DNA of 64,000 nucleotides. Origin: Antricoccus suffuscus. Lineage in GTDB: Bacteria > Actinomycetota > Actinomycetes > Mycobacteriales > Antricoccaceae. The stretch is from contig NZ_PVUE01000002.1 in NCBI RefSeq assembly GCF_003003235.1, positions 248,001 through 312,000 of the forward strand, written 5' to 3'. Positions 1 through 64,000 of the stretch are shown piece after piece (position 1 is the first letter of the stretch; the number at the start of each line of letters is the position of its first letter). The notes beneath the pieces are model-generated. The model saw only the letters and a program-made list of their open reading frames with translations, did not search any database and was not told the DNA's origin. A program made the translations under genes and the position numbers.

Positions 1-404
1 GGCAGGCTTTACGCGTGCTGGGTAAAGGCAATAAGGAACGGGTCGTGCCTATTGGTGCGCCCGCTCGCGAGGCGCTGGCGCGATACCTCGACGTGGCCCG
101 GCCGACACTTGCTGGAGCTCGTAGCGGCACGGCGCTGATCCTCGGAGTCCGGGGCGGTCGTATCGATCAGCGCGAAGTTCGGCGCGTCGTACACGCCGCT
201 GCGCAGGCAATCCAGGGCGCGCCGGATATCGGCCCGCACGGTCTGCGACACTCGGCCGCAACCCATCTGCTTGAGGGCGGCGCCGATCTACGGTCGGTCC
301 AGGAACTCCTCGGTCACGCATCGCTCGCTACGACGCAGATCTATACGCACGTATCGGTGGAACGTCTTCGCTCGACTTTCCAGCAGGCGCATCCACGCGC
401 ATAG
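1..404 (+). CDS. xerC: Tyrosine recombinase XerC/XerD, C-terminal part (cut by window edge)
   Basis: The reading frame is open from base 3 and ends in TAG at 402-404, so only the C-terminal half of the catalytic domain is present. It begins [10 protein letters not shown], the usual core of Xer recombinases. It carries the catalytic series [11 protein letters not shown], then LLGH and the nucleophile in TQIYTHV. The family resolves chromosome dimers at dif together with FtsK, whose gene lies at the far end of this window. Actinobacteria commonly keep xerC just upstream of rpsB, which fits XerC better than XerD, but the fragment alone cannot separate the two. Confidence 0.9.
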
Positions 405-504
405 GACTGCTGTTTGATCGCGCACCCGCGGCCCAACTGTTCGCACCGATTCGCTGACGCGCCCGGGATAATCGGCCCCGGCGGACTTTGTGCAAGTCGG
501 GTGA

Positions 505-1050
505 CTACTTCTTGGGTAATAGCCGTACGTGGCGCGGCTTGAGTAGGCCAAGCGGGTCCAGGTAGGTTTCGCCGCGACGAAGTCCCCAATGAAGGCATGC
601 CGCGTCCGGGCAACCGGCGTGACCGGCCTCGAGTGCGCCGATCTGTTGGCCGCGTGTGACGACGGCGCCGACTACAACAGAAGCGGTGACCGGTTCGTAC
701 GTCGTCTTGAGCCCGTTGGGGTGGGTGACCGCGACGACACCGCGACCGGCGAGGACGCCGGCATAGCTCACCGTGCCGCCGCCCGCGGCGTACACCGGCA
801 TCGACACCTCACCAGCAAGGTCGACACCGCGATGTCCGGCGCCCCATTTGACCGCCGGAGGGTCGAAGTCGCGCGTGACTTGATGAGCGCCGTCGATCGG
901 CCAACCCCAACGCGACGGCGTCCCGGCGGCGGCGGGTTCGTTGGGCAGCAGCGTGCTGGCAAAGAGGGCGACTGCCGCCAGCACCGTGATCAGCCAGCGC
1001 GCACGCGTCGCTGCTGACGTTGTTTTTGTGGTGGTGTTGTGTCCGTCCAT
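505..1050 (-). CDS. Secreted M23 (LytM-fold) protein with incomplete catalytic site
   Basis: The protein has 181 aa. An N-terminal signal sequence (hydrophobic core about residues 19-35, cleavage probably after AAA near 42) is followed by one LytM/M23 domain. By my alignment to LytM the zinc ligands are kept: H73 and D77 (GHRGVDL) and H154 (CLHWGL). The two auxiliary catalytic histidines are replaced by E119 (TTYEPV) and C152. Such a protein may bind peptidoglycan or activate other hydrolases rather than cut. The start was set at the ATG directly before MDGHN; the frame is open 210 nt further upstream, but that stretch is Arg/Pro-rich and not signal-like. It lies between xerC and rpsB, as in many actinobacteria. 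Confidence 0.85.
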   Translation of the reverse strand: MDGHNTTTKTTSAATRARWLITVLAAVALFASTLLPNEPAAAGTPSRWGWPIDGAHQVTRDFDPPAVKWGAGHRGVDLAGEVSMPVYAAGGGTVSYAGVLAGRGVVAVTHPNGLKTTYEPVTASVVVGAVVTRGQQIGALEAGHAGCPDAACLHWGLRRGETYLDPLGLLKPRHVRLLPKK

Positions 1051-1430
1051 GGCCCGACTGAACCATCGGGCAGACGACGGGTGCTGGATCGATAAGGCAG
1101 ATTGTGGACGACGCGGCCGCCTGTGGAAAAGTCTCGGCGCGTGACGTGGCATCGGCGTCGGGGCGAATGCAGGGTGACCGGCGCGATCGCGTACACTTTC
1201 AGCAGCGGTTCGTCTCACTTCCGGTAGGGAAGGGATGGCGGGCCGACTTCGCGCGTCCACTTTTCCGCGGCAGTACGTCTCTGAAAAGGACAGTCACTTG
1301 GTCCGCTCTACAGCAACGGCAGTAGAGCGGCAATGTCAGGACGCTAGGCGCGACACCGACCGGTGTTCGCGATAAACCGAGAGGCTTCAGGCGTGTTCGG
1401 CCTGCAAGCCAGTTAAGGAGTGCTCCGGCA
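1051..1430. other. Intergenic region with divergent promoters and rpsB leader
   Basis: No protein-coding gene is supported here. The region separates the reverse-strand M23 gene from forward-strand rpsB and must hold both promoters. It contains one conspicuous hairpin, listed separately at 1303-1330, and the rpsB Shine-Dalgarno AAGGAG about 10 nt before the ATG. I could not place promoter hexamers with confidence. Confidence 0.6.
1303..1330 (+). promoter_or_regulatory. Perfect 9-bp hairpin in the rpsB leader
   Basis: CCGCTCTAC (1303-1311) is the exact reverse complement of GTAGAGCGG (1322-1330), with a 10-nt loop. It lies 100 nt before the rpsB start codon and is not followed by a T-run, so it does not look like an intrinsic terminator. 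Ribosomal-protein leaders often carry autoregulatory structures; that role here is inference. Confidence 0.45.
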
Positions 1431-2399
1431 ATGGCCGTAGTAACTATGCGACAGCTGCTTGACAGCGGCGTCCACTTTGGTCACCAGACCCGTCGTTGGA
1501 ACCCGAAGATGAAGCGATTCATCCTCACCGAGCGCAACGGCATCTACATCATCGACTTGCAGCAGACGCTGTCGTATATCGACCGCGCCTACGAGTTCGT
1601 CAAGGAAACTGTTGCTCACGGCGGCACGATCCTGTTCGTCGGCACCAAGCGTCAGGCGCAAGAGGCAATTGCCAAGGAAGCCAGCCGCGTCAGCATGCCG
1701 TACGTCAACCAGCGTTGGCTCGGTGGCATGCTCACCAACTTCTCGACCGTGCACAAGCGGCTGCAGCGCCTCAAGGAGCTCGAAGCCATCGAGGAGACCG
1801 GCGGCGAGACGGTCATGACCAAGAAGGAACAGTTGATCCTGTCGCGCGAGCGCACCAAGCTCGCACGCACGCTCGGCGGCATCCGCGATATGGCCCGCGT
1901 GCCGTCGGCGGTGTGGATTGTCGACACCAAAAAAGAGCACATCGCCGTTGGCGAGGCTAAGAAACTTGGTATCCCGATCGTCGCGATCCTCGACACCAAC
2001 TGCGACCCCGACGAGCTCGACTACCCGATCCCGGGTAACGACGACGCTATCCGCTCGGCCGGCCTGCTAACCCGCGTGATCGCGGACGGCGTCGCCGAGG
2101 GCCTGCTGGCCCGCGCGGCGAATGCCGGTGGCGGCGCCAAGGATGGCGACGACAAGCCCAACCGCGATGATGCTGCTGCGAACGAGCCGCTCGCAGAGTG
2201 GGAACGCGAAATCCTCAAGGGTGACGAGTCGGCACCAGCTGCCGAGACTGCGCCGGCTGCCGAAGCCGCCCCAGCCGATGAGGCTGCACCCGCTGCGGAA
2301 GCCGCACCGGTCGCACCGGCTCCTGAGGCTGCACCAGCCGCGGAGGCTCCGACCGAAGCGTCGGCAGGCGACAAGACCGAAGAAACCACCGCTAACTAA
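1431..2399 (+). CDS. rpsB: 30S ribosomal protein S2
   Basis: The product is 322 aa and starts [27 protein letters not shown], with the S2 hallmark [14 protein letters not shown]2 binds the 30S head-body junction and recruits S1 where present. The folded S2 core ends around residue 240. The remaining about 80 residues are an Ala/Pro/Glu-rich low-complexity tail (repeated APAAEAAP-type units) ending ETTAN, longer than the usual 250-280 aa protein. Such acidic extensions occur in actinobacterial S2. An AAGGAG ribosome-binding site precedes the ATG. It is followed by tsf, the universal arrangement. Confidence 0.98.
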
Positions 2400-2408
2400 T
2401 CGTCCGGT

Positions 2409-2450
2409 GTCGGGCGGCGCGCGACTACCGTCGTACTGCTGCCGCCCGAC
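2409..2450 (+). promoter_or_regulatory. 10-bp inverted repeat between rpsB and tsf
   Basis: GTCGGGCGGC (2409-2418) is fully complementary to GCCGCCCGAC (2441-2450) with a 22-nt spacer. It sits 9 nt after the rpsB stop. There is no T-run, so partial termination or an mRNA-processing role are both possible; neither is shown. Confidence 0.4.
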
Positions 2451-2518
2451 CCCGAGTGCGACTGCTGATATCAAAACTGCCCGGCCACCCCGGGCGAAGA
2501 GACGGGAATACCGCAAAA

Positions 2519-3340
2519 ATGGCTGACTTCACTGTTGCCGATGTGAAGAAACTCCGCGAGATCACTGGCTCCGGCATGAGCGACTGCAAGAAGGCTCTGA
2601 CCGAGACCGGCGGCGACCTCGACAAGGCTGTCGAGATCTTGCGCATCAAGGGCGCCAAGGATGTCGGGAAGCGCGCGGCGCGCACATCATCTAATGGCCT
2701 CGTCACGATCAAAGACGGCGTGCTCATCGAGTTGCTCTGCGAGACCGACTTTGTCGCTAAAAACGACGAGTTCGTGTCGACAGGCGAAGCGATCGTTGGT
2801 GCACTGGCCGCGGCTAAGGTCGACAACGTCGAAGGTGCCCTCTCGCAGGACGTCAACGGCAAGTCCGTTGCCGACATCGTGCAGGAACTGTCGGCGAAGC
2901 TCGGAGAGCGTCTTGAACTGCGCCGGGTCGTCCGGTTCGACGGTGCGACAACGTCGTACCTCCACCGCCGCGCGGCCGATCTACCTCCACAGGTCGCCGT
3001 ACTCGTTGAGTACACCGGTGACGACGAAGAGGCCGCACGTGGTGCCGCGATGCAGATCGCGGCTATGCGGCCGAAGTACGTGAGCCGCGACGAGGTCCCC
3101 GAGAGCATCGTTGCTGACGAACGGCGTATCGCTGAAGAGACTGCCCGTGAAGAAGGCAAGCCTGAGCAGGCGATGACCAAGATCATCGAGGGCCGGGTCA
3201 ACTCCTACTTCAAGGACAACACGCTCAACGAGCAGCCTTCGGTGCAGGATTCGAAGAAGACCGTCAAGGCGCTTCTGGATGCCAGCGGAGTGGCAGTCAC
3301 TCGGTTCGCTCGGTACGAAGTCGGCGAGGAAGTCAAGTAG
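2519..3340 (+). CDS. tsf: Translation elongation factor Ts
   Basis: EF-Ts is the nucleotide exchange factor for EF-Tu. The 273-aa protein begins [20 protein letters not shown], the usual N-terminal UBA-like helix region with the [12 protein letters not shown] signature, and contains [12 protein letters not shown], the core motif that contacts EF-Tu. The ATG at 2519 was preferred because the upstream in-frame extension has no family similarity. It forms a pair with rpsB and is followed by a strong terminator-like hairpin. Confidence 0.98.
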
Positions 3341-3385
3341 CGCGCGAGCCGGTCAGGACATAGTTCGAGAACGGATTTCACGAAT

Positions 3386-3425
3386 GAGGGGCCGCCAAAC
3401 CGATAACCGGGGATGGCGGCCCCTC
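3386..3425 (+). terminator. Terminator-like hairpin after tsf
   Basis: GAGGGGCCGCC (3386-3396) pairs perfectly with GGCGGCCCCTC (3415-3425) across an 18-nt loop, followed by TTCGTATG, a weak T-run. It lies between the tsf stop and pyrH and probably limits read-through from the rpsB-tsf unit. Confidence 0.7.
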
Positions 3426-3486
3426 TTCGTATGCGCGATGATTCTTCAGGCAACTTCGATGCAAGTAGAGGGACGGTAGGACGCGA

Positions 3487-4227
3487 GTGGCCTATAAACG
3501 AGTACTTCTGAAACTGTCCGGCGAGTCGTTCGGCGGTGGCCGCCTTGGCATCGACCCGATCATCATCACCAATATCGCGCGCCAGATCAAAGCGGTGCTG
3601 GCCGCCGGCACCGAGGTTTGCATCGTCGTCGGCGGTGGCAACTTCTTCCGCGGCGCGGAACTGTCGCAGCACGGCATGGAGCGGGCGCGCGCCGACTACA
3701 TGGGCATGCTCGGCACCGTCCTCAATTGCCTTGCGCTGCAGGACTTCTGTGAACAGTCGGGGATCGATACGCGAGTCCAGACCGCAATCACCATGGGTCA
3801 AGTAGCCGAGTCCTACATCCCGCGGCGCGCGATTCGACACCTTGAGAAAGGCCGAGTCGTCATCTTCGGCGCCGGCGCCGGAATGCCGTACTTCTCGACC
3901 GACACCGTCGCGGCGCAACGTGCCCTCGAAATCGGCTGCGAGGTACTCCTCATGGCCAAGAACGACGTGGACGGGGTCTATACCGCCGACCCGAAGATCG
4001 ACCCGGACGCTCTGATGTACACCGAACTGGCATACACCGACGTTCTGGCGCAACAGCTCAAGGTCGCGGATTCAACCGCGATCAGTCTTTGCATGGACAA
4101 CAACATGCCGATCGTCGTCTTCAACCTGCTCAAGGAGGGCAATATCGCTCGCGCCGTCGCAGGTGAGAAGATCGGAACAGTAATCAGCAATGCCGCATCA
4201 CAGGTCTCGCGAGGAGAAAAACGATGA
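3487..4227 (+). CDS. pyrH: UMP kinase
   Basis: The protein has 246 aa and is of the amino-acid-kinase fold, making UDP from UMP and ATP. It starts at a GTG ([14 protein letters not shown]) with the nucleotide-binding LSGESF and GGGNFFRG motifs. Further signatures are [13 protein letters not shown] and the acidic [14 protein letters not shown] segment. Its TGA overlaps the frr ATG (ATGA at 4224-4227), so the two are translationally coupled. Normal length for the bacterial hexameric enzyme. Confidence 0.97.
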
Positions 4228-4781
4228 TTGATGACGCCCTTCTTGAGGCCGAGGTAAAGATGGACAAGGCCGTAACAGTGGCCAAAGACGACATGTCAAC
4301 GATCCGCACCGGTCGCGCGCAGCCGGCGATGTTCTCGCGCATCAACGTCGACTACTACGGCGCCGCGACGCCGTTGCCGCAGCTTGCGACGATCTCGATT
4401 CCGGAGGCCCGCATGGCAGTAGTGAAGCCGTACGATGCCAGCCAGCTCGGCGAGATAGAGAAGGCGATTCGCGACAGTGATCTGGGTGTCAACCCGGGCA
4501 ACGACGGGCAGCTCATCCGGGTGGTGTTCCCGCAGCTGACCGAGGAGCGCCGCAAGGAGATGGCCAAGTCCGTCCGCTCCAAGGGCGAGGACGCGAAGAT
4601 CTCGATCCGCAACATCCGGCGTACGGCGATGGAGACGCTCGACAAGATCAAGAAAGACGGCGAGGCGGGGGAAGATGACGTTGCCCGCGCCGAAAAGGAG
4701 CTCGAGGGTACGACGAGCAAATACATCGCCTCCGTAGACGACGTGGTCAAGCGTAAAGAAGCGGAGCTTCTTGAGGTCTAG
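4224..4781 (+). CDS. frr: Ribosome recycling factor
   Basis: RRF splits post-termination ribosomes together with EF-G. The 185-aa protein has the full family pattern: the [13 protein letters not shown] helix, [20 protein letters not shown] in the hinge domain, [14 protein letters not shown], and the final long helices with [17 protein letters not shown]. It overlaps pyrH by four bases. Length is standard. Confidence 0.98.
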
Positions 4782-4799
4782 CGCCACGTCGTCTGACTG

Positions 4800-5780
4800 A
4801 TGCCTGTGTCTGAATCTTCCGCAACCTCCGCCGACTGTCCGACGCCGCACGAACCCGTGGCGCCGGCCGAGTCAGCGCCCCCGACCTCGGCCGAGTCGCC
4901 AGATCAGGCGGCGCCATCCAGCGGTATGCCACCGCAAATCCCCGGTGCCGCACCGCCACCGAAGTCTGGTGGCCGGGCCGGGCGTGATCTCGGTGCGGCA
5001 ATCGGTATCGGGCTCTTGCTCGGCGCGGTGGCCGTCACGCTGCTGTATGTCTACCGACCGGCGTTCGTCATTCTGATCGCCCTCGCGGCGTGCATCGGAG
5101 TGTGGGAGATCGTGCGCGCGGTCGGCACGACCGGCGCGCTCGTACCGATTTCGCCGCTGCTCATCGGCACCCTCGCAATGCTCGCACTGGCCTGGTATCG
5201 AGGCATCGACGGTTTGACGATCGGCCTGCTATTCACCGTGCTGGCCGTGGTCGTATGGCGAATGGCTGATTCGGCCGACGGCTATCTCACTGCGACGTCG
5301 GCGGGGGTCTTCATCGCCGTCTACGTGCCGTTCCTGGCCGGATTCGCTGTCCTGCTCGCCGTACCAGATGATGGCGCAACCCGCGTAATCGCGTTCATCG
5401 CCGCCGTCGTGTGCAGTGACACCGGCGGATACATCGCCGGTGTGCTGTTCGGCAAACATCCCATGGCGCCGACGATCTCGCCAAAGAAGTCCTGGGAAGG
5501 GCTGGGCGGGTCGCTCGTCGGATCGGCGGTCTTCGGCGTATTGATGTTTACGTTGGCGTTCGAGGCGACCTGGTGGAAGGGCCTGCTCTACGGGTTGGCG
5601 ATCGCCGCGACTGCCACGCTAGGTGATCTCGGGGAGTCGATGATCAAACGTGACATCGGGGTCAAGGATATGGGCACGCTGTTGCCCGGGCACGGCGGTG
5701 TCATGGACCGGCTTGATTCGTTGTTGCCGTCGGCAGCGGTCGCCTTTGTGCTGCTGTCGGTGTTCGTCCCGGTGAGCTAG
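4800..5780 (+). CDS. cdsA: Phosphatidate cytidylyltransferase
   Basis: CdsA makes CDP-diacylglycerol from phosphatidate and CTP at the membrane. The 326-aa protein has a Pro/Ala/Ser-rich, probably disordered cytosolic N-terminus of about 60 residues, then about eight membrane segments. The C-terminal signature is clear: SPKKSWEGLGGS, and GDLGESMIKRDIGVKDMG followed by LLPGHGGVMDRLDSL. It follows frr by 18 nt. Its TAG stop overlaps the stop of the convergent rRNA methyltransferase gene in a shared CTAG. Confidence 0.95.
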   Translation: MPVSESSATSADCPTPHEPVAPAESAPPTSAESPDQAAPSSGMPPQIPGAAPPPKSGGRAGRDLGAAIGIGLLLGAVAVTLLYVYRPAFVILIALAACIGVWEIVRAVGTTGALVPISPLLIGTLAMLALAWYRGIDGLTIGLLFTVLAVVVWRMADSADGYLTATSAGVFIAVYVPFLAGFAVLLAVPDDGATRVIAFIAAVVCSDTGGYIAGVLFGKHPMAPTISPKKSWEGLGGSLVGSAVFGVLMFTLAFEATWWKGLLYGLAIAATATLGDLGESMIKRDIGVKDMGTLLPGHGGVMDRLDSLLPSAAVAFVLLSVFVPVS

Positions 5781-6487
5781 TCGACCGGGGCAGCGTGCTG
5801 CTGGATCCAGGTATGCATGGCAATGCCGGCCGCGACACCGGCATTGATCGACCGGGTGCTGCCGTACTGGCTGATCGAATACAAGCTCGTGCAGACGGCG
5901 ACCGCTTCTTCGCTCAGACCGGTACTTTCTTGGCCGAACAGCAGAATGGCACGTTCCGGAAGCCGGGCGTGCTCGATCGGCCGTGAACCCGGCAAGTTAT
6001 CGATCCCAATGATCTGCAGACCCTCGCGCTCGGCGTGTTCGCGAAGCTGCTCGGGATCGGGATGATGCACGATGTGCTGGTAGCGGTCGGTCACCATCGC
6101 GCCGCGTCGGTTCCATCTGCGCCGCCCGACTATGTGTATCCGACGAGCCAAAAATGCGTTGGCAGTCCGCACGACCGTGCCGATGTTCATGTCGTGCGCG
6201 AGATTCTCAATCGCGATCTCGAAGGGATGTCGCCGGGTGTCCAGGTCCGCAACGATCGCCTCGAGCCGCCAGTATCGATAGCGATCTATCACGTTGCGCC
6301 GGTCACCGTCGGCGAGCAGTTCCGGGTCGAGACGTGGATCGTCCGGCCAGGGCTGCGGGTGCGGGCCGACACCGATGGGTGGGGCGTACGCCGGACGGGT
6401 GCCTTCGTCGTACTGTGCGCTCTCAGGCGGGTCGGACTCAGGCGTGTCGGACGTAGGCGTGTCAGATGCCGGCGTGTGGGATGTCAT
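5777..6487 (-). CDS. SpoU/TrmH-family RNA 2'-O-methyltransferase
   Basis: The protein has 236 aa. The first 50 residues are Pro/Asp/Thr-rich with imperfect SDTPTSDTPESDPPES repeats. The SPOUT knot domain follows: FEIAIENLAHDMNIGTVVRTANAF (motif 1), LFGQESTGLSEEAV (motif 2) and YGSTRSINAGVAAGIAMHTW (motif 3, SAM binding and catalysis). The substrate, tRNA or rRNA position, cannot be read from sequence. It converges on cdsA with a 4-nt overlap of stop codons. Confidence 0.9.
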   Translation of the reverse strand: MTSHTPASDTPTSDTPESDPPESAQYDEGTRPAYAPPIGVGPHPQPWPDDPRLDPELLADGDRRNVIDRYRYWRLEAIVADLDTRRHPFEIAIENLAHDMNIGTVVRTANAFLARRIHIVGRRRWNRRGAMVTDRYQHIVHHPDPEQLREHAEREGLQIIGIDNLPGSRPIEHARLPERAILLFGQESTGLSEEAVAVCTSLYSISQYGSTRSINAGVAAGIAMHTWIQQHAAPVD

Positions 6488-6558
6488 TGCCGCAGACGAT
6501 ACCGGGCTGTTCAGTGTGACCTACGCTGCTGCTCTTACGTGAGAGACTGTAGGGCGTT

Positions 6559-7674
6559 ATGTCATCACTTCCGCTTGTCTTCAATGCTCCGCGCGGGGCG
6601 AAACCGCCGCGTCATCTCGCCGACCTCGATCTGGCAGGCCGGCGTACGGCGCTGGCCGACAAGGGCTACCCAGCCTTCCGAGCGACGCAGTTGTCCAACC
6701 ACTACTTCAGTCGGCTCAGCGACGACGTCGACTCGATGACCGATATCCCCGCCGCCGAGCGTGCCGACCTCGCGAGCGAGTTTTTTCCGCCGCTGCTGGA
6801 GGTCGTCCGCCATCTGACGTGCGATGACGGTACGACGCGCAAGACGCTCTGGAAATGTTTCGATGGCGTCCTGGTCGAGAGCGTGCTCATGCGCTACCCG
6901 GACCGCACGACGCTATGCGTCTCGAGCCAGGCCGGCTGTGGGATGGCGTGCCCGTTCTGCGCCACCGGCCAGGCTGGACTGACCCGCAACCTGTCCGCCG
7001 CTGAGATTGTTGAGCAGGTCGTTGCCGCGGCGCGCGCGATGGCCAGGGGCGAGATTCCCGGTGGCCCGGGGCGGCTGAGCAATGTCGTGTTCATGGGGAT
7101 GGGCGAGCCGCTGGCGAACTACAACCGGTTGATGTCGGCGGTACGCCGGATCACCTCGCCGGCTCCGGAGGGTCTCGGCATCTCGCAGCGTGGTGTGACC
7201 GTCTCGACGGTCGGACTGGTCCCGGCGATCAAACGATTGACCGCCGAAAACATGCACGTCCGGCTTGCAGTGTCGCTGCATACCCCCGACGACGAGCTGC
7301 GCGACACCCTCGTGCCGGTCAACAACCGTTGGAAAGTCGACGAGGTTCTCGACGCCGCGAAGGACTACGCCGAACACACCGGCCGCCGGATCTCGATCGA
7401 GTACGCGCTGATCCGCGACATCAATGACCAGGGGTGGCGCGCGGACCTGCTCGCCAAACGGCTGCGGTCGCGCGGTGGCCCAGGATGGGTGCACGTCAAT
7501 CTCATTCCGCTTAACCCCACGCCGGGGAGCAAATGGGATGCCAGCCCCAAGCCGGTCGAGCGCGAGTTCGTTCGTCGGATGAAGGCTGCCGGCATCTCGA
7601 CCACGGTGCGCGATACGCGCGGCCAGGAAATCGACGGCGCCTGCGGACAGTTGGCCGCCAAAGAGGAGAAGTAG
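6559..7674 (+). CDS. rlmN: Dual-specificity 23S rRNA/tRNA adenine-C2 methyltransferase RlmN
   Basis: RlmN is a radical-SAM enzyme methylating A2503 of 23S rRNA and A37 of some tRNAs. The 371-aa product has the CxxxCxxC cluster in [19 protein letters not shown], the [10 protein letters not shown] motif, and the C-terminal [18 protein letters not shown] with the catalytic cysteine. A 40-residue N-terminal extension precedes the core. It is immediately followed by the DivIVA-domain gene at 1 nt spacing. Confidence 0.96.
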
Positions 7675-7675
7675 T

Positions 7676-8239
7676 TTGCTCGTCTCACGACCGGAATTCT
7701 CCAAACCCCGGATGGGGCGTAAGGGATATAACCACGACGAGGTCGACAACTTCGTCGACTTGATCATCGCGAAGCTGAAAGGCAAACCCGAGGGTGACGG
7801 AGTCACCGCGGCCGATCTCGGCATCATGGTGTTCCACGAGGAGCGCGGCGCGTCGGCGTACGACTCCGATGAAGTCGACGAGTGGCTCAAGCGGGTGCGG
7901 CCCAAGGTCAAATCCGCCGAAAGTCAGCTGCGTGAAGAGGATCTGCCCGCCGACCGGCCAGGATCAGTGATCGATATGGCCGCGCCGCCGCACTACGCGG
8001 ATCGGTTTCCCCGGGTTAGTCGCGCCGTTCTGGGCTTCGCGATTGACGACGTCGACGCCGCTATGGATACTCTGCGCGCTGATCTAGCCGGTCCGGAAGC
8101 CCCGACCGCGAAGCAGATCATGGATTTGTCGTTCCGCGAGCAGCCTGGCGGTTACCGGCAGGTCGCGGTGGCGCAGACCCTCGAACTTATTGCGCTGGCC
8201 CGCGACGCCGGGGTAACGAGCGCAGCGGTTGACTCCTAG
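7676..8239 (+). CDS. DivIVA-domain protein
   Basis: The protein has 187 aa and starts at a TTG (LVSRPEFSKPRMG) with an AAGAGGAG ribosome-binding site. Three DivIVA-like short modules can be seen: GRKGYNHDEVDNFVDLI, GASAYDSDEVDEWLKRV and a degenerate VLGFAIDDVDAAMDTL. DivIVA-domain proteins mark curved membrane at poles and septa in Actinobacteria. This small one has no long coiled coil, so it is not the polar Wag31 scaffold itself. It is probably cotranscribed with rlmN; a strong terminator follows. Confidence 0.75.
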   Translation: MLVSRPEFSKPRMGRKGYNHDEVDNFVDLIIAKLKGKPEGDGVTAADLGIMVFHEERGASAYDSDEVDEWLKRVRPKVKSAESQLREEDLPADRPGSVIDMAAPPHYADRFPRVSRAVLGFAIDDVDAAMDTLRADLAGPEAPTAKQIMDLSFREQPGGYRQVAVAQTLELIALARDAGVTSAAVDS

Positions 8240-8267
8240 GCGCTCCGAGGTCGTATCGCGCACGAAA

Positions 8268-8298
8268 AAATCCCCGCATCATTGTGATGCGGGGATTT
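8268..8298. terminator. Bidirectional intrinsic terminator
   Basis: A 14-bp perfect stem, AAATCCCCGCATCA (8268-8281) with TGATGCGGGGATTT (8285-8298), has a 3-nt loop. A-rich sequence lies on the left and TTCTTGGTTTT on the right, so it can act for both the forward DivIVA-domain gene and the reverse DUF2631 gene. Confidence 0.92.
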
Positions 8299-8354
8299 CT
8301 TGGTTTTCAGGATGCCCCAACGACGGACCGTCAGGTGCGTACGCGCCGGACGAA

Positions 8355-8702
8355 CTAACTGCGCCAGGATTTACGGCGACGCACCATGTCATAGATGAGG
8401 ATGGCGATCATAATCAGTGCGATGACGGCGAGCCACAGGTCCTCGACGTGCCCTTCGTGGTTGCCGATGCACATCACCAGCAGGATGACTGCGATGATCC
8501 AGCCAGCACCGCGTGCGGCTTTGCCGAACGTGTGGTGCCAGCCCCAGAGCGCCGGGTCGTCGTCGCCCGCGTCGTGTGTCAGGCCGTGAGCGGCTTCCCA
8601 GGGTGCGTCATCGGTCGCGATGTGCCGGGGACCCTCGACGTTGGGCTCATCCAGCAGCTGAGCATGCACATCGTTGTCAGGGATGACAGGGTTATTGGTC
8701 AC
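8355..8702 (-). CDS. DUF2631-type small membrane protein
   Basis: The protein has 115 aa. The first 60 residues are polar and acidic, then two adjoining hydrophobic helices (AGWIIAVILLVMCIG and WLAVIALIMIAILIY) and a basic tail RRRKSWRS. This matches actinobacterial DUF2631 proteins of unknown function. The GTG before TNNPVIPD was chosen since AAGGAGG lies directly upstream; the GTG five codons earlier would place that Shine-Dalgarno inside the gene. Confidence 0.75.
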   Translation of the reverse strand: MTNNPVIPDNDVHAQLLDEPNVEGPRHIATDDAPWEAAHGLTHDAGDDDPALWGWHHTFGKAARGAGWIIAVILLVMCIGNHEGHVEDLWLAVIALIMIAILIYDMVRRRKSWRS

Positions 8703-8871
8703 GGGTCCTCCTTGCACGGGCAGTTACTAGCAACATCATCCCATCGACCTGACGGCCCCGCGTGACCAGGTCAGCGCATGTCGGGCGGCGATCGTCACAC
8801 AGCGTCCGAACGGCAAGGTGAGAGAGCCATCTCTACGGCGGGGTGCGCGCCCCGCTGCGTTGTGAGGGACA

Positions 8872-10113
8872 ATGAGCAGCGTGAATTCTCCGCGCGATGT
8901 CGTCATCCTTGGCGCGACAGGCTCGATTGGTGCTCAGGCGATCGACGTGGCGTTGCGCAACCGCGACAAGTTCCGGGTCGTCGGGCTCAGCGCCTCGGGC
9001 CGACACCCCGCTTCTTTGGCGAGGGCGGCGTTCGACCTCGGCGTCGAGACGGTCGCGGTCGCTAACGGTACGGCGGTCGAGGACGTCGTACTCGGCATGT
9101 ACGCCGAAGCTCAGCGACGTCATCTGACTCCTGGCGACTACCGCATGCCCAAGATCATCGGTGGCCCCGAGTCGACCGCGCAAATCGCGTCCACACCCTG
9201 CGATGTCGTACTCAACGCGGTCGCCGGATCGGTGGGGTTGGCCGCGACCCTTGCCGCCCTAAAAGCCGGTACGACGCTTGCCTTGGCCAACAAGGAATCC
9301 CTGGTGGCGGGCGGACGACTCGTGCTCGACGCGGCCGCGCCCGGTCAGTTAGTCGCGGTCGACTCCGAACACTCTGCGATGGCGCAGTGCCTGCGCGCCG
9401 GCCGTGCCCAAGAGGTACGTCGCCTTATCCTCACCGCCAGCGGAGGTCCGTTCCGAGGCAAGTCTGCGGGCGACCTACAGGGGGTCACGCTCGAGCAGGC
9501 GCTGGCACACCCGACCTGGTCGATGGGCGTGTCCAACACGATCAACAGCGCGACGCTCGTCAACAAGGGGTTAGAGCTGATCGAGGCGCACCTGTTATTT
9601 GGAATCGCGCCCGAAGACATTACGGTGAGCGTGCATCCGCAGTCGATTGTGCACTCGATGGTGGAGTTCGCCGACGGATCGACCATCGCGCAGTGCTCGC
9701 CACCGGACATGCGACTGCCGATTGCGCTCGCGCTGGGGTGGCCGGACCGGGTCGCGGACGCGATACCACCGCTGGACTGGGCCCAGTCGCATTCGTGGAC
9801 GTTCGAGCCGCTCGACGACGCCGCATTCCCCGCCGTACGCCTCGCCCGAGACGTCGCGAAGGTCGGCGGCCTGGCGCCGGCGGTGTACAACGCGGCCAAC
9901 GAAGAGGCAATGGCCGCGTTTATAAGCGAACGCATAGGTTTTGCCGATATTGTCGCGGTCGTCGAAGAAGTGGTCGAGGCCGCGCACGCCGCGCGGAACC
10001 TCGCGGCAGATCCTGCGTCGTACAGCGACGTAGTCGAACTCGAGGTTTGGATCAGGGCATTGGCTTGTGAACACATCGCGCGGTACGCCGACCGGCGGAC
10101 GAGCCGCGGATGA
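8872..10113 (+). CDS. dxr: 1-deoxy-D-xylulose 5-phosphate reductoisomerase
   Basis: DXR is the second enzyme of the MEP isoprenoid pathway (NADPH, metal dependent). The 413-aa product has the Rossmann GATGSIGAQAIDV, the NKESLVAGG motif, SEHSAMAQCL at the metal/substrate site, and SVHPQSIVHSMVEF. It overlaps the next gene by four bases (ATGA at 10110). ispG, another MEP enzyme, follows two genes on, so dxr-rip-ispG is the usual actinobacterial cluster. Confidence 0.97.
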   Translation: MSSVNSPRDVVILGATGSIGAQAIDVALRNRDKFRVVGLSASGRHPASLARAAFDLGVETVAVANGTAVEDVVLGMYAEAQRRHLTPGDYRMPKIIGGPESTAQIASTPCDVVLNAVAGSVGLAATLAALKAGTTLALANKESLVAGGRLVLDAAAPGQLVAVDSEHSAMAQCLRAGRAQEVRRLILTASGGPFRGKSAGDLQGVTLEQALAHPTWSMGVSNTINSATLVNKGLELIEAHLLFGIAPEDITVSVHPQSIVHSMVEFADGSTIAQCSPPDMRLPIALALGWPDRVADAIPPLDWAQSHSWTFEPLDDAAFPAVRLARDVAKVGGLAPAVYNAANEEAMAAFISERIGFADIVAVVEEVVEAAHAARNLAADPASYSDVVELEVWIRALACEHIARYADRRTSRG

Positions 10114-11444
10114 TCTATGTCCTGGGCGTACTGCTGTTCATTGTCGGGCTGCTGTTTTCGGTCTGGTTCCACGAGCTCGGTCATTTCCTCACCGCGCGCG
10201 CATTCGGGATGCGCGCGAGCCAGTTCATGGTGGGATTCGGCCCGACCATCTGGTCCAAAAAAGTAGGCGAAACCGAGTACGGGCTCAAGTGGATCCCGCT
10301 CGGCGGTTATGTCCGCATCGTTGGGATGATCCCGCCTCCGAAACCGGACGCGCCAAAGGCATCCAGCCGAATCGGCAAGATGATCGAAGATATCCGGGCG
10401 CAGTCGTCCGCGGAACTCCAACCCGGCGACGAAACCCGTGCCTTCTACACCAAACCGTGGTGGCAGCGTGTCATTGTGATGGTCGCTGGCATCCTGCAGA
10501 ATCTGATCCTTGCCTTCATCCTGTTCGCGATCATCCTGTGCGGCATTGGCGTACAGCAGCCGTCGCTGACGGTCTCGTCGATCAGCGAATGCGTCCTGCC
10601 CGCGACCTCGAGCGTGAAGGACTGCAAGACGCCGATCGATTCCACTGGCAAGCCATGTCCCACAATTGGTCAAGGTGGCTGCGAGCTCCCTCCCGCTAGC
10701 CCGGCCGCCGACGCCGGATTCAGACCCGGCGACAAGATCAAGTCCATCAACGGCACGCCGACCGGCAACTGGGACGACGTACGCAACAAGATCCGCGTCT
10801 CGGCGGGCAAGGACCTCGACTTCGTCGTAGAACGGCACGGCAAAGCCGTCACGCTCGCCGTGACGCCGATGGAGAACAAGGTGGTCTCCGACAGCAACTC
10901 GAAAAAGTACGTCACCGTTGGCTTCCTCGGTATCTCGCCGACCACGCCACTGACGACGCAGTCCATCGCCGAAGTGCCGGGGCAGGTCGGGCATTTTCTG
11001 AGCCTATCGGCGCAGCGGCTGATCGAGATTCCACAGCGGGTGCCACAACTGATCGACGCCACATTCGGTAGCGCGAAGCGCGACCCCAACGGGCCGGTCG
11101 GGCTTGTCGGCGTAGGCCGTATTTCGGGTGAGATCTTCGACCTGCCGCAGTCGACGAGCGAGAAGATTGCGTACTTCCTGTCGTTGCTGGCCAGCCTGAA
11201 CATGGTTCTTTGCTTGTTCAACGTTGTACCGCTGTATCCGTTGGATGGCGGCCATGCCGCCGGCGCCCTCGCAGAAGGAGTGCGAAACGGGGTGCACCGG
11301 ATCCGTGGCAAACCGCGCGCTGGTGCACTCGATGTAGCCAAGATGATGCCCGTGGGCTACGTCATGGCGGTCGTGATCATCGCCTTCTCGGTGCTGCTGG
11401 TCGTCGCGGATATCGTCAACCCGGTCACGTTGATGAGCCAATAG
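10110..11444 (+). CDS. Site-2 intramembrane metalloprotease (Rip1/RseP family)
   Basis: The 444-aa protein has HELGH at residues 21-25 in the first membrane helix, the LDGGH motif near 377-381 in the third catalytic helix, and a PDZ domain around residues 190-260 (ADAGFRPGDKIKSINGTPTGNWDDV). These proteases cleave membrane-bound anti-sigma factors or other substrates after a first extracellular cut. The mycobacterial counterpart is Rip1. An insert around residues 155-190 contains four cysteines between the second helix and the PDZ region. Coupled to dxr by overlap. Confidence 0.95.
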   Translation: MIYVLGVLLFIVGLLFSVWFHELGHFLTARAFGMRASQFMVGFGPTIWSKKVGETEYGLKWIPLGGYVRIVGMIPPPKPDAPKASSRIGKMIEDIRAQSSAELQPGDETRAFYTKPWWQRVIVMVAGILQNLILAFILFAIILCGIGVQQPSLTVSSISECVLPATSSVKDCKTPIDSTGKPCPTIGQGGCELPPASPAADAGFRPGDKIKSINGTPTGNWDDVRNKIRVSAGKDLDFVVERHGKAVTLAVTPMENKVVSDSNSKKYVTVGFLGISPTTPLTTQSIAEVPGQVGHFLSLSAQRLIEIPQRVPQLIDATFGSAKRDPNGPVGLVGVGRISGEIFDLPQSTSEKIAYFLSLLASLNMVLCLFNVVPLYPLDGGHAAGALAEGVRNGVHRIRGKPRAGALDVAKMMPVGYVMAVVIIAFSVLLVVADIVNPVTLMSQ

Positions 11445-11502
11445 TGCTGGGCGTGAGCTCTCGGGTCTGCCGATGTGTCGGGACGAGAAGTAGCATGAGG
11501 TC

Positions 11503-12657
11503 ATGAGTTCAATCAACCTCGGGATGCCCGAGTTACCGCCTCCGACACTCGCCCCACGCAGGGCGAGCCGCCAGATCGATGTGGGCGGGGTCCTGGTGGG
11601 CGGCGGAGCGCCAGTGTCGGTGCAGTCGATGACGACGACGGTGACCGCCGACATCAACTCGACGCTCCAGCAGATCGCGGAGCTCACCGCCGCAGGATGC
11701 CAGATTGTGCGGGTCGCCGTACCCAGCCAGGACGACGCCGACGCGCTCGCCGCGATCGCCAAAAAGTCGCAGATCCCGGTCATTGCTGATATCCACTTCC
11801 AGCCTAAGTACGTGTTCGCCGCGATCGACGCCGGCTGCGCGGCGGTCCGGGTCAACCCGGGCAACATCAAGGCATTTGATGACAAGGTCGCCGAAATTGC
11901 CCGTGCCGCCAACGACTCCGGTACGCCGATCCGCATTGGCGTCAACGCCGGCAGCCTCGACAAGCGGTTACTAGAGAAGTATGGGAAGGCGACGCCCGAG
12001 GCGCTTGTCGAGTCGGCGCTCTGGGAATGTTCGCTGTTCGAAGAACACGGTTTCCGCGACATCAAGATCTCGGTCAAGCATCACGATCCGGTGGTGATGG
12101 TGCGCGCCTACCAGCTGCTTGCGGAGCAATGCGACTATCCGCTGCACCTCGGAGTGACCGAGGCCGGTCCGGCGTTCCAGGGCACCATCAAGTCGGCCGT
12201 CGCGTTCGGTGCGTTGCTGAGCCAGGGCATCGGCGACACGATCCGAGTGTCGCTGTCCGCGCCGCCGGTCGAGGAGGTCAAGGTCGGACTCCAGATTCTC
12301 GAGTCGCTGAATTTGCGCAAACGTGGCCTTGAGATCGTCTCCTGCCCGTCGTGTGGGCGCGCCCAAGTCGATGTCTACTCACTCGCCGACCGCGTGACCG
12401 CCGGGCTCGAAGGGCTCAAGGTGCCGCTACGGGTCGCCGTAATGGGCTGCGTCGTCAACGGACCCGGCGAGGCCAGAGAGGCCGACCTGGGGGTCGCTTC
12501 AGGCAACGGCAAGGGTCAGATATTCGTTAAGGGCGAGGTCATCAAGACCGTGCCCGAATCCGAGATTGTCGAGACTCTCATTGAGGAGGCGATGCGGCTC
12601 GCCGATGAGATGGGTACCGATGTCGAGTCCGGCGAACCGTCCGTCAGCGTCTCCTAG
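11503..12657 (+). CDS. ispG: 4-hydroxy-3-methylbut-2-enyl diphosphate synthase (flavodoxin)
   Basis: IspG (GcpE) performs the penultimate MEP-pathway step using a [4Fe-4S] cluster. The 384-aa protein shows the TIM-barrel start with [20 protein letters not shown], and the cluster cysteines in [11 protein letters not shown] and [11 protein letters not shown]. The C-terminal tail is slightly extended. The next gene begins at the base immediately after its stop. Confidence 0.97.
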
Positions 12658-12658
12658 C

Positions 12659-13498
12659 GTGTTAGGTATCGGTCAGGCGCGTGTCCTCGGCGCCGCGGAT
12701 AGTCGAGCAGTACGCCGAGTGCTCGCGATAGACCCAGTCGAATCGGTGCTGGTCGGCTCGCGGATGACCGATGGCGGAATTGATCCACGTCAGCTTGGCG
12801 GAAAGCTATGGGGCTTCGGCGGGATGCATCTCGAGTCGATCTGCCTGTCCGGCGCCAACCTGATCCCGATCCAAGCCGGGCGCACCGCCGTACGCTCGTA
12901 CGCCGAGCTCGCGCTCCAGGAGGGGCGCCGTTGCTCGTCGATTGTCGGCGATTCCAGCGCCGTACACCAACTGTGGGACATCCTCGAGGAGCACTGGGGA
13001 CTCGCTCGCGCCATCCGCTGGCATCAACCGCTGATGAGCACTGCGCAACCGTCGTTGGTGACACCGGACCCGGGCGTTCGGCTTGCGACTAGCGCTGACT
13101 TCGCGGTCTTGTTTCCGGCCGCGGTCGCGATGTTCAACGAAGAGATCGGGATATCACCCATGGGCGCCGACGGCGGGGCGAGTTATCGTCGCCGCGTCCA
13201 CGAACTCATCGAACAGCAGCGCTGCTACCTGCGGATCGATGACGGCCGGGTCAGCTTCAAGGCTGAGCTCGGCGCGGTAGCCGGCGGAGTGACGCAGATC
13301 CAAGGCGTCTGGGTCGACCCGGCGCTGCGCGGGCAGGGACTGGGCCGTAGGGGCACCGGCGCCGTCGTCGACCACAGCCTGCAGCGCGGGGCCAGTGTTG
13401 TCAGCCTCTACGTCAACGACTTCAACGTCGCGGCTCAGAAGGCTTATACGGCCATCGGATTCCGCACGGTCGGAGAGTTCGCGTCAGTGTTGTTCTAG
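12659..13498 (+). CDS. DUF4081-GNAT acetyltransferase fusion
   Basis: The 279-aa protein starts at GTG one base after ispG. The N-terminal about 110 residues match the DUF4081 module (GGKLWGFGGMHLESICLSGANLIP), the C-terminal part is a GNAT fold with QIQGVWVDPALRGQGLGRRG as the acetyl-CoA pyrophosphate loop and VNDFNVAAQKAYTAIGF near the end. This fusion is found next to ispG in many Actinobacteria. The substrate is unknown. Confidence 0.88.
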   Translation: MLGIGQARVLGAADSRAVRRVLAIDPVESVLVGSRMTDGGIDPRQLGGKLWGFGGMHLESICLSGANLIPIQAGRTAVRSYAELALQEGRRCSSIVGDSSAVHQLWDILEEHWGLARAIRWHQPLMSTAQPSLVTPDPGVRLATSADFAVLFPAAVAMFNEEIGISPMGADGGASYRRRVHELIEQQRCYLRIDDGRVSFKAELGAVAGGVTQIQGVWVDPALRGQGLGRRGTGAVVDHSLQRGASVVSLYVNDFNVAAQKAYTAIGFRTVGEFASVLF

Positions 13499-13547
13499 CG
13501 CGGGCGACGCGCCTGGTGCTGCGGCCGGACAAGACAACTTGTGCGGC

Positions 13548-14489
13548 TCATCCAGGACGGTGGGAGAGTTCCTCGATCGAGGTGACCGTGTGACTGAGCG
13601 GGTGTGCGTCGCTCTTGCCGCAGGACTCCGGCCGCGCCGGATCTAACCGGTGGGTCTCGACGCCGCAGCGAAACATCCGGCCCGTCGACGTCCGCGCAAC
13701 CACACCGGTCGTGTCGCAGTCGACGTATTCCTCGGTGCAGGTCACGGCGTCGATCCCGCTCAACGAATGCATCGTTCGTATGGCAATGTCGGCCGCCTGC
13801 AACGGACGCTCATAGCGGCTCAGACCACGCAACAGATGCGGGATGACCTCAGAGTTGCGGGCGGCGTCGTACATCTCGCGGGCGGTGCCGCCGTCGAGTC
13901 GTGCGTAGACCGCTCCGAGCGGAAGCATTAGCGCCGTCGGCGAGAATCGGTGCCCACCTAGGTGACTGCACTCCCACACGAGACCTGGCAACTCGCGACC
14001 GAGGTCGGCGGCGATCGGGCGACCGCCGATAGCGCAGCAACGGTCTCGTTTGGCGTGCGCGCATACCAACGCGACAGGTTCGCCGAGGGTCACGGCCGAA
14101 GTGTGCAGCGCGAGTAGATCGCCGCTGTCAAAGGAATCCCATTCGAGGTGCAGCAAATCGTCAGGATCGTCGAGGGAGAGCTTGACGAGTGCTCGGTGTG
14201 GTGTGACGGTCGCGGCAAAGACGGTTCGTCCGGAGGCGTGAGCGCGGTCTGCGACGCGTCCAGGCCGGCGCATCATCAGTGCTTTGACCGCGTGCTGGTC
14301 GCAGAGATGTTTCAGGGCCGCGGTCAGTTTGTCGTCAAGGTCGTTCTCGATTACCGCGTCCCGGCCCCACGCGCCGGAGTGTTCGATCACCAAATAGCGA
14401 CGCGCGGGACCCGCTGTTGCGGCATGCGGCTCGGCGAGCGCGAGGGAACGGATCGCGCAGCGTTGTTCGTCGGTGACCGGCTCGGTCAT
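13548..14489 (-). CDS. Sucrase/ferredoxin-like (Suc_Fer-like) protein
   Basis: The protein has 313 aa. It contains CAHAKRDRCCAIGGRPIAADL followed by WECSHLGGHRFSPTALMLP, the thioredoxin-like [2Fe-2S] ferredoxin signature of the Suc_Fer-like family (cysteines of CxHxxRDxCC and the HLGGHRF motif). The role in bacteria is not established. Its start overlaps the stop of the upstream gene by four bases, so both belong to one reverse-strand unit. Confidence 0.85.
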   Translation of the reverse strand: MTEPVTDEQRCAIRSLALAEPHAATAGPARRYLVIEHSGAWGRDAVIENDLDDKLTAALKHLCDQHAVKALMMRRPGRVADRAHASGRTVFAATVTPHRALVKLSLDDPDDLLHLEWDSFDSGDLLALHTSAVTLGEPVALVCAHAKRDRCCAIGGRPIAADLGRELPGLVWECSHLGGHRFSPTALMLPLGAVYARLDGGTAREMYDAARNSEVIPHLLRGLSRYERPLQAADIAIRTMHSLSGIDAVTCTEEYVDCDTTGVVARTSTGRMFRCGVETHRLDPARPESCGKSDAHPLSHTVTSIEELSHRPG

Positions 14490-15154
14490 TGCGTGAGGTC
14501 TCCTTCAGGGGCGTTGTCGACCTGGATCCGCAGCGAGGTAGCGGCGGTCACGGCGTCGTCGAGAATTCGCCGTTTGGGGGTCGGCACGGGCACATGTGCG
14601 GTGTGCTCGACCGACCGTGACCACGATAGTGCGGGCCGGCCGAGAAGGTCGTCGATGAGCGGACGATCTCCACCCGTGATCAGCAGATCCAGCGGTCCGA
14701 CGTCGGAAAATACTCGCTGCGCGGCGGTCTCAGCGGACTTGACCAGCTTGTCGGCCTGGTTGGCGCGCCGCCGCGCGAACCGCTGCTGGCTCTGCCCGCC
14801 GGCCGCCGTCCGGCCTTGCACGTAGGTGCTTCCAGTCTTACTGGCTCGTACGTCGAGCTCGGCACCGTCCATGTCGACTAACCCGAGTGAGAAGCCGCCC
14901 CGGCGCACCAGAATGACCGCGGCGTGGTGCGGCGGGGCACACGCGGTCACGATGTCCTCAATGCCATGGCCCGGCCCGGGGTCGGCGACGGCCAGCGCAT
15001 CCCACGCACCGGTGACCTGCGCCGACCCGCCTCGGCTAGTGGTAGCGATCAATGTGTGCTCGGCGTACTCCAACGAGACAATGTCGCCATTGCGGGTCAC
15101 GAACCTGCGTAGCCAGCCTGCTAGCCGTCCGAACGGCACCTCGACACTACTCAT
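14486..15154 (-). CDS. acVLRF1-family peptidyl-tRNA hydrolase
   Basis: The 222-aa protein carries TGSTYVQGRTAAGGQSQQRF followed by ARRR, the hallmark of the actinobacterial VLRF1 release-factor-like family. The fold is related to eRF1 domain 2, in which a glutamine positions water to hydrolyse peptidyl-tRNA. The family is thought to act in rescue of stalled 50S-peptidyl-tRNA complexes. It overlaps the DUF4439 gene upstream by 8 nt and the Suc_Fer gene downstream by 4 nt. Confidence 0.88.
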   Translation of the reverse strand: MSSVEVPFGRLAGWLRRFVTRNGDIVSLEYAEHTLIATTSRGGSAQVTGAWDALAVADPGPGHGIEDIVTACAPPHHAAVILVRRGGFSLGLVDMDGAELDVRASKTGSTYVQGRTAAGGQSQQRFARRRANQADKLVKSAETAAQRVFSDVGPLDLLITGGDRPLIDDLLGRPALSWSRSVEHTAHVPVPTPKRRILDDAVTAATSLRIQVDNAPEGDLTQ

Positions 15155-15587
15155 CGAAGCCTGGGAATGCCTGAGTCGTGGCCTGGGTGCCAGAGACGAC
15201 TTGCCGCCAGCGCAGCGCCTGGGTTGCCGCGTCGATCAACGAGTCGACCGCGAGCGTGCGTACGTCGAGGTCTGTCGACCGGCCGAGCACATACCGCCAC
15301 GCCGCCGCCACCTTGTCCTCGAGCATCCCGGCGACCTCGATGGCGTCGGTGGGGTTAGTCACTGGCTTGGGAAGTTGATAGGCCGGCTCGCTCGGGTCAG
15401 GGACCGCGCCCGCGGCGACGAGAAGGGTCTGGATCGCGTCTCTGCGCTGCCGATGCCGTAACTCGACGGAGGCGACCTGATCTTGGCGCTGGACGGCGGC
15501 GTGCGCACCGATGTCGCCGTACGCCCAGATGATCGCGTGTTCGGCCCGAAGCGCCGCCTGCAGCGCGTCGACCTGCTCTTTGCTCAT
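15147..15587 (-). CDS. DUF4439 ferritin-like protein
   Basis: The protein has 146 aa and is almost fully helical: four helices with LQAALRAEHAIIWAYGDIGAH, VELRHRQRRDAIQTLL, MLEDKVAAAWRYVL and SLIDAATQALRWRQV. The E...H pattern in helix 1 and ExxH-like pattern in helix 2 (ELRHRQ) recall ferritin-like DUF4439 proteins. The ATG at MSKEQ was chosen; the upstream extension is antisense to the next gene and Arg/Ser-rich. Function unknown. Confidence 0.75.
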   Translation of the reverse strand: MSKEQVDALQAALRAEHAIIWAYGDIGAHAAVQRQDQVASVELRHRQRRDAIQTLLVAAGAVPDPSEPAYQLPKPVTNPTDAIEVAGMLEDKVAAAWRYVLGRSTDLDVRTLAVDSLIDAATQALRWRQVVSGTQATTQAFPGFDE

Positions 15588-15606
15588 TGAGCACCAACCG
15601 CGGTGC

Positions 15607-16107
15607 TCATCCCAGCACCACGAGGTGACACGCGTGACTGGCGGCGATAGACCCGAGAAGTGGCGCGCGCTGCGCTTTGATGGTGGTCGCGAGCGTGGTG
15701 GTCTGCTGTTGCGTCGCGGTCTCCAATGCGCGGAGCTCGACGAGGACACCGGCCGGGTCGACGGGTTTCGCCGAACCCGCAGGGCCTGAAGGTTCCGACG
15801 AACGGCTTGCGGCCGGAGGCTTCCGCGCCATCGCCGCGGCGAGTGCGTCGACATGCTTGACGGACTCCGCATGCAGCGGCGTCAGCAGCGGCACCAAGGT
15901 TGGTGCGGCCGCCAGCGCGGCGGCGTACTTGTCTCTGAGGGTGGTGTGCGACGTGAGCACCGCCTCGAGCGGGTCGGGCGCTTTCTTCGTATTTACGTCC
16001 TCGCCAGCCGGTCGACCGGTGCACGCCGTCACGATCATCACGCACGAAGCCGCGGCGGCAAACAGAAAGCTGCGCCGCGACGCTGGGGAACTGGCGGAGG
16101 GGAGCAT
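15607..16107 (-). CDS. Small lipoprotein, helical
   Basis: The 166-aa protein has a Tat-like or Sec signal (SRRSFLFAAAASCVMIVTAC) with a VTAC lipobox, so it is probably a lipid-anchored exported protein. The mature part is Ala-rich and helical with a Pro/Ser-rich linker. Starting 19 nt upstream of the ferritin-like DUF4439 gene, it may work with it, as DUF4439 proteins are often twin genes or fused to such lipoprotein domains. The start at MLPSAS has GGAGGGG upstream. Confidence 0.7.
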   Translation of the reverse strand: MLPSASSPASRRSFLFAAAASCVMIVTACTGRPAGEDVNTKKAPDPLEAVLTSHTTLRDKYAAALAAAPTLVPLLTPLHAESVKHVDALAAAMARKPPAASRSSEPSGPAGSAKPVDPAGVLVELRALETATQQQTTTLATTIKAQRAPLLGSIAASHACHLVVLG

Positions 16108-16215
16108 CGCGACAAGTTTGCCACCAACCGGGTTTCCGTATTCGCCGGGCACGCCGGTAGGCTACGGCGCACAATTGCGTACGCGGTGCGCATCCACAAT
16201 TGCTAGGAGTGAGCA

Positions 16216-16770
16216 GTGCGATCAGACTCAAAGTCTCCCCAGGCTTCCTCCGGCCGCGACCGAGAGCAATTCGGCGCGATAGTCGGCCCCGTCGTGACCG
16301 GTTCGGGTTTCGACCTCGACGATCTGGCGGTGAGCCAGGCCGGTCGTCGTACGGTCGTCAAGGTCGTCGTCGACGGCGATAACGGTGTCTCACTCGACGA
16401 CATCGCCGCGATGAGCCGCGCGATCTCGGCGGCCCTCGACGATCGCGATGACGACATCGGCAGCGCGCCGTACACGCTCGAAGTGACATCGCCCGGCGTA
16501 GATCGTCCCCTGACGACGCCGCGACATTGGAAGCGCGCCACCGGTCGACTGGTCGCGTGTACGACGGAGGGCAATCCGATCCAAGGGCGAGTCATGTCTG
16601 TGCAGGACGAGCAGGTGACGCTGGATGTAGATGGCGCGCAGCGGTGCTATACGGTCGACGGTCTGTCACCAGGAAAAGTCCAGGTTGAGTTCGCAAAGGC
16701 ACCGAAGCAGCCCAAAGCACCTAAGATGCCCAAAGAGCCTAAGAAACAGAAGAAGCCGAAGGGTTCCTAA
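16216..16770 (+). CDS. rimP: Ribosome maturation factor RimP
   Basis: RimP assists 30S assembly. The 184-aa product (GTG start) has the DUF150 pattern: [33 protein letters not shown] and [16 protein letters not shown] lysine/proline-rich tail ([19 protein letters not shown]) extends beyond the family core and probably binds rRNA. It heads the rimP-nusA-ylxR-infB-rbfA group. Confidence 0.95.
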
Positions 16771-16781
16771 GGGGAAGTGCC

Positions 16782-17789
16782 ATGAACGTAGACATTTCGG
16801 CGTTACGCGCAATCGAGCGTGAGAAGGACATTTCCTTTGAGACGGTGCTGTCGGCAATTGAGACCGCGCTGCTATCGGCGTACCGGCATACCGACGGGGC
16901 ACAGGCTCGTGCCCGGATCGAGATCGACCGCAAAAGCGGCCTCGTCCAGGTGATGGTCCAGGAGACCGACGTAGAAGGCAACGTCACGCGCGAGTGGGAC
17001 GATACGCCCGACGACTTTGGCCGAATCGCTGCGATGACGGCAAAACAGGTTATCTTGCAGCGGCTGCGCGAGGCCGAACAAGAGCACACGTTCGGCGAGT
17101 TTTCCGGCCGTGAGGGTGACCTGGTCGGCGGCGTAGTCGAAGCGGACGCGATGCGCAATCAACGCGGCGTCGTCGCCGTACGACTGACCCCGAAGCTGGA
17201 GGCGGCGCTGCCGCAGTCCGAGCAGGTGCCCGGCGAGGACTACACGCACGGCACCCGGCTCAAGGTGCTCATGGTGTCGATCGTGCGCGGGATGCGCGGG
17301 CCTCAGGTGACCGTCAGCCGTAGCCATCCCAACCTGGTGCGCAAGTTATTCGCGCTAGAAGTACCGGAGATCGCCGACGGGACCGTCGAGATCATCTCCA
17401 TCGCCCGCGAAGCCGGTCACCGCACAAAGATCGCCGTGGTATCTCACTCGCCGGACGTCAGCGCTAAGGGCGCGTGTATCGGTGAGATGGGTGCGCGCGT
17501 TCGTCATGTGATGAGCGAACTGAACGGCGAGAAGATCGACATCGTCGACTACTCCGAGGACCCGGCCGAGTTCGTGGCCAGCGCGTTGTCGCCGTCGCAG
17601 GTCGTCGCCGTACACGTCACCGACCGGTTCGCGCGCGCGGCACGCGTGATCGTCCCGGACTTCCAGCTGTCCCTGGCGATCGGTCGCGAAGGCCAGAACG
17701 CGAGGCTCGCGGCGCGACTTACCGGCTGGCGGATCGACATCCGCAGCGACGCCGAGGTGGAGAGCGCCGTACCGGAGGAGCAGGCCTAG
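16782..17789 (+). CDS. nusA: Transcription termination/antitermination factor NusA
   Basis: The 335-aa protein has the N-terminal RNAP-binding domain, an S1 domain around residues 110-180 and two KH domains ([19 protein letters not shown] and [19 protein letters not shown]). The C-terminal acidic repeats of the Escherichia coli protein are absent, as is normal in Actinobacteria. It starts 11 nt after rimP. Confidence 0.97.
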
Positions 17790-17897
17790 AGTCGCCCGCC
17801 GTTCGCGGCAGACAACCTCCTTCGCCTTGAAGGCGGACTCAGGGTACGATGAAATGCGGTATTGCGCCTGTTGTCGTCCCGCCCACCGGAGTGCTTT

Positions 17898-18167
17898 GTG
17901 AACGCTCGCACCTGCGTGGGTTGTCGACGGCGGGCCGATGCCGACGATTTGATGCGCATTGTCGTTGATCGGACCGCTTCGGCGCTCGTCGCCGTTGTCG
18001 ATCGACGTCGATGTCGGCCGGGCCGCGGGGCACACCTGCATCCGGCACGTGACTGTTTCGATCAAGCCGTACGACGCAGAGCGTTTCCGCGAGCCCTCCG
18101 GGTAACCGGCGCACTCGACGTACAGGCCGTCGAAGAAGCAATCGGGCATCATCTCGCGCCCAACTAG
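17898..18167 (+). CDS. ylxR: YlxR-family RNA-binding protein
   Basis: The 89-aa protein starts at GTG (NARTCVGCRRRADADDLMRIV), the classic DUF448/YlxR opening, followed by GRGAHLHPARDCFDQAVRRRAF. YlxR binds RNA and has been linked to transcription regulation and RNase P in Bacillus; here the nusA-ylxR-infB order supports the call. There is 173 nt to infB. Confidence 0.93.
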   Translation: MNARTCVGCRRRADADDLMRIVVDRTASALVAVVDRRRCRPGRGAHLHPARDCFDQAVRRRAFPRALRVTGALDVQAVEEAIGHHLAPN

Positions 18168-18340
18168 CACCCTCGTTAAAAGCACGCCTCAACAGCACCG
18201 GAAGGTCGGAACTGGTATGGACAAGCAATGAGCAAGGCGTCCCGATGAAGGCAACCCGATGAAGCAGCAGCGATGACTGTGTTTCATAACTAAAAAACGA
18301 GGTCGCGGAAACCCGCTGCGGCTTCGAGACTAGGAGACCC

Positions 18341-21139
18341 GTGGCAGGCAAGGCCCGCGTACACGAGCTAGCAAAAGAGCTCGGCGTGAAGAGTAAAGAT
18401 GTACTCGCAAAGCTCGGTGAGATGGGCGAGTTCGTTAAGAGCGCAAGCTCGACAGTAGAGGCGCCAGTAGCGCGCAAACTGAAGGAACAGTTCCCCAGCG
18501 CGGGGAACGGCGCGGCAAAGAAGGCCGCCGCACCACAGGCTGCTCCCGCGCCAGCGGCGCCCACCGCTTCGGCCGCGCCGCCCGCGGCACCAGCCGAGGC
18601 ACCGGCAGCGCCTGCCGCATCCGCGCCGTCCGTCACTCCGGGCCCGCGCCCGGCCCCACGGCCAGCCGCGACGCCAGGTCCGGTCGCGCCCAAGCCCGCA
18701 GCAGCCCCAGCAGCGGCGCAAGATGCCCCGGCACCCGCGCCCGAAAAGGAAGCCGGTGCGCCGCAGTCCGACGCGCCCGCAGCGGCCCCGGCGCCGCGTC
18801 CGCGGTCGGCCGGTAACAACCCCTTCGGCGTGAGTCAGGCTCCAGCACCACGTCCGGCCGCGCCGCGACCGGCGGGTGCTCGTCCGGCTCCTCCCGCGGC
18901 GCCGCGTCCCGGCGCGCCTCGTCCGGGAGCTCCGCGCCCCGGCGCACCTCGTCCGGGAACACCGCGTCCGGGAGCTCCGCGCCCCGGTGGTCCGGGCCAG
19001 CGGCCTGGGGGCCCCGGCCAGCGTCCAGGTGGTCCCGGTGAACGTTCTGGTGGCGCTGGTCGCCCGACCCCGGGTGCGATGCCCGGGCGTCCGGCACCCG
19101 GCCTCGGTGGACGTCCAGGCGGCGGGTCCGGCGGCCCCGGTCGCTCAGGTCCAGGCGGTGGTGGCGGCGGATTCCGCGGTGGCCGCGGTGGCGGCCGCGG
19201 TCGCGGAGGCGGCACGGCTGGTGCCTTCGGGCGTCCCGGCTCACGCGGTCCGGTTCGCGGGCGCAAGAGCAAGAAGCAGCGCAGACAAGAGTTCGATCAG
19301 ATGGACGCGCCGACGATCGGTGGCGTACAGATGCCCCGTGGCGACGGCTCGGTTGTCCGGATGCCGCGCGGTGCCTCGCTGACTGATTTCGCCGATAAGA
19401 TCGACGTACAGCCCGCGTCGCTGGTCACGGTGATGTTCCACCTGGGTGAAATGGTGACCGCTACTCAGTCGGTCAACGACGAAGTGCTTGAGCTGCTAGC
19501 CCAGGAACTCAACTACAAGCTCGAAATCGTCTCGCCCGAGGACGAAGACCGCGAGTTGCTCGACACCTTCGACATCACGTTCGGCGAGGATGCGGACGAT
19601 GGCCATGCGGTCTCACGTCCGCCGGTCGTGACGGTCATGGGTCACGTCGATCACGGTAAGACCAAGTTGCTCGATGCGCTTCGCAAGACGGACGTCCAGC
19701 GCGACGAGGCCGGTGGCATCACCCAGCACATTGGTGCCTACCAGGTGCGCACCGAGCATGAGGGCCAGGACCGCACGTTGACGATCATCGACACGCCCGG
19801 TCACGAGGCGTTTACCGCCATGCGTGCGCGTGGCGCGAAGACGACCGACATCGTGATCTTGGTGGTCGCGGCGGACGACGGCGTCATGCCGCAGACGGTT
19901 GAGGCGATCAACCACTCGCAGGCGGCCGGCGTACCGATCGTGGTCGCGGTCAACAAGATCGACAAAGAGGGCGCCAATCCGGACAAGATCCGCTCGCAGC
20001 TGACCGAATACAACCTGGTCGCTGAGGAGTACGGCGGCGAGACGATGTTCGTCAACATCTCGGCGCTCAAGCGGGAAGGTCTCGAGCAGCTGCTCGAAGC
20101 GGTGTTGCTGACCGCGGACGCCTCGCTCGAGCTCACCGCTGACCCGGACATGGAAGCGCAGGGCGTGGCCATCGAGGCGCACCTGGACCGCGGCCGTGGT
20201 GCCGTTGCAACGGTGCTCGTGCAGCGTGGCACGCTGCGGATCGGTGACTCCATCGTTGCCGGTGACGCGCACGGCAGAGTGCGGGCGATGCTGGACGAGA
20301 ACGGCAATAACCTTAAGGAGGCCGGTCCCGCGCAGCCAGTGCAGGTCATCGGCTTCACTTCCGTGCCCGGCGCCGGTGACACGTTCCTCGTCGTCGACGA
20401 AGACCGCGTCGCGCGCCAGATTGCCGAACGCCGCCAGGCCCGCGAACGCAATGCTCAGTTGGCCAAGTCGCGGCGCCGGGTATCACTCGAGGACCTCAAC
20501 AAGGTGCTCGCCGAGGGGAAGATTGACAACCTCAACCTGATCCTCAAGGGTGACAACTCCGGTACGGTCGAGGCACTCGAGGACGCACTGCTGAAGATCG
20601 AGGTGGGTGACGAAGTGTCGCTGCGCATCATCGATCGCGGCGTCGGTGCGATCACCGAGTCCAACATCAACCTGGCGATCGCGTCCGATGCGGTCATCCT
20701 CGGGTTCAACGTGCGGCCCGAAGGCAAGGCCCGCGAGCTGGGCGAGCGCGAGGGCATCGATATCCGCTACTACTCGGTCATCTACCAGGCGATCGACGAT
20801 ATCGAGGCGGCCCTCAAGGGCATGCTCAAGCCCGAGTACGAAGAGGTCCAACTCGGTACGGCGGAGATCCGCGAAGTGTTCCGCTCCAGCAAGTGGGGCA
20901 ACATCGCGGGCGCGCTGGTGCGTTCAGGTGAGATTCGGCGTAACTCCAAGGCCCGGCTCGTCCGGGACGGCGCCGTTGTCGCGCAGAACCTCACGATCGA
21001 CTCGCTGCGGCGATTCAAGGACGACGCCACGGAGGTCCGTGAGGGCTTCGAGTGTGGCATCGGACTGGGCTCGTTCAACGACATCAAGGTCGATGACGTG
21101 GTGGAGACCTACGAGCTTCGCGAGAAGCCGCGTAGCTAA
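18341..21139 (+). CDS. infB: Translation initiation factor IF-2
   Basis: The 932-aa protein (GTG start, [20 protein letters not shown]) has a long low-complexity N-terminal region, residues about 60-310, of Ala/Pro and then RPGAPRPG and [11 protein letters not shown] repeats. The RQEFDQ/N2 module follows, then the G domain from about residue 430 with [18 protein letters not shown] and NKID, and the C-terminal tRNA-binding domains. IF-2 places initiator tRNA on the 30S subunit. The N-terminus is much longer than in Bacillus but usual for Actinobacteria. Confidence 0.98.
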
Positions 21140-21147
21140 CGACGTAC

Positions 21148-21183
21148 GCGATCGGCCGGTGCCTTCTTGGACCGGCCGATCGC
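21148..21183 (+). terminator. 13-bp hairpin after infB
   Basis: GCGATCGGCCGGT (21148-21160) pairs perfectly with ACCGGCCGATCGC (21171-21183) across a 10-nt loop, 8 nt after the infB stop. No T-run follows, so termination may be partial or the hairpin may stabilise the 3' end before rbfA. Confidence 0.6.
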
Positions 21184-21251
21184 CGTACGGCCGCCCGGCC
21201 GCGAGGTGCCGGGTGGAACATTATTGAGAAAGCAAGAAGAGGAGACGCGCG

Positions 21252-21740
21252 ATGGCCGACGCGCCCCGCGCCCGCAGACTGGCAGTACGGATCCGCGAGA
21301 TTGTCGCTGAGACGCTCGAACGTGAGGTCAAAGACCCGCGTCTCGGGCTGGTGACTATTACCGCGAGCAAGCTGACTGCCGACCTTCGGGACGCCACGCT
21401 GTACTACACGGTTTTCGGCACCGAAGAAGAGAAGGCCGAGAGCGCCCGGGCGCTCGAGTCGGCCAAGGGAGTGCTGCGTACGACGGTCGGTAAGCGGACC
21501 GGCGTACGGTACACGCCGTCGTTGACGTTCCTGTCTGACGACATTCCCGAACACGCCCGCAACATCGACGATCTACTGGCGAAGGCGCGGGCCGCAGACG
21601 CGGAGGTCGCGCAGGTGCGTGAGGGTAAGTCGTACGCCGGCGAGGAGAACCCCTATATCGAGCCTGGCACCGACGATGGCCTCGACGACGCCCCGGACTC
21701 GGATGAAGCCACGACCGAGACCGGGCACACCAGCCTCTGA
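21252..21740 (+). CDS. rbfA: Ribosome-binding factor A
   Basis: The 162-aa protein has the RbfA fold: [30 protein letters not shown] at the N-terminus and [19 protein letters not shown] later. RbfA acts in late 30S maturation. The last about 35 residues ([20 protein letters not shown]) are an acidic tail absent from the minimal family. An AGAAGAGGAG ribosome-binding site precedes the ATG. Confidence 0.95.
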
Positions 21741-21770
21741 AGTCCAGCCGCCGCCGTGTGGTCGTAGGCG

Positions 21771-23450
21771 TCAGGTGAAGGAGAGTGGACCGTCCAGCAG
21801 CGGCCACCAGCTCAGTGACGGGAAGCTGAGCACCAGAATCCCGATGAACGCCGCACCGAGCACGAATACCGTGACGCACACGACCGCGCCGAAACTTCCC
21901 GGCGCGAAGACATTCGCGGTACGGCGCGAGGCCCGACGTAATGACGCGCCGCCCGGGCCCCACCATGCGATCAGCATGGCGATAGCCATCGCGATCCCGA
22001 TCACGGCATTCTGGATGTATTGGTCAAACCGCCCGCCGCTGCGGTGGATCGACTGCGACGCCGCGAAGATAAGGCCGGTAGCGACGGCGTACGGCACGAG
22101 CATGCTGCCGACCGCGAGCACACAAGACGTGACCATCCGCCACGGACTTGCCACGATCTCCTTCACGATGTTCGACCGCTTGGGGCCGTTGAACGAACGT
22201 CGCCAGTGCATGCTCTCCACGGAGCCGTCGACGAACCGTGCGACCGCGGCGCTCAGCAGTGCAACGCCCGCCCCAACAAACGGTATCGCGGCTGTCACTG
22301 CAATCAGCAGCAACGCGTACGCCGCGATCGTCCCGGTTCGACCGTACGGCGCCGGCGGCGGAGTCGTGGGCTCCGGCGGTGGTGGTTCGAGGTACGGCGT
22401 AGCGGGCCCGGCGTTCGGCGGTCTGTTGACGGGAGGCGGGTTCGTGTGCGGCGGGTTTGTATGCGGCGGGCTCGTGTGTGGCGCGACGATCGGTGCCGGC
22501 CGGTCGAGCAGGGCAGTGGGCTGGCGAGGCGCCATGTCCCCGGTAGACCGGGCGGGGCCCGGAGGGCGCACGTCCGGGTGAGCCATCGCAGTACGTCGTT
22601 CATCCGCGGTTGACTGTCCGGCCGCGAACCGGCCGAAGCGGGTTTTAATTTCGGCGGCGCCGGGTCGGGCCGCAGGATCTGGATGTAGGCAGTCGACAAG
22701 CAGCGGCGTCAGGTCTTCGTCGATACCTTCGAGGTCGAGTCTGCCGCGGCTGATGCGATCCAGGACGACCTCGATCGGTCCCTTGCCGGCGGGCGGGCGG
22801 CCGGTCGCCGCGAACGCCAAGGTCGCCGCCCAGCCCCACCAGTCGGTGGCTGGCGTCGAACGCGCGCCCGCGATGACCTCGGGCGCGACGTACCCCGGCG
22901 TACCGACAAACAGTCCGGTGACCGTTAGCCGTACGTCGTCGGCGAGCTGTGCGATACCGAAGTCGATCACGACCGGCCGCTCCTCGAACAGCAGGATGTT
23001 TCCCGGTTTGAGGTCGCGATGTACGACGTCGACGTCGTGGATCGCATCGAGTGCTCCGCTCAGGCCGTGACCGAGGTTGACCAACCCGGGTCGGCTTAGT
23101 GGACCGACGTCGTCGATGTAGGTGTCCAGCTGCGGCCCGGAGATGAACTCCGTGACGATGTACGCCGGGTCGTTCTCGAGGTCGGCGTCGACCACGCCCG
23201 CCACACAGCGATGCCGGACCCGGCGCAGCGTGTCGAGCTCGCGCCGCAGCCGTGATCGGGCGGCGGGATCTTCGGCGATGTGTTCGCGCAGGACCTTGAT
23301 GGCGACTGGCTTGTCGGTGGGATCCGCGCCGAGGTAAACGATCCCCATGCCGCCCGAACCGACCTTCTTGATGACGCGGTACGGCCCCATGTATTGGTCG
23401 TCGCCCGAGGCCGTGGGGAGCCAAAGACCAGGAGGATGTCGCGTCGTCAC
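21771..23450 (-). CDS. Transmembrane Ser/Thr protein kinase (PknB-like)
   Basis: The 559-aa protein has a Hanks-type kinase domain: glycine loop VGSGGMGIVYLG, lysine K52 (VAIKVL), catalytic HRDLKPGN at 144-151 and DFG at 163-165. A Pro/Thr-rich linker (PPHTNPPHTNPP repeats) follows, then about five membrane helices. It lacks PASTA repeats, so the sensor is the membrane part itself. It is divergent to the MATE gene. The protein substrates are unknown. Confidence 0.9.
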   Translation of the reverse strand: MTTRHPPGLWLPTASGDDQYMGPYRVIKKVGSGGMGIVYLGADPTDKPVAIKVLREHIAEDPAARSRLRRELDTLRRVRHRCVAGVVDADLENDPAYIVTEFISGPQLDTYIDDVGPLSRPGLVNLGHGLSGALDAIHDVDVVHRDLKPGNILLFEERPVVIDFGIAQLADDVRLTVTGLFVGTPGYVAPEVIAGARSTPATDWWGWAATLAFAATGRPPAGKGPIEVVLDRISRGRLDLEGIDEDLTPLLVDCLHPDPAARPGAAEIKTRFGRFAAGQSTADERRTAMAHPDVRPPGPARSTGDMAPRQPTALLDRPAPIVAPHTSPPHTNPPHTNPPPVNRPPNAGPATPYLEPPPPEPTTPPPAPYGRTGTIAAYALLLIAVTAAIPFVGAGVALLSAAVARFVDGSVESMHWRRSFNGPKRSNIVKEIVASPWRMVTSCVLAVGSMLVPYAVATGLIFAASQSIHRSGGRFDQYIQNAVIGIAMAIAMLIAWWGPGGASLRRASRRTANVFAPGSFGAVVCVTVFVLGAAFIGILVLSFPSLSWWPLLDGPLSFT

Positions 23451-23567
23451 ACCTCTACGTTACTTGGCCTCGCGCCCGACGTCGGCTCCCTGTGACCATG
23501 TGGATCCCATTAACGGCGCGTCGCTGGGTGTTGGTGAGGGGACCGAAGCGGGCAATGGAATGATGCC

Positions 23568-24887
23568 GTGGTGAGCACGCGACCAGACATCTCCGTAGGC
23601 AGGGTCGTGCATCTGGCGCTGCCGGCGATGATCGTGCTGGCCGCCGAGCCGCTCTACCTGGTTGTCGATACAGCGCTGATCGGTCACCTCGGCGCGACCC
23701 AGCTCGCCGCGCTGGCGATTGGCGGGATCGTGCTGGCGCAGGTCTCCGGCCAGTTCAACTTCCTCGCCTACGGGACCACCGGCCGCGCGGCCCGGCACTA
23801 CGGACGTAACGATCGAGCGGCCGCGGTCCGAGAAGGTGTCAACGCATCCTGGCTCGCGGTCGCGATCGGGCTCCTCGCGATCCTTGCCGTGCAGATCCTG
23901 GCCGGCCCGATCGCGCGATTGATCGGCGGCGATAACCCGGTCGCGGTCGCGGATGCGGAGTCCTGGATGCGGCTGGCGATTCTCGGTGCGCCGGGAATCT
24001 TGCTCGCCCTAGCCGGCAACGGCTGGATGCGCGGCGTCCAGGAAACCCGCAAGCCCACGACGTACGTCGTCGCGGCGTTCGGCATCTCGCTCGTCCTACT
24101 GCCGATCTTTGTCTACGTCCTTGGCTGGGGGCTGATGGGTTCGGCGGTCGCCAACGTGGTGGCGCAGTTGATCGGCGGGGGACTGTTCATCCGGGCATTG
24201 CTCAAAGAGGCCCACGGACCGGTACGCCGCACGCCGCACTGGCCGGTGATGCGGGCGCAGTTGCGCACCGGCCGGGATCTGCTGATCCGGACGCTGGCTC
24301 TGCAGGGTTCTTTTGCCGCGGCGGCCGGTGTAGCGGCACGGATGAGCACCGAGACGTTGGGTGCCCACCAGATCGGGCTACAGCTGTGGATGCTGTGCGC
24401 GTTGGTTCTCGACTCGGTCGCGATCGCGGCCCAGTCCTTGGTGGGCGAGGCGCTCGGGGCGGGCAACAAGGATCACGCGCGGCGGGTCGCGTTGATCATC
24501 GGACGGCTGGGTGTCGCGACCGGCGTACTGCTGGCGATCATTCTGCTCGCGATCGGACCATTCGCGCCGCATATCTTCACGTCCGACCCCGGCGTCCTGA
24601 CCGAGACCGCGATCATGTGGTGGTGGCTCGTAGGAATGCAGCCACTGGCCGGTTACGTGTTCGCCGTCGACGGCATCCTGATGGGCTCCGGAGACGTCGC
24701 GATCCTACGCACCATCACCATCATCGCAAGCGTCTTCGTTTATATTCCGCTGGCGATCTGCGCGCTGAAGTTCCATTGGGGGATCGGCGGGATCTGGCTC
24801 GGTCTGACCAGTTTTATCGTCGCCCGGCTTGTCGTCGGCTGGTGGCGGGTGCGCGGCGACAAGTGGATGATCGCCGACGCACACTAG
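23568..24887 (+). CDS. MATE-family efflux transporter (DinF type)
   Basis: The 439-aa protein has about 12 membrane helices and the MATE features LALPAMIVLAAEPLYLVVDTALIGHLG and the internal repeat LALQGSFAAAAGVAARMSTETLGAHQIGLQLW. DinF-type MATE proteins are Na+- or H+-driven exporters of cationic compounds; the substrate is unknown. Two adjacent GTG codons can start it. Promoter lies in the 117-nt gap to the divergent kinase. Confidence 0.9.
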   Translation: MVSTRPDISVGRVVHLALPAMIVLAAEPLYLVVDTALIGHLGATQLAALAIGGIVLAQVSGQFNFLAYGTTGRAARHYGRNDRAAAVREGVNASWLAVAIGLLAILAVQILAGPIARLIGGDNPVAVADAESWMRLAILGAPGILLALAGNGWMRGVQETRKPTTYVVAAFGISLVLLPIFVYVLGWGLMGSAVANVVAQLIGGGLFIRALLKEAHGPVRRTPHWPVMRAQLRTGRDLLIRTLALQGSFAAAAGVAARMSTETLGAHQIGLQLWMLCALVLDSVAIAAQSLVGEALGAGNKDHARRVALIIGRLGVATGVLLAIILLAIGPFAPHIFTSDPGVLTETAIMWWWLVGMQPLAGYVFAVDGILMGSGDVAILRTITIIASVFVYIPLAICALKFHWGIGGIWLGLTSFIVARLVVGWWRVRGDKWMIADAH

Positions 24888-24911
24888 CCCGCCGGCACCG
24901 GCGAAGCGGTC

Positions 24912-25991
24912 TCAGCGCGACTTGGCGGTATCCGCCAACTGCTCCAGCACGTCGACCGTGGCATCCCAGCCCATGCAGGCATCGGTCACGCTCTGTCCGT
25001 AGGCGAGGTCCGCCGCGCGCGTCGTCGCGACCTCGAGCTTCTGCGCGCCGGGGGCGAGGAAGCTCTCAAGCATCATGCCGCCGATCGCGGTGCTGCCGGA
25101 CGCGACTTGGGCGCCGATCTCGCCTGCCACCAGCGCCTGGCGAATGTGGTCCTTGCCGCTGTTGGCGTGGCTGGCGTCGATGATCAACCGCGGGTTGATG
25201 CCAGCGGAGGCGGCGCGCTGTGTCGCGGCGGCGACGTCGTTAGCCGAGTAGTTGGGCCCGTCCTTGCCGCCGCGCAGAATGATGTGCGTGTCTGGGTTAC
25301 CCGCCGTACTGACGAGTGCGGCGCGGCCGCCTTGATCGATGCCGAGAAACGACTGTGCCGCGGCGGAAGCCGCGCACGCGTCGAGCGCCACCTGCAGGCC
25401 GCCGTCCGTACCGTTCTTGAACCCGACCGGCATCGACAGGCCGGACACCAGTTGGCGGTGGATCTGACTTTCGGTGGTACGCGCGCCGATGGCGCCCCAG
25501 CTGACGAGGTCAGCGACGTACTGGGGGCTGATTGGCTCGAGGAATTCCGTCCCGCACGGGAGTCCCAGCGCGGCTACGTCGAGCAGGAACGAGCGGGCCG
25601 CCCGAAGCCCGGTCGCGATGTCGTGGCTGCCGTCGAGGTGCGGGTCGTTGATCAGGCCCTTCCAGCCGACTGTTGTTCGTGGTTTTTCAAAGTAGGTGCG
25701 CATGACGATGACCAGCTCGCCGGCGTGCCGCTGAGCCTCACCGGCGAGACGTTCGGCGTACTCCAGGCCGGCCTTAGGGTCGTGGATCGAGCACGGGCCG
25801 ACGATGACGAGCAGCCGGTCGTCGAGGCCGGCCATGACCGCTCGTACGTCACGTCGGCCCCGATCGACGACGGCGGCTTGCGCCTCGGACTGCGGCAGTT
25901 CGGCCAGCAGCTCCTGCGGCGTGGGTAGCGGCTCAAACTCGCTGACGCGCAGGTTCGAAGTCGAAACGTGCGTGTTGGCTGGGGAATTCAT
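24912..25991 (-). CDS. aroG: 3-deoxy-7-phosphoheptulonate synthase, class I
   Basis: DAHP synthase condenses phosphoenolpyruvate and erythrose 4-phosphate, the entry to the shikimate pathway. The 359-aa class I (AroFGH-type) product has VGPCSIHDPKAGLEYAERL, RTYFEKPRTTVGWKGLINDP and IDASHANSGKDH. The enzyme type is usually feedback-inhibited by one aromatic amino acid; which one cannot be told here. An aromatic-rich leader peptide is encoded upstream (26105-26176), pointing to attenuation control. Confidence 0.95.
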   Translation of the reverse strand: MNSPANTHVSTSNLRVSEFEPLPTPQELLAELPQSEAQAAVVDRGRRDVRAVMAGLDDRLLVIVGPCSIHDPKAGLEYAERLAGEAQRHAGELVIVMRTYFEKPRTTVGWKGLINDPHLDGSHDIATGLRAARSFLLDVAALGLPCGTEFLEPISPQYVADLVSWGAIGARTTESQIHRQLVSGLSMPVGFKNGTDGGLQVALDACAASAAAQSFLGIDQGGRAALVSTAGNPDTHIILRGGKDGPNYSANDVAAATQRAASAGINPRLIIDASHANSGKDHIRQALVAGEIGAQVASGSTAIGGMMLESFLAPGAQKLEVATTRAADLAYGQSVTDACMGWDATVDVLEQLADTAKSR

Positions 25992-26052
25992 ACGAAGTGG
26001 TGTCCCGTCTGCGTGGGCGAGCCCTTGCAGAGCCCGCCATGGAAATGACGAT

Positions 26053-26074
26053 GGGCAGAGATTTCTCTCTGCCC
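26053..26074 (-). promoter_or_regulatory. 9-bp hairpin in the aroG leader
   Basis: GGGCAGAGA (26053-26061) pairs perfectly with TCTCTGCCC (26066-26074), loop 4 nt, located between the leader-peptide gene and aroG. It could be one of the alternative structures of an attenuator. No clear U-run follows on the reverse strand, so a simple terminator is not proven. Confidence 0.5.
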
Positions 26075-26104
26075 GGCTGGCTCTGAAGGTTGTGTCGATG
26101 CGCG

Positions 26105-26176
26105 TTAGTCAGACGCAGGCTCCTCCAGAGCCAACGAAAAATACGCATACCAACGGTTCGACACGTGAAAAAGCAT
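26105..26176 (-). CDS. Aromatic-rich leader peptide of the DAHP synthase gene
   Basis: A 23-codon reading frame on the reverse strand starts with ATG (26176), preceded by an AGGTGAG ribosome-binding site, and ends in TAA at 26105. The peptide contains the cluster RWYAYF, so one Trp, two Tyr and one Phe codon occur within six codons, with another Phe at position 3. A small hairpin (GGCTC/GAGCC, 26118-26132) lies within it. It ends 113 nt before aroG. Ribosome stalling at the cluster during aromatic amino acid shortage is the classic attenuation logic; in Corynebacterium a leader peptide (aroR) controls DAHP synthase in this way. Confidence 0.6.
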   Translation of the reverse strand: MLFHVSNRWYAYFSLALEEPASD

Positions 26177-26197
26177 ACTGCACTCACCTGAGAGAGA

Positions 26198-26692
26198 TCA
26201 GGCGCTGTCGGCTTCGGCCCTGCGGTAGCCGACGAACCGGTAACGCAGACCCGTCTTCGACGTGTGCCAGTCGCTCGCGTCGGTGACGATCCAGTCCGCG
26301 CCGATGACCGGCGCGAGGGTGTCGCCGACGTACGTTTCGTCGATCTCGGTGACCACGATCGTGTCGGCGTGCGGGAGCGCCTCGGCGTACACCCCGGCGC
26401 CGCCTATGACCCACACGTCGGTGTCGCTGGCTAGCCCTTCCTCCAGGGAATGTACGACGACGGCACCGTCATCGGCCCAGTCCTGCTGGCTGGTGATGAC
26501 GACGTTGGTGCGGCCGGGCAGAGGGCGAAACTTCGGCGGGAACGATTCCCAGGTACGCCGGCCCATCACCACCGTCGTGCCGCTGGTGGTGGCCTTGAAG
26601 TGTGCGAGGTCTTCGGGCAGGTGCCACGGCATGGTGCCGTCGCGTCCGATCACCCGGTCCCGGGCCTGCGCCCAGATCAGGCCGACGACCAT
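26198..26692 (-). CDS. folA: Dihydrofolate reductase
   Basis: The 164-aa enzyme reduces dihydrofolate with NADPH. Signatures are VGLIWAQARDRVIGRDGTMPWHLPEDLAHFK (the WHLPEDL motif carries the catalytic acidic residue), VVMGRRTWESFPPKFRPLPGRTNVV and VIGGAGVYAEAL. It directly abuts thyA, with 0 nt between the thyA stop and folA start, so the dihydrofolate made by ThyA is recycled by the neighbour product. Confidence 0.96.
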   Translation of the reverse strand: MVVGLIWAQARDRVIGRDGTMPWHLPEDLAHFKATTSGTTVVMGRRTWESFPPKFRPLPGRTNVVITSQQDWADDGAVVVHSLEEGLASDTDVWVIGGAGVYAEALPHADTIVVTEIDETYVGDTLAPVIGADWIVTDASDWHTSKTGLRYRFVGYRRAEADSA

Positions 26693-27499
26693 CTAGACCG
26701 CGACCGGCGCTTTGATCGCCGGATGGTGCTCGTAGCCGACGATCTCGATGTCGTCGTACTCGTAGTCGAACAGCGAGGCGGCCTTGCGCAGCTTGAGCGT
26801 CGGGTAGCGGTACGGCGCCCGCGAAAGCTGTTCGGTGACCTGCTCGACGTGGTTGTCGTAGATGTGGCAGTCACCGCCGGTCCACACGAAGTCGCCGACC
26901 TCAAGGTCGACCTGCTGCGCGATCATGTGCACCAGGAGCGCGTAGCTGGCGATGTTGAACGGCACGCCGAGGAACAGGTCGGCACTGCGTTGATAGAGCT
27001 GGCAGGAGAGTTTGCCATCTGCGACGTAGAACTGGAAGAACGCATGGCAGGGCGGCAGCGCCATCTGCGCGATCTCGCCGACGTTCCAGGCCGAGACGAT
27101 CATTCGCCGCGAGTCGGGATTGGTGCGCAAAGTCTCCAGCAGGCCGGTGATCTGGTCGATGTGCCCGCCGTCCGGGGTGGGCCACGCACGCCACTGCACG
27201 CCGTACACCGGCCCGAGTTCGCCGTCCTCGGCCGCCCACTCGTCCCAGATCGTCACGCCCCGGTCCTGCAGCCAGCGCACGTTGCTGTCGCCGCGCAAGA
27301 ACCACAGCAACTCCATCGCAATCGACTTGAAGTGCACCTTTTTGGTCGTGATCAGCGGAAAACCTTGCGACAGGTCGAATCGCATCTGGTGACCGAACAC
27401 CGAACGCGTGCCGGTGCCGGTGCGATCGGACTTGGGCGTGCCGCCGTCGAGGACCAGCCGCAGCAGGTCTTCGTACGGCGTGGCGGGGGAGGTTGGCAT
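26693..27499 (-). CDS. thyA: Thymidylate synthase ThyA
   Basis: ThyA methylates dUMP with methylene-tetrahydrofolate, giving dihydrofolate. The 268-aa protein has [18 protein letters not shown], the catalytic cysteine in [14 protein letters not shown], and [36 protein letters not shown]. It forms a folate unit with folA and folD. A second, unrelated thymidylate synthase (ThyX) is encoded at 54.5 kb. Confidence 0.97.
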
Positions 27500-27514
27500 G
27501 ATGCCCAGCCTAAT

Positions 27515-28363
27515 TCAGGATCTCGCGGCGCGTCGATAAGCCGCGTCCACGGTTTGCGCCAGTAGTACGCCGATCGTCATCGGCCCGACCCCGCCGGGCA
27601 CCGGCGTGATGAGGCGAGCGGCCTCGGCCGCACCGGCGTACTCGACATCGCCCACGTTGCCAGGGTTGTAACCGGCATCGATGACGACGGCGCCCGGCTT
27701 GATCCACGCGCCCTTCACGAACTCCGGTTTGCCCACCGCTGCGACCACGACGTCGGCCCCGGCGACGATCTCGGGCAGATCGCGGGTCTTGGAGTGGCAG
27801 TAGGTGACCGTCGCGTCCCGTCCGAGCAACAGCATCCCCATCGGCTTGCCCAGAATCGGGCTGCGGCCGATCACGACCGCCCGCGCGCCGGTCAGGTCGA
27901 CGTCGTACGCGTCGATCAGCCGCATGATGCCGCCCGGCGTACACGACTGAAAGCCCGTATCACCGAAGGCCATGCTCGCGAACGAGTGCATCGTGACACC
28001 GTCGACGTCCTTGTGTGGCGCGATGGCTTCGAACGCCGCGCGTTCGTCGATCTGTGCGGGCACCGGATGCTGCAACAGGATGCCGTCGATCGCAGGGCCG
28101 GCCGACAGCGCCTCGATGTGGTCGACCAGCTCTCGCGTCGTGGTCGTGTCTGGCAGCTCGTTGCGCACCGACTCGATCCCGGCCTTCGCGCTGCGGTTCA
28201 TCTTCATCTTCACGTAGGTCCGCGACGCGGGGTCGTCGCCGACGAGAACCGTTGCCAGGCAGGGCTTACGGCCGGCGTCGGCGAGAAATTGCTGCGCCCG
28301 GGACGTCGTCTCGTCGAGCAGTTTCGCGGCCAGTGCGGTGCCGTCCATCAATGTCGCGCTCAC
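27515..28363 (-). CDS. folD: Bifunctional methylene-THF dehydrogenase/methenyl-THF cyclohydrolase
   Basis: FolD interconverts methylene-, methenyl- and formyl-tetrahydrofolate. The 282-aa protein shows VGDDPASRTYVKMKMNRSAKAGI with the catalytic YxxxK, GILLQHPVPAQI, KDVDGVT, CTPGGIM, and the C-terminal PVPGGVGPMTIGVLL. The GTG at 28363 was chosen; a later ATG at 28348 is possible. It lies 15 nt upstream of thyA on the same strand, consistent with a folD-thyA-folA unit. Confidence 0.95.
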   Translation of the reverse strand: MSATLMDGTALAAKLLDETTSRAQQFLADAGRKPCLATVLVGDDPASRTYVKMKMNRSAKAGIESVRNELPDTTTTRELVDHIEALSAGPAIDGILLQHPVPAQIDERAAFEAIAPHKDVDGVTMHSFASMAFGDTGFQSCTPGGIMRLIDAYDVDLTGARAVVIGRSPILGKPMGMLLLGRDATVTYCHSKTRDLPEIVAGADVVVAAVGKPEFVKGAWIKPGAVVIDAGYNPGNVGDVEYAGAAEAARLITPVPGGVGPMTIGVLLAQTVDAAYRRAARS

Positions 28364-28583
28364 GTCGTACCTCTCACTTGTGTCAGTGAGAAGCACCCAG
28401 GCGGTCGACGCTTCACGAAATTGCACTCCCCGGTAGTTCACCTACCCGCGCCAGTCGTGTCCGTAGATAGTACGTCGTCAATTGGTTCCGTCGACAGACT
28501 CGGGTGGGTAGCCGCCCGACCGGAAAGTTTGGTGCGCCAGCGTCCCGAAAGTTCCACTAAGTGGGGCCATTGGCCGGTGCTCG

Positions 28584-30134
28584 TTATTTCGCGCGTTTGC
28601 GGGGTGGTGCTTGTCGGTTGATGGGGTAGGTGGTGTATTTGCGGCCGGTGGGGCTGATCCAGTCGATACGCCCGTCGTGGCGGAGGGTCGGTGTCCATCC
28701 GGTCTGGTGTTTGATGCGGTGGTGGAATTCGCAGAGTGCGGCGAGGTTGGCATCGGCGGTGGGTCCGTGGGGGTATGCGGTGACGTGGTCGAGGTGGCAG
28801 TAGACCGCTTTACGGGTGCAGCCGGGGAAGCGGCAGACGCCGTCTCGCGCGATCACGCGGCGGCGCATTGCTGCTGGTGGCCGGTAGCGAGTGGTGCCGA
28901 CGTCGTAGACGATCCCGCTGATCGGGTCGTTGACGATCCGTCGCCACCGTGCGTCTGTGGCGAGCGTGCGGGCGAGGTCGGGGTCGATGGGGCCGAGTCC
29001 GTTGATCACCGCATGCGCGCGGAGATCGGCGGTATCGGTGCCATCGGTGGTGGCGCCATGCCTGGTAGTGGTGGCGTCGGGTTGGTGGCTGCCGCAGGCC
29101 GGGCATGCCGGGCCGGCCTGCGTCGTGGCGCGGCCGGCGAGGTCGGCACCGGCCAGAATGCTCGCGGGGATGGTGACGTCGACGGTCACCCGTGGCGTGC
29201 GGGGCAGGGTGAAGTCGATGCACGCGGATAGTTGCCGGATCAGGTCCCACATTTCGGTGACTTGTTCGGTCTCGGCGGGGTCGGTGAGCGTGTACTGCCC
29301 GTCCGCGTCGAAGCAGGCCGTGCCCGGGTCGCCACAGTGGTCGCGGGTGAACGCGGCCGGCCCGAGCACGCAGGTCAGGAGCGCGTCGGCGCGGCGCTGC
29401 TGGTGACTACGGGTGTCCCCGGGTGCCGCGTCGCCGGCGAGGTCATCCAGGGCCGTGCTGAACGCTTGTGCTTGGGCGAGGGGTAGTTCACCGAGCAGGT
29501 GCGCGATGTCGCCGTCGGGGCTGATCGCGACGTACCGCTGCGACTGCCGCGCTTTACGGATCTTCTTGGCGATCGGTGTGCCGAGGACCGCGAGGAGGGC
29601 TGCGCGTATCCGGGTGCGCCATTGCGTGGTGTTCTCTCCTGCGGCGTGTGGCAGCACGATCGCGTCGAGTTCGGCGCATTGTTGATGGTGCAGTGCTTCG
29701 GTTTCGCGGATCAGGATGCGGAGTTTCTGTTCAGTCATCCCGCTCGCGGGGTGCAGTAGCGCGGTGACGGCGTCGGGGTGGTTGGTGTGCGCGGCGAGGG
29801 CGTGGTTGATCCGGTTGCTGGCGGTGCTGAGGCTGAGTGCGCAGGCGGGCGCGTATTCGGCGAGCAGGATCTGCCGCGCGGTGAGCCAGGTGTCTCCGCG
29901 CCAGTTCGGTCCGTGTGCGCGGACTGCGGCGGGGTCGGCGTCGGCTTCGAGGAACTGCGCGCAGTTACGGTGCGCGGTGATGATGGCGGTGATTTCGGCG
30001 TGGTGGTGACGTGCCGCGTCCGTCTCGAGTGTGCTCAGGGTGGCGATTGCGGTGGTGAACTCTCCGCCGTAGAGCACGTCGTCATCGTTGATCAGGCCGA
30101 TCGGGTCGTGGGGTGTTCTCCGGCTCCTACGCAT
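28584..30134 (-). CDS. DUF222/HNH endonuclease-like protein (13E12 family)
   Basis: The 516-aa protein has an N-terminal DUF222 region of about 350 residues and a C-terminal HNH motif: CRFPGCTRKAVYCHLDHVTAYPHGPTADANLAALCEFHHRIKH in which the zinc cysteines, the DH and the HH pair are intact. Dispersed multicopy genes of this family (13E12 repeats in mycobacteria) are frequent in Actinobacteria; function and mobility are not established. The ATG at 30134 precedes MRRSRRTPHDP; a further ATG at 30179 is in frame. It is isolated between folD and an apparently non-coding stretch. Confidence 0.88.
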   Translation of the reverse strand: MRRSRRTPHDPIGLINDDDVLYGGEFTTAIATLSTLETDAARHHHAEITAIITAHRNCAQFLEADADPAAVRAHGPNWRGDTWLTARQILLAEYAPACALSLSTASNRINHALAAHTNHPDAVTALLHPASGMTEQKLRILIRETEALHHQQCAELDAIVLPHAAGENTTQWRTRIRAALLAVLGTPIAKKIRKARQSQRYVAISPDGDIAHLLGELPLAQAQAFSTALDDLAGDAAPGDTRSHQQRRADALLTCVLGPAAFTRDHCGDPGTACFDADGQYTLTDPAETEQVTEMWDLIRQLSACIDFTLPRTPRVTVDVTIPASILAGADLAGRATTQAGPACPACGSHQPDATTTRHGATTDGTDTADLRAHAVINGLGPIDPDLARTLATDARWRRIVNDPISGIVYDVGTTRYRPPAAMRRRVIARDGVCRFPGCTRKAVYCHLDHVTAYPHGPTADANLAALCEFHHRIKHQTGWTPTLRHDGRIDWISPTGRKYTTYPINRQAPPRKRAK

Positions 30135-30428
30135 GTCTCGATGGTAGGACAGGTGTACGACAATTTTGAGGTTGTTCACAGGCCGCGTTGTGATGTGTCA
30201 GGACATAGGTGGCAGTTCTGCATCAGGACATAGGTGACAGTTCCAGGCTCGGAGCGGTAACAGTCCGGGCCGCGTTGGAAGGCTCCGGTCCCTCAAGGTG
30301 GTCCTGCTCAATGCCTTCGGTCAATGGGGTCGACGCAAGTCATCAGGCAGGACTAGCAAGTCCTCAGTACGTCGAGGGTCACGCTCGACGTACCCACACT
30401 TCCCTGGCATGGCTGGGATAATTGGATC
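30135..30428. other. Intergenic stretch with possible insertion-sequence remnant
   Basis: No convincing gene is seen. The stretch between the HNH gene and the patatin gene must carry both divergent promoters. It holds two near-identical neighbouring copies of TCAGGACATAGGTGrCAGTTC, listed separately. The rest has reading frames but no recognisable protein similarity. Confidence 0.5.
30198..30244. repeat. Two direct near-copies of a 21-bp sequence, IS-end-like
   Basis: TCAGGACATAGGTGGCAGTTC (30198-30218) and TCAGGACATAGGTGACAGTTC (30223-30243) differ in one base and lie 4 nt apart. The wording TGTCAGGACATAGGTGACAG resembles the termini of IS481/IS3-like elements as I remember them. No transposase gene is attached, so if it is an IS trace it is only an end. 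Confidence 0.35.
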
Positions 30429-31418
30429 ATGCCCATCAGCCGCCCCCTTCGCCGTCGTCCCGAACCCCTGGACCTGCCGGCGGACTTCGACGTACTCGAG
30501 GCGTTGCTGCGGCGACGCGACGAGGGCAGCGAACCTGGCCAGCGCACCGACGACTTCCGGATCGCGCTCGTGGTCAGCGGCGGTGGCATGCGCGGCGGGT
30601 CGACCGGCGGAATGGCGCGGGCACTGCAGTCAGCAGGCTTAGGCCGGGCCTTCGACGTCGCATACGGCACGTCCTCCGGAGCGTTCATCGCGGCGTCGGT
30701 CGTTCACGGGCTTGCCGACCAGGCGAGCCGGGTCTTCTCCGACGACATGTCCAAACCGGAGTTTCTCGACCTTCGCCGGTTGTGGCAGCGCGAGCCGGTC
30801 ATGTCGCTGGATCACCTCATCGACCACATCCTCACTCAAACGAAGCCGATCCCGTGGTCAGACACGGTCACCCACGACGTACCCCTGCACATCATCGCTA
30901 CGGCGGTGGACGACATGGCCTCGTACGCGCTGGAAAATCTCGACACCGAGGACAAATGGCGGCTCGCGTTCCGCGCGACCGCGTGCGTGCCCGGGTTTGC
31001 CGGCAAGCCGGTCGAGCTCAATGGGCGCAGCTGGATCGACGGATCGGTCACCGAACCTCTCGCCGCGATGCGGGCCGTCAACGACGGCGCCACCCATGTG
31101 CTCGCGCTCGTCGCCCGCAGCGCTCCCGAGCTCAACCATGCGGACATCACCCTCGGCTCAATCGCCAAGAAGCACGCGGTCAACAGGGTCGCCAACGGCC
31201 TCGGCTCGATGCTGCAGGACCGAATCCACTACACCGAGTCGATACGCGACCTGGCCGCGAGCGACGCCCACGCTTACGTGATGGCCAATCCCGAGTCGGC
31301 CGGCGTACGCGGCTTCACCCGGGACGTCGCGAAGATCGACCGAGCGGTCGAACTCGGCCAGCTGACCGCGCAGTACGCGTTGGGCGCCGCGCAGGAGCGA
31401 CGAGTCGCGCATGGCTGA
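30429..31418 (+). CDS. Patatin-like phospholipase
   Basis: The 329-aa protein has the Ser-Asp dyad hydrolase pattern: oxyanion loop SGGGMRGGSTGG, nucleophile in GTSSGA and the aspartate in DGSVTEPL. No signal sequence is apparent, so it is probably cytosolic. Patatin proteins act as acyl hydrolases on lipids; the substrate is unknown. Its end overlaps truB by 8 nt. Confidence 0.9.
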   Translation: MPISRPLRRRPEPLDLPADFDVLEALLRRRDEGSEPGQRTDDFRIALVVSGGGMRGGSTGGMARALQSAGLGRAFDVAYGTSSGAFIAASVVHGLADQASRVFSDDMSKPEFLDLRRLWQREPVMSLDHLIDHILTQTKPIPWSDTVTHDVPLHIIATAVDDMASYALENLDTEDKWRLAFRATACVPGFAGKPVELNGRSWIDGSVTEPLAAMRAVNDGATHVLALVARSAPELNHADITLGSIAKKHAVNRVANGLGSMLQDRIHYTESIRDLAASDAHAYVMANPESAGVRGFTRDVAKIDRAVELGQLTAQYALGAAQERRVAHG

Positions 31419-32283
31419 CAACGGGCTGATCATCATCGACAAGCCCGGCGGTATGACCTCGCATGACGTGGTCGCTCGGGTACGACGCATCGCCGGCACC
31501 CGCAAGGTCGGCCACGCCGGGACCTTGGACCCGATGGCAACCGGGATCCTGGTGATTGGGGTCGAACGCGCGACCAAACTGCTCGGCTACCTGATGGGTC
31601 ACGACAAGACGTACGCCGCCACGGTCCGGCTCGGTACGACGACCGTCACCGATGACGCGGACGGCGAGATTGTCGATCGCGTCGACGCCGCGCACATCAC
31701 CAACGAGCAAATCCGCGCCGGCCTGCAGGGTCAAACGGGGCTGATCAGCCAGGTTCCGTCAGCGGTCTCGGCCATCAAGGTCGGTGGACGACGCTCCTAT
31801 GACCTGGTACGCCGCGGCGAGGCGGTGCCACTCACGCCGCGCGAGGTCCAGATCCATGCGATCGAGGTTCACGACGTACGTCGTACCCGCGGCGAGGTTG
31901 ACGTCGATATCGTCGTGCGCTGCGGTTCGGGCACCTACATCCGGGCCATCGCCCGTGACGTCGGCGCCGAACTGGGGGTCGGCGGGCACCTCACGGCGCT
32001 GCGGCGTACGGCGACGGGGGATTTCGACGAGTCCGTCGCGCTGTCCTTGGAAGAGCTCGGTGAGCGGGCCAATCCGGTCGTAGTCAGCCTGGATGACGCG
32101 GTCGCCCGGTCCTTTCCCCAGCGACGCGTGGACGCCGATGAGGCGCGCGAACTATCGTTCGGGCGCCGGCTCACGCCGGCCGGTGACGGCGACATCACCT
32201 ATGGCGCTATCGATCCGGAAGGCGCCGCCGTCGCCCTTATCAACGCGCACGGCAAACCGATCGTGGTGTTCAAACCGGCCTGA
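31411..32283 (+). CDS. truB: tRNA pseudouridine(55) synthase
   Basis: TruB makes pseudouridine 55 in the T loop of tRNAs. The 290-aa protein has GLIIIDKPGGMTSHDVVARVRR, KVGHAGTLDPMATG with the catalytic aspartate, KTYAATVRLG and SGTYIRAIARDVG. A PUA-like C-terminal part follows. It overlaps the patatin gene. In most Actinobacteria truB is near rbfA and ribF; here ribF follows after ilvE. Confidence 0.97.
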   Translation: MADNGLIIIDKPGGMTSHDVVARVRRIAGTRKVGHAGTLDPMATGILVIGVERATKLLGYLMGHDKTYAATVRLGTTTVTDDADGEIVDRVDAAHITNEQIRAGLQGQTGLISQVPSAVSAIKVGGRRSYDLVRRGEAVPLTPREVQIHAIEVHDVRRTRGEVDVDIVVRCGSGTYIRAIARDVGAELGVGGHLTALRRTATGDFDESVALSLEELGERANPVVVSLDDAVARSFPQRRVDADEARELSFGRRLTPAGDGDITYGAIDPEGAAVALINAHGKPIVVFKPA

Positions 32284-32389
32284 TTGGCCAGCCCACGACG
32301 CCGTTCGACACCCCGCGCGGTTAGGATTCGCAGTGAATCCAACTCAGGCCGCCCGGCGTACGCCGGCGGCGTACCAACAGGGAGCGCCC

Positions 32390-33523
32390 ATGTCCGGGAC
32401 AGTCGTCAATCTGCCAACGCAACTGGCCGACGGGCTCCCGCTGACCGTAGACGTGTCCGCGCACCCGCGCAGTGACGACGAGCGAGCCGCGATTCTGGCC
32501 AGTCCGGGTTTCGGCAGTCACTTCTCCGACCACATGGTGCTAGTCAAATGGGATGTGCAGAACGGCTGGCACGACGCGAAAATCCAGGCCTACCAGCCGT
32601 TCTCGCTCGACCCGGCGAACGCCATCCTGCACTACGCGCAATCGATCTTCGAAGGGCTGAAGGCCTACCGGCAAGACGACGGCACGCTGGCGTCCTTCCG
32701 CCCGGAGGCCAACGCCGCGCGATTTGCAAAGTCCGCGCGTCGCCTCGCCATGCCGCCGTTCCCGGAGGATGCATTCGTCGCGGCATGCGATGCGTTGGTG
32801 ACGATTGACTCCGCGTGGGTCCCCGAGGGCGGGGAGATGAGCTATTACCTGCGCCCGTTCATGTTCGCCTCAGAGAGCTTCCTCGGCGTGCGACCCAGCA
32901 ACGAGTACTACTTCTGCGTCATTGGTTCGCCGGCCGCCGGCTACTTCAGCGACGGCGTGCAGGCCGTGTCGGTCTATGCGAGCGAAGACTACGTGCGCGC
33001 CGCACCCGGTGGCACCGGCGAGGCGAAATGCGGTGGCAACTATGCCGCTAGCCTGCTCGCCCAGCAGCAGGCCGCGGACGAAGGCTGCGACCAGGTGGTG
33101 TGGCTCGACGCGATCGAGCGGAAGTACGTCGAAGAGATGGGCGGCATGAACCTGTTCTTCGTCTACGGCAAGGACCCGGACAACGTCGAGATTGTGACTC
33201 CCGACCTGACTGGCACGCTGCTTCCCGGCATCACCCGCGAGTCGCTGCTGGCGGCCGCCGGCGAGCTCGGGATCCGCGCCACCGAACGTAAGATCTCGCT
33301 CGCCGAGTGGCGCGACGGGGTGGCCAGCGGCGACATCAGCGAGTCGTTCGCGTGCGGCACCGCCGCAGTCATCACACCCGTCGGCAGCGTCAAGGCGCGC
33401 ACCGGCAACTTCGACATCAGCACCGAGATGGGCCCGGTGACGGCCAAGCTGCGTCAGCTACTGCTCGGGGTGCAGCACGGAACGACGCCCGACACCCACA
33501 ACTGGATTCACAAGATCGGCTAG
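32390..33523 (+). CDS. ilvE: Branched-chain amino acid aminotransferase
   Basis: The 377-aa PLP enzyme (fold type IV) transaminates Val, Leu and Ile. Signatures are LHYAQSIFEGLKAYR, GGTGEAKCGGNYAASLLAQQ with the PLP lysine (K of EAKCGGNYA), QVVWLDAIERKYVEEMGGMNLFFV and CGTAAVITPVG. The ATG at 32390 has a GGGAG box upstream. An in-frame GTG 60 nt earlier is possible. It sits between truB and ribF, an unusual insertion into that pair. Confidence 0.95.
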   Translation: MSGTVVNLPTQLADGLPLTVDVSAHPRSDDERAAILASPGFGSHFSDHMVLVKWDVQNGWHDAKIQAYQPFSLDPANAILHYAQSIFEGLKAYRQDDGTLASFRPEANAARFAKSARRLAMPPFPEDAFVAACDALVTIDSAWVPEGGEMSYYLRPFMFASESFLGVRPSNEYYFCVIGSPAAGYFSDGVQAVSVYASEDYVRAAPGGTGEAKCGGNYAASLLAQQQAADEGCDQVVWLDAIERKYVEEMGGMNLFFVYGKDPDNVEIVTPDLTGTLLPGITRESLLAAAGELGIRATERKISLAEWRDGVASGDISESFACGTAAVITPVGSVKARTGNFDISTEMGPVTAKLRQLLLGVQHGTTPDTHNWIHKIG

Positions 33524-33557
33524 CAACAGATCGGATAAGCCAACAGATCGGATAAGC
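33524..33557. repeat. 17-bp tandem duplication before ribF
   Basis: CAACAGATCGGATAAGC occurs twice in direct tandem, at 33524-33540 and 33541-33557, right after the ilvE stop and ending 3 nt before the ribF ATG. It is probably a slippage duplication; it places the ribF ribosome-binding region within repeated sequence. Confidence 0.85.
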
Positions 33558-33560
33558 ACT

Positions 33561-34502
33561 ATGTTGCGTTGGCGTCACGCCGACAATGCGCCGGCCGGCT
33601 GGGGTCGCTGCGTCATCACCATCGGACAGTACGACGGAATTCACCTCGGTCACCAAGCGCTGATCAAGGAGACCGTCGCCGAGGCCAACAGGCTCGGCGT
33701 ACCGTCGCTGCTGCTGACCTTCGATCCGCACCCGCGTGAGGTGCTCAAACCGGGGTCGCACCCGCCGATCCTGACGAGCCTCAAGCGCAAGGCCGAACTG
33801 GCGGAGGCGTGTGGGATCGACGCGTTCTGTGTCGTACCGTTCACCGTTCCCTTCTCGAAGCTGCACCCACAGGAGTTCGTGCACGAGATCCTGCTCGAGC
33901 ACCTGCACCCGACGAAGGTGATCGTCGGTGACAACTTCACCTTCGGTTCTAAGGCCTCCGGCACCGTCGAGACTCTCAAGGAGCTGGGCGGCGAGTTCGG
34001 CTTCGATGTAGAAAGCCTGGACCTGGTCGGAGAAGGCGGCCACACGGTCTCCTCGACGTACGTACGGTCGTGCGTGGCGGCCGGCCAGATGCGTGAGGCG
34101 GCCGCGGCTCTTGGCCGACCACACCGAATCGAGGGCCTCGTCGTACGCGGCGACATGCGTGGGCGTGGGCTCGGGTTCCCGACCGCGAACCTCCGGCCGC
34201 CGATGTACACCGCATTACCGGCCGACGGCGTCTATGCGGGATGGGTCCAGGTGCGCGACGTACCGAAGCCCGCCGCGATCTCGGTCGGCACCAACCCGAC
34301 GTACTCCGGTCAAGAACGCCGCGTCGAGGCGTTCCTGCTCGACTACGACGGTGACCTGTACGGCGAACAAGTGCAGATCGACTTCATTGAACGACTGCGC
34401 GGAATGATCAAGTTCACCTCTGAAGCCGAGCTAATCCCCGCCATCGAGGACGACGTACGCCGCACCCGCACCGTTCTGGGGCTTTCGGGCGACGCTTCGT
34501 GA
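33561..34502 (+). CDS. ribF: Bifunctional riboflavin kinase/FAD synthetase
   Basis: The 313-aa protein makes FMN and FAD. The N-terminal nucleotidyltransferase part has TIGQYDGIHLGHQALI, TFDPHPREVL and VGDNFTFG; the C-terminal kinase part has GDMRGRGLGFPTANL, GVYAGW and ISVGTNPTYSG followed by VEAFLLDYDGDLYG. It overlaps the next gene (GTGA at 34499-34502). Confidence 0.97.
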   Translation: MLRWRHADNAPAGWGRCVITIGQYDGIHLGHQALIKETVAEANRLGVPSLLLTFDPHPREVLKPGSHPPILTSLKRKAELAEACGIDAFCVVPFTVPFSKLHPQEFVHEILLEHLHPTKVIVGDNFTFGSKASGTVETLKELGGEFGFDVESLDLVGEGGHTVSSTYVRSCVAAGQMREAAAALGRPHRIEGLVVRGDMRGRGLGFPTANLRPPMYTALPADGVYAGWVQVRDVPKPAAISVGTNPTYSGQERRVEAFLLDYDGDLYGEQVQIDFIERLRGMIKFTSEAELIPAIEDDVRRTRTVLGLSGDAS

Positions 34503-35278
34503 CGTTCAACTCGGAGCAGAGCCTCGTCGACGACGCGGTCAATCCGTACGGCCCGCTGCCGGCCGCGACTGACGCTGAGCCGGTCACCGTGCAATCCGGC
34601 GATCCCAACACCGACGGCGCCGAACTCGGCGGCTATGCCTGGTGGGCAAGTGATCCCGCCCCAGCCGTGCTGTTCCTGCACGGCTGGGGGCAGGATGCGT
34701 CGTACCACTACGGGCGGGCCCGAGACCTGCACGCGCGCGGGTGGAACGCGGTCAGCCTCGGCCTGCGCGGATGGCCAGGGTCCGATGGCGAGGACGAGTA
34801 CGGCTTGCACGCCGACGATGATCTCGGGGCCGCGCTTCGGATGCTCAACGCGCGCCCTTCGGTCACCGGCACGGTGGTGCTGGGCTTCTCGATGGGCGGC
34901 CTGATCGGTGCGGTCGGCGTCGCCAATGCCGGCGGTGCCGCCGGGCTAGTGATGGTCAGCAGCCCCACCGATCTCCCCGCGGCGTACCGGGATACCGGCC
35001 GCGACATGCTGAGGACCTACTACGACGCGACGCTGACCGACGGACAGTGGACGGGCTGCTCGCCGATCACGTACGTCGCCGAGCTCACCGTGCCGACCCT
35101 GGTCGTGGTCGGCACCGAGGACCGGATGATCCCGCCCTCTCAGGGCCGTGCACTGGCGGCAGCGCTGCCCTCGGCGCAACTGCTTGAGATCGAGGGGATG
35201 CGGCACGTTCCCGCTGATGAGGACTGGGCGCTGATCATGGAGCGCACGCTCGACCTGCTGCCCGGGGCCACGGACTAA
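34499..35278 (+). CDS. Alpha/beta-hydrolase
   Basis: The 259-aa protein has an oxyanion motif FLHGWGQD, the nucleophile elbow GFSMGG and late VVVGTEDRMIPP and MRHVPADED segments that supply the Asp and His. Substrate unknown. It is translationally coupled to ribF by a 4-nt overlap. No signal sequence. Confidence 0.85.
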   Translation: MTFNSEQSLVDDAVNPYGPLPAATDAEPVTVQSGDPNTDGAELGGYAWWASDPAPAVLFLHGWGQDASYHYGRARDLHARGWNAVSLGLRGWPGSDGEDEYGLHADDDLGAALRMLNARPSVTGTVVLGFSMGGLIGAVGVANAGGAAGLVMVSSPTDLPAAYRDTGRDMLRTYYDATLTDGQWTGCSPITYVAELTVPTLVVVGTEDRMIPPSQGRALAAALPSAQLLEIEGMRHVPADEDWALIMERTLDLLPGATD

Positions 35279-35366
35279 CGCCGACCTGCTACGCGGGTCC
35301 GCGGCCAAGCGGGCGGGCGCGATTAGACAGCTGCGAGTAGGTAGCGACCAGTAGATAGCAAGGTCA

Positions 35367-35391
35367 CGCCGCCGTGACTGTCACCGCGGCG
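35367..35391 (+). promoter_or_regulatory. Hairpin between hydrolase gene and rpsO
   Basis: CGCCGC pairs with GCGGCG and, inside a C/C mismatch, GTGAC pairs with GTCAC. It lies 119 nt before rpsO. It could end the ribF unit or be part of the rpsO leader; there is no T-run. The remainder of the 230-nt gap holds no gene. Confidence 0.4.
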
Positions 35392-35509
35392 GGGTGGCTG
35401 CTATCATTGACCGTGATCGTGCGCCATCTGTGCACGGCAGCGTGTCGAGTCACATTCCTCTGTGAAGCAGACCAGGGGACACGCGATCGAAACCCTAGGA
35501 GATACATTC

Positions 35510-35779
35510 GTGCCGCTCAGTGCTGAGAAAAAGACTGAAATCATCAACGACAACAAGACCAGCGAAAACGATACTGGTTCGCCTCAGGTGCAGATCGCGA
35601 TGCTGACCGACCGCATCTTGTCGCTCACCGAACACCTCAAGCAGCACAAGCACGACCACCACAGCCGCCGCGGCTTGCTACTGATGGTCGGCCGACGCCG
35701 CCGTCTGCTCAAATACTTGCAGGCTAGCGACCTCGACGGCTACCGCGCGTTGCTGGCGAAGCTCGGCCTGCGCCGCTAG
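35510..35779 (+). CDS. rpsO: 30S ribosomal protein S15
   Basis: The 89-aa protein (GTG start, [14 protein letters not shown]) has the S15 core [36 protein letters not shown] and ends [10 protein letters not shown]15 is a primary 16S rRNA binder. The start at 35510 has AGGAG 8 nt upstream and gives the standard length. Followed by a terminator and pnp, the conserved pair. Confidence 0.97.
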
Positions 35780-35786
35780 CTGCTTT

Positions 35787-35823
35787 CAGGGAGTGATCCG
35801 ACACGCGGGTCACTCCCTGTTTC
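35787..35823 (+). terminator. Terminator after rpsO
   Basis: CAGGGAGTGATCC (35787-35799) pairs with GGGTCACTCCCTG (35807-35819), 12 Watson-Crick pairs plus one T-G pair around a 7-nt loop, followed by TTTC. It separates rpsO from pnp. The following 250 nt up to pnp contain no gene that I can support and form the pnp leader. Confidence 0.85.
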
Positions 35824-36069
35824 ACACGGAGGGCATCCGCCCACGTGACAATTGAATCCGCTCCCGCCAATCGGCGTTGGGGCACCACCTCGCGTGTACG
35901 ACGCAGATGACGTGATCGAGACGCACACTGGCCCTCGGTGGTGGCCAACGGAACGCACCGGACATCCGTCCAGACCGATCCGCTGGCTTCGATCGAAGAC
36001 CGGTTGTCGCACTCCACGATCCCTCGTCTGCGTTAGGCGTACACGCCTGCACCAGAATGAGGACAAATT

Positions 36070-38304
36070 TTGTCTGAAACCACCACCATCGACGAGCCCA
36101 CCGTCCGCGAAACAGTCGCGACGATTGACAACGGCTCGTTCGGCACCCGGACCATCCGTTTCGAGACCGGGCGACTTGCCCGGCAGGCCGCCGGCTCCGC
36201 CGTCGCCTACCTCGATGACGACACGATGCTTCTGTCGGCCACCACCGCACAGAAGCAGCCCCGCGACTTCCTCGACTTCTTCCCGCTGACGGTCGACGTC
36301 GAAGAGAAGATGTACGCCGCGGGCCGCATCCCCGGATCGTTCTTCCGGCGCGAAGGACGCCCCAGCGAAGATGCGATCCTGACCTGCCGCTTGATCGACC
36401 GCCCGCTGCGTCCGACCTTCGTCAAGGGCCTGCGTAACGAGGTCCAGGTCGTCATCACCGTGCTCGCGCTCAACCCCGACCACGTGTACGACGTACTCGC
36501 GATCAACGCCGCGTCGATGTCGACGCAGCTCGCCGGCCTGCCGTTCTCCGGCCCGATCGGCGGCGTCCGCGTCGCCCTCGTCGACGGCCAGTGGATCTCG
36601 TTCCCGACCGTCGCCGAGTCCGCGCGTTCGGTGTTCGACATGGTCGTCGCAGGGCGGGTCGTCGATGTCGACGGCAAGCCTGACGTTGCGATCATGATGG
36701 TTGAGGCCGAGTCGACCGAGGCCACCATCGAGCTCATCGCCGGTGGCCAGCAGGCCCCGACCGAAGAGGTCGTCGCCGCGGGTCTCGAAGCAGCGAAACC
36801 AGCAATCGCCGAACTGTGCCGCGCGCAGAGCGAGCTCGCGAAGGTCGCCGGCAAGGAGACCGCCGAGTTCCCGATCTTCCTCGACTTCCAGGACGACGTC
36901 TACGACGCCGTAGAGGCGAAGGTGACCAAGGACCTCACCGAGGCACTCACCATCGTGTCGAAGGGCGAGCGCGAAGACCGTCTCGACGAAATCAAGAACG
37001 ACGCCAAGTCGGCGCTGGCCGAGCAGTTCCCGGACCGTAGCGGCGAGATCTCTGCATCGGTTCGCGCGATCACCAAGAAGCTCGTCCGCGACCGCGTGCT
37101 GCGCGAGGGCATCCGGATGGATGGCCGCGCACTGACGGATATTCGTCAGCTCTCGGCCGAGGTCGCCGTCGTACCCCGCGTACACGGTTCGGCGCTGTTC
37201 GAGCGTGGCGAGACCCAGATCATGGGCATCACCACCCTCGACATGCTCGCGCTCGAGCAGAAGCTCGACAACCTGGGCGCCTCGCGCACTAAGCGCTACA
37301 TGCACAACTACAACTTCCCGCCTTTCTCGACCGGTGAGACCGGCCGCGTCGGCTCGCCGAAGCGTCGCGAGATCGGTCACGGCGCGCTCGCCGAGCGCGC
37401 ACTGTTGCCGGTGCTGCCCAGCCGCGAGGAGTTCCCGTACGCGATCCGTCAGGTCTCCGAGGCCCTCGGTTCCAACGGTTCGACCTCGATGGGCTCGGTC
37501 TGCGCATCGACGATGGCACTGCTCAACGCGGGTGTCCCGCTTAAGGCGCCGGTTGCGGGTATTGCCATGGGCCTGATCTCCGGTGAGGTCGATGGCAAGC
37601 AGCAGTACGCCGCGCTCACCGACATTCTCGGCGCCGAAGACGCCTTCGGTGACATGGACTTCAAGGTCGCCGGTACCAAGGAGTTTGTGACCGCGATCCA
37701 GCTCGACACCAAGCTCGACGGCATCCCGTCCGAGGTGCTCGCGTCGGCGCTCTCCCAGGCCCGTGAGGCACGCCTGCACATCCTCGAGGTCATGAACGAG
37801 GCGATCGACGCTCCCGACGAGATGTCGAAATACGCACCGCGCGTCACCTCGGTCAAGATCCCGGTCGACAAGATCGGCGCGGTCATCGGACCTAAGGGCC
37901 AGATGATCAACGCGATCCAGGACGAGACCGGCGCCAAGATCACCATCGAAGACGACGGCACGATCTACGTCGGCGCCGACAACGGCGAGTCTGCTCAGGA
38001 AGCGATCGACCGCATCAACGCGATCGCCAACCCGCAGCTGCCGAAGATCGGCGAGCGCTTCCTCGGCACCGTCGTCAAGACCGCGCCGTTCGGTGCGTTC
38101 GTGTCGCTCCTGCCCGGCAAGGATGGCCTCGTGCACATCTCGAAGCTTGGCAGCGGCAAACGCATTGGCAAGGTCGAGGACGTCGTCAATGTCGGCGACA
38201 AGATCCAGGTCGAGATTGTCGACATCGACCAGCGCGGCAAGATCAGCCTCGTGCCGGTCGTGGCGCAGGACGATGCCGAGCCGGCCGCGGCGCCGGCCGA
38301 ATAG
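36070..38304 (+). CDS. pnp: Polynucleotide phosphorylase
   Basis: PNPase is the 3'-to-5' phosphorolytic exoribonuclease of the RNA degradosome. The 744-aa protein (TTG start) has two RNase PH domains, with [13 protein letters not shown]-type and [22 protein letters not shown] active-site segments, a KH domain ([18 protein letters not shown]) and a C-terminal S1 domain ([28 protein letters not shown]). The TTG start is supported by agreement of the next residues with the family; no nearby ATG or GTG fits better. Confidence 0.96.
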
Positions 38305-38313
38305 TCCGGTCCG

Positions 38314-39642
38314 CTGACTAAGCTCCGCCGCGCGTCGACGCGCACACTGTTCAACCCGCCGGACGGCGGTACGGTACGCCGTACCGTCCTCCCCGGCGGG
38401 TTGCGTGTTGTTACCGAGTCGATCCCCGGCGCACATTCGGCCACTGTCGGTATCTGGGTAGGCGTCGGTTCGCGCGACGAGACCCGCGCCCAGGCCGGCT
38501 CCGCGCACTACCTCGAACATCTGCTGTTCAAGGGAACTAAGCGGCGGTCGGCCTTGCAGATCGCCTCGGAGATCGACGCGATCGGTGGCGACATGAACGC
38601 GTTCACCGCGCGTGAGAGCACGTGCTTCTACGTCAACGTCCTCGGAAGCGACCTGCCGCTCGCAGTCGACATCATCAGCGACGTCGTACTCGGGGCAACC
38701 ATGCGGTCCGCCGATGTCGACAACGAGCGTCTCGTCGTACTCGAAGAGATCGCCATGCGCGATGACGACCCGATGGATCTGGTGCACGAGCTGTTTCACG
38801 AGACGCTCTTCGGCACTCACCCGCTCGCGCGCTCGATCCTCGGTGACGTCGAACGAATCGAGTCGATTACCCGCGCGCAGATCGCGTCGTTCTACAAGAA
38901 GCACTACCGGCCGGAGAACATGGTGGTGTCGGTTGCCGGGAAGGTGGAGCACGGCGCCGTCGTGGCGTCGGTACGCCGCGCCTTTACCTCGGCTATCGAC
39001 AGCGAGGCCGAGCCGGCGCCCGTGCGACACACGGACGGAGGCGGGTTCGGCGATCCCGAGCGGCGGATTCGCGTCACTCATCGCCGCACCGAACAGGCGC
39101 ACGTCGTACTCGGAACTCGGGCGCTGGATCGGTTTGACGAACGCCGTTTCGCGCTCGCCATTCTGGAGGCGGCGCTCGGTGGCGGCATGAGCTCGCGACT
39201 GTTCCAAGAGATCCGGGAGAACCGCGGACTGGCCTACACGGTCTATGCCTACAGCACGCTCTTCGCCGGTGAGGGACTCTTCGGGGTGTACGCCGGCTGC
39301 GCACCCAAGAAGGTCCGCCAGGTCGTCAAGATCATCCGCGAGCAGCTCGCCGACGTGGCCGCCAACGGCCTGTCGGAGGAGGAAATCGCCCGCGCGATCG
39401 GTCAGGTACGCGGATCGTTGGTGCTTGGGCTGGAGGACACTGGCTCACGGATGGTCCGGCTTGGCCAGAGCGAAGTGTCGTATGGCGACCATGTCGACGT
39501 ACCGTGGTTAATCGACAAGCTCTCGTCGGTGACCGCAGCGCAGGTGTCGTCACTGGCGGCCGATCTGCTGACCCGCCCCCAGTGTCTCGCTGTGGTCGGG
39601 CCGTTCAAGGAAACTGATTTCGACCGCGTGATGTCTGACTGA
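38314..39642 (+). CDS. M16-family (insulinase-like) peptidase, probable CTG start
   Basis: The protein has the inverted zinc motif HYLEH followed by a distal glutamate (LVVLEEIAMRDDDP), which defines M16 peptidases such as the actinobacterial PepR-type protein next to pnp. The first ordinary start in frame is TTG at 38401, but the 29 codons before it (reading ...VRRTVLPGGLRVVTE) contain the strongly conserved N-terminal segment TLPGGLRVVTE of the family. The only plausible start between the pnp stop and that segment is CTG at 38314 (LTKLRRASTRT). The gene is in the same frame as pnp, separated from it by TAG. From CTG it is 442 aa. Confidence 0.75.
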   Translation: MTKLRRASTRTLFNPPDGGTVRRTVLPGGLRVVTESIPGAHSATVGIWVGVGSRDETRAQAGSAHYLEHLLFKGTKRRSALQIASEIDAIGGDMNAFTARESTCFYVNVLGSDLPLAVDIISDVVLGATMRSADVDNERLVVLEEIAMRDDDPMDLVHELFHETLFGTHPLARSILGDVERIESITRAQIASFYKKHYRPENMVVSVAGKVEHGAVVASVRRAFTSAIDSEAEPAPVRHTDGGGFGDPERRIRVTHRRTEQAHVVLGTRALDRFDERRFALAILEAALGGGMSSRLFQEIRENRGLAYTVYAYSTLFAGEGLFGVYAGCAPKKVRQVVKIIREQLADVAANGLSEEEIARAIGQVRGSLVLGLEDTGSRMVRLGQSEVSYGDHVDVPWLIDKLSSVTAAQVSSLAADLLTRPQCLAVVGPFKETDFDRVMSD

Positions 39643-39654
39643 CCGCACGCATGA

Positions 39655-40443
<789 letters not shown>

Positions 40444-40450
40444 CCATCGC

Positions 40451-40524
40451 GCGATCCGTCACGAAAGTCCCGCGATCCGTCACGAAAGTCCCGCGATCCG
40501 TCACGAAAGTCCCGCGATCCGTCA
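40451..40524. repeat. 21-bp tandem repeat, three and a half units
   Basis: The unit GCGATCCGTCACGAAAGTCCC is repeated perfectly at 40451, 40472 and 40493, with an 11-nt partial fourth unit from 40514 that runs into the stop codon of the convergent acyltransferase gene. It fills the whole gap between dapB and that gene. There are no unique spacers, so it is a simple minisatellite. Confidence 0.95.
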
Positions 40525-41220
40525 TCGACGGGGGGATTTGCGAACCGGACCAGGGGAGAACTTGTCGACGAGTTGTTGCCCGGAGAGCGTCGCGATCGCC
40601 TTCATCATGTCTTCGGTCAGCACCCGGCTACGCACGGCCATGGAGCCCTCGGCGTATGAGGACGGATAGATCAGTGGGCCGAACCGTACGACGACTTTTG
40701 CCGGACGCGGAAGCCGGTTGCCGACTGGATGGAGCCGATCGGTACCGATGATCCCGCACGGCAGGACCGGCGATCCGGTCGACAGCGCCAGCCGGGCGGC
40801 GCCGGTCTTCCCTCGGTAGAGACGACCGTCGGGGGAGCGAGTGCCTTCGGGGTGGATGGCGAACGCGCGATGATCACGCAGCGCCTGCTGGGCAGCCTCG
40901 AGGGACAGTACGGCGGCTCGACCTCCGGCCCGATCTACCGGAATCGTGCCGATACGCTCCATGAAGGACGCGACGACTTTGCCTTTGATTCCGGGCATCT
41001 CGAAGTACTCCGCCTTGCCTAAGAACGTCACTGGACGACCAACGGCCAGGGGGAGTACGACGCCGTCCATCGCCGAGAGATGGTTGGCGGCGACGATCAC
41101 CGCACCGTTGAGCGGCACGAACTCACCGCCCTCCACGTCGAGCCGCGAGATGAGCCGGATGGCCGGCCCGACCAGGACGTGGCGCAGCACCCGGTCGGTG
41201 CGCAGGTGCTTGTCAGCCAT
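40522..41220 (-). CDS. 1-acyl-sn-glycerol-3-phosphate acyltransferase (PlsC type)
   Basis: The 232-aa protein has the PlsC-family boxes: NHLSAMDG (H-x4-D), FMERIGTIPVDR, AIHPEGTRSPDG and the proline box GSPVLPCGIIG. It transfers acyl chains to lysophosphatidate or a related acceptor. The ATG at 41220 (ADKHLRTDRVL) was chosen; it overlaps the upstream acetyltransferase stop by 8 nt. A start at 41247 is also open. Confidence 0.88.
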   Translation of the reverse strand: MADKHLRTDRVLRHVLVGPAIRLISRLDVEGGEFVPLNGAVIVAANHLSAMDGVVLPLAVGRPVTFLGKAEYFEMPGIKGKVVASFMERIGTIPVDRAGGRAAVLSLEAAQQALRDHRAFAIHPEGTRSPDGRLYRGKTGAARLALSTGSPVLPCGIIGTDRLHPVGNRLPRPAKVVVRFGPLIYPSSYAEGSMAVRSRVLTEDMMKAIATLSGQQLVDKFSPGPVRKSPRR

Positions 41221-41833
41221 CTGCGGTGGGGTGTTCGGGACTGACAATGGGAAGCTGCGGTCGTTCGTCGGCGGCGGGCTTGGCCTCGGCGATGTCGGTG
41301 GCGAAGCGATACTGGTCGGTCGGCTGCCCGCCGGCGTCGAGCGTCCGGGTCCAACCGTCGCGTTCCCACCCTGCCGAGCGTAGGAACCCCGCGGTGACTG
41401 TGTCGCGTGCGATGACCCAGCAAATCAGGTGCGCCGCACCTCCTTGTCGAGCCACGGTCACCGCTGCCGACAACAGCCGGGACCCGTGGCCGCGGCGGCC
41501 CCAACGCGGTTCGACCAGGAGGGTGACAATTTCGGCGGTGGGTGCGGTGATGTCTTCCTCGTCCTCGGCGGGCGGTGCCAACGCGATGAACCCGACCGTC
41601 GATTCGCCGGTGCTGGATCGTTCGTACGCCGTGAACACCCGATGGCCGTTCGTGGGTGGATCGGTGATGGCATCGCGCCAGGCGGCCACCGCATTTTCCT
41701 CGGTCATGATTTCTAGCGCGGCCGGCGGCAGGATTGCGTCGTACGCCTGATGCCACGTCGCGACGTGGATCCGGCCGAGTTCGTTCGCGTCATCCTCGCG
41801 CGACTCGCGCACATGAGTATCGGCCATCTCCAC
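41213..41833 (-). CDS. GNAT-family N-acetyltransferase
   Basis: The 206-aa protein has a GNAT fold with VREsREDDANELGRIHVATWHQAYDAILP at the start and VTLLVEPRWGRRGHGSRLLSAAV as the acetyl-CoA binding segment (RRGHGS). FLRSAGWERDGWTRTL near the end fits motif B. Acceptor unknown. It overlaps the acyltransferase gene and is divergent to the YcaQ-like gene. Confidence 0.85.
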   Translation of the reverse strand: MEMADTHVRESREDDANELGRIHVATWHQAYDAILPPAALEIMTEENAVAAWRDAITDPPTNGHRVFTAYERSSTGESTVGFIALAPPAEDEEDITAPTAEIVTLLVEPRWGRRGHGSRLLSAAVTVARQGGAAHLICWVIARDTVTAGFLRSAGWERDGWTRTLDAGGQPTDQYRFATDIAEAKPAADERPQLPIVSPEHPTADG

Positions 41834-41913
41834 AGCCTATCTATCGATCCGTCTGGATGGCGCACACGCCCGCACGGTCGGACATGTCGGTTCCATCCGT
41901 CACAATGGTCGTC

Positions 41914-43164
41914 ATGGCCTATAGACAGTCTCTTGGCGTGAGCGCGCCGCTCGTTAGCCCGCGTCGGCGAGACTCGATCTCGGTGCGGCAGGCCCGAAGG
42001 GTCGCGCTTGCCGCCCAGGGCTTCGCCGACCGCGCGCCAACCTCCGCGGTGACGCGCCGGCATCTCAAGCGGCTGCTCGACCGGGTCAAGGTCCTGCAGA
42101 TCGACTCGGTCAATGTGCTGTCTCGCGCGCACTACCTGCCCGCGTTTTCACGGCTCGGCCGCTACGACCGCGCGGTGCTCGACGCGATGGCATCACCAAA
42201 GCGGGACGTTTTCGAATATTGGGCACACATGGCCTCGTACTCGCCGGTCGAGCATCACCCGCTGTTGCGCTGGCGGATGCGTCGTGCGGAGGAAAATGCC
42301 TGGGGCCGTCTAAATGCAGTGCAGTCGCGCAACCCCAGGATTCTTGACGAGGCGCTGGAGTACGTCGCGGAGCATGGTGCGATCACCGCCAGTGTGCTCG
42401 CGCCCGACCGTCCTAACAAAGTCCCTGGTGAGATGTGGAGCTGGCACGACGGCAAAGTAGCTCTTGAATACCTCTTCCACAGCGGTGAGATCACCGCGGT
42501 ACGGCGAAACTCGCAGTTCGAGCGGGTCTACGACCTGACCGCGCGGGTGATCCCACAGCAGATTCTCGACGTCCCTACACCAGATGCGGACGATGCCCGG
42601 CGCGCACTGGTCGAGTTAGCGGCGCAGGCTCACGGGATCGCGACGGCGACACATCTGCGAGACTATTTCCGACTGCCCGCGGCCGGGATTTCCGAATATA
42701 TAGCGGATTTGGTCGAGGATGGCGTGCTCGCGCCGGTCACAGTTAAGGGCGTTGACGGAGTCTGGTACTTGCATCGCGATGCCCGCATGCCGCGTGCGGT
42801 GCCGGCCCGCGCCCTGCTGTCGCCGTTTGACTCACTCATCTGGGAGCGTGCGCGAACCGAGTCGCTGTGGGACGCGCGCTACCGGATCGAAATCTACGTG
42901 CCGAAGCACAAGCGAGTGCACGGTTACTACGTGCTGCCGTTCCTGATCAACGAGCAGATTGCCGCCCGCGTCGATCTCAAGGCCGACCGGCAGGCGGGTG
43001 CTCTGGTCGTGCAGAGCGCACACCTGGAGCAAGACTGCGAGCTACCGACCAGCTTCGTCGCGGCAGAGCTGTGGGACGAGCTCACGCTGATGGCGCAGTG
43101 GATGGGGCTAGGCGGCGTACAGGTAAGGCCCGTCGGCGACCTCGCGCAGCACCTTCCGGCCTGA
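41914..43164 (+). CDS. YcaQ/AlkX-like winged-helix DNA glycosylase family protein
   Basis: The 416-aa protein matches the HTH_42 (DUF1006) family: VLQIDSVNVLSRAHYLPAFSRLGRYDRA near the N-terminus, FEYWAHMASYSP, and LLSPFDSLIWERARTESLWDARYRIEIYVP then RVHGYYVLPFLINEQIAARVDLKADR. Characterised members (E. coli YcaQ, Streptomyces AlkZ) are glycosylases that unhook alkylated or cross-linked DNA. The glutamine-containing catalytic QxD/QxQ region corresponds to LQID here. This gene is the last backbone-like gene before the selenoprotein cassette. Confidence 0.85.
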   Translation: MAYRQSLGVSAPLVSPRRRDSISVRQARRVALAAQGFADRAPTSAVTRRHLKRLLDRVKVLQIDSVNVLSRAHYLPAFSRLGRYDRAVLDAMASPKRDVFEYWAHMASYSPVEHHPLLRWRMRRAEENAWGRLNAVQSRNPRILDEALEYVAEHGAITASVLAPDRPNKVPGEMWSWHDGKVALEYLFHSGEITAVRRNSQFERVYDLTARVIPQQILDVPTPDADDARRALVELAAQAHGIATATHLRDYFRLPAAGISEYIADLVEDGVLAPVTVKGVDGVWYLHRDARMPRAVPARALLSPFDSLIWERARTESLWDARYRIEIYVPKHKRVHGYYVLPFLINEQIAARVDLKADRQAGALVVQSAHLEQDCELPTSFVAAELWDELTLMAQWMGLGGVQVRPVGDLAQHLPA

Positions 43165-43221
43165 CTACTGAAAAGTCGCCCGCTCCTGTGTCTTGCGGGC
43201 CGTTCCTGATCGGCGCCGTCG

Positions 43222-43254
43222 TTGACACCACTGTATGCAGACCTGTACAAAGGT
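43222..43254 (+). promoter_or_regulatory. Candidate promoter/operator of the selenoprotein cassette
   Basis: TTGACA occurs at 43222-43227, a good -35 box. Just downstream an inverted repeat ACCT-GTACAA-AGGT spans 43241-43254, overlapping where a -10 element would lie. A short dyad around GTAC in this position suits a GntR/FCD repressor, one of which is encoded at 52.9 kb. The link between the two is inference from position only. Confidence 0.4.
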
Positions 43255-43302
43255 GTTCGATGAATTGGATTCAATTTCGGATCCATCTCGCTTGGAGGAC
43301 AT

Positions 43303-44589
43303 ATGTCGACCGATCCGGCAACACTTGAGGCTCAGGTTGCGGCATCTGCCGATACATACACGCCCAAGCAACGCCGTCGAGTACTAGCCGCGGCGTCCCT
43401 CGGGTGGGGTCTTGAGTATTTCGACTTCATGTTGCCGACGCTGTTGTCGGTGGCGATCATGGCGCACTACAACGTCGACGCGGGCACCTTCAGCGCGGCC
43501 TTGATGGTGCAGTTGGTTGGCTCGGCCGTTGGAGGCCTGATCTTCGGCTGGCTCGGCGACAAGTTCGGTCGGCGTGCCACTCTCATCTGGTCAATTCTTA
43601 TCTACTCGGTAGCGACCGGCCTCATCGTCTTCACGCCGCCGTTTGCGGTCTTCGTCCTTCTTCGCTTCTTCGCGGGGTTGGGCACTGGGGGTGAGTGGGC
43701 AGTCGGGTTCGCCTGGATCAACGAGGTATGGAAGCCCAAGCGTCGAGGTTTCTCGGGGTCTTTGATCCAGGCGTCGCTGTGGCCTGCGTACGCCTTGGCG
43801 ATCTTGGTCTCGCAGGTCGTCGTCGAGTGGCAGTGGGCTTTCCTGATCGGACTCGCACCCGTGCTTGCGTGCGTGTGGATCCGACTTACCTGCCCCGAGT
43901 CCAAGCAGTGGGAAGAGCTGCAGCGGCTCAAGGCCGACGGAAAACTCTCCGATGAGATTCAGGCCAAAGCTCGCCGCTCGGCGTGGGTCCAGATCTTCAT
44001 GAAGGAGAACCGGAAGACACTCCTGCTCGGAGTCCTTGTCGCGTTCGGTGCCCAATGGGTCCCGTACACGGCTACCACTTGGATGCCGACACTCCTCCGA
44101 GAAGATCTGGGCATGACCAAGGGCGAATCAAGCAACGTGCTTTACATCGCGGCGGCCATCTCGTTCGTCAGCTTTATTGCCGCGGGCTGGCTGTCGGATC
44201 GATATGGTCGACGCAGAGTCTGCGTGTGGTTTGCTGGGTTACAGGCACTGACGTTTGGCGTGATGTTTGTGATCGCGGCTCTCGGGGCGTCGCTTCAGCC
44301 TTACGTCATTCTGTATTGGCTCGCGTCGGTCTTCTTGGGCTATTTTGGAATCTTCGGCGCATGGTTCGGCGAGCTATTTCCCACTCGGATCAGGGCGCTG
44401 GGCTCGGCGGCCGCCTACAACGTCGGCCGGGGCCTGTCGAGTCTTGGCACCATCATCGGCGGCGCGATCGCGGTGAGCCAGGGATACTCATACGCCGTCA
44501 GCATGGCCGTCGTGGGCTGTCTGGTCGTGGCCCTGGTCGGATCGTTGTTAGGTGACCGCACCGGTCGAGAAATTCACGCGGAGGAATAG
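43303..44589 (+). CDS. MFS transporter, organic-acid:H+ symporter type
   Basis: The 428-aa protein has 12 predicted membrane helices and the MFS loop motif GWLGDKFGRRATL between helices 2 and 3, repeated as GWLSDRYGRRRVC between helices 8 and 9. GLGTGGEWAVGFAWINEVWKPKRRG is typical of the metabolite/aromatic-acid:H+ symporter groups, which import rather than export. It is the first gene of the cassette, with a clean GGAGG ribosome-binding site, and 14 nt separate it from the first selenoprotein gene. It probably brings in the substrate of the pathway; the substrate is unknown. Confidence 0.85.
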   Translation: MSTDPATLEAQVAASADTYTPKQRRRVLAAASLGWGLEYFDFMLPTLLSVAIMAHYNVDAGTFSAALMVQLVGSAVGGLIFGWLGDKFGRRATLIWSILIYSVATGLIVFTPPFAVFVLLRFFAGLGTGGEWAVGFAWINEVWKPKRRGFSGSLIQASLWPAYALAILVSQVVVEWQWAFLIGLAPVLACVWIRLTCPESKQWEELQRLKADGKLSDEIQAKARRSAWVQIFMKENRKTLLLGVLVAFGAQWVPYTATTWMPTLLREDLGMTKGESSNVLYIAAAISFVSFIAAGWLSDRYGRRRVCVWFAGLQALTFGVMFVIAALGASLQPYVILYWLASVFLGYFGIFGAWFGELFPTRIRALGSAAAYNVGRGLSSLGTIIGGAIAVSQGYSYAVSMAVVGCLVVALVGSLLGDRTGREIHAEE

Positions 44590-44603
44590 GGGTACTACCA
44601 ACT

Positions 44604-46349
44604 ATGGCTGATTCATACGACGTTGTCTGGCCGCTCGGTCGCCGAGGTATCGAAAATGTAGAAGCGCATGATCGACCCAACAGCCTTGACGGGAAAACAG
44701 TCGCGTTTCTTTGGGACTACCTGTTCAGGGGGCCCGAGATGTTCGATGCTATCGAGGCAGAAATTACGTCCCGATACTCGGATGTCACGTTCGTATCGCA
44801 TGAGGAGTTTGGCAACTTCCACGCGTCCATGGCCGCGGAGAAACGGATTCTCGAGCAACTTCCCGAGATGCTGCATACGCGCAAGGTGGACCTTGTGATT
44901 GCCGCGGTAGGCGCTTGAGGTAGCTGTATGCCTGCCGTGATGCGGGCCTGCGCAACGGTCGAACGAGCCGGAATATCAGCCCTGGCAATTGGCGGGGCTG
45001 GATTCGAAGGGATGGGCCGCGCCATCGGGCGTTCCATGGGCATCTCGCACGTGCCGATCGTCTCCTATCCAGGCGTCATTCTCACTGACGACACCGAGGT
45101 CTTCCTCCGCAAGATGTCCGAAACTGTCGCACCTCAAGTGGTTGACGGACTGCTCAAGAGCACTGCGACCATAAGCGACGACGTGCCAGATGACGACGCC
45201 GAGCCCACGGACCGTGAGGTGGTGTTCTCTGGTTCGCTCGCTGAAGTCCAAGAGTTCTTCCACGAGAAGAGCTGGACTGATGGGCTCCCGATCATTCCGC
45301 CAACGATTGAGGCCGCCAACGAATTTCTCCGCCACACGGATCGGCCGCCGGATGAAGTCATGGGCCATCTGCTGCCGGACCTTCGCGAGGCGACGATATG
45401 GAATGTCGCAGTCAACGGGGTCATGGCAGGCTGCCGGCCCGAGTACATGCCAGTGCTCGTCGGAATTGTTGAATGTCTCCTTGACCCGGTGTTTCGGATC
45501 CAGGATGCCGGCTCGACTCCCGGGTGGGAGCCGCTGGTGATTCTGTCCGGTCCGGTCGTCAATGCACTCGGGTTCAACTCAGGAACCGGTGTGATGCGCA
45601 TCGGGCGACAAGCGAACTCCAGTGTCGGGAGGTTCGTTCGCCTGTATATGCGCAATGTGCCTGGTCTGCGGATCGCGCCGGACCACACGGATCAGGGAGC
45701 GATTGCGACGTCGTTCAACGCAGTGCTCGCCGAGAACGATCGTGCCGTTGAAGATCTCGGCTGGTCGTCGTTTCGAGCAGACAAGGGTTTTGACCGTGCC
45801 GAGAGTGTCGTGTCAGTGCGAAGCTGCGTCACGATCAGTGCACCGATCTACACCGGCGGCGACACGGCCGAAGACCACCTGAGGACGCTAGCGCTCATCT
45901 TCGGCAACGCCATGGGGCCCTGGTCCTACACCGGGTTCGAGTTCGGTGAATGGCATCCGGTGCTCGTACTCGGCCCGAGCATCGCGCGCGCACTTGAGGA
46001 GCACGGGGTCGGAAAAGACGACCTGCGCCGTTACCTCGCCCAGAACATGACCATCTCGGTCGATGACTTGAACCGCTACGCGTGGCAGGTTGGCTCGACC
46101 AGTTTCTCCGTGGACAAGATGGTCGAAAGCGGCGAGCTAGCGGCCAGCTATGGGCCGGTCGGTGATGCCAGTCGACACGTTCCGATGTGCCCGACTCCCG
46201 ACTGTATCGACATCGTTGTGGCCGGCAACGAAAGTAGAAACCAATCCAGGGGCTACGTACAGAACCATGTCCAGGGCGTGCCAGTGTCTAGGTCAATAGC
46301 GTTTCGTGGCACCGCGAGTGAGAATCAGCCGCATCGGCGAACGGAGTGA
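44604..46349 (+). CDS. UGSC-family selenoprotein fused to a DGLPxxPPT domain (contains in-frame TGA as Sec)
   Basis: Read with TGA 44916-44918 as selenocysteine the gene encodes 581 aa. Residues 1-190 are an alpha/beta domain: KTVAFLWDY strand, VDLVIAAVGA strand, then U105-G106-S107-C108 at the head of a helix, then ISALAIGGAGFEGMG and VPIVSYPG. From about residue 195 a second domain carries DGLPIIPPT (226-234) and VMAGCRPEYMPV. If the TGA were a stop, a 104-aa piece and a 473-aa piece lacking a good ribosome-binding site would remain, yet both match the second selenoprotein and its partner. A hairpin suitable as SECIS follows (44929-44954). UGSC is a named (seleno)protein family; its reaction is not established to my knowledge. 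A Sec next to a resolving Cys two residues on suggests redox or nucleophilic attack. Confidence 0.92.
44929..44954 (+). promoter_or_regulatory. bSECIS-like hairpin of the first selenoprotein gene
   Basis: CCG (44935-44937) pairs with CGG (44943-44945) closing the loop UGAUG (44938-44942). Below it G34-C47, U33-G50 and the outer TGC/GCA (44929-44931 with 44952-44954) extend the stem with bulges. The loop begins 20 nt after the UGA and has G in its second position, within the usual limits for bacterial SECIS elements read by SelB (loop 16-37 nt from UGA, G among its first two bases). Confidence 0.65.
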
Positions 46350-46353
46350 GTGA

Positions 46354-46893
46354 ATGAAGATCTACAACCCGACGTACGGGGTTCGGGACGCTACCGGGCA
46401 TCTTGCCGTGCATGCGAGTTCGGCGCTCACCGACACCATCTGCCTCTACTCAAACTCCAAACCCAACGCGTCCAACTTGCTCAACGGAATCGCCGCCGGG
46501 GCCGTTGCGGCCCTCGGTGTGCCCGAAGTCGGCTTCGTATCAAAACCCAACGCAGCGGTGGCTGGTGAAACCGAGACTTACGACTGGCTTGCCGAGCGCT
46601 ATCGGTTCGCCTTACTCGCCTCGGGTGATTGAGGCTCTTGCTCATCGTGGAGTTTCCACGATTCAGTCGAGCTCGAGAACCGAGGCGTGACGGCATTTGT
46701 GGTAGTCACCAAGCCATTCCTGCCGCTTGTGAAGGCACAGGCCAAGAGCCGAGGCGTTGAGCCAAAACTCATCGTCGTCGGGCATCCAATTGGCGGACTA
46801 AATGAGACAGAGCTTCAAGAGCGGATCACGGAGGGTATCGAAGGATTCCTAAGTGAGTTCGCAAGAGTACGAGAGGAGGGAAATCGTGGCTGA
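46354..46893 (+). CDS. UGSC-family selenoprotein, single domain (contains in-frame TGA as Sec)
   Basis: Read with TGA 46630-46632 as selenocysteine, the gene encodes 179 aa with U93-G94-S95-C96. The fold pattern repeats that of the first selenoprotein: a strand (YRFALLASGD) ending in UGSC, a helix, then GVTAFVVVTKPF and PKLIVVGHPIGG. GGAG lies 7 nt before the ATG, and the gene follows the first selenoprotein by 4 nt. A perfect 8-bp hairpin follows the UGA. It ends in TGA inside the ribosome-binding region/start of the next gene (overlap with GTG 46886). Standard translation would give a 92-aa fragment and an orphan 68-aa frame. It is probably the catalytic partner of the stand-alone DGLP protein encoded next. 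Confidence 0.92.
46644..46662 (+). promoter_or_regulatory. bSECIS-like hairpin of the second selenoprotein gene
   Basis: ATCGTGGA (46644-46651) pairs perfectly with TCCACGAT (46655-46662) around the loop GTT. The loop starts 20 nt after the UGA, the same distance as in the first selenoprotein gene, and its first base is G. The stem is entirely inside the coding frame. Confidence 0.8.
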
Positions 46894-47914
46894 TCAGCAA
46901 TTGCTGGACGTGCCCGAGATGGACGGTGCGGACTGGTTTGAGTACGCGCTAGGCGAAGGATGGAGCGACGGCCTCCCTGTCGTACCGCCGACCGTCGAAC
47001 TGGTGGATCGGATGATCGAGGCGACCTCCAACTACGGTGCTCTTCCCGAACTACCGCCTAGCCGGCTAACCGGGTCGATCGAATCGTTCGCCGCAAACGC
47101 GGTTATGGCCGGTTGCCGCCCGGTTGACTTTCCGGTTGTCTTGGCGGGACTGCGGGCCGTCGCGTCGGAGGCGTACAACTTGCACGGCACGCTCGCGACA
47201 ACACATCCCTGCGCGCAATTCATGATGGTCAATGGCCCTGTCCGCGACGCGGTTGAGCTGAACTGCGGGACTAACTGCCTCGGCCAGGGCACTCGAGCCA
47301 ATGCGGTAATTGGCCGTGCACTGCAACTCATTCTGCGCAATGTCGGTGGCGCGATTCCCGGAGTCATGGACCGATCGACTCAGGGATCGCCCGCGAAATA
47401 CGCCTACTGCTTCGGGGAGAATGAAGAAGACTCGCCGTGGCAGCCGTATCACGTGCGTGCCGGCTATGCGTCCGGCGACAGCACCGTGACAGCCATGGCC
47501 GCGGAGGGCCCGCACAACATCAACGATCATGGCAGCAATACAGGTATCGGGATCTTGCAGACCGTGGCAGGGGTCATGGGGCAGCCCGGCTCGAACCAGT
47601 CGTACGTACGAGGCCCGCACTTTGTGCTGTTCGGCATCGAGCACGCTGCGACGTTAGCCCGGGATCACTGGAATCCGGACACGATTCGTGAGTGGCTATT
47701 TGACAATGCCCGCATCCCAGCGGAGCGGATTTCGGAGGAAAACAAGCAACAGTTTGCAGACCATGGCATAGAAACGGTGGCAGGCGAATACACCGTGAGT
47801 ACCGGTCCGGACATGATCAATGTCGCGGTTGCCGGCGGATTTGGAAAACATTCAGCGTGGGTGCCGTCCTTCGGCGGTACCGCGGTGATCACCGAGAAGA
47901 TAATTAGCGACTGA
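46886..47914 (+). CDS. DGLPxxPPT-domain protein, stand-alone (partner of UGSC selenoprotein)
   Basis: The 342-aa protein is homologous to the C-terminal domain of the first selenoprotein: DGLPVVPPT at 28-36, NAVMAGCRPVDFPVV, LNCGTNCLGQGTRANAVIGRALQLILRNVGGAIPG, and GPDMINVAVAGGFG close to the end. It carries conserved cysteines in MAGCRP and LNCGTNC. The GTG at 46886 was chosen because GAGGAGGG lies 5 nt upstream; the GTG at 46853 would sit inside the previous gene without such a site. The start overlaps the end of the single-domain selenoprotein, so the two are made together. Reaction unknown; the fused arrangement at 44604 argues for a complex. Confidence 0.85.
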   Translation: MADQQLLDVPEMDGADWFEYALGEGWSDGLPVVPPTVELVDRMIEATSNYGALPELPPSRLTGSIESFAANAVMAGCRPVDFPVVLAGLRAVASEAYNLHGTLATTHPCAQFMMVNGPVRDAVELNCGTNCLGQGTRANAVIGRALQLILRNVGGAIPGVMDRSTQGSPAKYAYCFGENEEDSPWQPYHVRAGYASGDSTVTAMAAEGPHNINDHGSNTGIGILQTVAGVMGQPGSNQSYVRGPHFVLFGIEHAATLARDHWNPDTIREWLFDNARIPAERISEENKQQFADHGIETVAGEYTVSTGPDMINVAVAGGFGKHSAWVPSFGGTAVITEKIISD

Positions 47915-47969
47915 CCGCTTGGTTGCCTGCGGGCCCAATGGCGGTTTGTCGTGCCTGTTGAGGAGACGC

Positions 47970-48869
47970 ATGAACGACGCCCATTGGGACGTAATAGTTG
48001 TAGGTGCAGGGATCGCGGGGATGAGCGCCGCGCAGGTAGTTGCCGAGGCGGGCTTGTCGTGCATCGCTTTCGACAAGCTATTTCCCGGAGGCCAAATCGT
48101 AAACCTGCCTCATATCGCAAATCTGCCTGGCATACCAAAAGAGACGAGCGGTGCGGAGGTGTCCGGCGTTCTCCTCGAGTCGATCATGGATCTCGGCGTC
48201 GAAATCGCGTACGGAGAAGTCGAGGCGATTGAACCGGGTAAACCGCAATTAGTGCGGACCGCTGGACGCGAGTTGACCGCCGACGCCGTGATCATCGCTA
48301 CCGGCAAATCGGCCGGCAAACTTGATTTCGACGAGGCCAGCGAGTTCCTCGGGCGCGGGCTGTCGGAATGCGCAAGTTGCGACGGCCCTATGTACTCGGG
48401 CAAGCGCGCGGTCGTCGTGGGTTCGGACGAGTGGGCAGCGCAAGAGACGATCGAACTGGCCCAGTTCGCGGACGTGGTCACCTTGATTTCACCGGCAACG
48501 CCGCGGTGGTCGACGTTCCGAGCCAAGCAACTGTCCGACGCGTCAGGCATTGAAGTCCGCGAAGGGGTGTCTGTGGTGGCTCTGCGTGGTGATTCGGTGC
48601 TTGAGAGGCTCGAGTTGAGTGATGGGTCGGTCATTGACGCCGCCGGGGTGTTTCCGTATGTGGGCAAGTCACCGAACTCTGGGGTGCTCCCGCGGGTCGC
48701 TACCGATGAGGGGGTGATCGGCGTCGACTCCTCAATGGCGACGACATCGCCAGGCGTGTTTGCCGCGGGAGACGTCCGCGAGGGAGCGGCCGAGTACGTT
48801 GCAGCGGCGATTGGTGACGGACTGACGGCGGGCCGGCGAGCGGCGGAATTCCTGCGGTCCTCGCAATGA
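47970..48869 (+). CDS. Thioredoxin-reductase-like FAD/NAD(P)H oxidoreductase
   Basis: The 299-aa protein has the FAD loop VIVVGAGIAGMSAA at the N-terminus, FPGGQIVNLPHIANLPG (the TrxR flavin segment), the dithiol C124-A-S-C127-D-G of low-molecular-weight thioredoxin reductases, an NAD(P)H loop VVVGSDEWAAQETI that is degenerate (glycines lost), and the final GVFAAGDVREGAAEYVAAAIGDG. GAGGAG precedes the ATG. The CASC dithiol could hand electrons to the Sec/Cys pair of the UGSC proteins. The altered NAD(P)H loop suggests another donor or cofactor preference. Its stop overlaps the next gene (ATGA at 48866). Confidence 0.85.
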   Translation: MNDAHWDVIVVGAGIAGMSAAQVVAEAGLSCIAFDKLFPGGQIVNLPHIANLPGIPKETSGAEVSGVLLESIMDLGVEIAYGEVEAIEPGKPQLVRTAGRELTADAVIIATGKSAGKLDFDEASEFLGRGLSECASCDGPMYSGKRAVVVGSDEWAAQETIELAQFADVVTLISPATPRWSTFRAKQLSDASGIEVREGVSVVALRGDSVLERLELSDGSVIDAAGVFPYVGKSPNSGVLPRVATDEGVIGVDSSMATTSPGVFAAGDVREGAAEYVAAAIGDGLTAGRRAAEFLRSSQ

Positions 48870-49891
48870 GCTCGTCGGGTGTTCTTCGAGTCTTCACCGA
48901 TGACATCGACGCCGAACGGGTATTCCACGAGCTCACCGCCGAGGGCATAGGGGACGGACTGCCCGTCATTCCGCCGACCCAACGGCGAATCGATGCGATG
49001 CTCGAAACTGTTGATCAGCCGGAGTCGAATCTCGGGCTGGTCCCACCGCTATATGCGGAGTTGACCGCGTGGAAAACGGCGTACTTCTCAGTGATGTCTG
49101 GAATTTCGCCCGCGGAGTTTCCGATCGTGCTGACCGCGGTGCACGCCTGTCTCGAAGAGCAGCTCAATCTTCTCGGCGTACAGACGACCACCGGCACAGC
49201 GGCCGTCGGGGTGGCAGTTCACGGGCCGGTCTGCCGGCAGCTTGGACTGAATAGTGGCAGCGGTTGTATGGACGGTACTGCCCATCCCAATGTGCGGATC
49301 GGTCGTGCAGTCTCGTTGGTGCTGAGGGGGGTTGGCGGCGCTACGCCGGGGGAGCTAGATATGGCCACTATGGGCCAACCCGGCAAGGTCGGCATGTGCT
49401 TTGCCCATGAGGTGACGTCCGCGCTCAGCTCGTTTCACGGATCCGAGAGCGCGGTTACGGTATTCGCGTTCAGCGGCACCGCTGAAGTCTTGCCGCTTGG
49501 CGACTGCAACGTTGCCGAGGACATTCTCAGACCGTTGGCCGAGAGTGTTGTCGCCGCCCGCCTAGCGATGGGAGCCCCGCTCAAAAGGCTTCCTAATGAC
49601 GAGATACTTGTCGTTCCTCCGGAAATTGTTGCGCTGCTCGAGAAGTGGGGGGTGAACCTGAATCAGATTTACGAGAGGCTCAGGAGCCTGACCTCAGAGC
49701 TCCTAGAACGGCGATCGAGGGAGCTCGGATTGGAGGTCAACGGAACGGTGGACATGCTTACTAAAGCAAGCGACCTACGCGTCCTCGTGGCCGGCGGTAC
49801 GGGTATCAAGATGACGTACTTGCCGACTTGGAAAGGTGGCAGTAGGTCGGTAACCAGACCTCTGACCGCCACCGGGGTAGGTGCGTTGTGA
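48866..49891 (+). CDS. DGLPxxPPT-domain protein, divergent third copy
   Basis: The 341-aa protein is a paralogue of the partner domain: DGLPVIPPT at 30-38, VMSGISPAEFPIVLTAVHACLE, LNSGSGCMDGTAHPNVRIGRAVSLVLRGVGGATPG. The cysteine of VMAGCRP is replaced (VMSGISP), and the C-terminus differs, so it may have a separate role from the copy at 46886. It overlaps the flavoprotein gene at its start (ATGA) and the permease gene at its end (GTGA), giving strict translational coupling on both sides. Confidence 0.82.
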   Translation: MSSSGVLRVFTDDIDAERVFHELTAEGIGDGLPVIPPTQRRIDAMLETVDQPESNLGLVPPLYAELTAWKTAYFSVMSGISPAEFPIVLTAVHACLEEQLNLLGVQTTTGTAAVGVAVHGPVCRQLGLNSGSGCMDGTAHPNVRIGRAVSLVLRGVGGATPGELDMATMGQPGKVGMCFAHEVTSALSSFHGSESAVTVFAFSGTAEVLPLGDCNVAEDILRPLAESVVAARLAMGAPLKRLPNDEILVVPPEIVALLEKWGVNLNQIYERLRSLTSELLERRSRELGLEVNGTVDMLTKASDLRVLVAGGTGIKMTYLPTWKGGSRSVTRPLTATGVGAL

Positions 49892-50955
49892 CGGCGGCTG
49901 TACAGGTCGTGCCGCGTCGGCGCTGGATCCAGGGCGCGCTGATCACCGCGACAATCGCGGTCGCAGGTTTGGCCTGGGCGAAATGGGTTCCGTATTGGGG
50001 CAAGGCGACTGGTGCGGCCGGTTCTCATGCATGGGCCGGGACCAATATCCTCAACGCTGGCGGCGTCGAGTCCGGAGACGCCCCGTCGTGGGCAGCCGGT
50101 TGGTCGTTCACGACGGCGTACGCCGAGTCAATCTGGAAGGCGCTGCTGGTCGCGTTGCTCTTGGGCTGCGCCATCCAGGTGTTGGTGAAGCCGAGCTTCT
50201 TCGTATCGTTGCTGTCTCGCCAGCGGACTCTCTCCAGCGCAGTCGCAGGTGCGGTCTCAGCGATGCCGAGCATGATGTGCACGTGTTGCACGGCTCCGGT
50301 TGTCAGGTCGTTGCGTAAGAGTGGAGCGAGTCTTGCGGGCGCGGTTTCCTACTGGCTGGGCAACCCGGTGCTCAACCCTGCGGTGTTGGTATTTCTCGCC
50401 GTTGTCGCGCCGTGGCAGTGGGTTGCCACCAGAGCGGTCGTGGGCGTGGTGCTGGTCGTGGGTGCAGGGGCCGTTGTCGGTCGGCTGTTTCGCGGCACGG
50501 ACACCATGCGCGCGGTGGACGTGGATGCGGTCACCGAGAGCGAGGCAGGCCCGTCCGTACGGCGGTTTGTGATGACCTTCGCCAAGATGGTCGCCATCCT
50601 GATCCCGGAGTACTTCATCGTGGTGTTCTTACTGGGCGCCGTGCGTGGCTGGATCCCTGAACCTACGGCGATCGCGTCGAGTACGAGTGGTTTTCTCCCT
50701 GTGGTGCTGGCCGCGGTACTCGGCACGCTGCTGGTGCTTCCGACAGCCGGCGAGCTACCGATTCTCATCGCGTTGGCATTGGCCGGGGTCAGTCCAGCAG
50801 TGATCGGCGCCTTGCTGATCACGCTGCCTGCGGTGAGTCTGCCAGGATCGGTGATGACGTGGCGATCGTTCGGGTCGCGAGCGAGCCTGTCGATCATGGC
50901 GTGCAGCGTGTGCGCCGGGCTATTGGGCGCCGGCGCGCTGGCAGTGATGACGTGA
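49888..50955 (+). CDS. ArsP/DUF318-like permease with CTCC motif
   Basis: The 355-aa protein has about eight to ten membrane helices. After the third one it carries MPSMMCTCC with C131, C133 and C134, followed by TAPVVRSLRKSGASLAGAVSYWLGNPVLNPAVLVFL, the repeat pattern of the DUF318/ArsP permease group, and a second repeat VLGTLLVLPTAGELPILIALALAGVSPAVIGALLITLPAVSLPG. Known relatives export methylated or aromatic trivalent arsenicals or metals, using cysteines for metal contact. Here export of a product of the selenoenzymes is the simplest reading, but direction and substrate are inference. Coupled to selB by GTGA. Confidence 0.8.
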   Translation: MTAAVQVVPRRRWIQGALITATIAVAGLAWAKWVPYWGKATGAAGSHAWAGTNILNAGGVESGDAPSWAAGWSFTTAYAESIWKALLVALLLGCAIQVLVKPSFFVSLLSRQRTLSSAVAGAVSAMPSMMCTCCTAPVVRSLRKSGASLAGAVSYWLGNPVLNPAVLVFLAVVAPWQWVATRAVVGVVLVVGAGAVVGRLFRGTDTMRAVDVDAVTESEAGPSVRRFVMTFAKMVAILIPEYFIVVFLLGAVRGWIPEPTAIASSTSGFLPVVLAAVLGTLLVLPTAGELPILIALALAGVSPAVIGALLITLPAVSLPGSVMTWRSFGSRASLSIMACSVCAGLLGAGALAVMT

Positions 50956-52775
50956 CGGGCCCGGCCAAGAGCTTCGTGTTCGCGACCGCCGGTCACGTCG
51001 ATCACGGGAAGTCCGCACTCATTCGGTCGCTGACCGGTATCGAGCCGGACAGGTGGGATGAAGAGCAGCGCCGCGGAATGACTCTCGACCTCGGGTTTGC
51101 ATGGAGCGTCTTATCGAACGACGTACAGGTTGCGTTCGTCGACGTACCGGGACACGAACGGTTCGTGTCGACGATGCTCGCAGGTGCGGGGAGCGTGCCG
51201 GCTGTGTTGTTCGTGGTATCCGCCGACGAGGGCTGGTCTGCGCAGTCGAGTGAGCACCTGCAGGGGCTCGATGCCCTCGGCGTACGTGATGGGATCCTCG
51301 TCATCACGAAATCGGATTTGATGGATCCAGAACTCGCGGAGGCAGAGGCACGGGAACACCTCGGCGAGTCCGGTCTAGCGGATATCCCATCAGTCGCGGT
51401 GAGCGCGGCCACCGGCGCCGGCCTTGATGACCTTCGGACCGGGCTCGCTCGTCTGGTTGAACGGCTACGACCGCCAGACTCGAACGGCGACGTGCGGATG
51501 TGGCTTGATCGCGCGTTTACGATCCGCGGCGCGGGCACCGTGGTCACCGGGACGCTGACCGACGGAACCTTACGCACCGGGCAAGACCTCGAGCTCTACG
51601 ACGTACACGATGCCTCCACAACACGCGTCCGCATTCGCGCGCTGGAATCGGCTGGCAGTAGGGAAGAATCGTACGTCGGGATACGCCGAGTGGCCGTGAA
51701 TCTGCGCAATGTGCCTGCGACACAAGCGAAACGCGGTTCCCTGCTTCTGACTCCTGATCGCTTCGACTGCTCGAACGTCGTCGATGCCCGACTGCACGTG
51801 AGCGACTTGTCGGCGGGTCTGTCTGTTCCGCAGGAATGCACCGCGCATATTGGCACGGCCGCAGTTCACTGTCGCGTGCGTCGCCTCGACGCGGAATTCG
51901 TGCGGGTAACTCTCGACACGGCACTTCCGCTGCGGATCGGCGATCGGCTCGTGCTGCGTGACCCGGGACGGCGAGTGATCTTCGGTTCGGCGACAGTGCT
52001 TGACACCGCTGTGCCACGGTTCACCCGTCGCGGCGCCGCGACCGCGCGTGCCGCGGCACTGATCGACTACGGCGCGGTAGCAGACGCACGGGTACTTGTT
52101 CGCGATCGCGGGATCGTGCGCGCCGATGAGCTGTCCCGCATGGGATGCGCCGACTTGCCAAAAGCGACGCGGGGTTGGTGCATCGACCCCAACTATCTCC
52201 AGCAGCGCGTAGAACAGATTGTCGCGCTGATCGACGACGACCTACGGCGTAACCCCGATTCTCGCGGGTTGTCGATCGAGACGGCGCGGCAGCAGCTCGA
52301 CCTACCGCATCTTGATGTGCTGCATGCGGTATTGGCGAAGGTTCCGGGCGCGCAGGTGATCGACGGCTTCGTCGTCGACGAACGCCACACCTCGATGACC
52401 CCGACGCTGCAAGAAGGGCTGCGCAAATTCATGACGACCATCGCGGACAACCCGTTTCATGCGCCCGACGCGGAAGCGCTACGAGAGTTGGGGCTGAGTT
52501 CGCGAGAGCTGTCTGCCCTGTGCCGTCACGGGGAGCTCGTCTCATTGGCGTCAGGGATCTATCTGACGCCCGAGACGATTGACCGGTCAGTTTCGCGGTT
52601 CGCCGAGTTCGAGGCGCCATTCACCTTGGGCGAGGCTCGGGAGGCACTGGGCACGACGCGTCGGGTCGCGGTCCCGCTGATGGAATACCTTGCGCGCGTC
52701 GGTAGGACCAAGCGGGTTGCCGACGGGCGTCATGTCGTTGTCGCCCCGATTAAGACCGCGCATGATGCTGACTGA
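50952..52775 (+). CDS. selB: Selenocysteine-specific elongation factor SelB
   Basis: SelB delivers Sec-tRNA to UGA codons that carry a SECIS hairpin. The 607-aa protein has GTPase motifs G14-HVDHGKS-21, RRGMTLDLGF (switch I), DVPGHE at 64-69 and TKSD at 119-122, then EF-Tu-like domains II and III, and a C-terminal series of winged-helix domains (residues about 375-607) that bind the SECIS loop. The GTG at 50952 overlaps the permease stop; the open frame upstream lies inside the permease. Its location in this run ties Sec decoding to expression of the UGSC genes. Confidence 0.96.
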   Translation: MTGPAKSFVFATAGHVDHGKSALIRSLTGIEPDRWDEEQRRGMTLDLGFAWSVLSNDVQVAFVDVPGHERFVSTMLAGAGSVPAVLFVVSADEGWSAQSSEHLQGLDALGVRDGILVITKSDLMDPELAEAEAREHLGESGLADIPSVAVSAATGAGLDDLRTGLARLVERLRPPDSNGDVRMWLDRAFTIRGAGTVVTGTLTDGTLRTGQDLELYDVHDASTTRVRIRALESAGSREESYVGIRRVAVNLRNVPATQAKRGSLLLTPDRFDCSNVVDARLHVSDLSAGLSVPQECTAHIGTAAVHCRVRRLDAEFVRVTLDTALPLRIGDRLVLRDPGRRVIFGSATVLDTAVPRFTRRGAATARAAALIDYGAVADARVLVRDRGIVRADELSRMGCADLPKATRGWCIDPNYLQQRVEQIVALIDDDLRRNPDSRGLSIETARQQLDLPHLDVLHAVLAKVPGAQVIDGFVVDERHTSMTPTLQEGLRKFMTTIADNPFHAPDAEALRELGLSSRELSALCRHGELVSLASGIYLTPETIDRSVSRFAEFEAPFTLGEAREALGTTRRVAVPLMEYLARVGRTKRVADGRHVVVAPIKTAHDAD

Positions 52776-52863
52776 GCGCGACCGCGAACCAACTCGCGGC
52801 ATTAGACTTATGAATTCAGCAAGGGCGATTTAACAACGAAATGACGAGTCCAACGGAGCCGAT

Positions 52864-53526
52864 GTGTCGAAGTACGAGACGGTCCCCGCGAATGCTTCGG
52901 CCCACGTCGCCACGCAGGTCCACGCGATGATCACGCGCGGCGAGTTTCTACCGGGTCAGCAGATCCGCCAGGAGAACCTTGCAACCAGGCTGGGCGTAAG
53001 CCGGGTCCCCGTGCGCGAAGCGCTCAAAGTGCTAGAAAACGAGGGAATCGTCACGCACGAGCCGTACGTGGGATACACCGTGACCAAGCTGAAGTTGAGT
53101 TATCTGCGCGAGGCTTACTACATGCGAGAAGCCGTCGAGAACTCCCTACTTCGTAAGTCTCCTCGCCCGAGCGCAGATGTGATTCGGGAACTCAATGAAA
53201 TCAACGATCGCGTGGCCAACGGATTTGAGTCCGGTGGTGTGGCCGCAGTGATAGAAGCCAATCACGATTTCCATTTCGCGATGTTTCGCGCCTCCGGCCT
53301 GGACTTCATGGTTCGCGAGCTGGAGCGGCTGTGGCGCCTCACATCGGCGTATCGCTTCGTGCATCGCTACGACGCGCAGTTTCGAGAAAGGATGGTGGCA
53401 GACCACCATGAACAGATTGACGCGTTCGAGAACGGCGACGTCGAGCATCTGATTGAGTTGCTCGTCGGACACCGCAACCTGACCCTGGAACAAACCGAGC
53501 TTGGGCTCGCGCCGATGATGCAGTGA
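52864..53526 (+). CDS. GntR-family (FadR/FCD) transcription regulator
   Basis: The 220-aa protein has an N-terminal GntR winged helix (QVHAMITRGEFLPGQQIRQENLATRLGVSRVPVREALKVLENEGIV) and an all-helical FCD effector domain, with the metal/ligand histidines suggested by NHDFHFAMFRAS, ADHHEQIDAF and VGHRNL. FCD regulators usually sense small organic acids. It follows selB by 88 nt and precedes tRNA-Sec by 29 nt, so it is the likely switch of the cassette; a candidate site lies at 43241-43254. Confidence 0.88.
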   Translation: MSKYETVPANASAHVATQVHAMITRGEFLPGQQIRQENLATRLGVSRVPVREALKVLENEGIVTHEPYVGYTVTKLKLSYLREAYYMREAVENSLLRKSPRPSADVIRELNEINDRVANGFESGGVAAVIEANHDFHFAMFRASGLDFMVRELERLWRLTSAYRFVHRYDAQFRERMVADHHEQIDAFENGDVEHLIELLVGHRNLTLEQTELGLAPMMQ

Positions 53527-53555
53527 CGGGCCTATGAACTAGGGTGATTGACCTT

Positions 53556-53651
53556 GGAGGTGTACAGGTGCCTGGTGGCCCTCTCGGTCTTCAAAACCGA
53601 AGTAGCCGAGTATCTCGGCTAGGCGGGTTCGATTCCCGTCCACCTCCGCCA
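53556..53651 (+). tRNA. selC: tRNA-Sec (anticodon UCA)
   Basis: The 96-nt gene folds as tRNA-Sec. Acceptor GGAGGTG (53556-53562) pairs with CACCTCC (53641-53647), then discriminator G and encoded CCA. The D stem is about 6 bp with a 4-nt loop. The anticodon stem TCGGT/ACCGA holds CTTCAAA with UCA at 53591-53593. The variable arm is 8 perfect pairs, TAGCCGAG with CTCGGCTA (53603-53621), loop TAT. The T stem is GCGGG/CCCGT with loop TTCGATT. Position 8 (U53563) faces C53640, so the eighth acceptor pair typical of bacteria is not canonical; G53622-C53640 may instead extend the T stem. A TAGGGT box at 53540 could be its -10. Confidence 0.95.
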
Positions 53652-53929
53652 TGTAATCCGTCGTACTGGCCGCGCGATGCAGTTGATCGCGGTGCGCGCG
53701 GTAAATTCGGCCACAGGGACACGCAATCGTACATTTGTGCTGTTTCGCAGCACGTTGCCAATGTTCCGCGCTGCGCAACGGCACAGATGTGACGATTCGT
53801 TACAGGGGAGCGGACGGAGGCCGAAGCGGCACCGTCCGTGTTTAGCGCGTTTGAAGGCAACCAAGTTCGGGCGTGCGGTGCGGCAGTGACGGATCGTGGA
53901 ATTAGGAACCCGGCTGGTACACCATCAGA
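53652..53929. other. Intergenic region between selC and the DUF2269-type gene
   Basis: No gene is supported. A GC-rich stem CCGCGCG (53670-53676) with CGCGCGG (53695-53701) may end the selC transcript. No phage attachment duplicate of the tRNA 3' end and no integrase gene were found here. The right end is a 28-bp tandem duplication listed separately. Confidence 0.6.
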
Positions 53930-53956
53930 TTAGGAACCCGGCTGGTACACCATCAG
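53901..53956. repeat. 28-bp perfect tandem duplication at a gene 3' end
   Basis: The sequence ATTAGGAACCCGGCTGGTAC plus ACCATCAG occurs at 53901-53928 and again at 53929-53956. The right copy contains the last seven codons and stop of the reverse-strand membrane protein (VYQPGS); the left copy is an untranslated repeat of that end. It marks the right border of the cassette region. Confidence 0.95.
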
Positions 53957-54379
53957 TACGACGATTACGACGAAGATGAGCGCGACGACGCCACCGCAGG
54001 CTGCGACCCGCCCGCCGATGGACTTCGCGCTGTCGCCGCCACCGATCAGCGTCGTTGCTTTCTTCAGTCCGGGCACGATGATGCCCAAGGCGAGTGCGGC
54101 GGCGACCAGCCACAGCAGTGCCGACAGCCAGATCCAGGTCTCGCCGAATGACGCGACGGTCTTGCCGGAGTACGGCGACTTCGCCGACATCAGGCCGAAG
54201 CCGAACACGATCACCAGGATCGAGGCATACGAGTAGATCTGCGTCATGCGGGCGGCCGACGCGGTCGCGCCGGCGTCGCCTTGGCGGATTCCACGGCCGG
54301 CGGTCGTCACGGCGTGCACGAGCGGCCCGATGGCGAAGATGGCGAATAGGAGATGAAGGACGAACATCACTTTGAACAC
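53930..54379 (-). CDS. DUF2269-like integral membrane protein
   Basis: The 149-aa protein has four hydrophobic helices (VMFVLHLLFAIFAIGPLVHA, IYSYASILVIVFGFGLM, WIWLSALLWLVAAALALGIIVPG and ACGGVVALIFVVIVVLMVY). The HLLFAIFAIGP opening resembles DUF2269 membrane proteins of unknown function. Nothing ties it to the selenoprotein cassette. Its 3' end was duplicated. Confidence 0.65.
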   Translation of the reverse strand: MFKVMFVLHLLFAIFAIGPLVHAVTTAGRGIRQGDAGATASAARMTQIYSYASILVIVFGFGLMSAKSPYSGKTVASFGETWIWLSALLWLVAAALALGIIVPGLKKATTLIGGGDSAKSIGGRVAACGGVVALIFVVIVVLMVYQPGS

Positions 54380-54519
54380 AACCGGAGGCTAACAGGTTTC
54401 CATCTCCAGAGACGTACTACACGCGGTAGACAGTGTGCCGCGATTCGTCGGCTGCCACGCCTTGGTCGGGTAGCGGTAGGTTAGCGAAGACGTAGCCGCA
54501 GCACATGAGGAGTTCGTGC

Positions 54520-55272
54520 GTGACCCAGATAACCTCGCCAACAGTCGAAGTCATCGCCGCTTCGCAGTTCTTCGCGCCGAAGGACATCGCATGGGAGACA
54601 GACGCCGAGGGCGGGGAGGCGCTTGCGGAGTTCGCCGGTCGAGCGTGCTACGAGTCCTGGGATAAGCCGAATCCGTCCACGGCAACCAACGCGGGGTACC
54701 TGCGTCACATCATCGATGTCGGCCACTTGTCTGTGCTGGAGCACGGGGTAGTGACGATGTATTTGACGGGCCTCTCGCGGTCGGTGACGCACGAGCTGAT
54801 CCGGCACCGGCACTTCTCATACAGCCAGCTTTCGCCGCGCTACATGCCTGACGTGCAAGGGGCGTACGTCGAGCCGTCGATAATCGCCGAGGACCCCGAG
54901 CTGCACGCCAAGTTCGTAGCGGCGACCGAGTCCGCCGAGCGCGCTTACGAGGAGCTTCTGGAAGGCCTCGAGCAGAAGCTCACGCAGGCCGGCAATCAGC
55001 GTGTCCCGCGCAAACGCGCCCGTCAGGCTGCACACGCCGTACTGCCAGGGTCGCTGGAGACCAGGATCGTCGTCACGGGCAACTATCGGGCCTGGCGCCA
55101 CTTTATTGCGATGCGGGGAACGGACCAGGCCGATGCGGAGCTGCGCGACGTGGCGATCAGATGCCTGCACAAGCTCAAGGAAGTTGCCGCTAACGTCTTC
55201 GCCGACTTCGTCATCGCGACGCTGCCGGACGGCACTCAGATCGCGTCGAGCCCCCTCGTCTCCGAGACCTAA
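54520..55272 (+). CDS. thyX: Flavin-dependent thymidylate synthase ThyX
   Basis: ThyX methylates dUMP using methylene-tetrahydrofolate and NADPH through FAD, releasing tetrahydrofolate. The 250-aa protein has the exact ThyX motif RHRxxSxxxxSxR at 95-107 (RHRHFSYSQLSPR). The GTG at 54520 was chosen because AGGAG lies 8 nt upstream; an ATG five codons before it overlaps that site. thyX upstream of dapA and rnj is the usual actinobacterial order. ThyA is also encoded in the window. Confidence 0.96.
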   Translation: MTQITSPTVEVIAASQFFAPKDIAWETDAEGGEALAEFAGRACYESWDKPNPSTATNAGYLRHIIDVGHLSVLEHGVVTMYLTGLSRSVTHELIRHRHFSYSQLSPRYMPDVQGAYVEPSIIAEDPELHAKFVAATESAERAYEELLEGLEQKLTQAGNQRVPRKRARQAAHAVLPGSLETRIVVTGNYRAWRHFIAMRGTDQADAELRDVAIRCLHKLKEVAANVFADFVIATLPDGTQIASSPLVSET

Positions 55273-55335
55273 TTTCGTCATCCGAGAGGCCAGTCGTGAA
55301 ACGATGAGCGCAACAACGAGAAAGGGCGGCAATCG

Positions 55336-55971
55336 ATGAATCTTGCCGATCAGGAACGAAATGCGCTGTGCGACCTGTTTCTGTCGGTCGGCCCAGATGC
55401 GCCCACTCTCTGTGAAGGCTGGCGAACTCGCGATCTCGCCGCACATCTGATCATCCGGGAGCGCCGCCCGGACGCGGCTGCCGGCGCATTACTGCCCTTC
55501 TTGGCCGCGCGCAGGAAGCGAGTCCAAGGAGACATCGCCCGACAGCCATGGGAGAGCGTGGTGCACACCATCCGCAGCGGTCCGCCCGTGTGGTCGCCGA
55601 TGCGGATCGATCTGGTTAACAAGAACACCAACACAGTGGAGTTCTATGTGCACCACGAAGACGTACGCCGGGCGGCGTCGACCTGGGAGCCGCGGGCCGC
55701 AGACCGACTTCGGTACGCCGAACTCAAGGCGCGGTTGGGCCCTTTGGGCAAGTTGAACTATCGCAAGTCCCCGGTCTCGGTCACGTTGGACTACCTCGAC
55801 GGAACGACGCGTGCTGTCCGGACGGTGGCCGGCGCCCCGGTCGTCACCGTCAAGGGCACGCCGGATGAAGTCGTGCTGTTCACGTTTGGTCGCGACGCGC
55901 AGTCGAAGGTCAGCCTCGAGGGTGACCCGGACGCAGTGGCGGCGCTACAGGCCGCCTCTCGCGGCTTCTGA
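55336..55971 (+). CDS. TIGR03085-family (MDMPI/DinB-like) protein
   Basis: The 211-aa protein has the four-helix metal-binding start with LCEGWRTRDLAAHLIIRERRPDAA, of the mycothiol-dependent maleylpyruvate-isomerase N-terminal type, and VEFYVHHEDVRRA later. Actinobacterial proteins of this size are grouped as TIGR03085. Some relatives are thiol-transferases using mycothiol; the activity of this one is unknown. It lies between thyX and dapA, as in mycobacteria. Confidence 0.85.
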   Translation: MNLADQERNALCDLFLSVGPDAPTLCEGWRTRDLAAHLIIRERRPDAAAGALLPFLAARRKRVQGDIARQPWESVVHTIRSGPPVWSPMRIDLVNKNTNTVEFYVHHEDVRRAASTWEPRAADRLRYAELKARLGPLGKLNYRKSPVSVTLDYLDGTTRAVRTVAGAPVVTVKGTPDEVVLFTFGRDAQSKVSLEGDPDAVAALQAASRGF

Positions 55972-56105
55972 TCCCGGTCCCGCGTCCGCCAGGGAGCCGG
56001 TCGCTAGATGGGCTGCGGACAAGCCAACGGATCGCGAGGAAAAACATCGAACGCCCCGTACACGGATGGTGATCGGCCGAAACTGGAGGCGGTAACCTAG
56101 AGCGT

Positions 56106-57041
56106 ATGAGTACACCGACCAAGGCCCCTATCGGGCGCGTCCTTACCGCGATGGTCACACCATTCACTACAGACGGAGCTATCGACTTCGCGTCAGCGGA
56201 ACGACTTGCCGTGCAACTCGTCGCCGACGGCAACGACGGACTGTGCATCTCGGGTACGACGGGCGAGGCGCCCACGACCAATGAGCGGGAAAAGGTAGAC
56301 CTGCTCAAAGCGGTGCGCTCAGCGGTCGGGGAAAAAGTAACGTTGCTAGCGGGTGTCGGCGGCAACGAGACCGCGCACGTGATCCAGTCGGCCAAGGACG
56401 CCGAGAGCGCTGGCGCGGACGCCGTCCTCGCAGTCACGCCTTACTACAACAAGCCCCCGCAGTCGGGCGTCCACGCGCATTTCATCGCGGTCGCCGACGC
56501 TATCGGCCTACCGGTCGTCCTTTACGACATCCCGGCCCGGACCGGTACGCCGATCGAGACCGCAACTTTGCAGCGGCTGGCCGAGCACGAGCGAATTGTC
56601 GCGGTCAAGGACGCGAAGGCCGACCTGTTTGCCGGGGCCGAGGTGATGGCCACGACCGACCTCGCTTATTACTCGGGCGATGACGCCCTCAGCCTGCCGT
56701 GGCTCGCGGTCGGCGCGGTGGGTGTCATCAGCGTGGTGGGGCATGGTTTCGCCGGCGACTACCGTGACATGATCGCCGCAGTGGATCGCGGTGACCTGCA
56801 GACTGCTCGCGAGATCAACAACCGGTTGATTCCTGCTGTCGAGGCGATTATGAGCAAGCAGTCGCAAGGCGCGATCCGTTCCAAGGCCCTGTGTCACGCG
56901 CGAGGTCTGATCGACTCGCCTATGACCCGGCTTCCATTGCTGCCCGCCTCGGCAGCCGAAACCGAAGAGATGATGAGCATTCTTAAACCTTGTGGCCTCA
57001 CGGCCGACCACGCCGCGTCCTCCATCGGACGCACAGCGTGA
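56106..57041 (+). CDS. dapA: 4-hydroxy-tetrahydrodipicolinate synthase
   Basis: DapA condenses pyruvate and aspartate semialdehyde. The 311-aa TIM-barrel protein has GTTGEAPTTNEREK, YYNKPPQSGVHAHF, VLYDIPARTG with the catalytic tyrosine, and the Schiff-base lysine in VAVKDAKADL. It overlaps rnj by four bases (GTGA at 57038-57041). Confidence 0.97.
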   Translation: MSTPTKAPIGRVLTAMVTPFTTDGAIDFASAERLAVQLVADGNDGLCISGTTGEAPTTNEREKVDLLKAVRSAVGEKVTLLAGVGGNETAHVIQSAKDAESAGADAVLAVTPYYNKPPQSGVHAHFIAVADAIGLPVVLYDIPARTGTPIETATLQRLAEHERIVAVKDAKADLFAGAEVMATTDLAYYSGDDALSLPWLAVGAVGVISVVGHGFAGDYRDMIAAVDRGDLQTAREINNRLIPAVEAIMSKQSQGAIRSKALCHARGLIDSPMTRLPLLPASAAETEEMMSILKPCGLTADHAASSIGRTA

Positions 57042-58738
57042 GCCAATCTTCCGGGCCGAACAGCGCTAAACCGGCCGCCCCGCCGGCGCTTCCAGATGGC
57101 GGCCTGCGGATCGTGGCGCTCGGCGGTCTCGGCGAGATCGGCCGCAACATGGCGGTCTTCGAGTACGCCGGACGGTTACTGGTCGTGGACTGTGGTGTCC
57201 TTTTCCCTGAGGACGAGCAGCCTGGCATCGACCTGATCCTGCCCGACTGGTCGGCGTACGACGATCGACTCGATGACATCGAGGCAATCGTGCTCACCCA
57301 CGGGCACGAGGATCACATCGGCGGCGTGCCCTTCCTGTTGCGTGACCGGGGGGACATCCCGATCGTCGGCTCGCGATTCACCAACGCGCTGATAGCCGCG
57401 AAACTACGCGAGCACCGGATCAAACCCAAGCTGCAAGAAGTCGTCGAGGGCGACCGGGTGACCTTTGGCCCGTTTGAGCTCGAATTCTTTGCCGTCAACC
57501 ATTCCATCCCGGACGCGATGGCTGTCGCCATCCGTACCGGCGCCGGAATTGTCTTGCACACCGGCGATTTCAAGATGGACCAGATTCCACTCGATAACCG
57601 CATCACCGACCTGGCCGGATTTGCGCGGCTGGGATTCGAGGGTATCGACATGCTGATGTCGGACTCGACGAACGCCGAGGTGCCCGGTTTCGTTACCCCC
57701 GAGTCGGCCATCGGTCCGGTACTCGATGGGGTCATCCGGGACGCGACGCAGCGAGTGATCGTCGCGTGCTTTGCCTCGCATGTGCACCGAGTGCAGCAGG
57801 TGCTCGATGCGGCACACGCGCACGGTCGCAAGGTGACGTACGTCGGCCGCTCGATGGTGCGCAACATGGGCGTAGCCACCGACCTCGGCATCCTCAACGT
57901 TCCGCCAGGTTTGACGGTTTCCATCGACGAAGCCGCTCAAATGCCGCCGTCCAAGGTCGTCATCATTTCGACCGGTTCGCAGGGCGAGCCGTTGTCGGCG
58001 CTCGCGCGGATGGCGGCCCGCAACCACCGTCAGATCAGCATTGCCCCTGAGGACACCGTCATCCTCGCGTCTTCCTTGGTGCCGGGCAACGAGACCGCCG
58101 TCTTCAAGGTCATCAACGGACTGAACAAGATCGGCGCGCAGGTCGTGCACAAGGAAGTCGCGCTCGTGCACGTCTCCGGTCACGCACCGGCAGGAGAGCT
58201 TCTCTACCTGCTCAATATGACCAAGCCCAGCAACGTGATGCCGGTGCACGGCGAATGGCGGCACCTGCGTGCACACGGCAGGCTCGCCGCGAAGACCGGC
58301 GTACCGGAGCAAAACATCGTGCTCGCCGACGACGGCGACGTCATCGATCTCATCGACGGGCAGGCCCGGATCACCGGCCAGATCGAGGTCGGCATGGTGT
58401 ACGTCGACGGCAACGTTGTCGGTGAGGTCGGGGAGGACGCGCTGCGCGATCGGCGGATCCTCGGCGACGAAGGCTTTATCGCGTGCGCAGTCGTCGTATC
58501 GACGAGCAACGCGATGATCGTCCGGCCGACACACGTGACCGCCCGGGGATTCGCCGATGACCCTGCGGTCGTGCAAGTGGCCGGCCCGTTGGTCGATGCC
58601 GAGGTCCAGCGCCAGCTCGAAGACGGCGTGACTGACACGCATCGACTTGCCCAGGCCGCGCGCCGCGTGCTGGGCAAGTGGGTCGCCGACACGCACCGTC
58701 GTCGCCCGATGATCGTGCCGACCGTTCTCGAGGTCTAG
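57038..58738 (+). CDS. rnj: Ribonuclease J
   Basis: RNase J is an endo- and 5'-exoribonuclease of the metallo-beta-lactamase/beta-CASP fold. The 566-aa protein has VVDCGVLFPE, LTHGHEDHIGG with the zinc ligands, LHTGDFKMDQIP, SDSTNAEVPG and GSQGEPLSALARMA. The C-terminal domain is present. The GTG start coupled to dapA gives the usual length. Confidence 0.96.
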   Translation: MSQSSGPNSAKPAAPPALPDGGLRIVALGGLGEIGRNMAVFEYAGRLLVVDCGVLFPEDEQPGIDLILPDWSAYDDRLDDIEAIVLTHGHEDHIGGVPFLLRDRGDIPIVGSRFTNALIAAKLREHRIKPKLQEVVEGDRVTFGPFELEFFAVNHSIPDAMAVAIRTGAGIVLHTGDFKMDQIPLDNRITDLAGFARLGFEGIDMLMSDSTNAEVPGFVTPESAIGPVLDGVIRDATQRVIVACFASHVHRVQQVLDAAHAHGRKVTYVGRSMVRNMGVATDLGILNVPPGLTVSIDEAAQMPPSKVVIISTGSQGEPLSALARMAARNHRQISIAPEDTVILASSLVPGNETAVFKVINGLNKIGAQVVHKEVALVHVSGHAPAGELLYLLNMTKPSNVMPVHGEWRHLRAHGRLAAKTGVPEQNIVLADDGDVIDLIDGQARITGQIEVGMVYVDGNVVGEVGEDALRDRRILGDEGFIACAVVVSTSNAMIVRPTHVTARGFADDPAVVQVAGPLVDAEVQRQLEDGVTDTHRLAQAARRVLGKWVADTHRRRPMIVPTVLEV

Positions 58739-59967
58739 CTCTTCACAAGCGAGTCGTCGCGGTACGCCGCGGCGATTTCGTGGCGGTGCTTGAAAAGTAG
58801 CCGCCACAGTAAGGCTCCGGTCGCGAGACCGAGTACGCCGCACAACACAAACACGGTCGACAGCGAGGTGTGTTTGCCGATGAATCCGCCGGTGACCTCA
58901 CCGATCGGAATCAGGCCCCAGATCAGCGTGCGGTAGCCGCCCTGCACCCGGCCGAACAGGTGCGTCGGTATGAGCGCCTGCCTGATCGACATCGAGTTAA
59001 TGTTCCACACCGTGACACCGGTGCCGGTGAGCGAGAACAGTGTCCCGGCGACCCACGCGTTGTGTGTCAAGCCCATCGGTAAGGTGGTCAGCGCGACGAA
59101 GATCAGGGCGCCGGCCTGGGCGTTGGTGCGGCCGACGCGTCTGGTCAGCCACGGCGCGAGGACTGATCCGACAAGCGCGCCGACACCGGCGCCGACGAAG
59201 AACAGGCCGACTCCGGACGGCCCGATCCGCAGCGTCTCCAGGGCAAACAGTACGAGAAGCCCGCTGACGAGGGCGTGGACGAAGGAGTCCAGGCCGCACA
59301 GCAGCGTGTAGCGGCGCATGAAGTCGTGCCGCCACAGCCACCGCATCCCGACCTTGATATCGGCGCTGAGGCGGACCTTCTCGGCCCGTTGTGGCCGCCG
59401 GGTTCGAACGGCGAGGATGAGAACTGCCGAGACAAACCATCCGGCCGCGCCGAGTAGGAACGGCGCGATAACGGCGAACGTGAAGAGGGCGGCGCCCAAC
59501 GGCGGGCCGATGAACGTCTGCATCACATTTTCGGCGGCGGTGATCCACGCGTTGCCGCGCTCGAGGTCCTTCTTCTCGACGACCTCAGGGAGCGAGGCGC
59601 GCGCGGCGCTGTCGTAGACGGTCTCGATGATCCCCAGCAGCAGCGCCACGACATACAGGACGACGAGCGAGATCTGGTCGAGGGCGATGAATCCGCACAG
59701 CGAGCCGACGACCACCGTGCGCGCGAAGTTCGACCATGCCATCGCCGTACTCCGGTCAATGCGGTCGACCACCGCGCCACTGGGGATCGCGAACAGCAAC
59801 CAGGGCAAGAACGCAATCGCGCTGAGCACCGAGATAGCCACCGGATCGCGGGTAAGCGTGGTCGCCAGCAAAGGAAGTACGACGATTCGCACGCCGTCAG
59901 AGAGGTTGGACAGGCCGGTCGAGCCGACAAGCAGCCAGAAGGATCTGCCCAGGGTGGGCTTACTCAT
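58735..59967 (-). CDS. MFS exporter (MFS_3 / drug-efflux type)
   Basis: The 410-aa protein has 12 predicted helices. WLLVGSTGLSNLSDGVRIVVLPLLATTLTRDP at the start and GAVVDRIDRSTAM after helix 2 are typical of MFS_3 exporters related to EntS and drug pumps. It overlaps the ArsR-type regulator gene by 8 nt, a common repressor-pump pair. Its last bases overlap the stop of rnj. Confidence 0.88.
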   Translation of the reverse strand: MSKPTLGRSFWLLVGSTGLSNLSDGVRIVVLPLLATTLTRDPVAISVLSAIAFLPWLLFAIPSGAVVDRIDRSTAMAWSNFARTVVVGSLCGFIALDQISLVVLYVVALLLGIIETVYDSAARASLPEVVEKKDLERGNAWITAAENVMQTFIGPPLGAALFTFAVIAPFLLGAAGWFVSAVLILAVRTRRPQRAEKVRLSADIKVGMRWLWRHDFMRRYTLLCGLDSFVHALVSGLLVLFALETLRIGPSGVGLFFVGAGVGALVGSVLAPWLTRRVGRTNAQAGALIFVALTTLPMGLTHNAWVAGTLFSLTGTGVTVWNINSMSIRQALIPTHLFGRVQGGYRTLIWGLIPIGEVTGGFIGKHTSLSTVFVLCGVLGLATGALLWRLLFKHRHEIAAAYRDDSLVKS

Positions 59968-60526
59968 CGTCGGCAACTGGCACGCCAATGGGGAAACCGA
60001 TGAACTCGATGCTGACTCGATGGGAGCCCGGATGCGGTTCGCGGTTGCGATATCGGTCGAGTACGGCGTACACCTCGTCACGCATTCTGTGCATCTCGTC
60101 GGCCGTGAGTTCGGTGTATCCACGTCGCCAGCCGACGGCCCCGGACCACGGCGCAGGAAGGTCGCCGACCGCGTCGAGCATCTGTTGTAACCGTTCTGCG
60201 TGGCCCTCGACCATCGAGTGGGTGATGATGCCTGCAGCAGCGGCGGGGAGGTCGCCAACCACCCGTGCGGGCGTTTCCCAGCCGGATTTCGGGACTCGCC
60301 ACCATCGCTCCCGGGCGGTACCGCGATCGGGGACTTCCTCGATGAAACCATGTTGCCCGAGTTGGCGCAGGTGGTAACTCGTGGCGCCGCTGGACTCGCC
60401 AAGCCGCTCGGCGAGGACCGTCGCGGTTGCCTCGCCGAGATCACTGACGAGGTCCAGGATCTTGACGCGCAACGGGTGGGCAAGGGCCTTGAGGCCCTGA
60501 GTGTCGATACGGCGCGGTTCGGTCAC
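59960..60526 (-). CDS. ArsR-type winged-helix repressor of the adjacent pump
   Basis: The 188-aa protein has an N-terminal winged helix (LKALAHPLRVKILDLVSDLGEATATVLAERLGESSGATSYHLRQLGQHGFI) and a helical C-terminal half of about 100 residues. There are no cysteine metal sites, so it probably senses a compound rather than a metal. A perfect 18-bp palindrome 20 nt upstream is its probable operator. It is cotranscribed with the MFS exporter. Confidence 0.9.
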   Translation of the reverse strand: MTEPRRIDTQGLKALAHPLRVKILDLVSDLGEATATVLAERLGESSGATSYHLRQLGQHGFIEEVPDRGTARERWWRVPKSGWETPARVVGDLPAAAAGIITHSMVEGHAERLQQMLDAVGDLPAPWSGAVGWRRGYTELTADEMHRMRDEVYAVLDRYRNREPHPGSHRVSIEFIGFPIGVPVADDE

Positions 60527-60545
60527 GAGGCATCACACTACAGCA

Positions 60546-60563
60546 TGCAAAGATATCTTTGCA
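60546..60563 (-). promoter_or_regulatory. 18-bp perfect palindrome, probable ArsR-type operator
   Basis: TGCAAAGATATCTTTGCA is fully self-complementary, lies 20 nt before the regulator start codon, and is followed on the other side by a partial copy (GCAAAG at 60561-60566). Autoregulation of the repressor-pump pair is the natural reading. Confidence 0.8.
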
Positions 60564-60668
60564 AAGAAATACTTGTATCGAGCGAAGACGCATGTGACGA
60601 TGGCGTGAGTGATGACACGCGTGTGACTGATGGGGATATTGATGTACACGGCGACTAGGGTGGAGGTT

Positions 60669-63335
60669 ATGGCAACTCGTCAGGCCCCTGCCACAAAACC
60701 CAAAGGCCGGAGCAAGGCGCGCAGCGGTTCGTCCCGCAAGCGTGCGACTCCGACCCGACGGCCGCGTGGAGGAGGCTCACCTTCTGGCTCGGCTCGCACG
60801 TCGGGCACCTCGACGCTGTCGCGCGCGGGCGCGGGCGTCGGGCGTCTGTTGCTTGCGGCCTGGACCGCCATCGCCAAGGCGGTCGCCGGTCTGTTCCGGG
60901 TGGGCGACCACACCGCGATCGTGGCGGTCCGCGACGACCTTGACGAAGCGCCGCGCACAGCGAAAGCCGAGGCCGAGCAGGAAGCGCGACTTGCGCAAGC
61001 GCGGGCCCGCGCTGCGCACCGCGATGCCACCGGACTGTTACTGATTGTCCTCGCCGTCCTCAGCGCGCTCGGCGTGTGGGTGCAGGCCGGCGGCGTTGTC
61101 GGCGACGCTTTCGACCACTCGCTTCGGTGGGCGGCCGGCGGTGCGGCGGCGTTCGTGCCGGTCCTGCTCGTCGGTGTGGCCATGCACCTGTTCCGCACCC
61201 CGGGCAAACCGGAACATTTCGGTCGGTTCACGGTCGGCTGGGTCTGCACTATCGTGCCGGTCCTCGGCCTGTTCCACATCGGATTTGGTTCACCGGACGC
61301 TCCATCTGATCGCTACCGGGCAGGAGGCATGGTCGGCGCCGTGGCCGCCGCGCCGTTCACCAGCAACGTAGGTGCGGTCCTCGGTGTCATCGTGCTCGGT
61401 TTGATCATCGTGTTCGGACTGTTGGTCCTCACCGCCACGCCGGTCAAGCTCGTGCCCAGCCGGCTGCGTGATTTGTGGCGGTGGTTGCTCGGCCAACCCG
61501 CATCGGATGCGGCCGCTGCCGAGCAAGAAAACGTACACGCCGCGTCGCCGGAGGAAATGGGGGAGGCGGACCTGTCCAGCATGCGGCTACGCCGCTCGTC
61601 GCGGCGTCGACAGTCCAGCCTCACTAAGGACGCTGAGGCTGCCGCCGACCCGGAGGCTGCCGAGTCATCCGCCGAGAAACCGTCAAAGCCCTGGCGCGAA
61701 CGCAAAGCAATGGCCGTGCCCGCAGAGCCCACTACTGCCGATACCGTCGTACCTCCGGCCCCCGGGGCCTCGGCCGACGCCGAGACCGCGAGCTTCGGTG
61801 AGTCCGCGCTCGGACCGGCACCGACCGGCAAAGGTGAGCAGCTAACGATCGAGACCCCGGAGGGGGAGTACAAGCTACCGGCGATGTCGGCGCTGAAGAC
61901 CGGTCCGGCGCACAAGACGCACACCAAGGCCAACGACGACACCATCGATGCCATCAACGGCGTATTCGACCAGTTCAAGGTCGCCGCTGACGTCGTCGGC
62001 TTCAACCGCGGGCCGACCGTCACCCGCTACGAGGTCGAGCTCGGACCGTCGGTCAAGGTCTCGACGGTCAAGAACCTGCAGGACAACATCGCGTACGCCG
62101 TCGCCAACAGCAACGTGCGTATTCTCGCGCCCATCCCGGGCAAGTCCGCGATGGGTATCGAGATCCCCAACACCGACCGGGAGATGGTCAGCCTCGGTGA
62201 CGTCATGCGCGCGCCGACAACCATCGCCGACACCCATCCGCTGCTCGTTGGCCTCGGCAAAGACGTCGAGGGACGGTTCGTCGCCACCAATATCGCCAAG
62301 ACGCCGCACCTGCTGGTCGCCGGCGCCACCGGCGGAGGTAAGTCCTCGGCGATCAACTCAATGCTGGTCTCGCTGCTGCTGCGCGCGTCACCTGACCAGG
62401 TGCGGCTGATCCTCATCGACCCCAAGATGGTCGAGATGACGCCGTACGAAGGTATCCCGCACCTCATCACGCCGATCATCACCGACCCGAAGAAGGCGGC
62501 CAACGCGCTGGTCTGGCTGGTCGAGGAGATGGAGCAGCGTTATCAGGACATGCAGGCCTCGCGGGTGCGTCATATCGACGACTTCAACCGCAAGGTCAAG
62601 AGCGGGCAAATCACCGCGCCGCCCGGCAGCGAGCGCGAGTACAAGCCGTATCCCTACATTGTCACGGTTGTCGACGAGCTCGCCGACCTGATGATGGTCG
62701 CGCCGCGTGACGTCGAGGACTGCATCGTGCGGATCACCGCGAAAGCGCGGGCCGCCGGGATCCACCTGGTTCTTGCCACGCAGCGGCCGTCCGTCGACGT
62801 GGTCACGGGTCTAATCAAGACCAACGTGCCGAGCCGGCTGGCGTTTACGACCTCCTCGGCGACGGACAGCCGGGTCATCCTCGACCAAGTCGGAGCCGAA
62901 AAGCTCATTGGTAAAGGTGACGCGCTCTACCTCGGCCCTGGAGCGAACTCTCCACAGCGACTGCAGGGCGCTTTCGTGTCGGACGAGGAGATCGAAGAGA
63001 TCGTCACGTTTGCGAAGGAACAGCGCGAACCGGAATACCGCGACGAGGTACTGACCGCGGCACCCACGGCGAAGAAGGAGGTCGACGAGGACATCGGCGG
63101 TGACCTTGAGGACGTGTGCGCGGCCGTCGAGCTCATAGTGACCAGCCAGATGGGGTCGACCTCGATGCTGCAACGCAAGCTGCGGGTCGGGTTCGCGAAG
63201 GCGGGCCGACTGATGGACATCCTCGAGACTCGGGGAATCGTCGGGCCGTCACAAGGTTCCAAACCGCGCGACGTACTCGCCAAACCAGACGAGCTCCCAG
63301 ACGTCCTGGCATCGTTGCGTGGCGAGAACGACTGA
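60669..63335 (+). CDS. ftsK: DNA translocase FtsK
   Basis: FtsK pumps DNA at the septum and activates Xer recombination. The 888-aa protein has a basic Ser/Arg-rich N-terminus, four membrane helices (residues about 120-270), an acidic/Pro linker, and the motor domain with Walker [16 protein letters not shown], Walker [16 protein letters not shown], and the C-terminal gamma winged helix ([49 protein letters not shown]). The ATG at 60669 was used; in-frame ATG codons at 60630 and 60642 also exist and the Shine-Dalgarno GGAGG is only 2 nt from 60669. Confidence 0.95.
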
Positions 63336-63387
63336 CAATGATCTCGCCCGCGCGGCATGCGGTCTGGCCGCAACCTATTCTTGTACG

Positions 63388-64000
63388 GTGACTAACTCCG
63401 TCAGTACTCCTCGCCGCGTCTCCCTGGTCACGATGGGGTGTGCGCGAAACGACGTCGACTCCGAGGAACTTGCCGGCCGACTCGCCGCGCAAGGGTGGGA
63501 GCTCACCGAAGATGGTGAGTCTGATGTCGTAGTCGTCAACACCTGTGGCTTTATCGACGCAGCCAAGAAAGACTCGATCGACGCCGTGCTGGCCGCGGCC
63601 GATTCTGGGGCCAAAGTGGTCGCCGTCGGCTGTCTGGCTCAGCGCTACGGCGAAGACCTCGCCGCCCAGCTCCCCGAAGCAGGCGCCGTACTCGGGTTCG
63701 ACGACTACGTCGACATCTCCGATCGTCTCGACGACGTCATCGCCGGCCGGCCGCTGGTCCCACACAAGCCGACCGACCGCCGTACGATGCTGCCGATCAG
63801 TCCCGTCGAGCGGCCCGAAGCGGCGAAATCACTGTCGCTGCCCGGACACGCCGATGAAAACCTCGGTCGGCCGGCATCGGGTCCTCGGGTGATGCGCAAG
63901 CGGCTGGTGGGCGGCCCGACGGCGCCGTTGAAGCTGGCCAGCGGATGCGATCGGCGCTGCACTTTCTGCGCGATCCCGACTTTCCGTGGATCGTTTGTCT
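63388..64000 (+). CDS. rimO: Ribosomal protein S12 methylthiotransferase RimO, N-terminal part (cut by window edge)
   Basis: RimO adds a methylthio group to an aspartate of S12. The frame starts with GTG ([36 protein letters not shown]), the UPF0004 domain with cysteines in [21 protein letters not shown] and VGCLAQRYG, and then the radical-SAM cluster [21 protein letters not shown] at the window end. It follows ftsK by 52 nt, as in many Actinobacteria. Confidence 0.94.

Follow-up and report, generated by a model that had tools for sequence, protein, structure and literature searches.

A UGSC-DGLP fusion selenoprotein in an operon of Antricoccus suffuscus, with a predicted remote kinship to PrdB and GrdB

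The locus considered here raises a two-part question: is an in-frame TGA in a gene of the actinobacterium Antricoccus suffuscus a stop or a selenocysteine (Sec) codon and, if the latter, what might the encoded selenoprotein do? The gene lies on the plus strand of the window that we analyzed, a stretch of 64,000 nucleotides from contig NZ_PVUE01000002.1. Its frame starts with the ATG at 44604, meets a TGA at codon 105 (44916-44918) and is then open to the TGA stop at 46347-46349. Re-reading the sequence, we found the first TGA and the in-frame GGT AGC TGT that follows it precisely where the initial annotation had placed them; that annotation was also right that the frame stays open beyond this point, but the open part measures 476 codons rather than the proposed 473, a figure that stems from the mechanical ORF beginning at an ATG three codons later. 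With the TGA read as Sec105, the gene (44604..46349) codes for a fusion of 581 residues, which joins a UGSC domain to a DGLPIIPPT (hereinafter DGLP) domain, as had been claimed, and is delineated by the frame together with Pfam, homologue and model evidence. As TGA would be both codon 105 and the stop at 46347-46349, it would therefore carry two meanings within one gene. Over the two strands of 64 kb, chance alone predicts 0.06 occurrences of TGA+GGN+AGY+TGY and 0.27 of TGA+GGN+TCN+TGY; each is observed once (combined expectation ~0.3), and the two occurrences are the same site in two tandem UGSC genes.

Automatic annotation would treat the TGA as a true stop, implying a pseudogene, a sequencing error or two genes of 104 aa and 473 aa. 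Such a call was indeed made for a relative in Acidovorax sp. T1: of the UGSC-DGLP gene on its plasmid p2-T1 (L145, NZ_CP021650.1), only a 97-residue stub up to the TGA is annotated. The features of the protein argue against this: the Pfam UGSC domain (PF24696) runs across the TGA as a single domain from residue 6 to 183 (81 bits against a cut-off of 25; model positions 1-170 of 172), protein conservation and codon-position bias are similar on both sides of it, and the Actinomycetospora protein shares 57% identity with the part preceding the TGA and 68% and 62% with the two segments beyond it. AlphaFold2 likewise predicts a single confident fold for the whole fusion (pLDDT 93, pTM 0.93), with the UGSC motif lying at the end of a beta-strand as had been surmised from the sequence (predicted strand 97-103, Sec at 105, helix 108-121). 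Further, each piece has counterparts within the same run, again in line with the earlier claim, namely a UGSC gene at 46354-46893 and DGLP genes at 46853-47914 and 48866-49891.

The homologues speak to the same point. Our set comprised the relatives of the fusion alignment at 80 loci, mostly full-length fusions, of which the closest is from Actinomycetospora straminea (60% identity), followed by representatives from Chloroflexota, Pseudomonadota, Acidobacteriota, Bacteroidota and others. None of those examined ends at the TGA, and the codons aligned to it are TGA in 88 cases, TGC in 7, TGT in 1 and another sense codon in 2 (paralogues), with no instance of TAA or TAG; so many TGA codons at one site across distant phyla leave the true-stop reading a negligible probability. 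The replacement of Sec by Cys, which the initial annotation had suggested looking for, is seen in full-length fusions of Nocardioides (CGSC) and Curtobacterium (CGTC), in Bacteroidota with CGIC or CGLC (~409 query residues matched), and in stand-alone UGSC proteins with CGSC from haloarchaea and from actinobacterial genomes lacking SelB. In a tree of 57 fusions, Cys must have been gained or lost at least three separate times along branches with support, and the window protein is grouped with that of Actinomycetospora at 100/100 support. Some fusions depart from the motif. Two from one genome (L043 and L044, genome G186) have UDGC and UPGC in place of UGSC, with a DGLP domain devoid of its otherwise conserved Cys. 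Three others (L047:7390-9108; L067:6248-7390 and 16348-17472) lack both the Sec and the second Cys (GDMGTS, TGTSS, SGGS), which suggests that they are non-redox relatives.

The genome encodes the full machinery for Sec incorporation. SelB, the Sec-specific elongation factor (50949..52775 from its likely start, with the ORF open from 50859; TIGR00475, 302.7 bits, cut-off 242), and a tRNA-Sec with a UCA anticodon (53556..53651; ARAGORN, and Rfam RF01852 with 79 bits) belong to the same plus-strand run as the fusion, and selA and selD occur on another contig, together with a formate dehydrogenase-like gene that has its own in-frame TGA (C6:150022-157497). As a cross-check, we surveyed 296 genomes of the phylum for SelB. 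Besides the window's own genome, 17 have a TGA-form UGSC, and for 16 of them the SelB match has an E-value of 6.5e-74 or lower, well past the level reached by EF-Tu; the single one lacking such a match (G036) is 94% complete and in 130 pieces. Nothing better than EF-Tu-level matches (E 4e-60 or worse) was obtained for the three genomes whose UGSC forms are all CGSC (G150, G294, G102) or for the one whose fusion has neither Sec nor Cys (G136), and a genome with both TGA and CGSC forms (G284) has SelB. Matches to PF24696 in two further genomes (G271, G196) fell under the cut-off and were left out. These results bear on the idea that an ordinary amino acid is inserted at the UGA, by read-through or through reassignment of the codon, with no role for selenium. 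An open frame by itself cannot separate Sec from read-through, but TGA is the normal stop of this very gene (46347-46349), Cys is the only frequent substitute, the TGA forms track SelB, and tRNA-Sec and SelB are encoded in the run; we regard this idea as very improbable.

Additional evidence comes from the RNA downstream of the TGA. Minimum-free-energy folding predicts a SECIS-like hairpin with a 6-bp stem and a 6-nt loop (GCCUGC-CGUGAU-GCGGGC; 44930..44947, plus strand), the loop of which begins 17 nt past the TGA, and another hairpin follows the TGA of the second UGSC gene (46644..46662, plus strand; z -1.93). The fold energy of the former is not unusual (z -0.14), the whole segment being no more stable than its shuffles, RNAalifold yields only a 3-bp consensus over 72 homologues, and the TGA regions gave no hit in Rfam. 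Codon choice is a more sensitive test of the hairpin than fold energy or RNAalifold: the peptide PAVxRA is shared by 57 homologues, all of which encode Pro110 by CCC or CCT, where the codon usage of the individual genes predicts 21.6, and 55 of which have CGG for Arg114, where it predicts 12.2. Across all conserved columns of the respective residue, the codon bias of Pro110 (z 11.0, the second-highest Pro column reaching 3.1) and Arg114 (z 15.1, the second-highest Arg column reaching 5.8) stands apart; the sequences being related, these z values are not probabilities and it is the contrast between columns that counts. All six stem pairs are kept in 57 of the 67 homologues with Pro/Arg codons, and the Nocardioides Cys gene has CGC at the Arg114 position. 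By this measure, the synonymous sites five and nine codons past the TGA are uniquely constrained in a manner that would keep a SECIS-like hairpin. The predicted element corresponds to what is sought in a bacterial SECIS, i.e., a hairpin soon after the UGA that appears to be kept by selection.

The codon tally, the Cys forms, the co-occurrence with SelB and the synonymous constraint together led us to reject a true stop, a pseudogene or read-through. Given the interchange of TGA and Cys, the SelB co-occurrence, the complete Sec machinery and the SECIS-like constraint, we consider it computationally near certain that the gene specifies one 581-residue selenoprotein, in which the machinery of the organism itself (SelA, SelB, SelD and tRNA-Sec) would insert Sec at UGA105, aided by the downstream hairpin.

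This selenoprotein belongs to a known family. The UGSC motif, the Sec/Cys exchange and the whole domain are shared with the UGSC family (PF24696; NCBIfam NF041046), which corresponds to the 'UGSC-containing protein' in the survey of Zhang and Gladyshev 2008 (PMC2398784). There it figures among the most abundant selenoproteins of the GOS ocean survey (255 sequences), and its Fig. S1A depicts a UGSC/'Unknown_1' fusion of a UGSC selenoprotein with a conserved domain bearing a conserved Cys (PMC2398784), probably the same architecture as UGSC-DGLP. Since that work had already reported the family, and probably also the fusion, the gene is not a new category; the passages of the survey considered here offer no evidence on an operon, partner or fold of UGSC/Unknown_1 (PMC2398784). 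The window fusion differs from the family in being divergent (42.2 bits against the NF041046 cut-off of 125) and in its extra C-terminal DGLP domain; the second UGSC protein of the run likewise falls below that cut-off (102.5 bits). What appears new, and open to testing, is that UGSC and DGLP form a fixed pair, that they are set in an operon and that UGSC can be linked to the selenoprotein-B superfamily.

The model of the UGSC domain displays a Rossmann-like repeating beta/alpha order, in which strand 97-103 precedes Sec105 and helix 108-121 follows it. The structural matches of the domain (Z ~10, up to 10.7) include many dehydrogenases and B12/GTPase domains, pointing to a common fold and not to a function. 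The thioredoxin fold suggested for UGSC in 2008, characterized by a beta-alpha-beta-alpha-beta-beta-alpha order with CxxC or UxxC, is not supported by the model, as its order and its matches are of the Rossmann type; the absence of thioredoxins from the match list is not in itself proof. Sequence searches with the alignments A2, A3 and GrdB recovered no solved relative. The only other superfamily repeatedly matched in sequence by UGSC proteins is that of PrdB/GrdB: PrdB is matched by 38 of the 57 fusions (best 1.7e-4) and GrdB/GrdF/GrdH by 14-18 of them, the GrdB model matches 8 of 20 mixed UGSC domains (best 1.2e-6), and hhalign aligns UGSC with the GrdB profile at 1.3e-4 with U on U. The similarity spans ~45-80 residues around the Sec, beyond which both have a helix and an ER.GIP-like segment; the window gene alone attains E 0.04-0.16. 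Clostridium sticklandii PrdB has its Sec at residue 152 of 242 (PMC3091704), in agreement with its position in the UGSC alignment. Sequence comparison and modeling indicate that UGSC, for which a Rossmann-like fold is predicted, is distantly related to PrdB/GrdB as a branch of the selenoprotein-B superfamily. It is, however, far below the family cut-offs of that superfamily (the window protein scores 11.4-13.5 bits against PrdB, cut-off 300, not reaching the family score), is partnered with DGLP in place of the pyruvoyl proprotein PrdA/GrdE, and occurs in bacteria of soil, water and groundwater, with Cys forms in haloarchaea. The window's own genome has no match to GRDB.

The DGLP domain occupies residues 205-570 of the fusion (45216..46313), as defined by sequence comparison and a confident model (pLDDT 94), and has neither a Pfam family nor a convincing solved structural relative. 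Candidate relationships to class I fumarases or cyclic-amide hydrolases emerged from Foldseek with E 2e-4 to 0.05, but at TM 0.15-0.28 and rmsd 11-18 A we rejected them; nor do we trust the structural relatives obtained by VIA (best Z 6.2, mostly for the C-terminal part). Homology to GrdE/PrdA was also rejected (hhalign against the GrdE profile, E 0.47 over 15 columns). The association of DGLP with UGSC is pervasive. Among the 296 genomes, UGSC is above cut-off in 22 and DGLP in 23, with 22 in common (hypergeometric 2.5e-32, uncorrected for kinship); the one genome with DGLP domains, several of them, and no UGSC match is G183 (contig C272). A DGLP gene lies within 600 bp on the same strand for 33 of the 36 UGSC matches in these genomes, usually as a separate gene upstream of UGSC, whereas in the fusion, which is present in several phyla, the order is reversed with UGSC first. 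Because DGLP is found in all 22 UGSC genomes and within 600 bp of 33 of the 36 UGSC matches, UGSC and DGLP appear to constitute one system, with DGLP as the obligate partner that is covalently joined in the fusion. In four loci a thioredoxin-like CxTC domain, with weak Pfam support, is fused to the N-terminus of DGLP. One of these (L041:7709-9689, contig C9) belongs to the window's genome, where a third UGSC selenoprotein lies beside such a DGLP protein with a CATC motif.

In the window, the fusion is part of a plus-strand run of genes with overlaps or short gaps. It opens with an MFS transporter of the metabolite or organic-acid:H+ symporter group (43303..44589; NCBIfam 2A0112/2A0106/2A0115, Pfam MFS_1), and the fusion is followed by the stand-alone UGSC selenoprotein of 179 aa with Sec93 (46354..46893, TGA 46630-46632; Pfam UGSC, 109.6 bits), a stand-alone DGLP protein of 353 aa (46853..47914; ORF and homology), a thioredoxin-reductase (TrxR)-like FAD protein with a CASC motif (47970..48869, ORF open from 47919; TIGR01292, 204.7 bits, below the cut-off of 343), a third DGLP protein of 341 aa (48866..49891; ORF and homology), an ArsP/SaoE-like permease (49888..50955; PF03773, 89 bits; SaoE below cut-off), SelB, a GntR/FCD-type regulator (52864..53526; PF00392, PF07729) and tRNA-Sec. 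Elsewhere in the window, we noticed an Actino-pnp cis-regulatory RNA ahead of the polynucleotide phosphorylase gene (35927-36004, plus strand) and a ZMP/ZTP riboswitch barely above the Rfam gathering score (28388-28468, minus strand).

The permease, which overlaps both its operon neighbors and was not seen beside fusions elsewhere, raises the possibility of organometal(loid) or organoselenium handling. Haft and Gwadz are said to have described SAO, i.e., selenocysteine-assisted organometal operons, with which the run shares the combination of a Sec operon and a nearby SaoE-like permease. By analogy with the proposal for those operons, the permease would export metal(loid) species and the Sec would break a carbon-metal bond. 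However, the SaoE match has just 46 bits against a cut-off of 325, neither MerB nor any other Sao component was seen in the run, and no ArsP-like family recurs around the fusions at other loci, Actinomycetospora included; hence, we deem this role quite improbable.

Actinomycetospora (L063) keeps together GntR, MFS, the fusion, the TrxR-like protein, UGSC and DGLP, with the MFS gene directly before the fusion, and several Pseudomonadota keep fusion-DGLP-TrxR, in one case followed by SelA-SelB. Among 81 loci, the recurrent neighbors are Bug/TctC binding proteins (32 loci) and the TrxR-like protein (19 loci, being missing from most flanks examined), along with CoA-transferases, peptide/Ni-type ABC binding proteins and MmgE/PrpD; these family names rest on sequence recognition, with profile scans for part of them. 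The Acidovorax plasmid p2-T1 is a conjugative IncP plasmid with IS1071 nearby, and the literature on Acidovorax sp. T1 gave no useful lead on a substrate. On two haloarchaeal plasmids (L143, L144), an unannotated gene, apparently for DGLP, lies on either side of a Cys-type UGSC gene, and CoA-transferase genes as well as TRAP-transporter genes are close by. The transporters, CoA-transferases and MmgE/PrpD, as well as the IS1071-bearing conjugative plasmid, look like a catabolic setting for the system.

Taken together, the parts fit the plan of the D-proline and glycine reductases: the Sec is followed three residues later by a Cys, the run encodes a TrxR-like flavoprotein and an importer, and some DGLP proteins carry thioredoxin-like domains. 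In the mechanism proposed for D-proline reductase, the Sec attacks the substrate to form a selenoether, a Cys of PrdB then gives a selenide-sulfide, and a reductase regenerates the enzyme; in glycine reductase the electrons flow from NADPH via thioredoxin reductase and thioredoxin (PMC3091704), to which the TrxR-like protein of the window operon offers a parallel. By analogy, the MFS symporter would import an organic, probably acidic, substrate, and DGLP might bind it beside the Sec, which is a guess as DGLP shows neither PrdA/GrdE homology nor a trusted structural match. The selenolate would then attack or reduce the substrate, possibly with reductive bond cleavage as in those enzymes, and Cys108 would resolve the intermediate to an Se-S bond. 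Given the TrxR-like gene in 19 of the 81 loci and the CxTC domains on DGLP in four, we infer that the flavoprotein may re-reduce this bond with NAD(P)H, directly or via a thioredoxin-like protein or domain. As DGLP is no detectable PrdA/GrdE homologue, the system is neither a proline nor a glycine reductase, though its mode of action may resemble theirs. Alternatively, with Sec being real, this could be a general thiol-redox or peroxide-reducing protein akin to thioredoxins or peroxiredoxins rather than a substrate-specific reductase, as its UxxC motif, its TrxR-like neighbor and the 'likely Trx-like' fold given in the 2008 survey (PMC2398784) might suggest; a reference title in PMC3091704 even associates peroxidase activity with GrdB itself. 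Yet the predicted fold is Rossmann-like, UGSC is tightly paired with a second conserved domain, and the neighbors are genes for transport, acyl-CoA/carboxylate metabolism and regulation, not stress genes, making a general redox role unlikely. A Sec105 selenoprotein of the PrdB/GrdB branch that acts with its DGLP partner in substrate reduction using electrons from the flavoprotein is the explanation that we favor for the whole, with some reserve.

Finally, the tie to PrdB/GrdB, the fixed partner domain, the flavoprotein and the operon's own regulator turn an 'unknown selenoprotein' into a testable enzyme hypothesis, and suggest that selenium-dependent catabolism extends beyond the strict anaerobes. 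It also emerges that gene calling hides such proteins, as in the stub on the Acidovorax plasmid. More tentatively, and with somewhat less conviction than for the explanation of this locus, we propose that UGSC-DGLP may be an unrecognized, widespread Sec-dependent reductase: a branch of the PrdB/GrdB superfamily in free-living, often aerobic bacteria, which would act with a new kind of partner domain, draw its electrons from a TrxR-like flavoprotein and, within catabolic operons, cleave imported organic acids reductively.
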